Shown: piece by piece, positions 1 to 64,000 of the stretch
Layout: every line of letters starts with the position of its first letter
How positions within the stretch are numbered: the stretch's first letter is position 1
DNA from: Brachybacterium huguangmaarense
GTDB lineage: Bacteria > Actinomycetota > Actinomycetes > Actinomycetales > Dermabacteraceae
Direction of reading: 5' to 3'
Assembly: GCF_025725725.1 (NCBI RefSeq)
Contig: NZ_CP107020.1
Coordinates: 3,162,001 to 3,226,000 of the forward strand
DNA length: 64,000 bases
Translations under genes and position numbers: made by a program
The notes under the pieces: model-generated
Seen by the model: only the letters and a program-made list of their open reading frames with translations
What the model was told of the DNA's origin: nothing
The model's database searches: none

Positions 1-139
1 CGGCCACGAGGTCGGCGGTGTCGAGCAGCAGGTCCGTGGTCAGCGCGTCGCGCAGCACGGGGTCGATCCCGCACACCACGGCGAGGGGGAGGCTGCGGCG
101 CAGCCGGCGACGGGCGGCCTCGGACGGCTCACGGATCAT
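1..139 (-). CDS. Possible COG0523 (CobW)-like protein, N-terminal fragment
   Basis: The reading frame starts at ATG 139 on the minus strand with a strong AGGAGG about 10 bases upstream, and runs off the left edge after 46 codons. Its hydrophobic core reads [13 protein letters not shown], which resembles the start of actinobacterial COG0523-like proteins that lack the usual P-loop; this match is from memory. The divergent Zur-like site about 115 bp upstream and the COG0523 gene in the opposite operon fit a zinc-handling role. Too little is present to assign a function. Confidence 0.4.
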
Positions 140-253
140 GGACAGGACCTCCTGGGACCAGACGGCGGAGCGGGCGCGGGCCGCGGTGCGGCAGGGCGGA
201 GCACGTGCGCGCTCCGGCTCCCTGCTCGCTGTCCGGCAGCCCGGCCAGCTTGA

Positions 254-280
254 CGGGAACGATTTTCATTTCCTAGTATC
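254..280 (+). promoter_or_regulatory. Zur-like operator overlapping a leaderless promoter
   Basis: Positions 254-268 match 11 of 15 bases of the actinobacterial Zur consensus TGAAAATGATTTTCA, with the right half perfect. A TAGTAT -10 hexamer at 274-279 puts the transcript start at or just before the rpmB ATG (288), so the mRNA would be leaderless. The operator would cover the spacer and -35 region, as expected for repression by zinc-loaded Zur. The site lies between two divergent genes and may control both. Confidence 0.6.
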
Positions 281-287
281 AGCCGTC

Positions 288-524
288 ATGTCCGCACACT
301 GTCAAGTCACCGGCGCTCGCCCGCAGTTCGGCAAGCGCGTCTCGCACTCGCATCGGCGCACCTCGCGCCGCTTCAACCCCAACCTGCAGAAGAAGACCTA
401 CGACGTGCCGTCGCTGGGCCGGAGGGTCACGCTCACGGTCTCGGCGCGCGGCATCAAGGTCATCGACGCCCGGGGGATCGAGGCGGTCGTCGCCGACATG
501 CGACGACGCGGCGAGAAGTTCTGA
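288..524 (+). CDS. rpmB: 50S ribosomal protein L28, zinc-free paralogue
   Basis: This 78-residue protein is a component of the large ribosomal subunit. The [20 protein letters not shown] start and RRFNPNLQ segment are typical of L28. It has only one cysteine, so the zinc ribbon (two CxxC pairs) of zinc-binding L28 is absent and this is the C-minus form. It is the first gene of a zinc-starvation operon encoding five such paralogues. The ATG at 288 is 8 bases after a TAGTAT -10 hexamer, which implies leaderless translation. The family is known to be derepressed by Zur when zinc is scarce, so that zinc can be released from ribosomes. Confidence 0.93.
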
Positions 525-582
525 GCGGCGCGACACCGAGATCCGGTCGCATCACCCACGAGAGAAGGCACCCCGCACCACC

Positions 583-750
583 ATGGCCAAGAAGAGCGAC
601 ATCCGCCCCATCATCAAGCTGCGCTCCACGGAGGGCACCGGCACCACCTACGTCACCACCAAGAACCGGCGCAACTCCCCGGACCGCCTGCGCATGCGCA
701 AGTACGACCCGGTGCTGCGCCGCCACGTCGAGTTCCGCGAGGAGCGCTGA
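583..750 (+). CDS. rpmG: 50S ribosomal protein L33, zinc-free paralogue
   Basis: This 55-residue large-subunit protein starts [15 protein letters not shown] and contains the family hallmark [19 protein letters not shown]. The CxxC pairs of zinc-binding L33 are missing, so it is the C-minus form. It lies 58 bp after rpmB, with AGAGAAGG as ribosome binding site, and only one base separates its stop from rpsN. Context and cysteine loss both indicate expression under zinc limitation. Confidence 0.93.
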
Positions 751-751
751 G

Positions 752-1057
752 ATGGCCAAGACCAGCAAGATCGCCAAGGACCTCGAACGCCGTCGCACGG
801 TGGCCCGCTACGCCGAGCGGCGCGCCGAGCTCAAGGCGCTCATCAAGAACCCGCGCACCGCACCCGAGGACCGGGAGAGCGCCCAGCGGGCGCTGCAGGC
901 CCTCCCCCGCGACGCGAGCCCCACCCGGCTGCGCAACCGCGACGTCGTCGACGGGCGCCCGCGCGCCCACCTGCGCACCTTCGGGCTCTCGCGCGTCCGC
1001 TTCCGCGAGATGGCGCACCGGGGCGAGCTGCCCGGCATCACGAAGTCCAGCTGGTGA
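752..1057 (+). CDS. rpsN: 30S ribosomal protein S14, long zinc-free form
   Basis: This is a 101-residue small-subunit protein of the long S14 type. It begins [15 protein letters not shown] and has the conserved C-terminal [14 protein letters not shown] segment. There is no CxxC...CxxC zinc knuckle, which distinguishes it from the short (about 61 aa) zinc-binding S14. The ATG begins one base after the rpmG stop, so translation is probably coupled. It is part of the zinc-sparing operon. Confidence 0.93.
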
Positions 1058-1078
1058 GAAGCCAGGAAGGAGCACGCA

Positions 1079-1333
1079 GTGAAGAAAGGGATCCACCCGG
1101 CCTACGAGCCGGTGATCTTCCGCGACCGCTCGGCGGGGTTCAGCTTCCTCACGCGGTCGACGCGGACCTCCGAGGTCCGCGAGACGTGGGAGGACGGCAA
1201 GGAGTACCCGGTGATCGACGTCGAGATCTCCTCGGCCTCGCACCCGTTCTACACGGGCAGCGCGCGGGTCGTGGACACCGAGGGCCGCGTCGAGCGGTTC
1301 CGCCGCCGCTATGGAAAGGGGACCACGCGATGA
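1079..1333 (+). CDS. rpmE2: 50S ribosomal protein L31, type B
   Basis: This 84-residue protein is the type B, cysteine-free L31. [11 protein letters not shown] near the N-terminus, SHPFYTG and the terminal [10 protein letters not shown] are all type B signatures. The start codon is GTG at 1079 with AGGAAGGA about 8 bases upstream. It overlaps rpmJ by 4 bp (ATGA). Type B L31 replaces zinc-containing L31 during zinc starvation, which fits the Zur-like site at the operon head. Confidence 0.94.
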
Positions 1334-1455
1334 AGGTCCGTGCCTCCCTGCGCTCCCTCGCCCGCAAGCCGGGAGCCCAGGTCGTCCGCCGTCGCGGACG
1401 CGTCTACGTCATCAACAAGAAGAACCCGCGCTGGAACGGCCGCCAGAAGGGGTGA
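1330..1455 (+). CDS. rpmJ: 50S ribosomal protein L36, zinc-free paralogue
   Basis: This 41-residue large-subunit protein has the [10 protein letters not shown] start and [17 protein letters not shown] core of the YkgO-type L36. The Cys3-His zinc site of ordinary L36 is absent. Its ATG overlaps the rpmE2 stop, and its TGA overlaps the GTG of the following COG0523 gene, so the three genes are translationally coupled. It completes a set of five zinc-independent ribosomal paralogues. Confidence 0.93.
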
Positions 1456-2485
1456 GACCGGCCCGTCAGGTCCCCGTGATCGCCCTGACGGGACCGCTCG
1501 GCGCCGGCAAGACCACCGTGCTCAACTCGCTGCTGCGGGCGCCGGGGGCCCGGCTGGGCGTGGTGGTCAACGACTTCGGGGAGATCAACCTCGACGCCGC
1601 CATGGTCACGGGACAGGTCGACGAGCCGGCCTCGATCGCCGGGGGCTGCCTGTGCTGCCTGCCCGACGCCGGGGGCCTCGACGACGCCCTCGACCGGCTG
1701 GGCGACCCGCGGCTGCGCCTCGACGCGATCCTGGTCGAGGCCAGCGCATGGCCGAGCCGCTCGCGGTGCATCGTCTGCTGCGTCTGGCGGCCTCGTCCCG
1801 CGTGCGCTTCGGGGCGTTGCTCGACGTGGTCGACGCGACAGGACCGCTCGCCGCGGCCGCGCCGCCCGGACAGGTGCGACGGCCGCCCGTGCGGTTCGCC
1901 GCCGCCTCGCTCGTGGTCGTCACCAAGCTCGAGGCGCTGCCGGAGGCCGAACGGGCCGGGGCGCTCGAGAGGATCTCCGCGGCCGTCCGCGCCCACCACG
2001 ACACGGTGCCGATCGTGACCGCCGCACACGGCGAGCTCGACCCCGACCTCGTGCTCGACGTCGCGAGCAGCGAGGACCCGCCCGACCAGCTCCCCCTAGC
2101 GGCGCTCGCACGGGAGGCCCGCGCCGAGCACCTCCACCACCATGCGACGGCGGTGACGGTCGCCGCGGCCGGTCCGGTGGATCCCGGTCGCGTGCTCGAC
2201 CTGCTCGAGGATCCTCCCGCCGGCGTGGTCCGCATCAAGGGGCGTTTCGCGGTCGAGACCTCGCGCAGCTACCGCCACTACGACGCCCATCTCGCCGGAC
2301 GCCACATCCATGTCGCGCCGTCGGACATCGGGGGCGGCCCCGACGCGCTCGTCGCGATCGGCATGGAGCTGCGGACCGAGGAGGTCCGCGCACGCCTCGA
2401 GGCCGCCGTCGCACCCCCGGACGGCCCGGTCGCCGCGGGCATGCGCCGCCTGGTCCGCTACCGCCGTCTCAGCATGCCCGTCTGA
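1452..2485 (+). pseudogene. COG0523 (CobW/ZinU-type) GTPase, frameshifted
   Basis: This is a G3E-family GTPase, a putative zinc chaperone. From GTG 1452 the first frame shows a P-loop (GPLGAGKTT), NDFGEIN and the metal-binding GGCLCC motif. The expected EASGxAEP motif is cut at about 1746: the frame reads EASAWP, while the -1 frame continues with MAEPLAVHRLLR and an intact C-terminal domain including EHLHHH and GVVRIKGRFAVE, ending at 2485. Adding one G at 1746-1747 restores one 344-residue protein. Codon use is normal on both sides, so this is a recent mutation or a sequence error. An ATG at 1748 could allow reinitiation of the C-terminal half. Confidence 0.8.
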
Positions 2486-2548
2486 CCGGCGCGGCGCGCC
2501 GCCCTGGCCCCGACCTCCGTCGGCCGGGCCGCCATAGGCCGGCCTCCG

Positions 2549-2642
2549 TCGAACCGGGCTCGCCATCGAGCCGGGCTCGCCATCGAGCCGGGCTCGCCAT
2601 CGAGCCGGGGCCGCCATCGGCCGGATCGCCGTCGAGCCAGGG
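2549..2642. repeat. Degenerate 17-bp tandem repeats in a gene-free gap
   Basis: About five copies of a 17-bp unit (CGAGCCGGGCTCGCCAT) follow the COG0523 gene. The copies at 2567-2583 and 2584-2600 are identical and the outer ones are degenerate. Each unit carries a short GAGCC/GGCTC dyad. The unit is not a multiple of three and no good coding frame crosses it. Together with the inverted repeat at 2708-2779 it occupies the 2486-2912 gap, where I see no gene. Confidence 0.75.
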
Positions 2643-2707
2643 AGTGCCGACATGACGCCACCCCGTGCTCGGGGCGGCCCCGTCCGGCCGGTGCACCGGG
2701 CGTCGGT

Positions 2708-2779
2708 GTCGCGGACGGGACGCTGGTGATGTGCACTGGCTATATCGCCACAGCGCATCACCAGCGTCCCGTCCGCGAC
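2708..2779. repeat. Perfect 24-bp inverted repeat with a 24-nt centre
   Basis: The arms at 2708-2731 and 2756-2779 are perfect reverse complements. The 24-nt centre contains a smaller nested dyad (TGGC...GCCA) around an AT-rich TATATC, which is notable in so GC-rich a genome. Transcribed on either strand it would fold into a very stable hairpin. It lies between two genes whose 3' ends converge (COG0523 and peptidase E), so it may terminate both, but no T-tract follows. A miniature palindromic element is the alternative. Confidence 0.7.
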
Positions 2780-2912
2780 CGCCCACCTCGCATCCGCCTC
2801 CTGTCCACCCCGCTCCAGGGACTCGCACGGACATCCAGGGCCCCGGCCGGGCTCCCGGCACCGCGTGCACAGCCCCCTCACGTCCCCTGAAGCCCGACCT
2901 CGGCCCGGTGCG

Positions 2913-3734
2913 TCATCGCAGGAGGCGCACCGGCAGCTCCCTCTCGACCGCGACGGCGGGCAGGCCGCTCGCCGCCCGTTCGTCATCCCCGGCCGCGCCG
3001 TCGCGCCGGATCCCCTCGACGCCGGACGCCGGCCCCCGTTCGACGAGCCAGGCCCGGGCGCCGGACCCCTCGGCGACCGCGTCGACGAGCTCGCCGTCGC
3101 GCCACACGAGGGCGGCGCCGTCGTCGACCGCCCACGTCCGGCCCATCCGGCCCTCGGTGATCCAGCGCAGGAGCAGCGGCCGCCGGTCGGGCTCGCCGTG
3201 GTAGTGCGGACAGGCTGCGCCGGGCAGCACGCCGAGCCCGTCGTGCAAGGGGGCGAGCGGTCCGTACGAGTCGGTCGAGCACGCCGCGAACCAGCAGTTC
3301 ATGCCCGCGCTGATGCCCGCGAGCACGACGCCCTCGGCGGCGGCGTGCGCCAGGATCGCGGGCAGACCGTGGCGGCGCCACTGGGCGAGCAGCTCGACCG
3401 TCGAGCCCCCGCCCACGTAGATCAGATCCTGGTCGAGCAGGCAGCGAGGATCACGCTGAGCGCCGGGCACACGGCCCAGCAGGCTCAGCACCTGCGTGCG
3501 GGCGCGGCCGCGGAAGGCCGCCTCGAACCGGCCGCTGTACCCGGGGTCGTCCTCGCTCGCGGTGGGGAGGAAGCACACGCGGGGACGCTCGGCGCCGGTG
3601 AGCTCGAGCAGCAGGTCGTCGATGTCCGAGGAGCCGTCCTCGGACATCGAGAAGCCGCCCCCTCCCAGGGTCACGAGGGTGCCCTGCGGCGCACCGTGCG
3701 GGGTCTCCCCCACGGCAGCCCGGGCGGGGCTCAC
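2913..3734 (-). CDS. Peptidase E / S51-family peptidase
   Basis: This 273-residue protein belongs to the S51 family (dipeptidase E/cyanophycinase-like). The nucleophile elbow GISAGMNCWF carries the catalytic Ser, and YVGGGST and CPHYH are further family segments. Family members hydrolyse Asp-X dipeptides in the cytoplasm. The GTG start overlaps the stop of the MarC gene by 4 bp, so it is the last gene of a PHP-MarC-peptidase operon. The C-terminal 40 residues are variable. The exact substrate cannot be read from the sequence. Confidence 0.82.
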   Translation of the reverse strand: MSPARAAVGETPHGAPQGTLVTLGGGGFSMSEDGSSDIDDLLLELTGAERPRVCFLPTASEDDPGYSGRFEAAFRGRARTQVLSLLGRVPGAQRDPRCLLDQDLIYVGGGSTVELLAQWRRHGLPAILAHAAAEGVVLAGISAGMNCWFAACSTDSYGPLAPLHDGLGVLPGAACPHYHGEPDRRPLLLRWITEGRMGRTWAVDDGAALVWRDGELVDAVAEGSGARAWLVERGPASGVEGIRRDGAAGDDERAASGLPAVAVERELPVRLLR

Positions 3735-4360
3735 GGCGCCACCAGCCCCCAGCCGACGAGGAAGGACCGCACGGCGTCGAAGATCATCTGCACGCTGATC
3801 GCGCTCAGCAGCACGCCCGAGATCCGGGTGACGAGGGTGACCCCGCTGTCGCGCAGGACGCGGGCGATGATGCCGGAGAACCGCATGAACACGTACATCA
3901 TGAGCGCGATGCCGAGCAGCGCGAGGGCGATGCCGCTCACGCGCGACAGCTCGGCCTCCGAGCGGTGCACGAACAGCATCACCGCGACGATCGCGCCGGG
4001 GCCGCCCAGGAGCGGCGTGCCGAGCGGCACGAGGGCCACGTTGACGCCCTCGGACGCGCCCATCTCGCCCTCCTTGCCGGTCAGCAGCTGGAGCGCGATG
4101 AGCAGCAGGAGCAGGCCGCCTGCGAACTGCAGGGCGGGCAGGGTGATGTGCATGTAGGTGAGGATGAACTGGCCGAACACGGCGAAGCCGACGATCACGA
4201 GCATGCCGACCCCGGTCGCGACGAGCGCGGCCCGTGAGCGCTGACGGCCCGTCATCGTGTTCGTGAGCGCCATGAAGATCGGGATCGTGCCGGGCGGGTC
4301 GACGATGACGAACAGCGTCACGAACACCTCGAGGAGGAAGCGCAGATCGACCACGCTCAT
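3731..4360 (-). CDS. MarC-family integral membrane protein
   Basis: This 209-residue protein has about six hydrophobic segments. The FVIVDPPGTIPIFMALT start of the first helix pair and the mid-protein PLGTPLLGGPGAIV repeat are MarC hallmarks. The family resembles LysE-type transporters but its substrate is unknown, and despite the name it is not established as a drug pump. It starts at ATG 4360, 46 bp after the PHP gene, and overlaps the peptidase gene by 4 bp. Confidence 0.88.
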   Translation of the reverse strand: MSVVDLRFLLEVFVTLFVIVDPPGTIPIFMALTNTMTGRQRSRAALVATGVGMLVIVGFAVFGQFILTYMHITLPALQFAGGLLLLLIALQLLTGKEGEMGASEGVNVALVPLGTPLLGGPGAIVAVMLFVHRSEAELSRVSGIALALLGIALMMYVFMRFSGIIARVLRDSGVTLVTRISGVLLSAISVQMIFDAVRSFLVGWGLVAP

Positions 4361-4406
4361 CGCACCGCCTCGCGCGGCGCCGACGCGGGGGTGTGCACGA
4401 CCTTCT

Positions 4407-5279
4407 TCACGGCCAGAGGACCTCGGTTCCGCTCGAGGAGAGCGAGATCATCGCCTCCAGGACTGCCGGCGACGTGAGGTTCTCTCCGAGCCGGTTGGGT
4501 TTGCCGCGGCCATGGTAGTCGCTGCCCCCGGTGGTCAGGAGCCCGTGAGCGCGCGCGAAGGCGGCCAGGCGGCGGCGCTCGGACTCGCCGTGCTCGCGGT
4601 GGTCGACCTCGACGCCGGCGAGGCCCGCCGCGGCCATCGACTCGAGCAGCTCCATCGGCACGGCCGCGCCGCGGCTCCCGGAGGCCGGGTGCGCCGCGAC
4701 GGCCACGCCGCCGCTGTCCCGGATGGCGGCGACCGCGACCTCGGGCGAGGGCGCGTAGTGGCCCACGTAGTAGGGGGAGCTGGGGGCGAGCATGCTCGCG
4801 AACGCCTCGTGGCGGTCGGCGACGACGCCCGCCGCGACGAGGGCGTCGGCGATGTGGGGGCGCCCCACCGTCGTGGCCTCCCCCGCCACCTGCTCGGCGA
4901 CGAGCTCCCACGTGACCGGGAAGTCGGCCGACAGCCTCTCGACCATCGCCCGGGCGCGAGTGCGCCGCGAGTCGCGTGCCCGCAGGATCTCGTGGGCCAG
5001 GGCGGTGTCGGGCGACGGGTCGGGCAGGAGCGCGAGCACGTGCACGCTCGAGTGCCCGTACTCGGTCGAGACCTCGATGCCGGGGACGACGGCCACCCCG
5101 TGGCAGCGCACGGCCTCGGGCGCCTCGGCCCACCCGGCGATCGTGTCGTGGTCGGTCAGGCCGATCGCGTCGAGCCCCGCCTCGCGGGCCCGCCGGACGA
5201 GCTCGTCGACCCCGCACGTGCCGTCCGAGAAGGTCGTGTGCGTGTGCAGATCGATGCGATCGTCGGGCCCGGGGCGCAT
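4407..5279 (-). CDS. PHP-domain metal-dependent phosphoesterase
   Basis: This 290-residue protein has the PHP motif series: DLHTHTTFSDG at residues 9-19, GLTDHDT, a GIEVS segment, VAAHPASG and a final GGSDYHG, which supply the histidines and aspartates of a trinuclear metal site. Related proteins cleave nucleotide 3'-phosphates or act as RNase AM-type exonucleases. ATG 5279 is preferred because the motif begins immediately after it; the open frame continues upstream but without PHP similarity. It is the first gene of the minus-strand operon and is divergent from the aminopeptidase gene. Confidence 0.85.
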   Translation of the reverse strand: MRPGPDDRIDLHTHTTFSDGTCGVDELVRRAREAGLDAIGLTDHDTIAGWAEAPEAVRCHGVAVVPGIEVSTEYGHSSVHVLALLPDPSPDTALAHEILRARDSRRTRARAMVERLSADFPVTWELVAEQVAGEATTVGRPHIADALVAAGVVADRHEAFASMLAPSSPYYVGHYAPSPEVAVAAIRDSGGVAVAAHPASGSRGAAVPMELLESMAAAGLAGVEVDHREHGESERRRLAAFARAHGLLTTGGSDYHGRGKPNRLGENLTSPAVLEAMISLSSSGTEVLWP

Positions 5280-5361
5280 GGGGCCAGGGTACGTCGGGCG
5301 CCTCCGCCGCGAGCCGGTCCGAGCGTCCCGCCTCCCACGACGGATGTGAAACGATCCGAGG

Positions 5362-6948
5362 GTGAGCGAGAACGAGAACACCCCGCAGACCAGCACCGAG
5401 AACACGCCCGCCGACGCCGCGGCGCCCGGCGGCACGAGCCGTCCCGCCGAGGGCCCCACGCCGGAGGAGCTCGCGGCCCGCGGCGACTCGCGCTCGCAGC
5501 GCCCCACCAACGCCGCCTTCCGCGCGTTCATCGGCTCCGGCTGGGACGACACCGTCCCGCCGCCCGAGCGCCGCGAGGTCGCGGACTTCACGCCGGCCCG
5601 CCGCGACGCCCTCGTGCGAGCGGTGCCCGCGACCCGCCTCGTGCTGCCCGCGGGCGTGCTCAAGGCCCGCAGCAACGACACCGACTATCCCTTCCGGCCC
5701 GACACGGCCTACGCCTACTACAGCGGGCTGGGCACCGACGAGGAGCCCGACAGCGTGCTCGTCGTCGAGCCCTCCGCCGACGATCCCGCGCGCGCCGAGG
5801 CGACGTACTTCTTCCGGCCCCGCGCGGGCTTCGACTCGACCGAGTTCTACGCCGACGCCACCTACGGCGAGCTGTGGGTGGGCCGCCGTCCCACGCTCGA
5901 GGAGACCGCGACCCGGATCGGCATCCCCACGCGCCACATCGACGAGCTGCGCGACGCCCTCGCCAAGGACGTCGGCGATCAGCTCTCCCTCGTCGCCATG
6001 CCGGGCGTCGACGCGTCCGTCGAGGCGCTCGTCGCCGAGATCCGCGATCAGAACGGCCTGCCCGGCGGCGACGGCGCGACGCGCGAGGCCGACCGCTTCG
6101 CCGAGGTCGCCTCCGAGCAGCGCCTCGTCAAGGACGGCTTCGAGGTCGCGCAGATGCGCGAGGCGGTCGCCGCGACCATCCGCGGCTTCGAGGACGTCGT
6201 GCGCCACCTCCCCGAGGCGGTCGCGCACGAGCGCGGCGAGCGCGTCATCGAGGGCACCTTCAACGCCGTCGCCCGGCGCGAGGGCAACGCCGTGGGCTAC
6301 GAGACGATCGCCGCGAGCGGCCACCACGCCGGCACCCTGCACTGGATCCGCAACGACGGACCGGTCCGGGAGCAGGATCTCGTGCTGATCGACGCGGGCG
6401 TCGAGATCGACTCCCTCTACACGGCCGACATCACGCGCACGCTCCCGGTGTCGGGGCGCTTCTCGACCGCGCAGCGCCGCGTGTACGACGCGGTGCTCGC
6501 CGCCTCCGACGCCGCCTTCGCCGCGGCGCGGCCCGGCGCCCTGTTCCGCGACGTCCACGCGGCCGCGATGGAGGTCATCGCCGCGACCCTCGAGGAGCTC
6601 GGGCTGCTGCCCGGGACGGCCGCCGAGTCCCTCGCGCCCGAGGGCCAGTTCCACCGCCGCTGGATGGTCCACGGCACGAGCCACCATCTCGGCATGGACG
6701 TGCACGACTGCGCGAAGGCCCGCCGCGAGATGTACCTCGACGCCGAGCTCGTGCCCGGCATGGTCTTCACGATCGAGCCGGGGCTCTACTTCCAGGCGAC
6801 CGACACGCTCGTGCCCGAGGAGGTGCGCGGCATCGCCGTGCGCATCGAGGACGACGTGCTCGTCACCGCCGACGGCGTCGAGAACCTCTCGCGCGCCCTG
6901 CCGCGCACCGCCGAGGACGTCGAGGCCTGGATGGCGTCCCTGCGCTGA
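5362..6948 (+). CDS. Xaa-Pro aminopeptidase (M24 family)
   Basis: This 528-residue protein has an N-terminal creatinase-type domain (about residues 60-220) and a C-terminal pita-bread M24 catalytic domain. The five metal ligands are visible in LIDAGVEIDSLYTADITR, THHLGMDVHD, FTIEPGLY and VRIEDD. It removes N-terminal residues preceding proline in cytoplasmic peptides. The first 50 residues are acidic and low-complexity, as in actinobacterial homologues. The GTG start at 5362 lies about 7 bases after an AACGAT hexamer, so it may be leaderless. Confidence 0.92.
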   Translation: MSENENTPQTSTENTPADAAAPGGTSRPAEGPTPEELAARGDSRSQRPTNAAFRAFIGSGWDDTVPPPERREVADFTPARRDALVRAVPATRLVLPAGVLKARSNDTDYPFRPDTAYAYYSGLGTDEEPDSVLVVEPSADDPARAEATYFFRPRAGFDSTEFYADATYGELWVGRRPTLEETATRIGIPTRHIDELRDALAKDVGDQLSLVAMPGVDASVEALVAEIRDQNGLPGGDGATREADRFAEVASEQRLVKDGFEVAQMREAVAATIRGFEDVVRHLPEAVAHERGERVIEGTFNAVARREGNAVGYETIAASGHHAGTLHWIRNDGPVREQDLVLIDAGVEIDSLYTADITRTLPVSGRFSTAQRRVYDAVLAASDAAFAAARPGALFRDVHAAAMEVIAATLEELGLLPGTAAESLAPEGQFHRRWMVHGTSHHLGMDVHDCAKARREMYLDAELVPGMVFTIEPGLYFQATDTLVPEEVRGIAVRIEDDVLVTADGVENLSRALPRTAEDVEAWMASLR

Positions 6949-7051
6949 CGCTCCTCGACCGCCCGGTCCGTGCCCGGCGCCCCGTGGGGCGTCGGGCACA
7001 TGTGCGCTCCCAGCCGATGACGTGGCCGGCGTGCGCACTACCCTGGAAGGC

Positions 7052-8371
7052 GTGAGTGCAACGAACCGCTTCTATGCCGCGCGCCTGGTCGGGACCACCG
7101 TCTTCGACCCGGTCCGCGAGCCCGTGGGCCGGGTGCGCGACGTGGTCGTGCTCCCGGGCGCCCGGGGCGCCCGCGCCGTCGGCTTCGTCGTCGAGGTCCC
7201 CGGCAAGAAGCGCGTGTTCCTGCCCGTCACGCGCGTCACCTCGATCTCGCTGGGCCAGGTCATCATGTCCGGCGTGCTCAACGTGCGCCGCTTCGAGAAG
7301 CGCAGCGCCGAGCAGCTCGTGATCGGCGACCTGCTGGACCGCGTCGTCACGCTCGTCGACGGCTCCGGCGAGGCGACCGTCGAGGACGTGGGCCTCGACC
7401 AGAACCGCCACGGGGACTGGGAGATCGCCAAGCTCCACGTGCGCCGCCGCAAGCGGGGCGGCTCCCTGTCCAAGCTCGTGTCCGGGCGCGGCGAGTCCCT
7501 GACCGTCTCCCCGTCCGAGGTCACGGGCCTGTTCGGCACGCAGGCCGAGCAGTCGGCCGCGCTCCTGCTGGCCTCGTACGAGGATCTCAACGCCGCCGAT
7601 CTCGGCGACATCTTCCAGGAGATCGACGCCAAACGCCGCGTCGAGCTCGCGGGCGAGCTCTCGGACGACCGTCTCGCCGACGTGCTCGAGGAGCTGCCCG
7701 AGGACACGCGCGTCGAGGTGGTCACGAACCTCGAGGCCTCCCGCGCCGCCGACGTGCTCGAGGTCATGGACCCCGACGACGCCGCGGACCTCGTCCAGGA
7801 GCTGCCCGAGGGCGTGGCCCAGCAGCTGCTGGGGCTCATGGAGCCCGAGGAGGCCGAGGACGTGCGGCGCCTGATGGCGTACGACGAGTACACCGCGGGC
7901 GGCATGATGACGACCGAGCCGCTCGTGGTGTCCCCGGAGACGCCCGTGGCGCACTGTCTGGCCATGATCAGCCGCGAGGAGCTGTCCCCCGCGCACGCCT
8001 CGACCGTGCACGTGTGCCGGTCGCCGCTCGAGACGCCGACGGGCCGGATGCTCGGCATCGTGCACTTCCAGCACCTGCTGCGCGAGCGGCCCGACCGTCC
8101 CGTGGGCGAGATCGTCGACTCGGACCGCCATGTCGTCGGCCCGGGCGCGATGCTCTCCGAGGTGACGCGCGAGATGGCGACCTACAACCTGGTCTCGATC
8201 CCCGTGTGCGACGACGAGGGCCGATTGCTCGGGGCCGTGACCGTGGACGACGTGCTCGACCACATGCTCCCCGAGGACTGGCGCGAGCAGGACGAGCCGA
8301 CGACCGTGACGGGACAGATCGATCTCTCGGAGATCGCCCGCCAGATGAAGACCAGCGATCAGAAGGGGTGA
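7052..8371 (+). CDS. Soluble PRC-barrel / MgtE-N / CBS-pair protein
   Basis: This 439-residue protein contains a PRC-barrel-like N-terminus (about residues 1-90), a helical MgtE intracellular domain (about 150-270, with repeated LADVLEELPED-like units) and a CBS pair (about 275-410). It lacks the membrane domain of the MgtE magnesium channel, so it probably acts as a magnesium or nucleotide sensor. The GTG at 7052 follows a TACCCT -10 hexamer (7039-7044) by 7 bases, which supports a leaderless start. It is first in a run with DUF1003 and mrp; the gap to the next gene is 3 bp. Confidence 0.85.
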   Translation: MSATNRFYAARLVGTTVFDPVREPVGRVRDVVVLPGARGARAVGFVVEVPGKKRVFLPVTRVTSISLGQVIMSGVLNVRRFEKRSAEQLVIGDLLDRVVTLVDGSGEATVEDVGLDQNRHGDWEIAKLHVRRRKRGGSLSKLVSGRGESLTVSPSEVTGLFGTQAEQSAALLLASYEDLNAADLGDIFQEIDAKRRVELAGELSDDRLADVLEELPEDTRVEVVTNLEASRAADVLEVMDPDDAADLVQELPEGVAQQLLGLMEPEEAEDVRRLMAYDEYTAGGMMTTEPLVVSPETPVAHCLAMISREELSPAHASTVHVCRSPLETPTGRMLGIVHFQHLLRERPDRPVGEIVDSDRHVVGPGAMLSEVTREMATYNLVSIPVCDDEGRLLGAVTVDDVLDHMLPEDWREQDEPTTVTGQIDLSEIARQMKTSDQKG

Positions 8372-8374
8372 CAG

Positions 8375-9067
8375 ATGGCCGAGAACACGAAGGCGAGCCG
8401 CCGACGCGATCCCAAGCCGAGCTCCACCCTCGACGATCCGGCACCCCGTCGCCGCAAGGTGATCAGGAACCCCATCAGCGGTGACGCCTTCGGGCGCGGC
8501 GCCGAGGCGTTCGCCCGTTTCATGGGGACCCCGCTGTTCCTGGTGGGGATGACGATCTTCTGCGCCGTGTGGCTGATCTGGAACTCCGTCATGCCCGAGA
8601 GCGTCCAGTTCGACCCGCGCGCCCTCAACTTCACGCTGCTCACCTTGATCCTGTCGCTCCAGGCGTCCTACGCCGCGCCCCTGCTGCTACTGTCGGACAA
8701 CCGCCAGGCCGATCGCGACCGCGTGCAGGCCGAGCAGGACCGCCAGTCCAACGACCGCAACCACGCCACGACCGACTTCATCACCCGCGAGATCGCCTCG
8801 CTGCGCCTCGCGCTCAACGACATGGCCACCCGCGACTTCGTGCGCGGCGAGCTGCGCGACCTGCTCGAGGAGCTCGAGGAGACGCGCGGCGAGGCCGTCG
8901 ACGAGGCCGGGAGCGTGCTCGAGCGCCCCGCGCCGCTGCCGGAGCGCGAGGACCTGCGCCGGATGCTGCACGAGGAGCTCGCCTCCGTGCTCGCCGAGCG
9001 GGACGCCGCACGCGTCGGCGCCCTGCCGGCCTCCCCCACCGACCCCACCATGGATGCGAGGAGCTGA
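8375..9067 (+). CDS. DUF1003 membrane protein
   Basis: This 230-residue protein has two central transmembrane segments (about residues 50-72 and 88-108) within the DUF1003 pattern: GTPLFLVGMTIFCAVWLIWN, then FDPRALNFTLLTLILS and QASYAAPLLLLSDNRQ. A charged, probably coiled-coil C-terminal tail of about 110 residues follows. Its function is unknown. It sits 3 bp after the MgtE-like gene and 6 bp before mrp, a grouping also found in other actinobacteria, which suggests a shared role in ion homeostasis. Confidence 0.88.
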   Translation: MAENTKASRRRDPKPSSTLDDPAPRRRKVIRNPISGDAFGRGAEAFARFMGTPLFLVGMTIFCAVWLIWNSVMPESVQFDPRALNFTLLTLILSLQASYAAPLLLLSDNRQADRDRVQAEQDRQSNDRNHATTDFITREIASLRLALNDMATRDFVRGELRDLLEELEETRGEAVDEAGSVLERPAPLPEREDLRRMLHEELASVLAERDAARVGALPASPTDPTMDARS

Positions 9068-9073
9068 CGACAG

Positions 9074-10192
9074 ATGGCAGATCTCGTCGAGCAGATCACC
9101 GAGGCGCTGGGCCGCGTGATCGACCCGGAGATCCACCAGCCCATCACCGACCTGGGCATGGTCGACTCCGTGACCGTCGACGCCGAGGGCGTCGCCCGCA
9201 TCCGCGTGCTGCTGACCATCGAGGGCTGCCCCATGCGCGGCCGCATCGAGCAGGACACCGCCGAGGCCGCGGCGACGGTCCCGGGCCTGACCGAGGTGCA
9301 GGTGGACACGGCCGCCATGAGCGAGGAGCAGCGCCGCGACCTCACCCGGCGCCTGCGCGAGAACCGCCGCGCCATCCCCTTCAACGACCCCGGCTCGCTC
9401 ACGCGCGTCATCGCGGTCTCCTCCGGCAAGGGCGGCGTGGGCAAGTCGTCGGTCACCGCGAACCTCGCGGCCGCGATGGCGCTCGACGGCCTGCGCGTCG
9501 GCGTGCTCGACGCGGACATCCACGGCTTCTCCATGACGGGCATGTTCGGCATCACCGACAAGCCCACCAAGGTCGGCGACCTGCTCATGCCGCCCGAGGG
9601 CCACGGGGTCAAGGTCATGAGCATCGGCATGTTCGTGCCGCCGGGCCAGGCGGTCGTGTGGCGCGGGCCCAAGATGCACCGCGCGATCGAGCAGTTCGCC
9701 TCCGACGTCTACTGGGGCGACCTCGACGTGCTGCTGCTGGACCTGCCGCCCGGCACCGGGGACGTCGCGATCTCCGTGGCCCAGCTGCTGCCGCGTGCCG
9801 AGATGCTCGTGGTCACGACCCCCCAGTCCTCGGCCGCGACCGTGGCCGAGCGCGTCGGCTCCCTCGCCGAGGCGGTCGAGCAGGACGTCGTGGGCGTCGT
9901 GGAGAACATGAGCTGGATGGACCTGCCCGACGGCTCGCGCATGGAGGTCTTCGGATCCGGGGGCGGTCGGCACGTGGCCGCCGCGATGGCGGGCCACGTG
10001 CGCCATCCGGTGCCCGTGCTCGGTCAGATCCCGCTCGACGTGCGGCTGCGGGAGGGCGCCGACACCGGCTCCCCGGTCGTGGTGTCGGACCCGGCCTCGA
10101 CGGCCGCCCAGGAGCTGCGCCGCATCGCGCGCGAGCTCGGGCACCGTCCGCGCGGCCTGGCGGGCCGGAAGCTCTCGCTCAGCGTGCGCTGA
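9074..10192 (+). CDS. mrp: Mrp/NBP35-family P-loop ATPase
   Basis: This 372-residue protein has an N-terminal MIP18/DUF59-like domain (about 1-90, with DPEIHQPITDLGMV) and a Mrp ATPase domain with the deviant Walker A SSGKGGVGKSS at about residue 116. Mrp proteins carry Fe-S clusters to target proteins. The CxxC that normally bridges the cluster after ENMS is replaced by ENMSWMDLPDG, as I recall for actinobacterial Mrp, so cluster binding may differ. Its stop is immediately followed by the convergent tatB stop. Confidence 0.9.
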   Translation: MADLVEQITEALGRVIDPEIHQPITDLGMVDSVTVDAEGVARIRVLLTIEGCPMRGRIEQDTAEAAATVPGLTEVQVDTAAMSEEQRRDLTRRLRENRRAIPFNDPGSLTRVIAVSSGKGGVGKSSVTANLAAAMALDGLRVGVLDADIHGFSMTGMFGITDKPTKVGDLLMPPEGHGVKVMSIGMFVPPGQAVVWRGPKMHRAIEQFASDVYWGDLDVLLLDLPPGTGDVAISVAQLLPRAEMLVVTTPQSSAATVAERVGSLAEAVEQDVVGVVENMSWMDLPDGSRMEVFGSGGGRHVAAAMAGHVRHPVPVLGQIPLDVRLREGADTGSPVVVSDPASTAAQELRRIARELGHRPRGLAGRKLSLSVR

Positions 10193-10627
10193 TCAGGTCG
10201 CCTCGTCGTCGAAGGGGGCGCGTCCGGACCGGGCGTCCGCGACGTCCGTCGAGGCCGAGGAGCTCCGGGAGCCGGAGCCCTTGGCGGCCTCGCCGACGGC
10301 GGCGACGCCCGCCGCGCTCGAGCCCACGAGGGCCGAGGTGTCCTTGACGAGATCGTCGATCGGCGAGGTGTCGCCCCACGCGTCGCGGATGATGCGCCGC
10401 GGGTCGTACTGACGGGGGTCGTACTTCTTGAGGTCGTCGACCGCGATCCCCATCTCGTTCTCGACGCTCTCGCGGGACTCGTCGACCCACTGGCGGGCAC
10501 GGCGGACCATGCGCACGATGTTGCGCGTGTACTCGGGCAGGCGCTGCGGTCCGACGATGAGGACGAAGACCAGCAGCAGGATGATGAACTCCCAGCCACC
10601 GATCCCGAAAAACGAGCCCGAACCCAC
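10193..10627 (-). CDS. tatB: Sec-independent translocase TatB
   Basis: This 144-residue protein has the TatA/B architecture: one N-terminal membrane helix (IGGWEFIILLLVFVLIVGPQ), then the RLPEY hinge and an amphipathic helix, then a long polar tail. TatB with TatC recognises twin-arginine signal peptides. Its length, and its place next to the O-methyltransferase and mrp genes, favour TatB over TatA. The start is GTG at 10627. The exported protein at 63416 and both peptide-binding lipoproteins carry RR motifs that could use this pathway. Confidence 0.85.
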   Translation of the reverse strand: MGSGSFFGIGGWEFIILLLVFVLIVGPQRLPEYTRNIVRMVRRARQWVDESRESVENEMGIAVDDLKKYDPRQYDPRRIIRDAWGDTSPIDDLVKDTSALVGSSAAGVAAVGEAAKGSGSRSSSASTDVADARSGRAPFDDEAT

Positions 10628-10916
10628 CGCGACACCTGACCTTGTCCTTGACGACGGCCGCCATTATGGCAGAGCAGACCGGGAGGATGGTCGGAGGATC
10701 GCGGCGGGCGGGCGGCGGCCCGCCGGCCGTCGCCGCCGCGGCCCGCAGCCCGCCCGCCGGTGCCGATGGCGGTCTCCCGTCCCGCCTGACGTACCCTGGT
10801 CACGGCACGGTCACGACCCACGGTCGGCCCGGCCACGTCCTCGCGCATCCGCTCTCCTGCACGGCGGATCCGCCCCTGGCGCCGCGCGCGCCCCGTCCCG
10901 GGAGGTCTCGGAGCTC

Positions 10917-11567
10917 ATGCCGTCTGGAAAGGTCGCCAGCTGGGCGTTCTGCGAGGAGTTCGTGCCGGAGTCGTCCCTGTTCCCCGACGAGTCGGTGATC
11001 GACCGCGCCCGGGAGCGGGCGAGCGAGCTCGGCGCGCCGCCCGTGCTGCCGGGGGCCGGCCAGATGCTGCGCCTGCTCGCGGCGGCCGTCGACGCCCGCT
11101 CGGCCGTCGAGATCGGCACCGGCGCCGGCATCGGCTCGCTCTACCTGCTGTCGGGCATGAACGAGGCGGGTGTGCTGACGACGATCGACCCCGAGGTCGA
11201 GAACCAGCGTGCCGCCCGCGAGTCCTTCACGGAGGCCGGCATCCGCTCGGCGCGGGCCCGCACGATCGCCGGTTCCCCGCGCGAGGTGGTCGGCCGCCTG
11301 ACGGACCACGCCTACGACCTCGTCTGCTTCCCCGCCGAGACGCCCCACGCCCTCGACCTGCTCGAGCACGCCGAGCGGCTCCTGCGCCCGGGCGGCGTGC
11401 TCGTGATCACCAACGCCCTGTTCCACGACCGGGTGGCCGATCCGACCGCGCGCGACTCCGCGACCGCCCAGGTGCGTGCCGTGCTGCACGCCGTCCAGGA
11501 CTCCGCGGCGCTGCGCGCGGCGCTGGTCCCGAGCGGCGACGGGGTGCTCGCGGCCGTCCGCCGCTGA
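10917..11567 (+). CDS. SAM-dependent O-methyltransferase
   Basis: This 216-residue Rossmann-fold protein contains the SAM-binding signature VEIGTGAGIGSLYLLSG (about residues 62-78), an acidic loop ending TIDPE, and a late GGVLVITNALF strand. It resembles the O-methyltransferase encoded near tatB in mycobacteria (Rv1220c, recalled), whose substrate is unknown. ATG 10917 is chosen because GGGAGG lies about 12 bases upstream. The 289-bp gap before it contains a TACCCT hexamer at 10793-10798, a plausible promoter, and nothing else I recognise. Confidence 0.85.
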   Translation: MPSGKVASWAFCEEFVPESSLFPDESVIDRARERASELGAPPVLPGAGQMLRLLAAAVDARSAVEIGTGAGIGSLYLLSGMNEAGVLTTIDPEVENQRAARESFTEAGIRSARARTIAGSPREVVGRLTDHAYDLVCFPAETPHALDLLEHAERLLRPGGVLVITNALFHDRVADPTARDSATAQVRAVLHAVQDSAALRAALVPSGDGVLAAVRR

Positions 11568-11573
11568 CCGTAC

Positions 11574-11619
11574 GACGACGGGGGCCGACCGAGCATCAGC
11601 TCAATCGGCCCCCGTCGTC
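11574..11619. terminator. Bidirectional hairpin terminator
   Basis: The arms 11574-11588 and 11605-11619 (GACGACGGGGGCCGA and its complement) are a perfect 15-bp stem with a 16-nt loop. It lies between the convergent O-methyltransferase and DUF3117 genes and can serve both strands. No T-tract follows, as is common for terminators in high-GC genomes. Confidence 0.75.
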
Positions 11620-11633
11620 CTCGGTGAGGAGCG

Positions 11634-11804
11634 TCAGTCCTTGATGACGCCGCCGAGCGCCTCGCGCAGCTCCGCGGCCTCGTCGGCCGTGATCTCGACG
11701 ACCAGACGGCCGCCGCCCTCGAGCGGCACACGCATGATGATGCTGCGGCCCTCCTCGACGACCTCGAGGGGCCCGTCTCCCGTACGTGGCTTCATTGCGG
11801 CCAT
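11634..11804 (-). CDS. DUF3117 small protein
   Basis: This 56-residue protein begins MAAMKPRTGDGPLEVVEEGR and continues through RVPLEGGGRLVVE to a short helical ADEAAELREAL segment, the standard DUF3117 pattern. The family is actinobacterial, of nearly constant length, and of unknown function. The ATG is preceded by AGGAGG at good spacing. It is the 3'-most gene of a minus-strand run that includes the LOG-like gene and dapE. Confidence 0.9.
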   Translation of the reverse strand: MAAMKPRTGDGPLEVVEEGRSIIMRVPLEGGGRLVVEITADEAAELREALGGVIKD

Positions 11805-11916
11805 CGGCCTGCCTCCTGAATCGGATGGTGCGTCGGCGGGGCCCGCGCCGGGTCCCGGCACGCTCCCGCTCGACGAGTCGGTCGCCTCTAGTATCTCAGG
11901 TTCTGGGAGTGCTTCG

Positions 11917-12234
11917 TCACACGACGGGATTGTCGCGCGCGGTCGCGCCCTCCGCGCCGGCCCGCGCGTCCTCGTCATCGCCCGACTCGTCCGGTTCGTC
12001 GGGACCGTCCTCGGTCGCGGGCGGCGGCGCGTCGGCGGTGTCCTCCGGGGCCGTCCCGGCGTCGGCCTGCTCGCGCTCGCGGGCCTCGCGCCGGCGCCGG
12101 CGCAGCACCCACCAGGGGCTGGGCGGCGGCTCCATCGACATGGGCACGCGGCCGACGGCGCCGAGCACCATCACGACGCCCACCGCGACCGCGAGCAGCA
12201 GCAGGACGACGACGCCCGGGCCCACCGAGGTCAT
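11917..12234 (-). CDS. Small single-pass membrane protein
   Basis: This 105-residue protein has one N-terminal membrane segment (VVVLLLLAVAVGVVMVLGAV), a short basic stretch (RRRRREARERE) and a strongly acidic, Pro/Glu/Asp-rich C-terminal tail. I do not recognise a named family. Its ATG overlaps the stop of the LOG-family gene by 4 bp, so the two are translationally coupled; a small membrane protein at this position also occurs in other actinobacteria (recalled). Confidence 0.8.
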   Translation of the reverse strand: MTSVGPGVVVLLLLAVAVGVVMVLGAVGRVPMSMEPPPSPWWVLRRRRREAREREQADAGTAPEDTADAPPPATEDGPDEPDESGDDEDARAGAEGATARDNPVV

Positions 12235-13040
12235 GCGCGCGCGGCCCGGATCACGTCGATGACCTCGTCGGCCGTGTCGACCACCTGGATCAGGTCGAGG
12301 TCGCCCGGGGAGATCGTGCCGTAGTCGGCGACCGTCGTGCGGATCCAGTCGAGCAGGCCGCGCCAGTAGCCCGAGTCCACGAGGATCAGCGGGAACTTCG
12401 TGATCTTGTGGGTCTGGATCAGGCACAGCGCCTCGAACATCTCGTCGAAGGTGCCGAAGCCGCCGGGCATCACGACGAAGCCGCTCGAGTACTTCACGAA
12501 CACGGTCTTGCGGGCGAAGAAGTAGCGGAAGTCGACACCGAGGTCGACCCATTCGTTCATGCCCTGCTCGAAGGGCAGCTCGATCCCGAGGCCGACCGAG
12601 ACGCCGCCGGCCTCCTTGGCGCCCTTGTTGCCGGCCTCCATGATGCCGGGCCCGCCGCCGGTGATGACGGCGAAGCCGAGCTCGGCGAGGCGCCCGCCGA
12701 TCTCCTCGGCGCGGGCGTAGTTGGGGTCCTCGCGCGCGGTGCGGGCGGAACCGAAGATCGAGATCGCGGGGCCGAGCTCGGCGAGCGCCCCGAACCCCTC
12801 GACGAACTCCGCCTGGATGCGCAGCACGCGCCACGGATCGGCGTGCAGCCAGTCGGCCGGTCCGTCGCTCTCGAGCAGGCGCTGGTCCGTCGTGCGGGTC
12901 GGGCGCTGGGAGCCGCGCAGACGCACGGGCCCTCGGCGGTAGTCGCGCTCCTCCTCGTCGACGGCGTGCAGCCCGGGGCCCTCCGCGGGGCGGAGGCGAG
13001 GGGCGGGCACGGGGCGCTCGGCGTCGTGGGCTGTGCTCAT
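12231..13040 (-). CDS. LOG-family (TIGR00730) nucleotide phosphoribohydrolase-like protein
   Basis: This 269-residue protein has the LOG motifs ITGGGPGIMEAGNKGA and VVMPGGFGTFDEMFE (PGGxGTxxE), which form the nucleotide-binding and catalytic site of cytokinin-type 5'-monophosphate phosphoribohydrolases. The first 70 residues are a polar extension absent from the shortest LOG proteins. Family members release a base from nucleoside 5'-monophosphates; the actual substrate here is uncertain. It follows dapE on the same strand, as in other actinobacteria. Confidence 0.88.
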   Translation of the reverse strand: MSTAHDAERPVPAPRLRPAEGPGLHAVDEEERDYRRGPVRLRGSQRPTRTTDQRLLESDGPADWLHADPWRVLRIQAEFVEGFGALAELGPAISIFGSARTAREDPNYARAEEIGGRLAELGFAVITGGGPGIMEAGNKGAKEAGGVSVGLGIELPFEQGMNEWVDLGVDFRYFFARKTVFVKYSSGFVVMPGGFGTFDEMFEALCLIQTHKITKFPLILVDSGYWRGLLDWIRTTVADYGTISPGDLDLIQVVDTADEVIDVIRAARA

Positions 13041-13099
13041 GGCGCCGAGACTATCGCGCACGGCGCGTCGTGCCTGGGCGCGGGCTCGTCGCGCCCGGC

Positions 13100-14245
13100 T
13101 CAGGGGCGTTCGGCCGACGGCAGGTCCACCTCGAGCCAGCTCGCGAGCGCGGCCAGGGCGGCGCGGAGGTCGGCGACGGGCACGTGCTCGTCGTCGGTGT
13201 GGGCCAACAGCGGATCGCCCGGGCCGAAGTTCACGGCGGGCACGCCGAGGGCGCTGAAGCGGGCCACGTCGGTCCATCCCTGCTTGGCGTCGACGCGCAC
13301 GTCGTCGCCGAGGGCGGCGAGGAAGGCGCGCGCCGGGGCGGAGTCCAGGCCGGGCAGGGCGCCCGCGGCGGCGTCGGACACCTCGATCTCCAGGTCGAGA
13401 CCGGCCAGCAGCTCGCGCACGTGCGCCTCGGCCTGCTCCGGGCTCGTGTCCGGGGCGAAGCGGTAGTTCAGGGTGAGGTGGGCGCGGTCGGGGATGACGT
13501 TGCCGGCCACGCCGCCGTCGGCGAGCACCGCGTTGAGGCACTCGCGGTACTCCAGGCCGTCGATCACGGCACGACGCCCCTCGTAGTCGGCAAGGCGCTG
13601 CAGCACCGGGGCGAGGCGGTGGATCGCGTTGTCGCCCACCCAGTCGCGTGCCGAGTGCGCGGCCACGCCCCGCGCCGTCACCTCGAGCTTCATGGTGCCC
13701 TTGCAGCCGCCCTCGACGCCCGCGGAGGTGGGCTCGCCGAGGATCGCGAAGTCGCCGGCGAGGTGCTCGGGGTGCTCGCGCGCGATGCGGGTGAGGGAGT
13801 TGTCGGCCGCGGCCACCTCCTCGTGGTCGTAGAAGATCCAGGTCAGATCCACGGGCGGCGCCGTCGCCAACACGGCGAGCTGCAGCAGCACGGCGACCCC
13901 GCCCTTCATGTCGCACGTGCCGCGCCCGACGAGCTCCTCGACGCCGTCGCGCACGCGTCGGCTCGACGGCAGGTTGTCGGCGACGGGCACGGTGTCGAGG
14001 TGGCCCGCGAGGATCGCGCGCTGGACCCTGCCGAGCGCGGTCCGGGCGATCACGGTGTCGCCGTCGCGCACCACCGTCAGGTGGGGGGCGTGGGCACGCA
14101 GGGCGTCCTCGACGGCGTCGGCGAGCGCCCGCTCATGGCCCGACACGGACTCGATGTCGACGATCGCGGCGGTCAGATCCACGATGTCGGCGAGCGGGTC
14201 GAGCACGGGGCGGACGGGGGACGCGGGGCGGGGAGTGTCGGTCAC
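13100..14245 (-). CDS. dapE: Succinyl-diaminopimelate desuccinylase
   Basis: This 381-residue M20 metallopeptidase removes succinate from N-succinyl-LL-diaminopimelate in lysine and peptidoglycan precursor synthesis. The dinuclear zinc ligands are visible in AGHLDTVP, GRGTCDMKGG, DHEEVAA, GEPTSAG and the terminal LLAHTDDEH. Length and motifs match actinobacterial DapE. The start is GTG at 14245. dapC (25862) and dapD (18903) lie in the same window, so three of the four succinylase-branch steps are encoded here, but not in one operon. Confidence 0.92.
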   Translation of the reverse strand: MTDTPRPASPVRPVLDPLADIVDLTAAIVDIESVSGHERALADAVEDALRAHAPHLTVVRDGDTVIARTALGRVQRAILAGHLDTVPVADNLPSSRRVRDGVEELVGRGTCDMKGGVAVLLQLAVLATAPPVDLTWIFYDHEEVAAADNSLTRIAREHPEHLAGDFAILGEPTSAGVEGGCKGTMKLEVTARGVAAHSARDWVGDNAIHRLAPVLQRLADYEGRRAVIDGLEYRECLNAVLADGGVAGNVIPDRAHLTLNYRFAPDTSPEQAEAHVRELLAGLDLEIEVSDAAAGALPGLDSAPARAFLAALGDDVRVDAKQGWTDVARFSALGVPAVNFGPGDPLLAHTDDEHVPVADLRAALAALASWLEVDLPSAERP

Positions 14246-14263
14246 GCCCCCATCGTGCCACCG

Positions 14264-16819
14264 TCACCAGCGGGCGCGCGTGGTCTCCGTGGGGCCGTCG
14301 AGCTCCGTGAACCCGGCATCGGTGATGGACACCGGGCGCCCGCCCTCGGCCCAGGTGGCGGCATCGGGGCGGGTCACACGGACCGCGAAGCCCTGGGCCC
14401 GCCAGGCGTCGCGCACCGCGGCGGGCACGAGATCGAAGGCGCGCTGGGCGGCGTGCGCGACCTGGGCGACGAGCTTGCCGCTCGTGATCTCGATCAGGGG
14501 GCTGACCTCGATCGTCACGAGGGCGTCGCGGCAGCGGCCCTCCTCGGCCCGCTCGAAGGTCGTGCCGCCCACCTGCAGCTTGTCGAGGGCGTGCGGCAGC
14601 GGCCGCACAGGGGCGGGCGGGAAGGCGCGGGCAGCGGCCGGGCCGGCGATCAGGCGGTCGGCCTCGATCGTCGCGGTGAGGCCGGGGAGCTCCTGGACGT
14701 CGCTCCAGCGCTTGCCGTCGGCACGCCGCACGAGCTTGCGGATCCTGCCGTGACGGGTCCACCGGGTCACGGCGTCGTGCCAGGGGCCGCCGGGCGCCGC
14801 GCGCTCGTCGTCCAGCAGGCCGACGACGGCGCGGGCGGCGGCCGCGGCGACGTCGACATCGGCGGCGAGGTCCTTCTTGTCGCGCAGCACGACGATCTGC
14901 ATCGCCCACGGCACGTCCTCGGCCTCGGCGTCCTCGGGCACCGCGGTGCCCGGCGCGGCGTCCGCCCCGCCACGGGCCGCGGCGGCGGCGAGCGCACGGG
15001 ACGCCGCCGTCTCCGGGGAGGGCAGGGCGTCGGCGTCGAGGGCTCCGGCGTGCCGGGCCAGGGCGATCGCGGTGTGCTCGGCGTAGCGCAGCAGCTGCGG
15101 CGAGGTGCCGGGCTCGGCGGTGATGGCGCTGCCCGGCTGGGCGGCGGAGACCGGCACCCCGACCAGCAGGCGCCGCGGGTAGCGGGTGCGGTCGGCGCCG
15201 ATCAGGGTCCCGTCGCTCGTCACGTCGATGCTGCCGGTGACGAGCGGCTCGTCGCCGTGGGCGGAGGGCAGGATGGCCGGCTCGACCTCGCCCCGCGCAC
15301 GCCATGCCCGGATGAGCGGGCTCGTGTAGCGCTCGAGGTCGACGCCGGGCAGGTGCGCCTCGAGCACGGCGTCGCAGCGGTAGGTGGGCCCCTCCCCCGC
15401 GTGCACCGTGAAGCGCCGGGCGGACTCGTCGAAGCCGAGGGCGAAGCCGGGGCCGGTGAAGACCAGCAGCCCGGCCTCCTCGAGGGCGAGCGCCTGCCGC
15501 GCGCGCAGCAGCGGCGGCCCGGAGGCCCACGAGGCGAACGCGTTCTTGAGGAAGCCGTCGATGTCGCGCGTGTAGCTGCCGGTCGTGAAGGCGCCGCGGT
15601 CGGCGAGGGCGTTGATCCGGATCCGCAGCGCGGTGAGCACCTCGAACACGAGCACCCAGGCGGGGTCCGGATCGCCCGCGGCGGCGACGGCCTCGCGCAG
15701 GATCGCGCGGGTGCGGCGGTGGGCGTCGTCGATCGCGACGGACTTGCGTCCGAGCGGGAACAGCAGCCGCATGATCGCCGCCTCGTCGGTCAGCGCGGTG
15801 AAGCCCGCCCGCCCCAGGGCGTCCGAGAGCTCCGCGACGAGCAGCGGCAGGGTGTCGCGCTCGTGCTCGAGACCGCCGGGACGGCGCGCGAGCTCGTCGA
15901 CGACGGCGTCCGTGAGCACGCGCGGCTCGTAGACGGCGGGCATGGCGGGGCGCAGGTCGGGCTTGGGGCGGTACACCATGCCGGTGCGGGAGCCGACGAC
16001 GAGCTGCGGCTCGCGGCCTCCGGCGACGTAGCGCAGGCCAGACGGCGCCGAGGGGTCGTCGTCGAAGCGCCCGCCCGCGACCTCGGTCAGCATGCCGATC
16101 GCGTCGTAGAAGTTCAGCCCCATGCCCTGCACCGCGACCCGCTCGCGCCCGAGCAGGGCGGCGTAGTCGACCTCGAGGGGGTTGGCCGAGGGCAGGTGCA
16201 CGAGACCGTGGCGCGCGGCGAGGTCGGCCGCGCGGTGCGAGCGCGGGGAGGGCCCGGTGGCGAGGTGCCCGAGCGCGAGCGCCACGGCGTCCACGTCGAT
16301 GCTCTCGCCCGAGGCCAGATGCACGGTCTGCGGGCCGTCGGGGGCGCCCGTGACGTCGACGGCGGTCACGGCGTGCCGGATGATCGTGAGGCGGCCTCCG
16401 CTCGCGGCGGCATCGCGCTCGGCCTGGTCGAGCACGGCCGTCAGGTAGCGGCCGTGGGCGGCACGCGGGGCGATGTCGGCGGGCGCGTAGCCCTCGGTGG
16501 AGAGGAAGTCGGCGAGAGTCCGCCGATGCCCCACGGGCAGGCACGGCGTGCACGAGGGGTCCGGGTACATCGTGGTCTGGCAGGTGGCCGTGTTCATGAG
16601 CAGCACGGGGCTCTGGTCGGCGCGCCAGACCGCTCCCCCGCGGCCGACGTCGGGATCGACGAGGTGCAGCTCGAGGCCGCCCTGCCAGGCGTCGGTGCCC
16701 GCCGCGGCGCTCAGACGCTCGGTGATCGCGATGCCGCGGGGTCCCGCTCCCACGACCGCGACCCGGCGGAGCGGCGACGGGGAGGCGGGCACGGCGGGAA
16801 GGGGGCGATCGTCGTTCAT
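14264..16819 (-). CDS. FAD/NAD(P)-binding protein fused to a PTH2-like domain
   Basis: This 851-residue protein has two unrelated parts. Residues about 15-600 form an FAD/NAD(P)-binding oxidoreductase-like region: the dinucleotide motif VAVVGAGPRGIAITERL, LMNTATCQTTMYPDP, and a second binding motif VAVQGMGLNFYDAIG. Residues about 635-851 match a peptidyl-tRNA hydrolase 2-like protein usually encoded alone in actinobacteria: PWAMQIVVLR, RIRKLVRRA, then SGKLVAQVAHAAQRA and ITDAGFTEL, the GK-AQ-H and DAG-TE motifs of the PTH2 fold. The frame is unbroken and codon use is uniform, so this looks like a genuine fusion. It starts 10 bp after the permease stop. The redox reaction is unknown. Confidence 0.8.
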   Translation of the reverse strand: MNDDRPLPAVPASPSPLRRVAVVGAGPRGIAITERLSAAAGTDAWQGGLELHLVDPDVGRGGAVWRADQSPVLLMNTATCQTTMYPDPSCTPCLPVGHRRTLADFLSTEGYAPADIAPRAAHGRYLTAVLDQAERDAAASGGRLTIIRHAVTAVDVTGAPDGPQTVHLASGESIDVDAVALALGHLATGPSPRSHRAADLAARHGLVHLPSANPLEVDYAALLGRERVAVQGMGLNFYDAIGMLTEVAGGRFDDDPSAPSGLRYVAGGREPQLVVGSRTGMVYRPKPDLRPAMPAVYEPRVLTDAVVDELARRPGGLEHERDTLPLLVAELSDALGRAGFTALTDEAAIMRLLFPLGRKSVAIDDAHRRTRAILREAVAAAGDPDPAWVLVFEVLTALRIRINALADRGAFTTGSYTRDIDGFLKNAFASWASGPPLLRARQALALEEAGLLVFTGPGFALGFDESARRFTVHAGEGPTYRCDAVLEAHLPGVDLERYTSPLIRAWRARGEVEPAILPSAHGDEPLVTGSIDVTSDGTLIGADRTRYPRRLLVGVPVSAAQPGSAITAEPGTSPQLLRYAEHTAIALARHAGALDADALPSPETAASRALAAAAARGGADAAPGTAVPEDAEAEDVPWAMQIVVLRDKKDLAADVDVAAAAARAVVGLLDDERAAPGGPWHDAVTRWTRHGRIRKLVRRADGKRWSDVQELPGLTATIEADRLIAGPAAARAFPPAPVRPLPHALDKLQVGGTTFERAEEGRCRDALVTIEVSPLIEITSGKLVAQVAHAAQRAFDLVPAAVRDAWRAQGFAVRVTRPDAATWAEGGRPVSITDAGFTELDGPTETTRARW

Positions 16820-16829
16820 CCCCCCAGTA

Positions 16830-18218
16830 TCAGGGCGTCGGCGCGGTCGTGCGGCGCCCCGAGCGTCCCGCCACGAGCACGATCACGCCGAGCAGGGCCC
16901 AGATCGCCCCCACCACGAGGGCCACGCCCGTCGAGTTGACGAGCACGGTCACGAGCACCGCGATGCCGAGGATCGGCACCACGAGGTGGCGGATCGGGCG
17001 CACGGGCCCGTCGCGGTGGCGGACCACGGCGTACGCGATGACGCTCACGTGCACGAGCACGAAGCCGACGAGGGCGCCGACGTCGACGATCGAGACGACG
17101 TGGTCGAGCCCGTCCGGACGCGAGGCGGCCCACAGCGACACGACGACGTTGCCGGCGGCCGCGACGAGGGTGCCCACGAGCGGCGCCCCGGTGCGCGGAG
17201 AGACGCGCGAGAAGAAGCGCGGCAGGGAGCCCGAGCGGCCCATGTCCATCAGGACGCGGGAGCCGGCGGCCTGGCCGACGAGCGCGGAGAACGCGGCGCC
17301 GACGGCCTTGGCCAGCGCCAGCAGCCAGTGCAGGACGGGGGAGATCGACTGGTCGACCATCGTGTAGTAGGCGGCGCCCTGCTCCTCGGGGTGCGCCTGC
17401 AGCTCGGCCGTCGTGAGCGGGCTCAGCAGGGCGCCGATGTAGGTCTGCGCCATGAACAGGACGCCGGCGACGACGAGGCAGACGACGGTCGCGCGGCCGA
17501 TGACGCTCGCGGGCCCGCGGGTCTCCTCGGCGAAGGTCGCGAGCGCGTCGAAGCCGAGGTAGGACAGCACGGCGACGGCGACCGCGCCGAGGATCAGATG
17601 CGGATGCAGCCCTGCGCTGCCCCCGGTGAACGGGTCGAGCCAGCCGCGCACGGGCCCGTGCTGGACGAGCACCACGACGCCGACGACGAGCACGACGAGC
17701 AGGACCGCGACCTCGACGAGCACGACCACCATCGAGACGCGCGAGGTCACCCGCACCCCCGAGAGGTTGAGGGCGGTCGTGAGCACGACGGCCACGGCGA
17801 CGAAGACCCAGACCGGGACGGAGGGGAACAGGGAGTTCAGGGCGATGCCGGTGAACAGGTACGCGACGGAGGGGATCAGGATGTAGTCGAGCAGGACCAT
17901 CCAGCCGGCCATGTGGCCGGTGCGCCGCCCGATCGCCTCGGACGCGTACGCGAACACCGAGCCCGCGCGCGGCACGACGCGGGACATGACGGCGTAGCTC
18001 GAGGCCGTCAGCGCCATGGCGAGGGTCGCGACGAGGTAGACGACGGGCACCACGCCGCCGGACTTGGCGTCGAGCGTGCCCCACACGCCGACCGCGGCGG
18101 CGGGCCCGATGAACACGAGCCCGTAGGCGATCAGCTGGCCGAAGGAGATCTCCCGGCGCAGCTCGGTGGGCCCGCTCGGATCGTCGACGGCGGGGCGGGA
18201 GGAGGCGGTGCTGCTCAT
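16830..18218 (-). CDS. APC-family amino acid permease
   Basis: This 462-residue protein has about 12 membrane segments and the APC-superfamily start (FGQLIAYGLVFIGPAAAVG, with ALTASSYAVMSRVVPRAGSVFAYASEAIG in helices 2-3 and FDALATFAEE near helix 6). It is a cytoplasmic-membrane secondary transporter for amino acids; specificity is not evident. A CATAAT -10 hexamer (18227-18232 on the complementary strand) lies about 8 bases before the ATG, suggesting a leaderless or very short leader transcript that may continue into the fusion gene. Confidence 0.9.
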   Translation of the reverse strand: MSSTASSRPAVDDPSGPTELRREISFGQLIAYGLVFIGPAAAVGVWGTLDAKSGGVVPVVYLVATLAMALTASSYAVMSRVVPRAGSVFAYASEAIGRRTGHMAGWMVLLDYILIPSVAYLFTGIALNSLFPSVPVWVFVAVAVVLTTALNLSGVRVTSRVSMVVVLVEVAVLLVVLVVGVVVLVQHGPVRGWLDPFTGGSAGLHPHLILGAVAVAVLSYLGFDALATFAEETRGPASVIGRATVVCLVVAGVLFMAQTYIGALLSPLTTAELQAHPEEQGAAYYTMVDQSISPVLHWLLALAKAVGAAFSALVGQAAGSRVLMDMGRSGSLPRFFSRVSPRTGAPLVGTLVAAAGNVVVSLWAASRPDGLDHVVSIVDVGALVGFVLVHVSVIAYAVVRHRDGPVRPIRHLVVPILGIAVLVTVLVNSTGVALVVGAIWALLGVIVLVAGRSGRRTTAPTP

Positions 18219-18295
18219 GACGGATGATTATGCCCCCGATAAGAGGAGCCGAGCGCCGTGTGTGACGGTCCCGTCACGGGGCGGCGAGCCCTCGG

Positions 18296-18547
18296 CTACC
18301 TCAGGAGGTCGAGGTACTGCGTGCGGGCGCGCATCGCATGAATGATCTCCTCGGTACCGTCATCCCAGACCAGGACCACCAGCTCAAGGAGCCGTGCGTG
18401 CTGATCGAAGCCCAGACGGAACTCCCGTTGCGGATCCTCCTCGTCCAGGGGCGCGAGATACACGCTGCGCGAGGCCGCATGGATGGACTCGTGAGCCGCG
18501 ATGCCGTGCTTGAGGGCCGAAGGCCGCACCTTCACGTCGTGGCCCAT
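18296..18547 (-). CDS. Putative toxin of a toxin-antitoxin pair
   Basis: This 83-residue basic protein begins MGHDVKVRPSALKHGI and ends with HAMRARTQYLDLL. KHGI near the start, a central strand with ARLLELVVLVWDDG, and a terminal H-A-x-R-A motif resemble the BrnT/RelE-like ribonuclease fold. Its ATG lies 16 bp inside the end of the upstream RHH-type gene, the usual arrangement of an antitoxin-first TA operon. Toxicity and RNase activity are inferred only. Confidence 0.65.
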   Translation of the reverse strand: MGHDVKVRPSALKHGIAAHESIHAASRSVYLAPLDEEDPQREFRLGFDQHARLLELVVLVWDDGTEEIIHAMRARTQYLDLLR

Positions 18548-18783
18548 TCACGGACAGCGCGCCGGATGGCCTCGGACCGATTCAGATGCTCGCGGTCGGC
18601 ACGTCGCATCAGCACGGCGAGCTCATCGCCGGTGAACCTCACCGGCACGACCTGGGAGGCAGCGGAACCTCGAGTCGGACGGCCCCGCTTGCGAAGCTCC
18701 TGGACGTCGTAGCCGTCCTCCGCCTCGGCGACCCACTGATCGACCTGCTCTTCGCTGACCTCACGGCCCTTCATCGTCCTCAT
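18532..18783 (-). CDS. Ribbon-helix-helix (CopG-type) antitoxin
   Basis: This 83-residue protein has an acidic N-terminal part (EEQVDQWVAEAEDGYD) and a C-terminal RHH DNA-binding module: VVPVRFTGDELAVLMRRA, a turn, then LNRSEAIRRAVREWA. RHH antitoxins bind their toxin and repress their own promoter. ATG 18783 is used; a second ATG at 18774 is possible. A palindromic AT-rich site lies immediately upstream. This is the first gene of the two-gene operon, overlapping the toxin gene. Confidence 0.75.
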   Translation of the reverse strand: MRTMKGREVSEEQVDQWVAEAEDGYDVQELRKRGRPTRGSAASQVVPVRFTGDELAVLMRRADREHLNRSEAIRRAVREWATT

Positions 18784-18786
18784 GAG

Positions 18787-18803
18787 GTAATCGTATTACG
18801 TAA
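18787..18803 (-). promoter_or_regulatory. Palindromic operator at the TA promoter
   Basis: GTAAT-CGT-ATTAC (18787-18799) is a perfect dyad and overlaps a second one, TTACGTAA (18796-18803). This is one of the few AT-rich spots in the window and sits a few bases before the antitoxin ATG, where a -10 element is expected. It is a plausible autoregulatory site for the RHH antitoxin. Confidence 0.5.
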
Positions 18804-18902
18804 CGGCCGCAGCGGCGACCCCCCTCTCCTCCTGGTCCCGTCGGCGCAGATCACGTCACCTCCCCCGCGCCCGGACGGCGTGCTGTCCGTAGAATCGTGC
18901 GC

Positions 18903-19898
18903 ATGACGACGCCTGCCGCCTCCGCTTCCGCCGCCCCCGCCGAGCTGACCCACGCCTGGGGCATCGGCCTGGCCACCCTGACCGACGACGGCACCGTGCT
19001 CGACACCTGGTACCCGGCACCGCAGCTCGGTCGTGCGCCCGAGGAGCCCAGCGCCGAGGAGCTCCACGGCCGCCTCGAGCAGGCCGCCCACGAGGATCCC
19101 GTGCGCGGCACCCGTCAGGAGGTCGTCGTGACCGCGACCGTGCTCGAGGCCGCCCCCGCCGGCCCCGCGGACGCCTACCTGCGGCTGCACCTGCTGTCCC
19201 ACCGCCTCGTGCGGCCCAACGAGCAGAACCTCGACGGCATCTTCGGCCAGCTCACCAACGTGGTGTGGACGTCGGAGGGCCCGTGCGCGGTCGCCGGCTT
19301 CGAGGAGACGCGCCTGCGCCTGATCGCGGCCGGCCGCACGCCCACCGTCTTCTCGATCGACAAGTTCCCGCGCATGGTCGACTACGTGCTGCCCACCGGG
19401 GTGCGGATCGGCGACGCCGACCGCGTGCGCCTGGGCGCCCACCTTGCCGAGGGCACGACCGTGATGCACGAGGGCTTCGTGAACTTCAACGCCGGCACGC
19501 TCGGCACCTCGATGATCGAGGGCCGCGTCTCCCAGGGCGTGGTCGTGGGCGACGGCTCCGACGTGGGCGGCGGCGCCTCCACGATGGGCACCCTCTCCGG
19601 CGGCGGCACCGAGCGCGTCCGCATCGGCGAGCGCTCCCTGGTCGGCGCGGAGGCGGGCATCGGCATCGCGCTCGGGGACGACTGCGTGGTCGAGGCGGGC
19701 CTCTACCTGACGGCGGGCACCAAGGTCACGATCGTCGACCCCCGCGGCACCGACAAGGACGGCCAGGTCGTCAAGGCGCGCGAGCTGTCCGGCGCCTCCC
19801 ATCTGCTGTTCCGCCGCAACTCGGTCAGCGGTCGGGTCGAGGTCGTCGCACGCGAGGGCAGGACCGTCGAGCTGAACGACGCCCTGCACGCGAACTGA
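18903..19898 (+). CDS. dapD: Tetrahydrodipicolinate N-succinyltransferase
   Basis: This 331-residue protein is the actinobacterial type of DapD, which transfers succinyl from succinyl-CoA to tetrahydrodipicolinate in the meso-DAP/lysine pathway. The N-terminal domain is followed by a left-handed beta-helix (about residues 160-290) with hexapeptide-like repeats: [32 protein letters not shown] and [19 protein letters not shown]. The family acts as a trimer in the cytoplasm. A TAGAAT hexamer at 18890-18895 lies 7 bases before ATG 18903, so a leaderless start is likely. Confidence 0.93.
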
Positions 19899-19902
19899 GC
19901 CG

Positions 19903-20850
19903 ATGCCCTCGCGCCGCGCCACCTCGAAGCGCTCCGGCAGCCGCCACCTCCTGATCCCGCTCGTCATGATCGCGATCTTCGCGTTCATCGCGGGCGGCGC
20001 GTACGTGGCGCTCTCGGGCTACGGCGCGGCCCAGCGCAGCGGCACCTGCACCGCCTCGGGACTCGGCACGGACCATCGCTATTCGACGGAGCAGGCGGCC
20101 AACGCCGCCCTCATCAGCGCGGTGGCCGTCGACCGCTCCCTGCCGCCGCGGGCGGCCTCGATCGCGCTCGCGACCGCCTATCAGGAGTCGAAGCTTCAGA
20201 ACATCGACCACGGCGACCGGGACTCCCTGGGCCTGTTCCAGCAGCGCCCGTCGCAGGACTGGGGCACGCCCGAGCAGATCATGGACCCCGTCTACGCGGC
20301 CAACGCGTTCTACGACGTGCTCGTGACGATCGACGGCTACCAGAGCATGCCGCTCAACGACGCCGCGCAGCGCGTGCAGCGCTCGGGCTTCCCCGAGGCC
20401 TACGCGGATCACGAGACCGAGGGCCGGATCTACGCCTCGGCGCTCACGGGGCACTCCGGCGCGAACCTCGTGTGCGACGTGTCCGCCGCCGACGGGCAGA
20501 CCTCGCCGCAACCGCTGCAGGACGAGCTCGAGCGGCAGTTCCCTCGCCGCACCGCGGGCGGGAGCATCACGAGCGCCCTGGCCCCGGCGTCCTCGGCGGC
20601 CGCCTCCGTGCCGGCGGGCGCCGGCGCGACCGCCCTCGTGATCGACCCCCACGGTGACGAGACGCTCGGCTGGGCGCTCGCGAACTGGGCCGTCGCGCGG
20701 GCGGCGGACGACGCCGTCGTGCAGGTCTCCTACGCGGGACGGGTGTGGGAGCGCTCGGGCCGGGAGAACACGACGCCGGGCAGCTGGGGCGCCCAGGCCG
20801 GCGGCGACGAGGGCGCGGTCGTGGTGCTCGTCGCCGGAGGCGCCGGCTGA
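19903..20850 (+). CDS. Membrane-anchored lysozyme-like protein
   Basis: This 315-residue protein has a basic N-terminus and one membrane segment (LLIPLVMIAIFAFIAGGAYVAL), which places the rest outside the cell. Residues about 65-165 look like a transglycosylase-type fold: IALATAYQESKLQNI contains the probable catalytic Glu, followed by DSLGLFQQRPSQDWGT and MDPVYAANAFYDVL. A C-terminal region with an Ala/Ser-rich linker follows. Enzymatic activity is unproven. It starts 4 bp after dapD, so the two are probably co-transcribed, and it converges with pflA. Confidence 0.75.
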   Translation: MPSRRATSKRSGSRHLLIPLVMIAIFAFIAGGAYVALSGYGAAQRSGTCTASGLGTDHRYSTEQAANAALISAVAVDRSLPPRAASIALATAYQESKLQNIDHGDRDSLGLFQQRPSQDWGTPEQIMDPVYAANAFYDVLVTIDGYQSMPLNDAAQRVQRSGFPEAYADHETEGRIYASALTGHSGANLVCDVSAADGQTSPQPLQDELERQFPRRTAGGSITSALAPASSAAASVPAGAGATALVIDPHGDETLGWALANWAVARAADDAVVQVSYAGRVWERSGRENTTPGSWGAQAGGDEGAVVVLVAGGAG

Positions 20851-20851
20851 G

Positions 20852-21706
20852 TCAGTAGGTGCGCAGGCCGCGCGCTGCGAACTGGTCGCGCACGCGCTCG
20901 ACGACGCGCTTGTCGGGGGCGCTCACGTCGCGTAGCTGATAGTCGAGCCCGAGGGCGTCCCACTTGTCCTGGCCCATGTTGTGGAAGGGCAGGACCTCGA
21001 CGCGTTCGACAGAATCTGGCCAGCGCTCGACGATGTCGGCCACCCGCTCGACGTTCTCGTAGCCGTCGGACCATCCCGGCACGACCACGAAGCGGATCCA
21101 GATCCGGATGCCGAGCCGTTCGAGGCGGTCGCCGAAGTCGATCGTCGGCTGCAGCTCGCGCGTGGTGAGGCGCTTGTAGACGTCGGGGATGCCGGACTTC
21201 ACGTCGAGCAACACGAGGTCGACGTTCTCGAGGAACTCGTCGGAGGCGTTGGCGCCGAGGAAGCCCGAGGTGTCGAGCGCGGTGTGGATGCCCATGGCCT
21301 TGGCACGCTGCAGGAGGTGCTCGACGAACACCGGTTGCATGAGTACCTCGCCGCCGGACAGGGTGATCCCGCCGCCCGTGGCGCGGAAGACGCCGCGGTA
21401 GCGCTTCATGCGGGCCACGAGCTCGTCGAGGGTGACGTCGTGGCCGTCCTTCATGAAGAAGGTGTCGGGGTTGTGGCAGTACACGCAGCGCAGCGGGCAG
21501 CCGTTGAAGAACACGGTCATGCGGGTGCCGGGGCCGTCGACGGCGGTCACGAGCTCCCAGGAGTGGATCGAGGCGAGGGTCCCCTCGCGGATCGCGGCGA
21601 GGCGGTCCGAGCGCTGGAACTCGACCTCCGACATGCCTTCGATGCCGGCGCCCGAACGTCGCTCCGTCGACACGGTCGGAAGGCCGAGGGCGATCTGCTG
21701 GGGCAT
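20852..21706 (-). CDS. pflA: Pyruvate formate-lyase activating enzyme
   Basis: This 284-residue radical-SAM enzyme installs the glycyl radical on pyruvate formate-lyase. The [4Fe-4S] ligands are C70, C74 and C77 in GCPLRCVYCHNP, followed by the GGG-ITLSGGEVLMQP segment that binds SAM. It carries a longer N-terminus (about 40 residues) than E. coli PflA (246 aa). ATG 21706 has a CAGGAG site upstream. It is the third gene of the split-PFL cluster, about 120 bp after the radical subunit gene. Here its substrate would be the separate small subunit. Confidence 0.93.
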   Translation of the reverse strand: MPQQIALGLPTVSTERRSGAGIEGMSEVEFQRSDRLAAIREGTLASIHSWELVTAVDGPGTRMTVFFNGCPLRCVYCHNPDTFFMKDGHDVTLDELVARMKRYRGVFRATGGGITLSGGEVLMQPVFVEHLLQRAKAMGIHTALDTSGFLGANASDEFLENVDLVLLDVKSGIPDVYKRLTTRELQPTIDFGDRLERLGIRIWIRFVVVPGWSDGYENVERVADIVERWPDSVERVEVLPFHNMGQDKWDALGLDYQLRDVSAPDKRVVERVRDQFAARGLRTY

Positions 21707-21827
21707 GTGCGGCTCCTGGGGGTCGGCTCCCCCGCGGTGCGGGCGGGGCGAGCGCGGCGCCGGGCAGGAGGCCTGCCCGGCGCCGGTGCGGAGGCCGGGG
21801 CGTCGCCCCGGCCGTGGGGGATGGTGC

Positions 21828-22079
21828 TCAGGCGCCCTCGTGGAAGGTGCGGTCGAGCACGTCGAGCTGCTGCTCACGGGTCAGCTTCACGAAGTTCACG
21901 GCGTAGCCGGACACGCGGACCGTGAGGTTCGGGTAGTTCTCCGGATGCTCCATCGCGTCCACCAGGGTGTCCTTGTTCAGGACGTTGATGTTGGCGTGGT
22001 AGAGCCCGGAATCCATGTGGTGCTCGGCGCGGCTCGCCTTCATCGAGGCGAGACGCTCATCGAAGGTCTTCGTGGCCAT
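21828..22079 (-). CDS. grcA: Separate glycyl-radical subunit of pyruvate formate-lyase (GrcA-like)
   Basis: This 83-residue protein equals the C-terminal radical domain of [20 protein letters not shown], then [11 protein letters not shown] with the radical glycine at G58, then [15 protein letters not shown]. coli YfiD/GrcA is a comparable stand-alone domain, but there it acts as a spare part for damaged full-length PFL. Here the neighbouring large subunit has no radical domain, so this protein should be essential for activity. It has its own 19-residue N-terminus ([10 protein letters not shown]...) and an AAGGAGAA ribosome site, and begins 55 bp after the large-subunit stop, so it is not the result of a recent frameshift. 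Confidence 0.9.
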
Positions 22080-22134
22080 GATGTTCTCCTTGGGTGCGGT
22101 GACGGGTGGTGCGGGTCTGCGAGGGACCGGAGGC

Positions 22135-24261
22135 TCAGGCCTCCTCGTCCTCCTCCATGATGAATCCGGCGTCGAGCACGCCCACGAGGTTCTGGATCTG
22201 CTCCTCCTTGGTGCGGCCCAGGCCCTGCGGGGTGATCGTGTTGGTCAGCGAGATGCCGTCGAGGGCGTCGTTGTAGTCGAGCTTGCCGACCGACAGCATC
22301 GAGGCGACCATGCCGTGGGAGTCCATCCCGTTCTCAGGGTTGGCGCCCGGTGCGAACGGCGTGCCCTTCTGGTGGCCCGAGGGGAACGAGCCGGTGGCCT
22401 TGCCGTACACGACGTTCGAGGTGATCGTCAGCACCGACTGGGTCGGGATCGCGTCGCGGTACATCGGGAAGGACTTGATCTTGTCCATCACGGTGTGCAC
22501 GATCGTCGCCGCGATGTCGTCGGCGCGGTCGTCGTCGTTGCCGTAGACGGGGAAGTCGCCCTCGGTGATGTAGTCCGTCACGAGACCGGTCTCGTCGCGC
22601 ACGGGGGTGACGCTCGCGTACTTGATGGCGGCCAGGGAGTCCGCGACGATCGACAGGCCCGCGATGCCGCAGCCCATGGTGCGCACGATGTCGGAGTCGT
22701 GCAGCGCCATCTCGATCGACTCGTAGGCATACCTGTCGTGGCTGTAGTGGATGATGTTGAGCGCCTCGACGTAGGTGCCGACCACCCAGTCGAGCATCTC
22801 CTCGTACTTCTCCCAGACCTCGTCGAAGTCGAGCGGGCCGTCGCCCGTGATGGGCGTGAACAGTCCCTCCTCGGTCACCTGCTTGCCGCTCATCTCGTCG
22901 CGGCCGCCGTTGATGGCGTACAGCAGTGCCTTGGCGGCGTTGACGCGGGCGCCGAAGAACTGCATCTGCTTGCCGACCTTCATCGGGGAGACGCAGCACG
23001 CGATCGCGGCGTCGTCGCCCCAGCGGTCCCGGATCTGGGCGTCGGACTCGTACTGCACCGACGAGGTCTCGATCGAGATCGCCGAGCAGAACTCCTTGTA
23101 GCCCTCGGGCAGCGCGGGGTCCCAGAAGATCGTGATGTTCGGCTCCGGGGCGGGGCCGAGGTTGCGCAGGGTCTGCAGGAGGCGGAACGAGGTCTTGGTG
23201 ACCTGGCTGCGGCCGTCCTCGGAGAACCCGGCGTCCGACCAGGTGGCCCAGTAGGGGTCGCCCGAGAAGATCTGGTCGTAGTCGATGGTCCGCAGGAAGC
23301 GCACGATGCGCAGCTTGATGACGAGCGCGTCGATCATCTCCTGCGCGTCGGTCTCGGTGATCGCGCCGCTGTCCAGGTCCCTCTCGAAGTACGGGTCGAG
23401 GAACGGCGACAGGCGGCCGATGGACATGGCCGCGCCGTCCTGGCTCTTGACCGAGGCGAGATAGCCCATGTAGGTCCACTGGACGGCCTCGCGGGCGGTC
23501 GCGGCCGGGCGCCGCAGGTCCAGGCCGTACTCCTCGCCCAGGGTGATGAGCTTCTTGAGCGCCTTGATCTGCTCGGAGTGCTCCTCGCGGTAACGCGCCC
23601 AGTGCTCGGAGAAGCCCTGGGCGAGCGTGGCCTCCTTGGCGGCGAGCTTGTCGGCGATGAGCGCGTCGACGCCGTACAGCGCCACACGGCGGTAGTCGCC
23701 GATGATGCGGCCGCGCCCGTACGCGTCGGGCAGGCCCGTCACGATGTGCGAGCTGCGGGCGGCGCGGATACGGGGCGTGTAGATGTCGAAGACGGCATCG
23801 TTGTGGGTCTTGCGGTACTGCGTGAAGATCTTCTTGATCTCGGGGTTCGGCTCCTTGCCGGCCTCCTTGATCGCGGCCTCGACCATGCGCCAGCCGCCGT
23901 TGGGCATCATGGCGCGCTTGAGCGGGACATCGGTCTGCAGGCCGACGATCACGTCGTCGTCCTCGCTGATGTACCCGGCGGGGAACGCGTCGATGTCGGC
24001 GGGGGTGTCGGTGTCGACGTCGAAGACGCGGCGACGGCGCTCCTCGGACAGGTAGTTCTTCTCGAGCGTGTCCCACACGCGCAGAGTCTTGGCGGTGGGG
24101 CCCGCGAGGAACGACGCGTCACCCTGGTACGGGGTGTAGTTGCGCTGGATGAAGTCGCGGACGTCGACCCCCTCCTGCCAGGGCCCGGCGGCGAAGCCCT
24201 CCCAGGCGGGAGTGGGATCGGCGGACTCGGCGGAGACTCGATCTGCGGTCGCTTGCGACAT
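22135..24261 (-). CDS. pflB: Pyruvate formate-lyase catalytic subunit lacking the radical domain
   Basis: This 708-residue protein converts pyruvate and CoA to acetyl-CoA and formate. The catalytic cysteine pair is C422-C423 in [14 protein letters not shown], and [17 protein letters not shown] and [12 protein letters not shown] are typical PFL segments. It ends at [18 protein letters not shown], exactly where E. coli PflB (about 760 aa) continues with its roughly 60-residue glycyl-radical domain. That domain is encoded separately just downstream. ATG 24261 is chosen for the GAGGAGG site; the open frame extends 5 codons further. This is the first gene of the pflB-grcA-pflA cluster. Confidence 0.93.
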
Positions 24262-24327
24262 GGGGTTCCTCCTCACGATGGGGGCCGCGGGAGGCCGTGT
24301 CGGCGGATCCTCCCGGGCTCTGCATCC

Positions 24328-24402
24328 AGACTAGGAAGGACCGTGCACCCTGCGCTCGCCGAAGGTCCCGCAGCCCTCGGGACGGGCGTGAGGTCACTCA
24401 CG
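24328..24402 (-). promoter_or_regulatory. Promoter and CRP-like site upstream of split pfl
   Basis: On the minus strand a TAGTCT -10 hexamer lies at 24333-24328, about 60 bp before pflB. At 24387-24402 the sequence CGTGAGGTCACTCACG is a perfect dyad with the GTGA-N6-TCAC core of CRP/GlxR-type sites, centred about 73 bp upstream of the predicted start. That is a usual class I activator position. Control by a cAMP-type regulator is inferred. I see no FNR-type TTGAT-N4-ATCAA site. Confidence 0.45.
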
Positions 24403-24441
24403 TGCCCGGCAGTCCCTCGCTCCCCCGCAGCCGACGAGGGG

Positions 24442-25839
<1,398 letters not shown>

Positions 25840-25861
25840 GGGGTTCTCCGTTCGTGGGAGG

Positions 25862-27076
25862 TCAGTTGGGGGCGAGGCGTGCGGCGGCCGCGTCGATGCG
25901 TTCGTCGGGCGCCGTCAGGGCCATGCGGACGAAGCCGTCGCCTGCACCACCATAGAACATCCCCGGAGCCACCAGGATCCCCAGGTCGGCGAGACGAGCC
26001 ACCGAGGCCTCGGAGGACTCCCCGAAGGTCGCCCACAGGTAGAGACCGGCCTCCGAGCGCGGGATCGAGCCGCCGGCCGCCTCGACGGCGGGACGCAGCA
26101 CGTCACGCCGGCGCCGGTAGACCTCGCGCTCGGCGTCCGCGGCGGCGTCGTCGGCCAGGGCGGCGACCATCGCCGTCTGGATCGGACCCGGCAGCATCAT
26201 GCCGGCCTGCTTGCGGATCGCGGTGAGCTCGCCGACGAGCGCCTCGTCTCCCGCGACGAACGCGGTGCGGTAGCCGGCCAGATTGGACTGCTTGGACAGG
26301 GAATACACGCACAGCAGGCCCGTCAGGTCGCCCCCGTGCACGCGTGCGTCGAGGATCGAGGGCACGGCGTCGACCTCCCAGCCCAGGCGCGCGTAGCACT
26401 CGTCGGAGGCGACCACGATGCCGCGCTCGCGCGCCCACTCCACGATCGAGCGCAGCTGGGGCACGCTGAGCACCGCCCCGGTCGGGTTCGACGGGGAGTT
26501 CAGCCAGAGCAGGCCGAGCCGATCGATCGCGGCGAGGCCGCCCGGTGCGTCCGCGAACGCCATGTCCCCCTCGGCGGCGAGGCGTTCGACGTCGACGGGC
26601 ACCGGGGTCGCGCCCACGAAGATCGCGCCCATCTCGTAGGTCGGGTAGGCGATGTGCGGGAAGGCGACGGCGCCGTCGGGGCCGATGCCGAGCTGGAAGG
26701 GCAGGTGGGCCACGAGCTCCTTGGAGCCGACGGTGGGCAGCACGTGGGCCGGGCCGAGGCTCGCGGGCGCCGAGAACGTGCGCCGGCAGAAGTCGACGAG
26801 GGCCTCGCGCAGGGCCGGGGTGCCGATCGTCGTCGGGTAGCCGTGGGAGTCGGCACCCGACGCGAGCGCCTCCTGGATCGCGGACGGGGTCGCGTCGACG
26901 GGGGTGCCGACGGACAGGTCGACGATGCCGTCGGGGTGGGCCTCGGCCGTCGCCCGGTGGGCGGCGAGCGTGTCCCACGGGAAGACGGGCAGGCGCTCCG
27001 CGAGCGGCTCGCGACGCCGGACCCGGGAGGTCGTGCTCTGGTGCGCTCCGGCGCTGCTCAAGGGCTCCGCGGTCAT
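25862..27076 (-). CDS. dapC: Succinyldiaminopimelate transaminase
   Basis: This 404-residue PLP-dependent fold-type I aminotransferase has the NSPSNPTGAV loop, DECYARLGW, and the Schiff-base lysine in VYSLSKQSNLAGYR. It is of the actinobacterial DapC type, which aminates N-succinyl-2-amino-6-ketopimelate in DAP/lysine synthesis. ATG 27076 has GGAGGAG upstream. It lies 19 bp after fdxA, and the fdxA-dapC pair is a conserved actinobacterial arrangement that supports this assignment over a generic aminotransferase. Confidence 0.9.
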   Translation of the reverse strand: MTAEPLSSAGAHQSTTSRVRRREPLAERLPVFPWDTLAAHRATAEAHPDGIVDLSVGTPVDATPSAIQEALASGADSHGYPTTIGTPALREALVDFCRRTFSAPASLGPAHVLPTVGSKELVAHLPFQLGIGPDGAVAFPHIAYPTYEMGAIFVGATPVPVDVERLAAEGDMAFADAPGGLAAIDRLGLLWLNSPSNPTGAVLSVPQLRSIVEWARERGIVVASDECYARLGWEVDAVPSILDARVHGGDLTGLLCVYSLSKQSNLAGYRTAFVAGDEALVGELTAIRKQAGMMLPGPIQTAMVAALADDAAADAEREVYRRRRDVLRPAVEAAGGSIPRSEAGLYLWATFGESSEASVARLADLGILVAPGMFYGGAGDGFVRMALTAPDERIDAAAARLAPN

Positions 27077-27095
27077 CGGCTCTCCTCCGGGTGGG

Positions 27096-27419
27096 TCAGT
27101 TGTCGCCCTGGGGCGGGAGGGCCTCGATGAGCGGGTGGTCCTTGTCGATGACGCCCATCTTGGCGGCGCCGCCGGGCGAGCCGAGGTCCTCGAAGAACTC
27201 GACGTTGGCCTTGTAGTAGTCGGCCCACTCGTCGGGGACGTCGTCCTCGTAGAAGATGGCCTCGACGGGGCACACGGGCTCGCACGCGCCGCAGTCGACG
27301 CACTCGTCGGGCTGGATGTACAGGCTGCGATTGCCCTCGTAGATGCAGTCCACGGGACATTCATCGACGCATGCCCGGTCCTTGACATCGACGCAGGGCA
27401 GGGCGATGACGTAGGTCAT
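27096..27419 (-). CDS. fdxA: Seven-iron ferredoxin
   Basis: This 107-residue protein has a [3Fe-4S]/[4Fe-4S] ferredoxin core: [14 protein letters not shown] and [21 protein letters not shown]. The C-terminal extension ([20 protein letters not shown]) is typical of actinobacterial FdxA/FdxC. It carries electrons to cytoplasmic partners. ATG 27419 with AAGGA 8 bases upstream is preferred to a GTG two codons earlier. The upstream region to 27686 is a divergent promoter gap without further genes. Confidence 0.93.
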
Positions 27420-27686
27420 TGTCACGATCCTTCCGGAACGATCATGTACGGCTGGGGCGAGGTCCCATCATCTCATCGGCGCGCCGGGCACGGGGGACCG
27501 AGGAGTGTGCACGTCGTGTGAGGGTGATCAGAGAAACAGTCCGGGCGGGTTGGTCGGGGGCGCCCGTGGCGTCAGAAGCCTCGCTGCGGACCATGGCCAC
27601 GTCGACACGGTCCGCAGGCGGGATCGAGCGCGAGCGGTCGATCGCCCGTCGGTCACGTGCAGTCAAGCCCCGTCTACCCTGGGGCG

Positions 27687-27977
27687 GTGACCGCCTCGCA
27701 GCCCGTCCCCGACCGCGCCGCTCCCCCGCGACCGGGATGGGCGCCGTTCCTGGTGCCTGGCGAGCGGGTGGTGCTGCGCTACCGGATCGACCGGCGCACG
27801 GCGCCCCACGGGGAGGGCATGACCGACGCGCTCGGCGTGATCGAGCGGGTCGACGACCACACGGTGACGGTGATGACCCGGCGCGGTCAGGACACCGTGG
27901 TGCGCGGGCTCGTCATCGCCGCCAAGCAGGTCCCCCCGCCGCCTCCTCGACGCCCCCGCGGCGAGCCCGCGCGCTGA
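27687..27977 (+). CDS. Stand-alone Rv0428c-type SH3 domain protein
   Basis: This 96-residue protein has the pattern GERVVLRYRI...DALGVIERVDDHTVTVMTRRG...VIAAKQVPPPP. From memory this is the N-terminal SH3-like domain that in many actinobacteria is joined to a GNAT acetyltransferase. No acetyltransferase domain follows here. A TACCCT hexamer (27675-27680) precedes GTG 27687 by 6 bases, suggesting a leaderless mRNA. The 3' end overlaps the convergent CDP-alcohol transferase gene by 65 bp. Its function is unknown. Confidence 0.72.
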   Translation: MTASQPVPDRAAPPRPGWAPFLVPGERVVLRYRIDRRTAPHGEGMTDALGVIERVDDHTVTVMTRRGQDTVVRGLVIAAKQVPPPPPRRPRGEPAR

Positions 27978-28506
27978 CGACGTAGCCGGCGCCGGCGACG
28001 ACGTGGAGGGCCACGCCGATCCAGAGCAGGACCAGCACCCCCGGCACCAGCGACGGCGCCCACGCGCCTGCGCAGGCCAGCAGGAACACGCTCGTCATGA
28101 GCAGCGCGGTGCGGACCTTGCCGATGCGCGACACCCCGAGGCTGCCCTGCAGGGCGCTGCGCGAGCTCAGGATCGTCACCACCAGGTCGACGACGAAGAT
28201 GAACACGAGGGCGGACCACGGCAGCAGCCCGGCCAGCGCGAGGGACAGTACGATCCCCACCAGGCCGAGGCGGTCGGCGATGGGGTCGATGATCTGGCCG
28301 GTGCGGCTCGTCTGCCCGAGCGCCCGCGCGAGCATGCCGTCGACCCAGTCGGTGAGCGCCCACACGAGCAGCAGCACGACCGAGAGCGTCTGGGGGCCGT
28401 GGCGCACGAGCATGACGCAGATCGGCAGCAGCAGGACGAAGCGCACGAGCGTGACCGCGTTGGGGAGAGTGGCCCAGTCGGGACGTTCCCCCCGGGCGCG
28501 GCTCAT
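27913..28506 (-). CDS. CDP-alcohol phosphatidyltransferase
   Basis: This 197-residue membrane enzyme joins a CDP-diacylglycerol phosphatidyl group to an alcohol in phospholipid synthesis. The signature DG-AR-(x8)-G-(x3)-D-(x3)-D is complete in DGMLARALG followed by TGQIIDPIADR. Four to six membrane helices are visible. It is closest in layout to PgsA- or cardiolipin-synthase-like members; the alcohol substrate is uncertain. It overlaps the upstream membrane protein gene by 4 bp. Confidence 0.87.
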   Translation of the reverse strand: MSRARGERPDWATLPNAVTLVRFVLLLPICVMLVRHGPQTLSVVLLLVWALTDWVDGMLARALGQTSRTGQIIDPIADRLGLVGIVLSLALAGLLPWSALVFIFVVDLVVTILSSRSALQGSLGVSRIGKVRTALLMTSVFLLACAGAWAPSLVPGVLVLLWIGVALHVVAGAGYVVSARARRGGVEEAAGGPAWRR

Positions 28507-29030
28507 CGCCGGGGTCCTCGCGCCGATCCCTCCACGGCGTCGCCGCGGCCCTCGTCGGCCGAGGCGCCACGACGGGCCCGGGTGAGGCGGCGGATGCGAC
28601 GCACCCACACGATCGCGGCGAGCACGAGCGGGATGCCCACGCCGAGGAACTGCACGATCCACCCCGAAAACTGGGCCCTGCCCGCGATCGAGCCGGGCAT
28701 CAGCACGCCGCCGCCGGCCCCCGTGCCCGCGAAGGGGATCACGAGCAGCGCCCATACGAAGGCGAGCACCACGAGCGGCAGCCGCCGCCCGGTCGCGGCG
28801 AGCAGGAACACGCTCGCCGCGAGCTGGAAGGCGCCCCCGAGCACGAGGCCGACGGGCAGGTCGACGCCTGCGACCTCGGCGGTCGTGCGATGCGTCGTCA
28901 CCATGAGCAGCACCGAGACCGCGGCCAGCACGATCGCGGCGACCACCTGCGCCACACGGCTCGCGAGGTCCGCTCCGTCGGCGCGCGCGGGGCGGCCATC
29001 GGGCGGCGTCGAGACGCGGGGCGCCGTCAC
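28503..29030 (-). CDS. Four-helix membrane protein, unknown function
   Basis: This 175-residue protein has about four hydrophobic segments (VVAAIVLAAVSVLLMVTT, LVLGGAFQLAASVFLLAA, LVVLAFVWALLVIPFAG and FLGVGIPLVLAAIVWV), with a polar N-terminus and a basic, acidic-tipped C-terminus. I recognise no named domain, though the layout is that of actinobacterial proteins encoded beside typA. GTG 29030 immediately follows the typA stop region, and its end overlaps the next gene by 4 bp, indicating a typA-linked operon. Confidence 0.75.
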   Translation of the reverse strand: MTAPRVSTPPDGRPARADGADLASRVAQVVAAIVLAAVSVLLMVTTHRTTAEVAGVDLPVGLVLGGAFQLAASVFLLAATGRRLPLVVLAFVWALLVIPFAGTGAGGGVLMPGSIAGRAQFSGWIVQFLGVGIPLVLAAIVWVRRIRRLTRARRGASADEGRGDAVEGSARGPRR

Positions 29031-29031
29031 C

Positions 29032-30951
<1,920 letters not shown>

Positions 30952-31125
30952 GCGGGGGCTACTCGATTCGTCGTCGGGGATGCCGCGCGGTCCGGGTCCC
31001 CAGGGGACGCGCCGCATCGGCGGGCTCCGCGGCGCGGGGCGCACGGCGGGCCTCGCCGAGTCTATCGGCCCTGGGCCCTGTCGACGCCGTGGAATGCGCC
31101 ACTGCGCGGCGTCGGTGCCCGCCGA

Positions 31126-31171
31126 CGGCTCGGCCCCGGCTCCCGCGGTGACGGGAGTCGGGGCCGAGCCG
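31126..31171. terminator. Strong hairpin terminator after the peptide ABC operon
   Basis: Arms 31126-31145 and 31152-31171 form a 20-bp stem with a single mismatch or wobble and a 6-nt loop. It begins 17 bp after the ATPase gene stop and insulates typA. Confidence 0.8.
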
Positions 31172-31188
31172 GTCAGGCGGGGGTCGTC

Positions 31189-33075
31189 TCAGACGTGTCC
31201 CGCACCCGTGAACGGGTCCGTGGGCTCCTCGCCGAGGGGCGAGCGGGCCCCGTCGCGCTCGGCGATCTCCTCGGCCTCGGCGTCGACGCCGAGCTCGGTG
31301 TCCACCTCGACCTCGATCGTCTCGGAACCCGCGAGCGGGATGGAGCCGCCCGGGATCGCACCGAGCAGGCGCTTGGTGTACTCCTGCTGCGGGGAGTGGA
31401 ACACGGTCTCGGTGTCGCCCTGCTCGACCACGCGCCCCCGCTCCATGACGAGCGTGTGGTCCGCGATCTGCCGCACGACCGCGAGGTCGTGCGTGATGAA
31501 GATGTAGGACAGCCCGAGCTGGGCCTGCAGGTCGTTGAGCAGCTGCAGCACCTGGGCCTGCACGAGCACGTCGAGCGCCGAGACGGCCTCGTCGCACACG
31601 ACGACCTCGGGATCGAGCGCGAGGGCGCGTGCGATCGCGATGCGCTGGCGCTGGCCGCCCGACAGCTCGTTGGGGTAGCGCTGGAGCATCGAGGCCGGCA
31701 GCGAGACCTTCTCGAGCAGATCGCGCACCTTGGCCTCGCGGGACTTGGCGTTGCCGATGCCGTGCAGCCGCAGGGGCTCCTCGATCGTGCGGTAGATCGA
31801 GAACGTGGGGTCGAGCGTGCCGTACGGGTTCTGGAAGATCGGCTGGACCCGTCGGCGCAGCGCGAGCAGGTCGCGGCCCTTGATCTCGGTGATGTCGCGG
31901 CCCTCGAAGAGCACCCGGCCCGACGTGGGCTCGAGCAGCTTGAGCACCATCTGCGCGACCGTCGACTTGCCCGAGCCGGACTCACCCACGATCGCGGTGG
32001 TGGTGCCGCGACGCAGGTCGAAGGACACGTCGTCCACCGCGGTGAAGGGGGTCGACTTCCACGGCACGCTGCCGCGGATCGGGAAGACCTTGGTGAGGCC
32101 CTCGACGCTCACGATGGTGTCGCTCGCGCTGCGCGGGATCGAGCCGGTCGTCGCGGGCGCCTCGGCATGTGCCGTGGTGCGGGCCTGCTCGACCACCTCG
32201 GCGCGCTCCTTGACGGAGACGAGCCGGCGCGACGCGAGCGAGGGGGCCGCGGCGATCAGGCGCCGGGTGTACGGGTGCTGGGGCTTCTGGAGCAGCTCGA
32301 GCGCGGGGCCCGACTCGACGACCTGCCCCTTGTACATGACGACGAGGTGCTGGGCGCGCTCGGCGGCCAGGCCCAGATCGTGCGTGATCAGCAGCACCGC
32401 GGTGCCGAGCTCGCCCGTGAGGGTGTCGAGGTGGTCGAGGATCTGCTGCTGGACCGTCACGTCGAGCGCGCTCGTGGGCTCGTCGGCGATGAGCAGGCGC
32501 GGGCGGGCCGCGAGGCCCATCGCGATCAGGGCGCGCTGACGCATGCCGCCGGAGTACTCGTGCGGGTACTGGCCCGCACGGCGCTCGGCGTCCGGGAGGC
32601 CGGCCTCCTCGAGCAGGGCGACCGTGCGGCGCTTGGCCTGGGCGCCCTGGGCGACGCCGTTGGCCGCGAGCGCCTCGCGGATCTGGAAGCCCACCTTCCA
32701 CAGCGGGTTGAGGTTGCTCATCGGGTCCTGCGGCACGAGCCCGATCTCGCTGCCGCGCAGGGCGAGGATCTCGCGGTTGCGGACCTTGGTGATGTCCTTG
32801 CCGCCGAAGCGGATGGTGCCGCCCGTGACCTTGCCGTTGGGCGGCAGCAGACGGGCGATGGACATCGCGGTCGTGGACTTGCCCGACCCGGACTCCCCCA
32901 CGATCGCGACCGTCTGGCCCGGGTACACGGTCAGGTTCGCGCCGCGCACGGCGTTGACGTGGCCGGTCGAGGTCGTGAACGTGATGTCGAGGTCGGAGAT
33001 CTCGAGCAGGGGCTCGTCGCCGGGAGCGGCCGAGCCGGCGGCGTGCGCGCCGCTCGCGGGTGCGGTGGTGGTCAT
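31189..33075 (-). CDS. Peptide ABC transporter, fused double ATPase
   Basis: This 628-residue protein joins two ABC ATPases that are often separate (DppD and DppF types). Each half has Walker A GESGSGKST (about residues 59 and 375), a signature (YSGGMRQRALIA and LSGGQRQRIAIA), Walker B and an H-loop. QKPQHPYTRRL and SPQQEYTKRLL are the oligopeptide-type C-terminal motifs. It energises import of di- or oligopeptides. The ATG overlaps the permease stop by 4 bp. The final 45 residues are acidic. Confidence 0.93.
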   Translation of the reverse strand: MTTTAPASGAHAAGSAAPGDEPLLEISDLDITFTTSTGHVNAVRGANLTVYPGQTVAIVGESGSGKSTTAMSIARLLPPNGKVTGGTIRFGGKDITKVRNREILALRGSEIGLVPQDPMSNLNPLWKVGFQIREALAANGVAQGAQAKRRTVALLEEAGLPDAERRAGQYPHEYSGGMRQRALIAMGLAARPRLLIADEPTSALDVTVQQQILDHLDTLTGELGTAVLLITHDLGLAAERAQHLVVMYKGQVVESGPALELLQKPQHPYTRRLIAAAPSLASRRLVSVKERAEVVEQARTTAHAEAPATTGSIPRSASDTIVSVEGLTKVFPIRGSVPWKSTPFTAVDDVSFDLRRGTTTAIVGESGSGKSTVAQMVLKLLEPTSGRVLFEGRDITEIKGRDLLALRRRVQPIFQNPYGTLDPTFSIYRTIEEPLRLHGIGNAKSREAKVRDLLEKVSLPASMLQRYPNELSGGQRQRIAIARALALDPEVVVCDEAVSALDVLVQAQVLQLLNDLQAQLGLSYIFITHDLAVVRQIADHTLVMERGRVVEQGDTETVFHSPQQEYTKRLLGAIPGGSIPLAGSETIEVEVDTELGVDAEAEEIAERDGARSPLGEEPTDPFTGAGHV

Positions 33076-34052
33076 CGCTTCCTCGCCTTCGGATCGAGAG
33101 CGTCGCGGACCGCGTCGCCGAGCATGATGAAGCTCAGCACCGTGATCGCGAGCGCGATGGACGGGGCGAACAGGATGTAGGGGTTGTTGCTGAGGGTGCG
33201 CATCGCGTCCTTGGCCGACGAGAGGTCGGCGCCCCACGAGACGACGTTGGTGATGCCCACGCCCAGGAAGGACAGGGTCGACTCGGCGACGATGAAGACG
33301 CCGAGGTTCACGGTGGCCGTCACGATCACGGGCGCGATCGCGTTGGGGATCACGTGGCGCAGCAGGTTCGTGAAGCGACCCGCGCCGAGCGCGGTCGAGG
33401 CGGTCACGAAGTCCTGGTTCTTGATGGAGATGACGCTGCCGCGCATGATGCGGGCCACGCTCGTCCAGCCGAAGATCGACAGCACGAGCACGACGGTCCA
33501 CAGGTTCATGTGGCCGGCGAAGCGGTTGGCGAAGACGATCGCGCCGAGCACGAGCGGGATCGCGAAGAAGATGTCCGTCACGCGCGAGAGGACCTCGTCG
33601 AACCAGCCGCCGATGTAGCCGGCGAACGCGCCGATCGTGCTGCCGATCAGGGTCGACAGGATCATCGCGAAGAAGCCGACGGACACCGAGGTGCGGGCGC
33701 CGTACACGGTGCGCGCGAAGACGTCGTAGCCCAAGCGGTCGGTGCCGAGCAGGTGGGCGTCGCTCGCGGCCTTGTTGGCCTGGCTGATGGTCGCATGGGT
33801 CGGGTCCAGGCTCGTGAACACGCCCGGGAAGGCGACGACGAACAGGACGAACAGGATCAGCAGCGCCGAGATGACGAAGACGGGGTTGCGCACGAGGTTG
33901 TGCCACGCCTCGCCCCACAGCGAGCGCGGGGTGGCATTGGGGTCGACGGCGTCGACCTCCTGGAGCGGGGTCTCGGCGAGCGGCGCGACGACATGGCGCT
34001 GCGTGGCGCGGGGCTCGCGCGGCGCGGACGGGTTCAGGACGTCACTTGGCAT
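33072..34052 (-). CDS. Peptide ABC transporter permease (DppC type)
   Basis: This 326-residue protein has a cytoplasmic N-terminus of about 58 residues, then six membrane helices. The DppC/OppC start pattern HLLGTDRLGYDVFARTVYGA and the ATPase-contacting loop ASTALGAGRFTNLLRHVIPN are clear. It forms the channel with the DppB-type subunit. It overlaps dppB by 11 bp and the ATPase gene by 4 bp, indicating tight coupling. Confidence 0.93.
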   Translation of the reverse strand: MPSDVLNPSAPREPRATQRHVVAPLAETPLQEVDAVDPNATPRSLWGEAWHNLVRNPVFVISALLILFVLFVVAFPGVFTSLDPTHATISQANKAASDAHLLGTDRLGYDVFARTVYGARTSVSVGFFAMILSTLIGSTIGAFAGYIGGWFDEVLSRVTDIFFAIPLVLGAIVFANRFAGHMNLWTVVLVLSIFGWTSVARIMRGSVISIKNQDFVTASTALGAGRFTNLLRHVIPNAIAPVIVTATVNLGVFIVAESTLSFLGVGITNVVSWGADLSSAKDAMRTLSNNPYILFAPSIALAITVLSFIMLGDAVRDALDPKARKR

Positions 34053-34977
34053 AGCGGATCCTCGGGTCGAGAACGGCGTAGAGCAGGTCCACGATCAGGT
34101 TCGAGATCAGGAAGACGACCACCAGCAGCGTGACGATCGTGACGATCTTGGGGCTGTCCGACCGCGTGATCGCGGTCCACAGCTCGGAGCCGATGCCGTG
34201 GATGTTGAAGATGCGCTCGGTCACGATGGCGCCGCCCATGAGAGCGCCCAGATCGGCGCCGATGTAGGTCACGACGGGGATCAGCGAGTTGCGCAGGATG
34301 TGCTTGGAGACCACGCCGCCGCGCGACAGTCCCTTGGCCGTGGCGGTCCGCACGTGGTCGGCGGTCGCGGCCTCGGCGACCGAGGTGCGCGTCAGGCGCA
34401 GCACGTAGGCGAAGGAGACGATGCCGAGCACGGCCCCGGGCACCAGGAGGTCCTGGAAGTCGCCGCCCGAGGCGTTGACGGTGATCCATTGCAGCTTCAC
34501 GCCCAGCAGGTACTGCGTGACGAAGCCGATCACGAAGGTCGGGATCGCGATCACGAGCAGGGAGACCATGAGGAACGCGGTGTCGATGATGGTGCCCTTG
34601 CGCAGGCCCGAGATGACGCCGGCGGCCACGCCGCAGACGGTCTCGATCACGACGGCGATGACCGCCAGGCGCGCGGTCACGGGGAACGCGTCGCGCAGGT
34701 CGTCGATGATGGGGCGCCCCTGGAGCGAGACGCCGAGATCACCCTGGAAGAGATGGCCCAGGTAGATGAGCCACTGCACGATGAGCGGCTTGTCGAGGTT
34801 GTACTGGCGGCGCAGCTCGGCGACGATCGCCGGCGAGAGCGGCTTGTCGCCCGAGATCGCCGCGATGGGGTCGCCTCCGGAGAGGAACGCCATCGCGTAG
34901 ATCAGCAGGGTCGCGCCGAGGAAGACGGGGATCATCTGCAGCAGTCGCCGCGCGATGTACCAGATCACTTCGGTCAC
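34042..34977 (-). CDS. Peptide ABC transporter permease (DppB type)
   Basis: This 311-residue protein has six membrane helices. The N-terminal IARRLLQMIPVFLGATLLIYAM and the ATPase-contacting loop TATAKGLSRGGVVSKHILRNS are DppB/OppB features, and it ends with the usual LLYAVLDPRIRY. GTG 34977 is given as start, but GTG 34968 has better spacing to an AAGGTG site. It is the first permease gene, downstream of the two binding-protein genes and a small terminator. Confidence 0.93.
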   Translation of the reverse strand: MTEVIWYIARRLLQMIPVFLGATLLIYAMAFLSGGDPIAAISGDKPLSPAIVAELRRQYNLDKPLIVQWLIYLGHLFQGDLGVSLQGRPIIDDLRDAFPVTARLAVIAVVIETVCGVAAGVISGLRKGTIIDTAFLMVSLLVIAIPTFVIGFVTQYLLGVKLQWITVNASGGDFQDLLVPGAVLGIVSFAYVLRLTRTSVAEAATADHVRTATAKGLSRGGVVSKHILRNSLIPVVTYIGADLGALMGGAIVTERIFNIHGIGSELWTAITRSDSPKIVTIVTLLVVVFLISNLIVDLLYAVLDPRIRYAK

Positions 34978-35117
34978 CTTCGGATAAGAGATGGGAGGGG
35001 CCGCCGCCGTGCACGGTGCGGGGGCGCACGGTGCGTCGTGGCGGTCGGCCTCGGCTCGCGGACAGCGTACGCATCTCGCGCGCCGGACGGCAGCAGGATC
35101 GCCGGTGGACGCAATCG

Positions 35118-35149
35118 GCGGGAGCAGGGGCCTCGGCTCCTGCTCCCGC
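35118..35149. terminator. Hairpin between binding-protein and permease genes
   Basis: Perfect 11-bp arms at 35118-35128 and 35139-35149 enclose a 10-nt loop, 26 bp after the stop of the binding protein gene. In such operons an incomplete terminator here typically keeps binding protein in excess over permease; that role is inferred. Confidence 0.65.
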
Positions 35150-35174
35150 CGTTCGCGTCACGCCGGCAGGGCGG

Positions 35175-36824
35175 TCAGTTCTTCGTGATCTCGTAGTAGA
35201 GCGGGACGGTGTCCCAGCCGTACTCGACGTCGCTCACGTTCTCGGAGTACCCGCCGAAGGTGTTCTGGTACCACAGCGGGATCGCGGGGAGGTCCTGCAT
35301 GAGGATCGCCTCGGCGGCCTTGTACTTCTCGATCGCGGAGTCGACATCGGGGGCGGCCAGGCCCTCGGCGAGCAGGCCGTCGAACTCGGGGTTCTTGTAG
35401 TCGCCGTCGTTCGAGCCCTTGCCGTCGGCCGCGGCCGAGGAGTAGAGCGGGCCGAGGAAGTTGTAGGCCGAGGGGTAGTCGGCCTGCCAGCCGGAGCGGA
35501 ACGCGCCCTTGAGCTCGCGGTTCGTGATCTGCTCGCGGAACTCGCCGAAGGCCGGGAAGGGCTGCGGGTTGGCCTCGATGCCGAGGGTGTTCTTGATCGA
35601 GTTGCACACGGCCTCGACCCAGTCCTTGTGGGGGCCGTCCGCGTTGTAGGAGAGCGTGAACGTGCCGCTGTAGGGCTGCATCGCCTCGGCCTGGGCCCAC
35701 AGGTCCTTGGCCTTGGCCTCGTCGAACTCGAGCACCTCGGCGCCGGCGATGTCGGTGGCGCCGCCGCCCTGGATCACGGGCGCGATGAAGTCCGTGGCGG
35801 GGGTGCGGGTGCCGAAGAACAGCGAGTCGCAGATCGACTTGCGGTCGATCGCCCGCGAGAGCGCCTGACGGCGCAGCTTGCCGGCGTCGCCCGAGAAGTT
35901 CGGGTCGTTCTGGGCGATCGTGAAGGACTGGAACACGGCGCCGGGCGCGTTGACGGCGCGGTCGCCCAGGTCGTCCTGGAAGGTCTGCAGCGCCGAGGTC
36001 GGGATCTGGTCGACCACGTCGACGTTGTTGGACTGCAGGTCCGAGTACATGGTGTCGGAGTCGGCGTAGATCACGAAGGTCACGCCCTTGTTCTTCGCCT
36101 TGCGCGGCCCGCTGTAGCTGTCGTTGGGCACGATCACGATCTGCTTGTCGTGGTCCCACGAGTCGACGACGTAGGGGCCGCTCGAGGCGGGCTTCTCGCC
36201 GTAGGCGTCGATGTCCTTGAACGCGGACTCGGGCATCGGCATGTAGGCCGTGTAGCCCAGGCGGGTCGGGAAGTCGGACTGCGCGGAGACGAGCTTGACG
36301 GTGAAGGTCGTGTCGTCGACGACGGCCAGGCCCGACATGGTCTGGGCGGCCGGGGTCTCGGCGGCGACGTCGGCGAAGCCCTCGATGGGCTCGAAGAACG
36401 ACTGGCTCTTCTGGGCGTTGGTGGTCAGCGCGCCGAAGTTCCACGCGTCGACGAAGGACTTGGCGGTGATCGGCGTGCCGTCGGAGAACTTCTGGTCGGC
36501 CTTGATCTTGACGGTCCAGGTCTGGTTGTCCTCGGACTCGATCGAGTCGGCGAGATCGTTCTCGGCCTTGCCGTCGGCGGTGTAGTAGACGAGGCCCGCG
36601 AACACGGAGGTGATGACGCGGCCGCCGCCGACCTCGTTCGTATTGGTCGGGACGAGCGGGTTCTCGGGCTCGGTGCCGTTGGCGAGGACGGCGTCGCCGC
36701 CCGCTCCACCGCCGCTGCCGCCATCGCTGCCGCCGCTGCTGCTCCCGCCGCACGCCGCGAGGGCGACGGCGGAGGTGCCGGCGGCCGCGGTGCCGAGGAT
36801 CATCGAACGTCGCGAAATCGTCAT
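35175..36824 (-). CDS. Peptide-binding lipoprotein (SBP family 5), first copy
   Basis: This 549-residue extracytoplasmic solute-binding protein delivers peptides to the ABC permease. Its signal has an RR pair (ISRRSMIL) and a lipobox ending LAAC at about residues 22-25, so it is probably a lipoprotein, possibly exported by Tat. A Gly/Ser linker follows. Family segments include SESNQTW-like core WTVKIKADQKFSDGTPITA and ALSRAIDRKSICDSLFFG. It is about 55-60% similar by eye to the protein encoded just upstream. ATG 36824 has CAGGAG upstream. Confidence 0.92.
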   Translation of the reverse strand: MTISRRSMILGTAAAGTSAVALAACGGSSSGGSDGGSGGGAGGDAVLANGTEPENPLVPTNTNEVGGGRVITSVFAGLVYYTADGKAENDLADSIESEDNQTWTVKIKADQKFSDGTPITAKSFVDAWNFGALTTNAQKSQSFFEPIEGFADVAAETPAAQTMSGLAVVDDTTFTVKLVSAQSDFPTRLGYTAYMPMPESAFKDIDAYGEKPASSGPYVVDSWDHDKQIVIVPNDSYSGPRKAKNKGVTFVIYADSDTMYSDLQSNNVDVVDQIPTSALQTFQDDLGDRAVNAPGAVFQSFTIAQNDPNFSGDAGKLRRQALSRAIDRKSICDSLFFGTRTPATDFIAPVIQGGGATDIAGAEVLEFDEAKAKDLWAQAEAMQPYSGTFTLSYNADGPHKDWVEAVCNSIKNTLGIEANPQPFPAFGEFREQITNRELKGAFRSGWQADYPSAYNFLGPLYSSAAADGKGSNDGDYKNPEFDGLLAEGLAAPDVDSAIEKYKAAEAILMQDLPAIPLWYQNTFGGYSENVSDVEYGWDTVPLYYEITKN

Positions 36825-37029
36825 GGACGTCTCCTGTGGAAGTCGAAAGGTGACCCGGTCGTCGCTGTCCGGGCCCATGGTGTGCACCAGTGTGCACCAC
36901 GCCACCCAGTGCTCCGGCCCCGTCCGCATAACGGTTGGGTCTCGGCTCTGTCCAGAACGTTCCGGATGTCGGACGCGGTATCCGCATCATGGACGTCCGG
37001 TGCGGTCTCGGACGGGGCGGGCGTGCCCC

Positions 37030-38658
37030 TCAGCTCTTCGTCATCTGCGGGAACTGGGAGCTCCCGTTCCAGGTGAAGGCCACGTTCTCGACGTTCTCGC
37101 CGGAGCCGCCCATCACGTTCTGGTACCAGAGCGGGATGGAGGGGAGGTCCCGCAGGAGGACGGCCTGCGCGGCCTTGTACTTCTCGAGCGCCGCCGCCGC
37201 GTCGGCCGCCTGCTGCGCCTCGGTGAGCAGGCCGTCGAACTCCTCGTTCAGGTACTCGCCCTCGTTGGAGCCCTTGCCGCCGGCCGCGCCCGAGCCGTAG
37301 AGGGGGAACAGGAAGTTGTAGGGCGAGGGGTAGTCGGCGATCCAGTTCGAGCGGAAGGGCCCCGTGATCTGGTGCTGGGCGATCTGCTGCTTGAACTCGC
37401 CGAAGGCCGGATGCGGCACGCCGGAGGCGCCGATCCCGAGGGTGTTCTTGATCGAGTTGCACACCGCCTCGACCCAGTCCTTGTTGGGGCCGTCGGCCGG
37501 GTAGTCGAGTGTGAACTCGCCCGAGAAGGGTGCGATCGCCTCGGCCTGCGCCCACAGCCTCACGGCCTCGTCGGCGTCGTAGGACAGGACCTCGGCTCCC
37601 GGGATGTCGGTCGAGCCCCCGCCCTCGACACCCGGCGCGACGTAGTCGGTCGCGGGGGCGCGGGTCCCGAAGAACAGGTCCGTGCAGATCGCCTCGCGGT
37701 CGATCGCCCGGGAGATCGCCTGCCGGCGCAGCTGCCCCGCCTCCCCGGTCCAGTCGGCGCCCGCGTACTGCGGGATCGTGATGAACACGATCGTCGCGCC
37801 GGGCTGGTTGATCGCACGGTCGCCGAGGTCGTCCTGGAAGGTCTGCAGGGCCGAGGACGGGATGGCGCCCAGCACGTCGAGGGTCCCGGTCTCGAGGTCG
37901 TTGTAGGCCGTCTCGGGGTCGGAGTAGACGACGAAGGAGACGCCCTCGTTCTCGGCCTTCCGGGGCCCGTCGTAGTCGGGGTTCCTGACCACCTCGATCG
38001 AGGTGTTGTGGTCCCAGCTGGACACCGTGTACGGCCCGTTGGAGACGGGCTTCTCCCCGAACGCCGCGATGTCCGTCAGAGCCGCCTCGGGCAGCGGGGC
38101 GAAGGCCCAGTAGCCCAGACGGAGGGGGAAGTCCGACTGCGGGGAGACGAGCTTGACGGTGAAGGTGGTGTCGTCGACCACGGCCAGGCCCGACATGGTC
38201 TCGGCGGTCGGGCTCTCGGCGGCGACCGCCTCGAAGCCCTCGATGGGCTCGAAGAAGGACTGGGCGCGCTGGGCGTTGGTGGTCAGCGCACCGAAGTTCC
38301 ACGCGTCGACGAAGGACTTCGCGGTGACGGCGGAGCCGTCGGAGAAGGTCGTGCCGGGGCGGATCGTGATGGTCCAGTTCTGCTGGTCCTCGGACTCGAT
38401 CGACTCCGCGACGTCGTGGGCCACGGTGCCGTCGGCCGTGTAGTACGACAGGCATGCGAAGCAGGCCGTCAGCACGCTCCCGCCGCCGAGCTCCGACGTG
38501 TTGGTCGGGACCAGCGGGTTCTCCGGCTCCTTGCCGTCGGTGACGATCGTGGCGGAGCCCCCGTCGCCGCCCTCGTCCCCCGAGCCGCCGCACGCGGCGA
38601 GGGCGAGGGTCGAGGCGGCGGCGGTGCCGAGGACGAGGGAACGGCGGGTCAGATCCAT
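37030..38658 (-). CDS. Peptide-binding lipoprotein (SBP family 5), second copy
   Basis: This 542-residue protein is a tandem paralogue of the next gene. It has an RR-containing signal (LTRRSLVLG) with lipobox LAAC, and the same core: SFVDAWNFGALTTNAQ, SSALQTFQDDLGDRAIN and AISRAIDREAIC. Divergence between the copies is spread over the whole protein, so the duplication is old, and ligand preference may differ. It is probably first in the operon; about 205 bp separate it from the other copy. Confidence 0.92.
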   Translation of the reverse strand: MDLTRRSLVLGTAAASTLALAACGGSGDEGGDGGSATIVTDGKEPENPLVPTNTSELGGGSVLTACFACLSYYTADGTVAHDVAESIESEDQQNWTITIRPGTTFSDGSAVTAKSFVDAWNFGALTTNAQRAQSFFEPIEGFEAVAAESPTAETMSGLAVVDDTTFTVKLVSPQSDFPLRLGYWAFAPLPEAALTDIAAFGEKPVSNGPYTVSSWDHNTSIEVVRNPDYDGPRKAENEGVSFVVYSDPETAYNDLETGTLDVLGAIPSSALQTFQDDLGDRAINQPGATIVFITIPQYAGADWTGEAGQLRRQAISRAIDREAICTDLFFGTRAPATDYVAPGVEGGGSTDIPGAEVLSYDADEAVRLWAQAEAIAPFSGEFTLDYPADGPNKDWVEAVCNSIKNTLGIGASGVPHPAFGEFKQQIAQHQITGPFRSNWIADYPSPYNFLFPLYGSGAAGGKGSNEGEYLNEEFDGLLTEAQQAADAAAALEKYKAAQAVLLRDLPSIPLWYQNVMGGSGENVENVAFTWNGSSQFPQMTKS

Positions 38659-38875
38659 GGGGGGCTCCTCACGGGGCCGGGCCCCGGGGTGGACGAACGG
38701 TCGATGACGGGCGCCGACGTGGCGCTCCTCACAGCAGGATGCCAGAGTCGGCAGACGCGTTCGGCGGCTTCACGGCGTCGTAGCCCTTTCGTGACCGGAG
38801 GCGTGCACGGCCGTGCCGCGGTCCGTTCTGGGCCGGGTCCCGGCACGTCCGCGCGACCCGCGCCACAATGGACCC

Positions 38876-40588
38876 ATGAGCTCTGACACCCAGCACGACA
38901 CTCCCGCCTCGGCCGTCCCGGCCCCCGTCGACCCCACCGCAACCGCCTCGTGGCGAGCCCTGGCCCAGCACGAGGAGGCCCTCGAGGGCTCCCTGCGCGA
39001 GTGGTTCGCGGCCGACCCGCAGCGCGCGGCGACGCTCACGCACGATGCGGCCGACCTCCACGTCGACCTCTCCAAGAACCTCGTGACGCCCGAGACGGTC
39101 TCCCTCCTGCTCGACCTCGCGCGCGAGGTCGGCCTCGAGCAGCGGCGCGACGCGATGTTCGCGGGCGCCCACATCAACACCTCCGAGGACCGCGCCGTCC
39201 TCCACACGGCGCTGCGCCGCCCGGCCGGCGGCGACGGCCCGCTCGTGGTCGACGGCCAGGACGTCGACCACGACGTGCACGAGGTGCTCGGACGGATCTA
39301 CGACTTCGCCCGTCAGGTCCGCTCGGGTGAGTGGACCGGCGTGACCGGCAAGCGCATCACCACGGTGGTCAACATCGGCATCGGCGGCTCCGACCTCGGT
39401 CCCGTCATGATCTACGAGGCGCTCAAGCCGCTCGCGGACGCGGGCATCGAGGCGCGCTTCATCTCGAACATCGACCCGACCGACGCGTACGAGACCACGG
39501 CGGATCTCGACCCCGAGACGACCCTCGTGATCGTGGCCTCCAAGACCTTCACGACGCTCGAGACCATCACCAACGCGCGCCTCGTGCGCGACTGGCTCCT
39601 GTCGGGGCTGCGCGATCGCGCCGGGATCACAGCCGAGCAGGAGAAGGAGGCGGTCGCCCGCCACTTCGTCGCGGTCTCGACGGCCCTCGACAAGGTCGCC
39701 GACTTCGGCATCGACCCCGACAACGCGTTCGGCTTCTGGAACTGGGTGGGCGGGCGCTACAGCGTCGACTCCGCGATCGGCACCGTGCTGGCCGTGGCCC
39801 TGGGCCCCGAGGCCTTCGAGGAGCTGCTCGCGGGCTTCCACGCGATGGACGAGCACTTCCGCACCGCGCCGCTCGAGGAGAACGTGCCGGCGCTCATGGG
39901 CATGCTCAACGTGTGGAACGTGAACTTCCTCGAGGCGGAGACCCATGCGGTTCTCCCCTACTCCCAGTACCTGCACCGCTTCCCCGCCTACCTCCAGCAG
40001 CTCACGATGGAATCCAACGGCAAGTCCGTGCGCTGGGACGGCTCGGCCATCACGACCGAGACGGGCGAGATCTTCTGGGGCGAGCCGGGCACGAACGGCC
40101 AGCACGCCTTCTACCAGCTGATCCACCAGGGCACGCGCATCATCCCAGCCGACTTCATCGCCTTCGCGACCCCGACCCGGCCGCTCCGCGACGGCGACCA
40201 GGACGTGCACGAGCTGTTCCTGGCCAACTTCTTCGCGCAGACCAAGGCCCTCGCCTTCGGCAAGACCGAGGAGGAGGTGCGCGCCGAGGGCACCGAGGGG
40301 GCGCTCGTGGCCGCGCGCATGTTCTCGGGCGACCGTCCGACCACCTCGATCATGGCGCCCGCGCTCACGCCCGCGACGCTCGGCCAGCTGATCGCGCTGT
40401 ACGAGCACATCACCTTCGTCGAGGGCACCGTCTGGGGCATCAACTCCTTCGACCAGTGGGGCGTCGAGCTCGGCAAGCAGCTCGCCAAGGGGCTCGCACC
40501 GGCCGTGGCCGGCGACGAGCAGGCGATCGCCGACGAGGACCCGTCGACCGCCGAGCTGATCCGCTACTACCGCGCGCACCGCGCCTGA
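38876..40588 (+). CDS. pgi: Glucose-6-phosphate isomerase
   Basis: This 570-residue enzyme interconverts glucose-6-P and fructose-6-P. Signatures are [48 protein letters not shown], the active-site segment [14 protein letters not shown] and the C-terminal [18 protein letters not shown] 38876 is preceded by CACAAT at 38863-38868 with 7 bases between, so it may be leaderless. It is divergent from the peptide ABC operon. Confidence 0.96.
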
Positions 40589-40644
40589 CCGGGCTGCGGG
40601 ACGGCGCCGTCCGTCCCGCGCCCGTCGGCGTACCGTTCCCCTCA

Positions 40645-40672
40645 GCGCCCACCGTCGTCGCACGGTGGGCGC
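40645..40672. terminator. Hairpin terminator after pgi
   Basis: Perfect 11-bp arms (GCGCCCACCGT at 40645-40655 and its complement at 40662-40672) with a 6-nt loop lie 57 bp after the pgi stop, before the permease start. Confidence 0.7.
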
Positions 40673-40711
40673 TGCGTGCATTCCCGGCCCCCATCCCTGG
40701 AGAGGACCCCC

Positions 40712-42067
40712 GTGCCTGACCCCCTCGCTCCCCTGCCCCTCGCGCCGGCCCGCGCCGTCCGCCCCGAGGACGAGCGCCTGCCCCTGGCCCGCAGCCTCGT
40801 CTACGGCACCCAGCACGTGCTGTCGATGTACGGCGGCGTCGTGGCCGTGCCCCTCATCGTGGGTGGCGCCGCCCAGCTCTCCCCCGGACAGATCGGCGTG
40901 CTCGTCGCCTCGGCCCTGTTCGTCTCGGGCATCACGACGCTCCTGCAGTCCCTCGGCGTGCCGTTCTTCGGCGCCAAGCTCCCCCTCGTGCAGGGCACGA
41001 CGTTCGGCGCGGTCTCGACGATGCTCGTCATCATCGCCGACGGGGACGGCCTGCCGTCGGTCTTCGGCGCCGTCATCGTGGCCGGCGTGATCGGCTTCCT
41101 GCTCGCACCGGTCGTCTCGCGCCTGCAGCCGGTGTTCCCACCGGTCGTGACGGGCACCATCATCGCGGCGATGGGCATCTCCCTGCTGCCGGTCGCAGCG
41201 GGCTGGATCATGGGCACCGAGGGGCAGGCCGGCTACGGCAGCGGTCTGCACCTGGCCCTGGCCGCGATCACGCTCGTCGCGGTCCTGATCCTCTCCCGGA
41301 TCCGGGCCCTGTCCGGGGTCGCGATCCTGCTGGGCATCGCCGTCGGCACTGTCATCGCGGCCCTCCTCGGCGCGGCCGACTTCTCGGGCGTCACCTCGGG
41401 CGCCGTGGTCGCGCTGCCGCACCCCTTCGCGTTCGGCGCTCCGACCTTCCACCTCGCCGCGATCGTGCCCATGGTCGTCGTCATCATCGTGACGCTCATG
41501 GAGACCACGGCCAACCTGTTCGCCGTGACCAAGGTGGTGGGCACCGACCTGCCGCCGCGGCGCCTGGCCGACGGCCTGCGGGCCGACATGGCGGCGAGCG
41601 CGCTCGCCCCGCTCGTGAACTCCTTCCCCGCGACCGCGTTCGCCCAGAACATCGGGCTGATCTCGGTGACTCGGGTGCGCTCGCGCTACACCGTCGCGGC
41701 CGGCGGCGTGATCCTCGTGCTGCTGGGCCTGGTGCCGCTGCTGGGCCGGATCGTCGCCGCCGTGCCCCAGCCCGTGCTCGGCGGGGCCGGGATCGTCCTG
41801 TTCGGATCGGTGGCCGCGGCCGGCATCCGCACCCTCGCCGAGGCCCCGCGCACCGACGACCGCGACGCCGGGCACGACACCCTCATCGTCGCGGTCTCGC
41901 TCTCGCTCGCCGTGCTGCCCATCGCCGTGCCGGGCCTGTACGCGTCGCTCCCGGACCTGGTCGCCATGGTCCTCGGCTCGGGCGTGAGCGCCGCGGCCTT
42001 CAGCGCCGTGCTCCTGAACCTGCTCCTCAAGGGCCGCGGCGGGATCCGCCCGCACGACCACCTCTGA
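40712..42067 (+). CDS. NCS2-family nucleobase (uracil/xanthine) permease
   Basis: This 451-residue protein has 12-14 membrane segments with NCS2 motifs: GTQHVLSMYGGVVAVPLIVGG at the start, LPLVQGTTFGA, METTANLFAVTKVVG and PLVNSFPATAFAQNIGLIS. These fit proton-coupled uracil or xanthine uptake. GTG 40712 follows GGAGAGGA. The NxF signature resembles the xanthine/urate branch, but substrate cannot be fixed from sequence. It ends near a perfect bidirectional terminator. Confidence 0.9.
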   Translation: MPDPLAPLPLAPARAVRPEDERLPLARSLVYGTQHVLSMYGGVVAVPLIVGGAAQLSPGQIGVLVASALFVSGITTLLQSLGVPFFGAKLPLVQGTTFGAVSTMLVIIADGDGLPSVFGAVIVAGVIGFLLAPVVSRLQPVFPPVVTGTIIAAMGISLLPVAAGWIMGTEGQAGYGSGLHLALAAITLVAVLILSRIRALSGVAILLGIAVGTVIAALLGAADFSGVTSGAVVALPHPFAFGAPTFHLAAIVPMVVVIIVTLMETTANLFAVTKVVGTDLPPRRLADGLRADMAASALAPLVNSFPATAFAQNIGLISVTRVRSRYTVAAGGVILVLLGLVPLLGRIVAAVPQPVLGGAGIVLFGSVAAAGIRTLAEAPRTDDRDAGHDTLIVAVSLSLAVLPIAVPGLYASLPDLVAMVLGSGVSAAAFSAVLLNLLLKGRGGIRPHDHL

Positions 42068-42109
42068 GCCCTTCGGGGTCCCGCGGGCCGGAGCACGGCC
42101 CCGGGACGC

Positions 42110-42147
42110 ACGACGGCCGGGTTCGCGATCGCGAACCCGGCCGTCGT
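42110..42147. terminator. 38-bp perfect palindrome, bidirectional terminator
   Basis: Positions 42110-42147 form an uninterrupted perfect palindrome centred on CGATCG, between the convergent permease and DUF805 genes. It can fold on either strand as a 17-bp or longer stem. Confidence 0.8.
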
Positions 42148-42173
42148 CTGCTCCGCCCGTCGAGGACGGGGGC

Positions 42174-42738
42174 TCAGGCGGTGTCGAAGCGCCGCCCCTC
42201 GGGCGAGGACGGCAGGAGCGCGAGGACCAGCACGACGAGCCCGCCGATCGAGGGGACCAGCAGGAGCAGGCACAGCAGCCCCGAGAGGTTCGCGTCGTGC
42301 AGACGACGGCACATGAGCGCGATGATCGGCACGATCAGGGCCAGGGTGACGAGCGCCATCAGGACGAGGCCGATCACGACGACGGGCCAGGTCGGCGCGT
42401 GGATGATGCCGGGCGCGGTCTCGTAGACGATCTCGTTGCCGTTGGCGTCATAGCCGAGCGAGGTCTCGGTCATGTGGTTGTTGGCCCACACGGCGCTCGT
42501 GATGATGCCGATCATGAACACGACCCACGGCACGAGCTCGATGAGCACGATCGCGAGGTAGGCCCACCAGAACTCCGAGCGCGAGGCGCGTCCGGTGAAG
42601 GCCGCGTACTTGCGCAGGAAGCACCTGACGGCGGTGCCGAACCGGGCGCCGTAGCGGGGGGCGGGAGAGGTCCTGAGGGTCGGTCGCGCCGCCGAGCAGG
42701 GCGGTCGCGTCGCCGGCGGGCGGGGGTGCGGAGGTCAT
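42174..42738 (-). pseudogene. DUF805 membrane protein, frameshifted
   Basis: ATG 42738 (AGGAGA upstream) opens a frame reading MTSAPPPAGDATALLGG...DLSRP that is out of register with the conserved DUF805 part (FLRKYAAFTGRASRSEFWWAYL and four membrane helices, ending EGRRFDTA at 42174). The shift falls in a run of six G (42656-42661; C on the coding strand). Removing one base joins the two parts into a protein of about 187 residues. Function of DUF805 is unknown. Either the gene is inactive, it slips at the homopolymer, or the run length is wrong. Confidence 0.78.
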
Positions 42739-42863
42739 GTCGTCTCCTGGGGAGGGGTGGGGGGAGGGGATGCCGCGGGGCGGCGTCGGCACTGTAGGCG
42801 ACGTCGCCCCTGCGCGACAGGCCCGCTCGGCCGATGGTCACGGCCGGACGGGGCGGGGCGGTC

Positions 42864-44273
42864 TCAGGCGAGGTAGTCGACGTCCCGGGTCTCGCGTCCG
42901 ATCACGACCGCGCCGAGGGTGAGCAGGGCGGCCACGAGCAGGTACACGCCCACGAGCCACAGCGAGCCGTCGAGCGCCTGCCACAGCGCCACGAGGGTGA
43001 TGGGGGCCGGTCCCGCGCCGATTACCGAGGCCATGTTGTAGCTGATGGCGCTGCCGGTGTACCGCACGTCGGCGGGGAACATCTCGGGCAGGTAGGCGGC
43101 CATCGGGCCGAACGTGAGCCCCATCAGGGTGAAGCCGACGATGAGCACCGCCATCACGCCCGGCGTGCCGAGGTGGATGAGCGGCTCGATCAGCAGCGCG
43201 TACACGCCGATTCCGGCCGTCACCACGATCAGGTACGGGCGGCGGCCGGCGCGGTCGGCGAGCGGGCCCGAGACGAGCGTGAAGACGCCGAAGAAGACGA
43301 CCCCGATGATCAGCATGGTGAGGAACTCGGGGCGGGCGTAGCCCAGACCCGGTGCGAAGGTCGAGGGGTCGAAGGCCTTGCCGGCGCTCTCGGCGGCGGC
43401 GCGCGCGGCCTCGACGCTCGAGGCCGTGGTGCCGAAGACCATGAGGAACGCGGTCATCATGTAGAAGAGGACGTAGGTCGCGATCATGGCCACGGTCGCG
43501 AGGATCAGCGGGCGCCACGAGGTGCGGAACACGCGGGCGAGCGGCACGGCGGCGACGCGCTGCTCGTCGATCACGCGCTGGAAGGCGGGGGTCTCCATGA
43601 GCTTCAGGCGCACCCACAGCCCGACGACCACGAGGATCGCCGAGAGCAGGAAGGGCACGCGCCAGCCCCACGAGGTGAACTGCGCGTCGCTGAGCACGAG
43701 GCTCATGACGACGAACAGGATGTTGGACAGGATGAAGCCGATGGGGGCGCCGAGCTGGGGGAACGTGCCGTAGAGGGCTCGTTTGCCCGCCGGCGCGTTC
43801 TCGGTGGCGAGCAGGGCGGCGCCGGACCACTCGCCGCCCAGGCCCACGCCCTGGCAGAACCGCAGCAGCACGAGCAGCGCGGGGGCGAGGAACGCGAAGC
43901 CGGGCACCGAGGCCGTGGGCAGCAGCCCGATGATGAAGGTCGCGACGCCCATCACGAGCAGGCTCGCCACGAGGGTGCGCTTGCGGCCGATGCGGTCGCC
44001 GAAGTGGCCGAAGAGGATCGAGCCGATGGGCCTCGCGACGAAGGCGACGCCGAAGACGGCGAAGGAGCTCAGCAGCTGGTTGGCCGGGGTGGCGGTGGGG
44101 AAGAACAGGGCGGGGAAGACGAGCGAGGCCGCGGTCGCGTACGCGTAGAAGTCGAAGAACTCGATCGTGGTGCCGATCATCGACGCCACGATCACGCGTC
44201 CGCGCGTGTTCGCGGGGGCCCCGGCGGGGGCGCCGCCCTGGGTCAGGGGAGAGGTGTCGGGGAGGGAGGTCAC
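42864..44273 (-). CDS. MFS transporter, metabolite:H+ symporter type
   Basis: This 469-residue protein has 12 membrane segments and MHS-family motifs: SMIGTTIEFFDFYAYATAASLVFP at helix 1, GHFGDRIGRKRTL in loop 2-3, GVGLGGEWSGAALLATENAP at helices 4-5 and GPLADRAGRRP in loop 8-9. Relatives import organic acids such as shikimate, citrate or proline/betaine. A TAGGAT hexamer (44285-44280, minus) precedes GTG 44273 by 6 bases, so it is probably leaderless. It is divergent from the flotillin gene. Confidence 0.92.
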   Translation of the reverse strand: MTSLPDTSPLTQGGAPAGAPANTRGRVIVASMIGTTIEFFDFYAYATAASLVFPALFFPTATPANQLLSSFAVFGVAFVARPIGSILFGHFGDRIGRKRTLVASLLVMGVATFIIGLLPTASVPGFAFLAPALLVLLRFCQGVGLGGEWSGAALLATENAPAGKRALYGTFPQLGAPIGFILSNILFVVMSLVLSDAQFTSWGWRVPFLLSAILVVVGLWVRLKLMETPAFQRVIDEQRVAAVPLARVFRTSWRPLILATVAMIATYVLFYMMTAFLMVFGTTASSVEAARAAAESAGKAFDPSTFAPGLGYARPEFLTMLIIGVVFFGVFTLVSGPLADRAGRRPYLIVVTAGIGVYALLIEPLIHLGTPGVMAVLIVGFTLMGLTFGPMAAYLPEMFPADVRYTGSAISYNMASVIGAGPAPITLVALWQALDGSLWLVGVYLLVAALLTLGAVVIGRETRDVDYLA

Positions 44274-44460
44274 GGGACGATCCTAGACCTGCGTCCCGCA
44301 TCGTGGACATTTTTCCGCATCATGAGACTCCGGGTGGCTCCCCGGACGCGGCCCTCGCCGGTCGCGACGGGTCTGGTTCAATGGCCCCGAGCACCGACGG
44401 CCCGAGTCCCGAGACGCGTCCCGATCCCCGGCGCGGGTGCCCGACCCCCTGGAGGAACCC

Positions 44461-46002
44461 GTGGATCCGACCGTCCTGCTCGCTCTCGTGATCGCCGCGG
44501 CGGCGGTGGTCGTGGTGCTGATCATCGTGATCGCCCTCGTGCGCAGCTATCGCATCGCCGCCCCCAACGAGGCGCTCATCATCACCGGGCGCAACGCCAA
44601 GGCGGGCGACGTCGACCTCGAGTCGGGCGGGGCGCGCGTGGTCATCGGGGGCCGCGCGATCGTGCGCCCCATCTTCGACCGCGCGTTCGTGATGAGCCTG
44701 TCCTCGCGCCAGATCCAGGTGGAGATCGAGGGCTACTCCAAGAACGGCATCTTCGTGCGCCTGCGCGGCGTCGCACAGGTCAAGGTCGGCGGCAACGTCG
44801 ACGACGTGCGCAAGGCCTCCCAGCGCTTCCTCGACCAGCAGGGCCAGATCGACCACTACTCCCAGGAGATCCTCTCGGGCACGCTCCGCGCGGTCGTGGG
44901 CACCCTGACCGTCGAGCAGATCATCCAGGACCGCGCCTCCTTCGCCGCCCAGGTGCAGGAGGAGGCCGAGCACTCGATGAACAACCAGGGCCTCGTGATC
45001 GACACCTTCCAGATCAGCGCGGTCGAGGACGACGGCACCTATCTGCGCGACTGGGGCCGCCCCGAGGCGGCGCTCGTGGCCAAGCGCGCGGCGATCGCCG
45101 AGTCCGACGCCAACCGCGAGGCCACCCAGGCGCGCAACATCAACCTCCAGCGCGAGGCCGAGTCCAAGCAGGAGCTCGACCTGCGCCAGGCCGAGATCAA
45201 GGAGCAGACCGACGCGCGCCAGGCGACCGCCGACGCCTCGGGACCGCTCGCCCGTGCCGCCCAGCAGCAGCGGATCATCGAGCAGGAGGAGCTCATCGCG
45301 ATCCGCAACAACGACCTGCGCGAGAAGCAGCTGATCGCCGAGGTCCACAAGCCGGCCGAGGCCAAGCGCTATGCCGAGCAGCAGGATGCCGACTCCAAGA
45401 AGTATGCGCGCGTGGCCGACTCCGAGGCCGCCCTCACCGACGAGCGCAACCGCGCCGAGGCCCGCAAGGTCACGTCCCAGTCCGAGGCCTTCGCGATCGA
45501 GGCCCGCGGCCGCGCCGAGGCCGATGTCGAGCTCCAGCGCCGCTCGAAGGACGCCGAGGCCGCCCGCCTCGAGGGGCAGGCCGCGGCCGATGCGCTGCGC
45601 GCCCAGGGTGAGGCCGAGGGCGCGTCGATCCGCGCCAAGGGCGACGCCGAGGCCGAGTCGACGCGTGCCAAGGCCGAGGCCTACAAGGAGTTCAACGAGG
45701 CCGCGATCCTCTCCCAGCTGCTCGAGACGCTCCCCCAGGTGGCTCGCGAGCTCGCCTCCCCGTATGCCAACATCGACTCGCTCTCGGTGGTCTCCTCCGA
45801 CGGCGAGGCCAAGATCGGCCGGAACATCTCGGCCGGTCTCGCGCAGGTGCTCGACATGGTCCGCTCGACCACGGGCGTGGACTTCCACGACATGCTCCAG
45901 CGCGCCGCCCAGGGCTCCGCCGCGGCAGGCTCCTCCCAGGGGTCGGCGTCCTCGGCGAGCGCGCCGTCCACCGCGCTCGCCGACACCACCGCGCAGGACT
46001 GA
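44461..46002 (+). CDS. Flotillin-family SPFH protein
   Basis: This 513-residue protein has one N-terminal membrane segment (LLALVIAAAAVVVVLIIVIALV), an SPFH domain (about 35-200), a long Ala/Glu-rich coiled coil (about 200-420, with many EA repeats and RAEADVELQRRSKDAEA) and a low-complexity tail rich in Ser and Ala. Flotillins organise membrane microdomains. GTG 44461 is chosen for the CTGGAGG site 5 bases upstream. The terminal ISAGLAQVLDMVRSTTGVD is a flotillin C-terminal element. Confidence 0.92.
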   Translation: MDPTVLLALVIAAAAVVVVLIIVIALVRSYRIAAPNEALIITGRNAKAGDVDLESGGARVVIGGRAIVRPIFDRAFVMSLSSRQIQVEIEGYSKNGIFVRLRGVAQVKVGGNVDDVRKASQRFLDQQGQIDHYSQEILSGTLRAVVGTLTVEQIIQDRASFAAQVQEEAEHSMNNQGLVIDTFQISAVEDDGTYLRDWGRPEAALVAKRAAIAESDANREATQARNINLQREAESKQELDLRQAEIKEQTDARQATADASGPLARAAQQQRIIEQEELIAIRNNDLREKQLIAEVHKPAEAKRYAEQQDADSKKYARVADSEAALTDERNRAEARKVTSQSEAFAIEARGRAEADVELQRRSKDAEAARLEGQAAADALRAQGEAEGASIRAKGDAEAESTRAKAEAYKEFNEAAILSQLLETLPQVARELASPYANIDSLSVVSSDGEAKIGRNISAGLAQVLDMVRSTTGVDFHDMLQRAAQGSAAAGSSQGSASSASAPSTALADTTAQD

Positions 46003-46099
46003 CGGACGTGCGAGCGCAGCAGACCTTTGTCCCTCGTCACAGCCCTGAGCTTCCGTAGAGTGAGCGAGGCCGCCCGGCCCTGACCCCAAGGAGTCCTTG

Positions 46100-47128
46100 A
46101 TGAAGATCGCCATGCTCACCTCGGGCGGGGACTGCCCCGGCCTGAACGCCGTCATCCGTGGCGCCGTGCTCAAGGGCGACAAGACGTACGAGGACGAGTT
46201 CGTCGGCTTCCTGGACGGCTGGCGGGGCGCGATCGACGACGAGATCCTGCCGATCCCCCGCCGCAAGGTGCGCGGCCTGAGCCGCCTGGGCGGCACGATC
46301 CTGGGCTCCTCGCGCGCCAACCCGTTCCACGACGGCGGCGACGGGGTGGCGCTCGTGCGCGAGACGATGGAGCGCCACGACATCGAGGCGATCATCGCGA
46401 TCGGCGGCGACGGCACGCTCTACACCGCCAACCGGCTGTTCCAGGGCGGCATCCCCGTGGTCGGCGTACCCAAGACCGTCGACAACGACCTCGACGCGAC
46501 CGACTACACGTTCGGCTTCAACACGGCCGTGGAGATCGCGACCGAGAGCCTCGACCGGCTGCGGATCACGGGCGAGTCCCACCACCGCTGCATGGTCGCC
46601 GAGGTGATGGGCCGCAGCGTCGGCTGGATCGCGCTGCACTCGGGCATGGCGGCCGGCGCGCACGTCATCTGCATCCCCGAGTTCCCGCTCACGATCGACG
46701 AGATCTGCGACTACGTGCGCATGACGTGGGACCGTCGCCGGGCCCCGCTCGTCGTGGTCGCCGAGGGCTTCGTGCCCAAGGACGCCCCCGAGGGCTTCAT
46801 GAACTACGACCTCGACGAGTTCGGCCGCCCCCGCTTCGGAGGGATCGCGCAGGCTCTCGCGCCCGTCATCGAGAAACGGCTCGGCATCGAGACCCGCGCG
46901 ACCGTGCTCGGCCACATCCAGCGCGGCGGCGAGCCCACCGGCTACGACCGCGTGCTCGCGACCCGCTTCGGCATGGCCGTCGTGGACCTCGTGCATCGCG
47001 GCGGCATGGGCCACATGGTCGCCCTGCGCGGCACCGAGATCGTGGACGTGCCGCTCACCGAGGCGATCGACAACTCCAAGCGCGTCACCCGGGACCGCTG
47101 GGAGGAGGCGCGCACGCTGTTCGGGTGA
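46100..47128 (+). CDS. pfkA: 6-phosphofructokinase
   Basis: This 342-residue enzyme phosphorylates fructose-6-P. Motifs are LTSGGDCPGLNAVIRG, IGGDGTL, VPKTVDNDLDATDYTFGF and GHIQRGGEPTGYDR. The Gly in GGDGT favours ATP over PPi, while the Lys in PKTVDND is shared with PPi enzymes; this mixed pattern is the normal actinobacterial group III type. ATG 46100 follows AAGGAG. A TAGAGT hexamer at 46056-46061 is a plausible -10. Pgi is encoded 6 kb away. Confidence 0.95.
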   Translation: MKIAMLTSGGDCPGLNAVIRGAVLKGDKTYEDEFVGFLDGWRGAIDDEILPIPRRKVRGLSRLGGTILGSSRANPFHDGGDGVALVRETMERHDIEAIIAIGGDGTLYTANRLFQGGIPVVGVPKTVDNDLDATDYTFGFNTAVEIATESLDRLRITGESHHRCMVAEVMGRSVGWIALHSGMAAGAHVICIPEFPLTIDEICDYVRMTWDRRRAPLVVVAEGFVPKDAPEGFMNYDLDEFGRPRFGGIAQALAPVIEKRLGIETRATVLGHIQRGGEPTGYDRVLATRFGMAVVDLVHRGGMGHMVALRGTEIVDVPLTEAIDNSKRVTRDRWEEARTLFG

Positions 47129-47198
47129 TGGCCGGGGCGGACAGCCGTGCTGCGAGCGCGCACCGACGCCCGGAGGCCCACACCCTGCCGTCGCGCCG

Positions 47199-47252
47199 AT
47201 CCCCCGGTCCGGCGCCCCCCGGCCCCCTATCCCCCGGTCCGGCGCCCCCCGG
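47199..47252. repeat. Two-copy C-rich 30-bp tandem repeat
   Basis: Positions 47199-47222 and 47229-47252 carry the same 24 bases with a 30-bp period in the gap after pfkA. Runs of five to six C make the segment prone to slippage. No gene is visible in 47129-47530. Confidence 0.7.
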
Positions 47253-47272
47253 TCCCCGGTCCCCGAGGCATT

Positions 47273-47444
47273 GCCACAGCACGGCACACATCAGCCGCGA
47301 TAGGTGCCGTGAGCGGGCGCTCGGCCCAGCGACGCGTCGACCCCGTGAGGCACAGCCCGACCACGCACCCGTCCGGGCTCGACCGCCACAGCACGACACG
47401 TATCAGCCGCGATAGGTGCCGTGAGCGGGCGCTCGGCCCGGCGA
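47273..47444. repeat. Direct repeat pair with internal hairpin
   Basis: Two nearly identical 60-bp copies (47273-47332 and 47385-47444) are spaced 112 bp apart. The shared core TCAGCCGCGATAGGTGCCGTGAGCGGGCGCTCGGCCC is identical. In the first copy CACGGCAC and GTGCCGTG can pair across a 16-nt loop; the second has one mismatch. The core resembles sequence at 59664-59711 (GAGAGGCGCCGTGAGCCGGC). No reading frame is favoured. Confidence 0.7.
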
Positions 47445-47530
47445 TGGGGTCGGCGACGAGCCCGCTGATGTGCCCGACGTGCCCGCGTCGCCTGCCGCGT
47501 CCGGGTCACGGCACGGGCCGGGGCCTCCCG

Positions 47531-51169
<3,639 letters not shown>

Positions 51170-51198
51170 GGTCCCGACCCGTGCTCGTCTGACCGTCC

Positions 51199-51232
51199 GT
51201 CTGCCCCGTCGCCCTCCGGCGCCGGGGCAGAC
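51199..51232 (+). terminator. Hairpin terminator after icd
   Basis: Perfect 10-bp arms (GTCTGCCCCG, 51199-51208, and complement 51223-51232) with a 14-nt loop, 30 bp after the icd stop. Confidence 0.72.
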
Positions 51233-51256
51233 CTCGTCCTCACCCCAGGAGCTCTC

Positions 51257-52051
51257 GTGCCCGCAGTCGCCTCGCCCCTCGACGGGACCGAGCTGGTCTA
51301 CGACGTCCGCGGCGAGGGCGCGCCCGTCGTGCTCCTGCACGGCTCGGTGCTCTCGCGGGCGATCTGGCGTGGCCTCGGCTACCTCGGGCCCCTCGCCGCC
51401 GAGCACACCGTGGTGCGGATGGACCTGCGCGGTCACGGCCGCTCGGGCGCGCCCCACGACCCCGCCGCGTACACCCAGGAGCGCTTCGGTTCCGACCTGC
51501 TGGCCGTGCTCGACGCGGCGGGTCTCGAGCGGGCGGCCCTCGTGGGCTACTCGCTCGGGGCGCGCATCGCGCTGACCGCGGCGCTGCGCCGGCCGGATCG
51601 GGTGACGGGGATCGTGAGCCTCGGGGGCAGCGCCGCCGCCCAGCACGGACAGGTCGACTCCGTGTTCTTCCCCGGCGTGGTCGAGACCATCGCCGGCCGC
51701 GGCATGGAGGGGTTCTGCGCGGCGCAGGGGCTGGGCCCGGACGTCTCCGACCGGCGGGACGCCGCGACCCGCCAGGCCTTCCTCGCCGCCGACCCGCAGG
51801 CGATGGCGGCCCTGTTCAGGGCGACCGATGCGACGGCCGGCATCCCCGAGGACCGGCTCGCGGCGTGCGAGGTGCCCGCGCTGTGGATGGCCGGCGACCT
51901 CGACCATCCGCGCCTCGAGGAGTCGCGGCACGCGGCCGCCGTCATGCCGCATGCCCGCTTCGTCGCGCTCCCGGGGCGCACGCACGGGCGGACGCTCTCC
52001 CCCGCCGGCCCCGTGCTCGCAGAGATCCTGCCGTTCCTGCGGCAGCTCTGA
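51257..52051 (+). CDS. Alpha/beta hydrolase
   Basis: This 264-residue protein has the alpha/beta hydrolase fold: oxyanion segment VVLLHGSVLSR, RMDLRGHGRSG, nucleophile elbow VGYSLGAR (Ser), acid WMAGDLDHP and a late His in PGRTHGR. It resembles esterases and enol-lactone hydrolases, but the substrate is unknown. GTG 51257 has CAGGAG upstream. It converges with the TauE/SafE-like gene. Confidence 0.88.
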   Translation: MPAVASPLDGTELVYDVRGEGAPVVLLHGSVLSRAIWRGLGYLGPLAAEHTVVRMDLRGHGRSGAPHDPAAYTQERFGSDLLAVLDAAGLERAALVGYSLGARIALTAALRRPDRVTGIVSLGGSAAAQHGQVDSVFFPGVVETIAGRGMEGFCAAQGLGPDVSDRRDAATRQAFLAADPQAMAALFRATDATAGIPEDRLAACEVPALWMAGDLDHPRLEESRHAAAVMPHARFVALPGRTHGRTLSPAGPVLAEILPFLRQL

Positions 52052-52085
52052 TCCCCGCCCGCGGCGCGTGCCGCGGGACGCGCCG

Positions 52086-52895
52086 TCACACGAGCTGGCG
52101 GGCCAGGGCCACGAGCGCGACCACCACGATCACCGCGCGCAGGGCGTTCTCGGGCAGTCGCTTGGCGACATGGGTGCCGGCGTAGCCGCCGATCAGGGAG
52201 CCGATCGCGATCGCGATGCTGCCGCTCCAGACCACCTCCGCGCCGAGCGCGAGATGCGCGACCAGGTAGACCACGGCGGCGGTGACGTTGACGATGAGGG
52301 CCAGCAGGTTCTTCACGGCGTTCACGCTCTTCATGGGTCGTCCCGTGAAGGCGCCGAGGATGCCGAGGTACAGGATCCCCTGGGCCGCGGTGAAGAAGCC
52401 CCCGTACAGGGAGGCGCCCGCCATCGAGGTGAGCAGCCCCGGCGAGCGGTACACACGTCCCGGCGGGGCGTCCGTCGCGTCAGGCCGCGCCGCCGCGCGC
52501 CGCACCCGGCGGGCGGTGATCGCCGCGGTGATGCGTCGCTGGAAGACGACCAGCAGAAGGGCCACCACGATCAGCAGCGGGACGACGAACTCGAGCGCGC
52601 CGCCGGGGACCGCGAGCAGCAGGCACGACCCGGCCGCGGCGAACACGAGCGTCGTGGCCAGCAGCGGGCCCAGGCGGTTGGTGCGCTCGGCGGCGATCTC
52701 GCGCCGGTAGCCGACCACCGAGCCGATCGTCGAGAACATCATGCCGATGGTGTTGGTGCGCACGGCCGTGCCGGGGGCGATGCCGACCGCGAGCAGCACC
52801 GGCAGCGTCAGCAAAGAGCCCGAGCCGACCGCGGCGTTGATCATCCCGGCGAGCACCCCCATCACGAGGAGGAACGCCAGGGCTCCCAGAGCCAC
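52086..52895 (-). CDS. TauE/SafE-family membrane transporter
   Basis: This 269-residue protein has seven to eight membrane segments. Its N-terminal GVLAGMINAAVGSGSLLTLPVLLAVG and later GGYAGTHVAKRLPENALRAV are the paired TauE/SafE (DUF81) repeats. The family exports sulfite or organosulfur anions. GTG 52895 is chosen because it lies 5 bp after the DUF488 stop with GGGGGA upstream. It is last in a tpx-DUF488-tauE operon, which hints at thiol or sulfur stress. Confidence 0.88.
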   Translation of the reverse strand: MALGALAFLLVMGVLAGMINAAVGSGSLLTLPVLLAVGIAPGTAVRTNTIGMMFSTIGSVVGYRREIAAERTNRLGPLLATTLVFAAAGSCLLLAVPGGALEFVVPLLIVVALLLVVFQRRITAAITARRVRRAAARPDATDAPPGRVYRSPGLLTSMAGASLYGGFFTAAQGILYLGILGAFTGRPMKSVNAVKNLLALIVNVTAAVVYLVAHLALGAEVVWSGSIAIAIGSLIGGYAGTHVAKRLPENALRAVIVVVALVALARQLV

Positions 52896-52900
52896 CCCGC

Positions 52901-53281
52901 TCAGTCCCCCGTCAGCACATCGGCGAGCACGCGGCCGTTGGAGTGCTCGGGGTCCTTCGAGCCGACGAGCAGCACGAGCGTGCCCGAATCCGTCTCCCGT
53001 GCCCGGCGGCGCAGGCGCTCGGCCGCCCCGGACTGCTCGAGCTCGGCCCGGTAGCGCTCCGCGAACTCCTCGAAGCCGATCTCCTCGTGGTGGAAGGCGC
53101 GGCGCAGCTCCTCCGAGGGCGCCGCCTCCTTGTCCCACTCGGCGCCGGCCAGGCGCTCCTTCTTCACGCCCCGCGGCCACAGCCGGTCCACGAGCACCCA
53201 GGTCTCGCCCGCGGGCGGTGCCTCGTCGACCACGTCGTAGACGCGCGCGAGGCGGACGTCCGGGGTCGTCGCGCCCGTCAT
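52901..53281 (-). CDS. DUF488-family protein
   Basis: This 126-residue protein contains the family core WVLVDRLWPRGVKKERL and FHHEEIGFEEFAERYRAEL, ending LLVGSKDPEHSNGRVLADVL. DUF488 proteins are small, cytoplasmic and uncharacterised, with a conserved WPRG loop that suggests a nucleotide or anion site. It overlaps tpx by 4 bp and precedes the transporter gene by 5 bp. Confidence 0.88.
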   Translation of the reverse strand: MTGATTPDVRLARVYDVVDEAPPAGETWVLVDRLWPRGVKKERLAGAEWDKEAAPSEELRRAFHHEEIGFEEFAERYRAELEQSGAAERLRRRARETDSGTLVLLVGSKDPEHSNGRVLADVLTGD

Positions 53282-53775
53282 CGCAGGGCGGCGAGCGCGG
53301 CGTCGTAGTCGGGCTCGTGGGACATCTCGTCGACCAGCTGGGAGTGCAGCACCGTGCCCTCGCCGTCGATCACGACGACGCTGCGCGCGAGCAGGCCGGC
53401 GGTGGGACCGTCGGTCATCGTCACGCCGTAGTCCTCGCCGAAGGCCGTGCGGAACGCCGAGCCCATCACGACGTTCTCGATGCCCTCGGCGCCGCAGAAG
53501 CGCGCCTGGGCGAACGGCAGGTCGCGCGAGGCGCAGACGACGACCGTGTTCTCGAGCGTCGCGGCGAGCTCGTTGAAGCGGCGCACGCTCAGGGCGCAGG
53601 TCCCGGTGTCGACCGACGGGAAGATGTTCAGCACGATCCGCCGGCCCGGGAAGTCCGCGCTGCGCACGGGCGACAGGTCGACGCCGACGAGGTCGACGGC
53701 GGGAGCGGCGGTGCCCGGGGCGGGCAGCTCGCCGACGGTGTGGACGGGGGTTCCCTTGAACGCGGTGGTAGCCAT
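53278..53775 (-). CDS. tpx: Thiol peroxidase
   Basis: This 165-residue atypical 2-Cys peroxiredoxin reduces peroxides in the cytoplasm using thioredoxin. The peroxidatic Cys is in FPSVDTGTCALSVRRFN (about residue 60) and the resolving Cys in ARFCGAEG (about 94), the usual Tpx spacing. ATG 53775 is used. It heads an operon with DUF488 and the TauE/SafE-like transporter. Confidence 0.94.
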   Translation of the reverse strand: MATTAFKGTPVHTVGELPAPGTAAPAVDLVGVDLSPVRSADFPGRRIVLNIFPSVDTGTCALSVRRFNELAATLENTVVVCASRDLPFAQARFCGAEGIENVVMGSAFRTAFGEDYGVTMTDGPTAGLLARSVVVIDGEGTVLHSQLVDEMSHEPDYDAALAALR

Positions 53776-53875
53776 GACCTCATCCTCGCCCTCGGGCGGC
53801 TCCCGGGACAACCGCAGGCCACCGCCGGGACGGCGCCTGCTTGACGGGAGGCGCGGGGATGAGGAGGGTCGGAGC

Positions 53876-55048
53876 ATGACCACCGCGATCGTCAACGCCC
53901 ACATCCACGCCGTCTCCGCCCCCGCCGTCGACGGGACCGTCCTGCTCGAGGACGGCCGCATCCGCGCCGTCGGGCGCGACGTGACGGTCCCCGAGGGAGC
54001 CGAGGTGATCGACGCCGCGGGCGGCTGGCTGGTGCCCGGCTTCGTCGACGCGCACGTGCATCTGGGCATCCACGAGGAGGGCGAGGGCTGGGCCGGCGAC
54101 GACACCAACGAGCGCACCGATCCGGTGATGGCGGCGGCTCGAGCGCTTGACGCGATCAACCCGGCCGACCGGGGCTTCGAGGACGCCCTGCGCGGCGGCG
54201 TCACCACGGTGAACGTCAATCCCGGTTCGGCGAACCCCATTGGCGGTCTCGCCGTCGCGCTGCACACCCACGGCCGAGTGGTCGACGAGATGGTGCTGCG
54301 CTCGCCGTCCGGCCTCAAGTCGGCCCTCGGCGAGAACCCCAAGCGGGTGCACGGCGAGGCCAAGCGGACGCCGTCGACGCGGCTGGGGACCGCGCTCGTG
54401 ATCCGCACCGCGCTCGCGAAGGCCCGCGAGTGGATGGCCAAGGAGCCCGAGGACCGGCCCGTCGACCTGGTCTCCGAGGCGCTCGCGCGCGTGCTGTCCC
54501 ACGAGATCCCGTGGCGCCAGCACTGCCATCGCGCCGACGACATCGCGACCGCCCTGCGCCTGGCCGACGAGTTCGGCTACGACCTCGTGCTCGACCACGG
54601 CACCGAGGCCTACCGGATCGCCGACGTGGTGGCCGAGCACGGCGTGCCCGTGCTGTACGGGCCGCTCATCATCACCCGGACGAAGATCGAGACGAGGGAG
54701 CGCAGCGCCCAGGCCCCCGGCATCCTGACCCGGGCGGGGGTCAAGGTCTCGATCATCACCGACCACCCCGTGGTCCCGATCGACTTCCTGGTGCACGAGG
54801 CCTCCCTCGCGATGAAGGAGGGCCTGGACCACGACGACGCGATCCGCGCGATCACGCTCAACCCTGCGGAGGTGCTCGGCCTCGACGCGCGGATCGGCTC
54901 GATCGAGGTGGGCAAGGACGCCGACGTGGTGCTGTGGGAGGGCGATCCCCTCGACACGCGCAACCGGGCGCTGCGGGTGTGGATCGGCGGCGACGAGGTG
55001 ATGCGATACGACGCCGAGGCGCGCGCCTGCGTGATCGCGGACCGCTGA
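53876..55048 (+). CDS. Amidohydrolase-family protein (COG1228-like)
   Basis: This 390-residue protein has a composite beta-sandwich and a TIM-barrel metallohydrolase domain. Metal ligands are likely in VDAHVHLGIHEEG, WRQHCHRADD, LDHGTEAYR and IITDHPVV. LNPAEVLGLDARIGSIEVGKDADVVLWEGDPLD is the classic C-terminal signature. Relatives include imidazolonepropionase and prolidase-like enzymes. Substrate is unknown. ATG 53876 has GGGTCGGAG upstream. It is divergent from tpx. Confidence 0.88.
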   Translation: MTTAIVNAHIHAVSAPAVDGTVLLEDGRIRAVGRDVTVPEGAEVIDAAGGWLVPGFVDAHVHLGIHEEGEGWAGDDTNERTDPVMAAARALDAINPADRGFEDALRGGVTTVNVNPGSANPIGGLAVALHTHGRVVDEMVLRSPSGLKSALGENPKRVHGEAKRTPSTRLGTALVIRTALAKAREWMAKEPEDRPVDLVSEALARVLSHEIPWRQHCHRADDIATALRLADEFGYDLVLDHGTEAYRIADVVAEHGVPVLYGPLIITRTKIETRERSAQAPGILTRAGVKVSIITDHPVVPIDFLVHEASLAMKEGLDHDDAIRAITLNPAEVLGLDARIGSIEVGKDADVVLWEGDPLDTRNRALRVWIGGDEVMRYDAEARACVIADR

Positions 55049-55224
55049 CGGGCCGGCCCCGGGGCGCCACTGCAGCGGCGACGCGCTGACCGCTCGGTCC
55101 TCGGCGCCTGTGCGACGCAGCTCACGTACGTTACGGTCGAGGCAGGCGGAGTCACGTCGCACGACCCCGCCCGCGGGTCGTGCCCGGCGCCGGATCCGCA
55201 TCGGCCCCCAGGAAGGGAATGACC

Positions 55225-55800
55225 ATGACGTATCAGGGCAGCATCCAGGATCTGCAGGTCGCCGAGGTCGTCGACTCCGCGGGCGACAAGGTCGGCAGGG
55301 TCGGCCAGGTCTACCTCACCAACGACAGCCAGGAGCCGTCGTGGGTCACCGTCAACACGGGCCTCTTCGGGACCAAGGAGACGTTCATCCCGCTCGCCGA
55401 GGCGAGCTACGCCGACGGCGTCATCACCGTCCCGTACGAGAAGTCGTTCATCAAGGACGCGCCGCACGTGGACGAGGACGGCGAGATCTCCCGCGAGGAG
55501 GAGGACGAGCTCTACCGCTACTACGGCGTCCAGGAGGCGAGCGCGGACGTCGCCGACGAGGCGCCCGCCGCCGAGCAGACGGCCGGTGACGCCGAGACCG
55601 TCTCCCCGCAGGCCCCGGCCGCGGACGACGAGGGGACCACGGCCCCCGAGGAGGACCCGGCCGGGCAGGCGCCCGATGTCGCCGAGGACGCGGCCGCACG
55701 CGAGGAGGCCGACGAGCTCCCGGCAGGGCATCACCTTCCTCTCGCGGCTCGGCTGGAGGCTGTCCGGCGGCGAGCTGACGGAGAACCGTCTGGTCCGTGA
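55225..55800 (+). CDS. PRC-barrel domain protein, C-terminus possibly frameshifted
   Basis: This 191-residue protein has an N-terminal PRC-barrel (about 1-85, with VVDSAGDKVGRVGQVYLTN and FIPLAEASYADGVITVPY) and an acidic Ala/Glu tail. ATG 55225 is chosen for the GGAAGGG site 8 bases upstream. After about 55720 the frame becomes uncharacteristic (HHLPLAARLEAVRRR), while the next frame continues with good codon use as GITFLSRLGWRLSGG to 55987. One base too many in CCC 55719-55721 would explain it. Role unknown; PRC proteins often bind nucleic acid or act in stress. Confidence 0.8.
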   Translation: MTYQGSIQDLQVAEVVDSAGDKVGRVGQVYLTNDSQEPSWVTVNTGLFGTKETFIPLAEASYADGVITVPYEKSFIKDAPHVDEDGEISREEEDELYRYYGVQEASADVADEAPAAEQTAGDAETVSPQAPAADDEGTTAPEEDPAGQAPDVAEDAAAREEADELPAGHHLPLAARLEAVRRRADGEPSGP

Positions 55801-55987
55801 CCTCGGCGGGCACCTGGAGGCGTTCGCCTTCGCGACACGCCCGAAGAAGGTCGTCGATGCCCTGGTGCGCGCCGGTGCCCCCGGCGCCGAGCAGGTCCCC
55901 GCCCGCGCGCTCCCGCCCGGCAGGCTCTCCGGCGCTCCCGGCTCCCTGCCCGACGAGGTGCCGGGCTGGCCCCGGCCCCTGACGTGA
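55676..55987 (+). other. Coding-like continuation in the next frame
   Basis: This frame shows strongly G/C-biased third positions from about 55722 to 55987 and reads LSGGELTENRLVRDLGG, FATRPKKVVDALVRAG and a Pro-rich end. It could be the displaced C-terminus of the PRC-barrel protein (removing one C at 55719-55721 joins them) or a separate small gene from ATG 55676. I do not recognise a family. Confidence 0.5.
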
Positions 55988-56017
55988 GCCCGTGCGCCGG
56001 AGGCGGAACGGCCGTCA

Positions 56018-56697
56018 TCAGTCGACCGTGACCTGGCCGGAGTCGACGTCGACGGTGACCTCCTTCTCGACACCCTGCTGGGCGATGTCGAACTGGTACT
56101 CGCGACGGCCGTCGTCTCCCTCGAGCTTCCAGCCGCGCAGCTCGCCGTCCCGGGCGGCGAGGGCCTTCTCGAGCGCGGCGTCGTAGGTCATGGGCTGAGT
56201 GAGGTCGATGGCCTGCTCCCGGTCGTCGGTGCGGTCCTGCTCCTCGCGCACCACGTCGCCCGTGATCGCGTCGATCAACACGTCTGGTCGGTGCCGTCGA
56301 CGAGCACCGAGACCTCCCACTGCCACGTCTCGGTGCGGTTGTAGTCCAGCTCGACGGCGTGCACGGTGCCGTCGCCGGCCGTGTCCGTCGCGGTCGCGAT
56401 CGCCTGCTCGGGCGTCACGGGGAAGGCCGCGGTGCGCAGATCGGTGTCCTGCCCGGGCTGCTCGGTGAGGGCCTGCAGGCTGCTCGGGACGGTCCCGGAG
56501 CCGCCGTCGCTCGGAGCAGGACCGCTCGAGCCGCCGCCGTCGCTCGGGGCGGGCACGGTGGCGGCCGGACCTGCCGAGGGGACCTCGGCGTCGTCGGCGC
56601 CGGAGGTGCAGGATGCGAGGCCGCCCAGGGCGAGCAGGCCGATCGCGGGCGGGAGGACGGCATGGCGCACGAGGGTGCGGCGCAGCGTGGGGATCAT
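56018..56697 (-). pseudogene. PepSY-domain lipoprotein, frameshifted
   Basis: ATG 56697 (CAGGAG upstream) starts a lipoprotein signal ([12 protein letters not shown], with the lipobox Cys) and a Gly/Ser/Pro linker. A first PepSY repeat ([26 protein letters not shown]) then runs into TGA at 56275. The next frame continues without a gap as DVLIDAITGDVVREEQ and a second PepSY repeat (MTYDAALEKALAA, YQFDIAQQGVEKEV) to the stop at 56018. One missing base near 56284-56287 accounts for it, giving about 226 residues. PepSY lipoproteins act outside the membrane. Confidence 0.8.
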
Positions 56698-56929
56698 GGG
56701 GTCGCTCCTGTCGTCGGCCGTGGTGCACGACGCGCGGGCACGGCCGTTCCGTAGGGCCCCGCCTCGGCGTCGCGGCACCGGGGTCGTCCCCGTCGACCCT
56801 AGCGCGGGGCCACGGGCGCCGCTGTCGGCAGTCCCACCGGATGACCTTCGTCCTTCCCCTGCGGCGCGCGCGTGCGTAGCGTGGGATCACTGGGCCCAGA
56901 CGGGCCTCCCGATGAGACCGAGGAGCAGC

Positions 56930-59443
56930 ATGTCGTCCACGAGCACATCCCCCACTCCCGTCGCACCCTGGCCCGACGGGGCCGCCACTCCCCTCGGCGA
57001 GGAGCAGGCGGCCCTCATGGACCAGTGGTGGCGCGCCGCCAACTACCTGTCGGTCGGGCAGATCTACCTCAAGGACAACCCGTTGCTGCGCGAGCCGCTC
57101 CAGCGCGAGCACATCAAGGCGCGCCTGCTGGGCCACTGGGGCACGACGCCGGGGCTGAACTTCCTGTACGCCCACGCCAACCGCGCCATCACGGACCGCG
57201 GCCTGCACGCCATGTTCGTCACGGGGCCCGGGCACGGCGGCCCCGGCCTCGTCGCCTCGACCTACCTCGAGGGCACGTACTCGGAGATCTATCCGAACGT
57301 CTCGGAGGACCTGCACGGCCTGAAGCGCCTGTTCACCCAGTTCTCCTTCCCCGGCGGCATCCCCTCGCACGTCGCTCCCGAGACCCCCGGCTCGATCCAC
57401 GAGGGCGGCGAGCTCGGCTACGCCCTCTCCCACGCCTACGGGGCGATGTTCGACAACCCCGAGCAGATCGCGTTCACGGTCGTCGGCGACGGCGAGGCCG
57501 AGAGCGGGCCGCTCGCCACGTCATGGCACTCCAACAAGTTCCTCAACCCGCACACCGACGGCGTCGTGCTGCCGATCCTGCACCTGAACGGCTACAAGAT
57601 CGCCAACCCGACGGTGCTCGCCCGCATCGGCGACGAGCAGCTCGGCGACCTCATGCGCGGATACGGGCACGAGCCGATCTTCTTCACGGCCGGCTTCGAC
57701 GACGAGGACCGGGTCTCGGTGCACCAGCGCTTCGCCGCGGTGCTCGACGAGGCCCTCGACGCGATCGCCGACATCAAGCGGCGGGCTGCCGAGGCCGCGG
57801 AGGCGGGCGAGAGGATCGAGCGCCCCGCCTGGCCGATGATCGTCTTCCGCACCCCCAAGGGCTGGACCGGTCCGAAGGAGATCGACGGCAAGAAGGCGGA
57901 GGGCTCGTGGCGCTCCCACCAGGTGCCGCTCGCCAACGCCCGCGACACCGACGAGCATCTGCACGACCTCGATCAATGGCTGCGGTCCTACCGGCCCGAG
58001 GAGCTGTTCGACGAGGACGGCAGGATCCGTCCGGAGATCCGCGGCCTCGCTCCCGCACCCGAGCTGCGGATGTCGGCCAACCCGTCGACCAACGGCGGCG
58101 AGGTGCTCACAGCGCTGCGCCTGCCCGACTTCCGCGACTACGCCGTCGACGTCCCCTCCCCCGGCGGGTCGGTCTCCGAGCCGACCCGCGTGCTCGGGAC
58201 CTGGCTGCGGGACGTCATCACCGACAACCCGCACAACTTCCGCATCTTCGGGCCCGACGAGACGGCGTCCAACCGGCTCCAGGCCGTCTACGACGTGACG
58301 GCCAAGCAGTGGAACGCCGAGTACGTGCCCGACGACGCCGACGACCCGATGGCGCCCGAGGGCCGCGTGATGGAGATGCTGTCCGAGCACCAGTGCGAGG
58401 GCTGGCTCGAGGGCTACCTGCTGACCGGGCGCCACGGCCTGTTCAACTCCTACGAGGCGTTCATCCACATCATCGACTCGATGGTCAACCAGCACGCCAA
58501 GTGGCTCAAGGTGACCAACGAGATCGAGTGGCGCCGTCCGATCGCCTCGCTCAACTACCTGCTGTCGAGCCACGTGTGGCGTCAGGACCACAACGGCTTC
58601 TCGCATCAGGATCCGGGCTTCATCGACCACATGGTCAACAAGAAGGCCGAGATCGTGCGGGTGTACCTGCCGCCGGACGCCAACACGCTGCTGTCGACGT
58701 TCGACCACTGCCTGCGGTCGCGCCAGTACGTCAACGTGGTCGTGGCCGGCAAGCAGCCCAACCCGAACTGGCTCACGATGGACGAGGCCGTCACGCATTG
58801 CACGCGCGGTCTGGGGATCTGGGACTGGGCGGGCACCGAGGTCGAGGGCACCGACCCCGACGTGGTGCTCGCGTGCGCGGGCGACATCCCCACGATCGAG
58901 GTGCTCGCCGCCGCCAAGATCCTGCGCGAGGAGGTCCCGGACCTCAAGGTGCGCGTGGTCAATGTCGTGGACCTGATGCGCCTGCAGGACGAGACCGAGC
59001 ATCCGCACGGCCTCTCGCAGAAGGCGTTCGAAGGGATCTTCGGCGAGGACATCCCGGTGGTGTTCGCCTACCACGGCTACCCCTGGCTGATCCACCGTCT
59101 CGCGTACCGCCACGACCGGCACAGCCGGGTGCACGTGCGCGGCTACAAGGAGGAGGGCACCACCACCACGCCGTTCGACATGCTCATGCGCAACGACACC
59201 GACCGGTTCCACCTCGTGATGGACGTGATCGACCGGGTCGACGAGCTCGGCACGCGCTTCGCCTCCCTCCGCCAGCGGATGGAGGACGAGCGGATCCGCG
59301 CCCGCGCCTACGCGTACGCGCACGGCGAGGACCTGCCCGAGGTCTCGCAGTGGCAGTGGGACGACAACGCCGACCTGGCCGATCCGTCGGCCGGGACGAT
59401 CGCCTCGCCCGCGACCGCGACCACCGGCGGGGACAACGAGTGA
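56930..59443 (+). CDS. xfp: Phosphoketolase (Xfp family)
   Basis: This 837-residue TPP-dependent enzyme splits xylulose-5-P (and usually fructose-6-P) to acetyl-P. Family landmarks are [61 protein letters not shown] for TPP binding, [15 protein letters not shown] and GYEAF-like [16 protein letters not shown] 56930 follows GAGGAG. A TAGCGT hexamer at 56877-56882 may be the -10. With Pgi in the same window it could support a bifid-like shunt. A terminator follows at 59494. Confidence 0.95.
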
Positions 59444-59493
59444 GGCCCTGACCGCGTGAGGCCCTGACACAGGAGGGCCCAGGCCGAGGGCCG

Positions 59494-59532
59494 AGGGGGC
59501 CGGGTTCCGCAGCACGCGGGGCCCGGCCCTCT
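59494..59532 (+). terminator. Hairpin terminator after xfp
   Basis: Arms 59494-59504 and 59522-59532 pair over 11 bp with one mismatch, 50 bp after the xfp stop. Confidence 0.6.
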
Positions 59533-59577
59533 CCGCGTTGCGGGAACCGGTGTAAGCGTCACTGGGCGGGACAGGAC

Positions 59578-59715
59578 GGGGCGGAGAGGTGCCGCACGCT
59601 GACGCTGGCGCCCGCTGCCCGCCACCGGCCGGCGAATGCCAGCCGTCTGTCGGAGAATGCCACCGTACGAGACATAGATGGGCGGAGAGGCGCCGTGAGC
59701 CGGCATTCGCCCGGC
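59578..59715. repeat. Composite intergenic repeats
   Basis: A 16-bp motif, GGGCGGAGAGG(T/C)GCCG, occurs at 59578-59593 and 59680-59695. GCCGGCGAATGCC at 59628-59640 is inverted at 59702-59715 with one extra base, and a partial direct copy, CGGAGAATGCC, lies at 59651-59661. The stretch 59664-59711 resembles the repeats at 47273-47444. No gene is visible in 59444-59805. Confidence 0.65.
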
Positions 59716-59738
59716 GCGGCACACACCCGCCCGCCCTC

Positions 59739-59817
59739 AGCGCAGGCTCAGGCGGCGGATGCTCGTCCCGAGCGCAGGCTCAGGCGGCGATCAGCCAGCG
59801 CACGCTCAGGCGGCGAT
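59739..59817. repeat. Triplicated 3' end of the MFS gene
   Basis: AGCGCAGGCTCAGGCGGCG(G)AT occurs at 59739-59760 and 59771-59791, and with one change at 59797-59817. The third copy contains the last codons and stop of the minus-strand MFS gene, so its 3' end appears copied twice downstream. Confidence 0.7.
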
Positions 59818-61071
59818 CTCGTCCTGGCGGCGCTGTCCGCCCGTCACGATCCAGCGCACGGCGAGCACGCCGGCGCACGCGATCAGCACGACGGAGACCC
59901 AGGCCGGCGCCCGCACCCCGAAGGTGTCGATGAGGCGGCCGCCCACGAGGGCGCCCATCGCGATCGAGAGGTTGAAGATCGTCGAGTTCAGCGCCGTCGC
60001 CGACTCCTCGTAGCGGCCCGCGTACCGGGTGACGAAGGTCTGCATGACGACCGAGATCGCCCCGCCGAACAGGCCCCACACCGCCACCAGGACCACTGCG
60101 AGCGAGGGGCCGTGGACGAGCAGCTCGATCGCGAGCAGCGCGGCGGCGATGCCGACCGAGATCGTGATGACCGCGGCACCCGGGGAGCGCCGCAGCAGCG
60201 GGGCGGCCGCGAAGTTGCCGATCAGGCCCGCGACGCCGAACACGAGCAGCATCGGTGCCACCGCGTCGACCTCGAGGCCGGCGGCCTCCTGCAGCAGGGG
60301 GCTCACGTAGCTGTAGGTCAGGAACTGTCCGGACACGAGCAGCCCTGCCATCACCACCGCGTAGCGCACGCCGCGGCGCTGGAAGGCCGCCAGCAGGTCG
60401 CCCAGATGCGTGGGCTCGTCGGCGTGCACGGGTCGGACCAGCAGCAGGACCGCCACCAGCACGAGCAGGGCGATGCCCCCGACCACCATGAACGACTCGC
60501 GCCATCCGAGCTGCGAGCCGAGCCACGAGGCGAGCGGCACGCCGAGCACGAGCGCCCCGCCCGTGCCGGCGAAGGCGACGGTGAGGGCGGCAGCCGAGCG
60601 CTCGGCAGGCACCTGGCGCACCGTGATGACGGGCATCGCCGGCCAGTACAGGCCGATCGCGATGCCCGCGAAGATGCGCGAGAACAGCAGGGAGTACATG
60701 CCGGTCGACAGCACGGAGAGGCCGCACGAGACGACGACCGCGGCGAGCGCGAGGACCAGCACGAGACGACGGTCGAGCCGACGGGTGATGACGGGCGCCA
60801 CGAGCGCGATCACGGCCGCGAGCACGCCGGGCAGCGTCACGGCGAGCCCGACGACGCCGCGGCTCACGCCGAGGTCGTCGGCGATCAGGGTGAGCACGCC
60901 GATCGGCAGCTCCTCGATCGTCACGAGGGTGAAGATGCCGATGCCGATCGCGGCGACGGCCGCCCATCGGCGAAGGGGCGGGTGGAGGGTGGTGGCGTCT
61001 CTCGTCGGTGTGGCCTCGAAGGCTGCGCCGGAGGTGCTTCCGGGCTCGACGGACGTGCCGGGGGTGGTCAT
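59806..61071 (-). CDS. MFS transporter (DHA1-like efflux)
   Basis: This 421-residue protein has 12 membrane segments. The first half shows TIEELPIGVLTLIADDLGVS, PVITRRLDRRLVLVLAL and FSRIFAGIAIGLYWPAMPVIT with the DHA1-like loop and helix motifs, as in AraJ/PbuE/sugar-efflux-type exporters. The substrate is unknown; export is favoured by family. ATG 61071 is used, after AAGGAAGA. Its 3' end carries a repeat (59739-59817). Confidence 0.87.
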   Translation of the reverse strand: MTTPGTSVEPGSTSGAAFEATPTRDATTLHPPLRRWAAVAAIGIGIFTLVTIEELPIGVLTLIADDLGVSRGVVGLAVTLPGVLAAVIALVAPVITRRLDRRLVLVLALAAVVVSCGLSVLSTGMYSLLFSRIFAGIAIGLYWPAMPVITVRQVPAERSAAALTVAFAGTGGALVLGVPLASWLGSQLGWRESFMVVGGIALLVLVAVLLLVRPVHADEPTHLGDLLAAFQRRGVRYAVVMAGLLVSGQFLTYSYVSPLLQEAAGLEVDAVAPMLLVFGVAGLIGNFAAAPLLRRSPGAAVITISVGIAAALLAIELLVHGPSLAVVLVAVWGLFGGAISVVMQTFVTRYAGRYEESATALNSTIFNLSIAMGALVGGRLIDTFGVRAPAWVSVVLIACAGVLAVRWIVTGGQRRQDEIAA

Positions 61072-61292
61072 GGGTCTTCCTTCCGTGCTCGCGTGGACGG
61101 CGGCGGATGCCGCATCGGTGTCCCGCGCTCACGGATGCGTCGGCCTCGCACCAGGGGCAGAGCCCCGGGGGTCGACGCACCGGCCTGACCGGGCCCGTCC
61201 AGGCTAGCCCTCCCCGCCGGGCGGGGTCACGCCCTGGTGGGAGGGCTCACCGACGTATCGTGGCCGCACATCCAGCGCGAGGAGGAGCAGCC

Positions 61293-61562
61293 ATGATCCG
61301 TCGCATCGTCCGTGTCCGCGGCCGCGTCCAGGGCGTCGGCTTCCGCATGTCCGCCGCGATGAGGGCGGAGCAGCTCGGGGTCACCGGCACCGTGCGCAAC
61401 CTGTTCGACGGCACCGTCGAGGCCGACGTCGAGGGCGAGGACGACGCCGTCGAGGCGATGGTGGCGTGGCTCCGCTCGGGGCCGCCGAGCGCGGCGGTCG
61501 AGCGCGTCGACGTGCGCGAGGACACTCCGCGCGGGGCGTCCTCCTTCCGGGTGACGGGCTGA
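61293..61562 (+). CDS. acyP: Acylphosphatase
   Basis: This 89-residue enzyme hydrolyses carboxyl-phosphate bonds such as acetyl-P. The catalytic Arg and the phosphate loop are in GRVQGVGFRMSAA, and the second signature GTVRNLFDGTVEADVEG contains the conserved Asn. Length is normal for the family. ATG 61293 follows GAGGAGGAG. It is notable in a genome with phosphoketolase, which makes acetyl-P. Confidence 0.94.
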   Translation: MIRRIVRVRGRVQGVGFRMSAAMRAEQLGVTGTVRNLFDGTVEADVEGEDDAVEAMVAWLRSGPPSAAVERVDVREDTPRGASSFRVTG

Positions 61563-61629
61563 TCTGCCCGTAGGATTCGGCGCACACCGATCCCGCGCCG
61601 CCCCGGCGCCCGCACCGGAGGACTCCCCT

Positions 61630-62565
61630 ATGGCAGGTGGCCTGGCCGCCCTTCTCGACGACGTCGCCGCCCTGGCCCGCATGGCCGCCGCGAGCACCGA
61701 CGACGTGGCCGCCGCCTCGGCGCGCGCGAGCGTCAAGGCGGCGGGGGTGGTCGTCGACGACGCCGCCGTCACCCCGCAGTACGTGCGCGGCATCGAGCCC
61801 CGTCGGGAGCTGCCGATCATCGGCCGGATCGCGCTCGGCTCCCTGCGCAACAAGCTGCTGATCATCCTGCCGGTCGCGCTCCTGCTGAGCCAGTTCGCCC
61901 CGTGGGCGCTCACGCCCCTGCTCATGCTCGGCGGCACCTACCTGTCCTACGAGGGCGCCGAGAAGATCTGGGAGCTGATCCGCGGCCACGCCCCCGAGCA
62001 GGCGGCGGCCGAGCAGGGGGCCGACGCCGAGAAGCGCATCGTCTCCGGCGCCGTCCGCACCGACCTCATCCTGTCCGCGGAGATCATGGTCATCTCGCTG
62101 AACGAGGTCGCGAGCGCTCCCCTCGTGCAGCGGGCCGTGATCCTGGTCGTGGTCGGCATCGTCATGACGGCGCTCGTCTACGGGGCCGTCGGCCTGCTCG
62201 TGAAGATGGACGACGTGGGCCTGGCCATGACCCGCCGCGACGCGGCCGGCGCCCAGCGGGTGGGCCGCTCGCTCGTGACGGCGATGCCGACCGTCATGAC
62301 CGTCATCAGCTACGTGGGCATGGTCGCGATGCTGTGGGTGGGCGGGCACATCGTGCTCACCGGCACCCACGAGCTCGGGCTCGAGCACCCCTACGCCTGG
62401 GTCCACCACCTCGAGGAGGCCGCCGGCCACGTGGCGGGCGTCGGCGGCGTGCTCGCCTGGCTCGCCGGGACCCTGTGCTCGACCGTGGTCGGCGCGATCT
62501 GGGGCGCGCTCGTGCTCGGCATCGTGCACCTGCTGCCCATCGGACGAGGCCACGAGAAGGCCTAG
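61630..62565 (+). CDS. DUF808 (YedI-like) membrane protein
   Basis: This 311-residue protein begins MAGGLAALLDDVAALARMAAASTDD, the standard DUF808 start. It continues with KLLIILPVALLLSQFAP, LMLGGTYLSYEGAEKI and a later KMDDVGLAM segment, with about six membrane helices. The function is unknown. A TAGGAT hexamer at 61571-61576 is a likely promoter. The length is typical. Confidence 0.93.
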   Translation: MAGGLAALLDDVAALARMAAASTDDVAAASARASVKAAGVVVDDAAVTPQYVRGIEPRRELPIIGRIALGSLRNKLLIILPVALLLSQFAPWALTPLLMLGGTYLSYEGAEKIWELIRGHAPEQAAAEQGADAEKRIVSGAVRTDLILSAEIMVISLNEVASAPLVQRAVILVVVGIVMTALVYGAVGLLVKMDDVGLAMTRRDAAGAQRVGRSLVTAMPTVMTVISYVGMVAMLWVGGHIVLTGTHELGLEHPYAWVHHLEEAAGHVAGVGGVLAWLAGTLCSTVVGAIWGALVLGIVHLLPIGRGHEKA

Positions 62566-62622
62566 TCGACCACGGCCGGTGCGTGCGGCCGGCCGCGCGC
62601 GGCGGCCGGCCCCCTGCCCGCG

Positions 62623-63279
62623 TCAGTCCGACTCGGCGGCCTCGTCGAGGGCGTCGGACACGCTCGTGTCGCCGTCGTTGAACGACACGATCACGCCGCC
62701 CAGGTCGCTGCGGCCGACGGCCTCGGCGATCACGAACGCGGCGTTGCCGCGGCTGACGCGCGCGGGCTTCTCGGCACCCGCGTCGATCTGGAGGCTGGGC
62801 TCCTCGAGGGTGAGGGCGCTCGGCCGCAGGATCGTCCACGCGACGCCCGTGTTGGCGAGGTGCGCATCGGCCTCGGACTTGGCCTGCGCGTACGCGTAGA
62901 ACGAGTCGTCCTCGGGCACGCCGTGATCCGGCCCGGCCCCGAAGTAGGAGACCATCACGTAGCGGGAGACGCCGTTGCGTTCCGCGGCGTCCATCGAGGC
63001 GATCGCGGCGTCGCGGTCGATGGCCCACGTGCGCTGCGGATCGCCGCCCCCGGCGCCGGCAGCCCAGACGACCGCGTCCTTGCCCTCGAGCAGCCGGTCC
63101 CAGCCCGCCGCGTCGAGCGACTGGATGTCGGCGACGACCGGACGAGCGCCGGTGGCCTCCACGTCCGCCGCCTGGTCCGGATTGCGGATGACCGCGTCGA
63201 CGGTGTGCCCCGCCTGCGTGAGCAGCGGCTCCGCGAGCAGCGCGACCTTGCCATGTCCTCCGATGAGTGCGATGTCCAT
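62623..63279 (-). CDS. NAD(P)-binding atypical SDR (NmrA/YwnB-like)
   Basis: This 218-residue Rossmann protein has the dinucleotide motif IGGHGKVALLAEPLL (residues 6-20), VVWAAGAGGG, the VMVSYFGAG strand and YAQAKSEADAHL, where the Tyr-x3-Lys pair fits a short-chain dehydrogenase-like site. NILRPSALT-type WTILRPSAL follows. Relatives act as redox sensors or epimerase-like reductases. ATG 63279 is used. It converges with the DUF808 gene. Confidence 0.87.
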   Translation of the reverse strand: MDIALIGGHGKVALLAEPLLTQAGHTVDAVIRNPDQAADVEATGARPVVADIQSLDAAGWDRLLEGKDAVVWAAGAGGGDPQRTWAIDRDAAIASMDAAERNGVSRYVMVSYFGAGPDHGVPEDDSFYAYAQAKSEADAHLANTGVAWTILRPSALTLEEPSLQIDAGAEKPARVSRGNAAFVIAEAVGRSDLGGVIVSFNDGDTSVSDALDEAAESD

Positions 63280-63415
63280 GCCTCCACCGTGGCATCGCGG
63301 CCTGCGTTTGTCGAGGACGACGGTCCCTCGGGGCGCGACCGGTAGCCTGGCCCCACGGTGGGCGTCTCCCCAGCGCACGCGCGGCGCCCCGTCACCTCTC
63401 CCCCCGGAGGTCCTC

Positions 63416-64000
63416 ATGCTCTCACTCGACCGCCGAGACTTCCTGCGCCTGTCGGCCGGCGCCGTCGTCACCGGGGCCGCGTTCTCGGCCTCCGTCACCA
63501 CGAGCATCGCGCCGGCGCACGCCGCCGGGCCCCAGCGCGCGCGGCAGTTCCGCGCCCTGTGGATCTCCTCGGTGGCGAACATCGACTGGCCCTCCCGGAC
63601 CGGGCTCTCCGCGGCGGTCCAGCGCCGCGAGTTCGAGGACTGGATGGACCTCGCCCGCTCGCTGCGGCTCAACGCCGTGATCTCGCAGGTGCGCCCGAGC
63701 GCCGACGCCTTCTGGCCCTCACCCCACGAGCCCTGGTCGCAGTACCTGACCGGGACCCAGGGCAAGGACCCGGGATACGACCCCCTCGCCGCCCAGGTCC
63801 GCGCCGCTCACGAGCGGAACCTCGAGTTCCACGCATGGTTCAACCCGTACCGGGTGTCCACGCAGTCCGATCCGAAGAAGCTCGTGGCCTCACACCCGGC
63901 GCGCACCCATCCGGACTGGGTCTTCGCCTACGGCGGCAAGCTCTACTACAACCCGGGCATCCCCGAGGTGCGCCGCTTCGTGCAGGACGCCATGATGGAC
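63416..64000 (+). CDS. YddW-type glycoside hydrolase-like exported protein (partial)
   Basis: The first 195 residues are present and the gene runs off the right edge. A Tat signal peptide is clear: DRRDFLRLSAG, a hydrophobic core and a cut site near AHAAG. The mature part matches the GHL10/DUF187 family: ALWISSVANIDWPSRTG, NAVISQVRPSADAFWPS, PGYDPLAAQVRAAHERNLEFHAWFNPYR and HPDWVFAYGGKLYYNPG. Family members act on cell-wall glycans outside the membrane. ATG 63416 has GGAGG 5 bases upstream. Confidence 0.92.
   Translation, partial: MLSLDRRDFLRLSAGAVVTGAAFSASVTTSIAPAHAAGPQRARQFRALWISSVANIDWPSRTGLSAAVQRREFEDWMDLARSLRLNAVISQVRPSADAFWPSPHEPWSQYLTGTQGKDPGYDPLAAQVRAAHERNLEFHAWFNPYRVSTQSDPKKLVASHPARTHPDWVFAYGGKLYYNPGIPEVRRFVQDAMMD

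Follow-up and report, generated by a model that had tools for sequence, protein, structure and literature searches.

A pyruvate formate-lyase of Brachybacterium huguangmaarense that appears to depend on a separately encoded glycyl-radical subunit

We found that the pyruvate formate-lyase (PFL) of Brachybacterium huguangmaarense, an enzyme central to fermentation, is encoded in two pieces, a large protein that carries the catalytic cysteines and stops before the glycyl-radical domain with its oxygen-sensitive radical, and an 83-residue protein that consists of this domain and a short extra N-terminus. Comparison across genomes makes it very probable that the two form an obligate two-subunit enzyme, in which the small protein is best read as a subunit and not as a repair part. 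The window analyzed here is the whole 64,000-nt stretch of contig NZ_CP107020.1 (assembly GCF_025725725.1, positions 3,162,001 to 3,226,000), and the genes concerned lie on its minus strand in the order large PFL, small protein, activase. The features are given below in window positions, following the direction of transcription.

22135..24261 (stop included), minus strand: large subunit, truncated PFL, 708 aa from its ATG, identified by its TIGR01255 match
22993..22998, minus strand: codons of the catalytic pair Cys422-Cys423, conserved in the alignment
22086..22091, minus strand: AAGGAG, ribosome-site-like, 6 nt upstream of the small-subunit ATG, from reading the sequence
21828..22079, minus strand: small subunit, separate glycyl-radical domain, 83 aa, GrcA2, identified by its NF008341 match
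22014..22079, minus strand: extra N-terminus of the small subunit, about 22 aa, with the conserved motif T-[FY]-x-E-R-L-x-x-M-K-A-x-R
21906..21908, minus strand: codon of the radical glycine Gly58 (E. coli PFL Gly734), in RVSGYA
21793..21813, minus strand: perfect 10-bp hairpin in the gap between small subunit and activase, from reading the sequence
21755..21785, minus strand: perfect 14-bp hairpin in the same gap, from reading the sequence
20852..21706, minus strand: PFL-activating radical-SAM enzyme, 284 aa from the chosen ATG, by TIGR02493, with CxxxCxxC read in the sequence

The large ORF matched the PFL model TIGR01255 over positions 1–679 of 744, with 964.1 bits against a curated cut-off of 994.2, and corresponded to E. 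coli PFL residues 9–696; its residue 703 aligned with E. coli residue 696, only five residues followed, and the frame stopped at residue 708. By the marks of TIGR01255 membership, it retained the Cys pair and the substrate residues and lacked a radical glycine in the same chain, a full-length match and a score above the cut-off. Other truncated large subunits did pass this cut-off, in 29 of the 57 genomes of the order survey described below, some of them only with neighbors in frame. In our alignment, both cysteines were present in every row, comprising 30 split Actinomycetales loci, 14 split Coriobacteriia loci and 26 one-piece PFLs, and the same rows kept the equivalents of E. coli Arg176, Arg435 and Trp333, which we take to be the substrate (pyruvate-binding) residues. 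The truncated large subunits are probably functional. An acidic tail of the large subunit was considered as a docking partner and dropped: among the Actinomycetales tails, 28 of 30 of which were readable by motif, 17 were net acidic, 7 net basic and 4 neutral.

The small protein scored 167.1 bits against NF008341, which NCBIfam names “autonomous glycyl radical cofactor GrcA2” (cut-off 145), and is thus a member of that family, while it remained below the cut-offs of the GrcA/YfiD model TIGR04365 (78.2 bits, cut-off 170) and of the GrcA3 model NF038360 (102.7 bits, cut-off 158). Its residues 24–81 matched E. coli PFL 700–757, and residues 23–81 matched YfiD 68–125. The small-subunit ATG lies 55 nt past the stop of the large gene, and a purine-rich stretch similar to the one preceding it was present upstream of most of 30 small genes, being weak in L120 and L129. 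Within the extra N-terminus, R9 and M13 were identical in all 30 split Actinomycetales loci. Taken together with the large ORF, these observations bear out the sequence-only reading of this locus, which had described a large subunit with Cys422-Cys423 and a stop before the radical domain, followed by a separate 83-residue protein with radical Gly58, its own start, a ribosome site and an extra N-terminus. In a phage collection, 1539 of 50,697 records matched the small protein, mostly enterobacterial phages by name; some records labelled as Staphylococcus or Listeria phages matched at 76–78% and may hold host DNA.

The third gene, which that reading had called an activase, proved to be one by both marks of a PFL activase, scoring 302.2 bits against TIGR02493 (cut-off 231.75) and carrying the radical-SAM CxxxCxxC. 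In all 30 split Actinomycetales loci the activase lay 3′ of the small gene on the same strand, with a match that began 13–325 nt on in 29 of them and 2,219 nt on in L134. In the window, the gap before it (21707–21827), which holds both GC-rich hairpins, folded with −78.1 kcal/mol (z −4.98). We considered whether the hairpin that precedes the activase is a hallmark of the split and rejected this, because strong folding also occurred after one-piece PFLs: with gaps cut at 150 nt, so that those of split loci may extend into the activase gene, z was −2.5 or lower before the activase in 21 of the 29 split loci that could be scored (30 tried) and in 7 of the 12 one-piece loci that could be scored (of the 23 printed, 11 had gaps too short). 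Strong folding is a feature of the gap between PFL and activase, not of the split.

To place the split in the family, a Gly_radical match was sought in a sample of 47 genomes. Such a match was found in 23, all of which were split at the same place, with an own start and the conserved small-protein N-terminus, and at these 23 junctions the stop of the large gene was followed by 38–110 nt leading to the small-protein ATG, with a purine-rich, ribosome-site-like stretch before it. The claim that the split is natural, for which a comparison of PFL length and neighboring gene across the family had been proposed, therefore held in every matching genome. In the remaining 24 of the 47 genomes we found neither PFL piece and no glycyl-radical match, and hence PFL itself is dispensable in the family. 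The presence of PFL in this sample was patchy even within the genus.

In the organism's own genome (99.99% complete), there were two Gly_radical matches in total and no PFL beyond the two matching pieces; a second full-length PFL, which the sequence-only reading had itself named as the finding that would speak against it, was searched for here and not found. Of 396 genomes sampled from the order, 183 had a match to the small-protein model and 57 passed the cut-off, the latter distributed over groups f3 (30 genomes), f1 (19), f9 (4), f6 (2), f12 (1) and f16 (1). Each of these 57 genomes had one large TIGR01255 match ending at model position 678–702, where ends beyond 685 represent reading through a stop, and one small TIGR01255 match running from 652–685 to 741–744; a full-length PFL was present in none of the 57. 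One genome (G324) had two more weak TIGR01255 matches (at most 61.8 bits) in another frame of 884 aa, and some split genomes had a third Gly_radical match, the one read (L176) being an anaerobic ribonucleotide reductase. One-piece PFLs were present in other genomes of the same order, and the small protein thus accompanies truncated PFLs only. At the level of genomes, then, the claim that the two-subunit form is obligate appears to stand, given that neither the own genome nor any of the 57 GrcA2-bearing genomes has a full-length PFL. From this, the split looks real, obligatory and old, which suggests that a component known for repair in other organisms can be a permanent subunit.

The main rival to this conclusion is that the small protein is a spare part of the GrcA/YfiD type for a PFL cut by oxygen, and that the large protein is decayed or partly active. 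The NCBIfam name of the family, which speaks of a cofactor and not of a subunit, agrees with this idea, as does the fact that phage genes annotated as such cofactors match the small protein. However, a one-piece PFL to be repaired accompanies the small protein neither in the own genome nor in any of the 57 GrcA2-bearing genomes, the five tested catalytic residues are intact in 30 of 30 large rows, which is unexpected for decay, and the long N-terminus of YfiD is missing from the small protein, which reaches only 78.2 of the 170 bits demanded by the GrcA model. We therefore regard a spare-part role as very unlikely. That the split is a frameshift or an assembly error in one genome is scarcely credible at all, as all 23 matching family genomes and all 57 order-sample genomes are split, the family spacers measure 38–110 nt and the new N-terminus is conserved.

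In the two-subunit enzyme that we favor, the large subunit would supply the barrel, the pyruvate-binding residues and the Cys pair, and the small subunit the glycyl-radical loop and the C-terminal helix, the two associating so that the active site is formed jointly. PflA would place the radical on Gly58 of the small subunit, from where it would move to the Cys pair of the large subunit to give a thiyl radical there, and pyruvate and CoA would be converted to acetyl-CoA and formate, as by E. coli PFL. That a PFL in two pieces can work follows from the E. coli enzyme, of which, in the part of the source available to us, residues 1–695 together with YfiD are stated to be as active as wild type once activated (PMC8683613). 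The same portion of that paper reports that this cut leaves no measurable YfiD binding and a 32-fold lower radical (PMC8683613). Because the natural cut lies at about the point where this E. coli pair fails, the partner would have to be held by other means, and the natural pair would need to bind otherwise than E. coli PFL and YfiD do. The conserved new N-terminus of the small subunit is the obvious candidate for holding the partner, and we infer that this segment is the likely dock.

A second type of split, at another point, was found outside the Actinomycetales. In groups f35 and f56 of the phylum sample, which we infer to be Coriobacteriia (f56 being named by its likeness to Collinsella), 27 of 396 genomes had a free radical domain in a separate frame of 87–147 residues (92–104 bits); 14 of these 27 loci were fetched and all 14 were split, and three f35 genomes (L172–L174) had a one-piece PFL. 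The small protein of this type belongs to NCBIfam GrcA3 (NF038360). Here the break follows E. coli PFL residue 680. The helix EQVDNLVxxxDGY is part of the small protein, and the large one has a new C-terminal tail that is often acidic and in many cases contains cysteines. Among the large C-termini of L188–L264, many short tails combined acidic residues with Cys clusters such as CACC and CGCC.

Relatives of this enzyme were reached through the Protein Data Bank, in which two entries named “Formate acetyltransferase”, 38lb (739 aa) and 38la (687 aa), both lack a radical-domain match. Searching named genomes for relatives of 38lb gave 582 loci, and among the best 80 of them, 71 were split, 8 were one-piece and 1 (L235, with little sequence past the large gene) was without a small gene, proportions that are no measure of frequency since the query is itself of the split type. 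These best 80 loci included Olsenella, Collinsella aerofaciens, Catonella morbi, Ruminococcus, and MAGs labelled Gastranaerophilales and Spirochaetales, and the nearest among them to a 265-residue stretch of 38lb were the split PFLs of Olsenella (84%), followed by those of Collinsella and Catonella (74%). A full-length PFL was found in none of the 17 GrcA3-type genomes examined, while two one-piece controls each had one. When the phylum of one of these loci was sampled evenly, 2 of 299 genomes, the center included, were over the GrcA3 cut-off, and the GrcA3 type is not general in the sampled phylum; the same sample held two further short frames (G987 and G831) at 122–124 bits.

Several single loci in these searches had related arrangements. 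Short frames with glycyl-radical domains and low GrcA3 scores in the 299-genome sample (G991, 110 aa; G927, 82 aa; G1030, 100 aa) may be split enzymes or fragments. Olsenella phocaeensis (L190, G789) has two radical-domain frames (C1:99242-99472 and 104659-104889) flanking a single truncated PFL. At L177 (2995–5634, minus strand), a CutC/dehydratase-like glycyl radical enzyme stops short of its radical domain and a separate 98-residue ORF follows 24 nt on; this was seen in one genome (G732) and may be a frameshift.

The presence of the second type weakens one part of the sequence-only reading, namely that the split suits a facultative actinobacterium, as a similar split at another point occurs in Coriobacteriia, Clostridia and other gut MAGs. 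These lineages include strict anaerobes, and the split is thus not tied to facultative life.

We also compared the large subunits in a tree of 70 rows, from which Clostridia were left out. Starred branches separated the two split types, with one-piece PFLs on both sides, and this topology together with the differing breakpoints argues for at least two origins of the split. Within the Actinomycetales, the first large-subunit tree placed the one-piece PFLs L152, L153, L154 and L157 inside the split loci, which would mean re-fusion, and the careful tree placed four of f4 there too; a constraint keeping the 30 split rows as one group was not rejected on the large subunit (AU p 0.106; p 0.063 with the first four included). 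When activase and radical domain were added, L152, L153, L154 and L157 fell outside, the four one-piece f4 PFLs fell inside on a long branch, and holding the split rows together was rejected (p 0.013). As the trees conflict, we make no claim of either a single split or a re-fusion within the Actinomycetales.

Why PFL should be split is a separate question, and two answers are compatible with a two-subunit enzyme. Gene fission, or the fixation of a former spare part, may have occurred without any benefit, an explanation that we consider plausible, although short of probable. It accords with two breakpoints in two lineages and with the rarity of the GrcA3 type in one phylum (2 of the 299 genomes sampled passed its cut-off), and the helix before the Actinomycetales break seems to be doubled, once in the large C-terminus and once, diverged, in the small N-terminus, which fits a spare part having come first. 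This duplication is a weak, alignment-based reading, however, and the retention of the split across six family groups of the order sample speaks against a lack of benefit.

Alternatively, separate translation may allow the radical subunit to be made in excess, or to be replaced after oxygen damage while the large subunit persists, which we think possible and somewhat doubtful. According to the sections available of two papers, PFL is cleaved by oxygen at the radical glycine (PMC12288474, PMC8683613), and in the enzyme described here such a cut would ruin only 83 residues. The small gene has its own start and a ribosome-site-like sequence, and in the window the strong hairpin lies 3′ of the small gene, not 5′. 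Against such replacement, strong folding before the activase is found after one-piece PFLs as well (7 of 12 scored), and the second split type occurs in lineages that include strict anaerobes. A fuller scenario, which we offer as speculation and rather doubt, is that the radical domain is a consumable subunit, so that oxygen would destroy the 83-residue part alone and fresh copies of it would join the retained large subunit; in the Actinomycetales, a spare part would have become compulsory after PFL lost its radical domain, and the GrcA3 lineage would have reached the same outcome separately by clean gene fission.

The proposed two-subunit form changes how such domains may be viewed. In the literature consulted, repair is the enzymatic role given to free glycyl-radical domains, and the title of PMC10853565 credits a YfiD with an effector role unrelated to it. 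In the enzyme described here, the radical seems to come from the free domain alone, and a GrcA2 or GrcA3 annotation should not count as evidence of oxygen repair. The enzyme would be a natural system in which radical and catalytic subunits can be separately purified, labelled and exchanged, and docking of the radical loop, the site of the activase and the swap of a damaged radical domain, for which cut E. coli PFL has served so far, become directly testable.

Among known systems, the enzyme resembles E. coli PflB (TIGR01255; PDB 1h16) in sequence over residues 9–696, in the Cys pair, the substrate residues and the radical glycine, and in the type of activase, and differs from that single chain of 759 residues in being encoded by two genes, with the break adjoining E. 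coli residue 696. With the spare parts YfiD/GrcA and T4 Y06I (TIGR04365; PDB 6owr) it would share a separate glycyl-radical domain that completes a PFL without one of its own. In the text of PMC8683613 accessible to us, however, E. coli YfiD rescues a PFL cut by oxygen at Gly734, serves cells that make a one-piece PFL, and needs residues 696–733 of the cut PFL to bind, which the large protein described here does not have (PMC8683613). The small protein is a member of GrcA2 (NF008341), a name that implies repair, yet all 57 order genomes over its cut-off have a truncated PFL only; in GrcA3 (NF038360) there is likewise a separate radical domain near a truncated PFL, with the break after E. coli residue 680 and not 696. 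The structure 38lb has the GrcA3-type breakpoint, unlike the PFL of the window, and 38la ends at the same point. On these grounds 38lb, and perhaps 38la as well, resembles the large subunit of a GrcA3-type split PFL, although 38la may be an engineered truncation. Because 38lb has no radical-domain match and is nearest to split Coriobacteriia PFLs, and 38la shares its end, a GrcA3-type enzyme has probably already been studied by another group; no free small subunit of either split type was among the PDB matches. In full-text literature searches, outside bioRxiv and most subscription journals, a naturally split PFL was described in none of the titles and abstract openings listed, which for the broader searches were 30 of 2,906, 25 of 392, 15 of 73 and 20 of 467 hits. 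The split class II ribonucleotide reductase of Pseudomonas aeruginosa, in the part of its description available (PMC4520616), is also a radical enzyme in two polypeptides, with a different enzyme and a different radical. The GrcA2 and GrcA3 sequence families are thus already known from NCBIfam, and what appears to be new is a PFL whose radical subunit is separate and, it seems, obligate.
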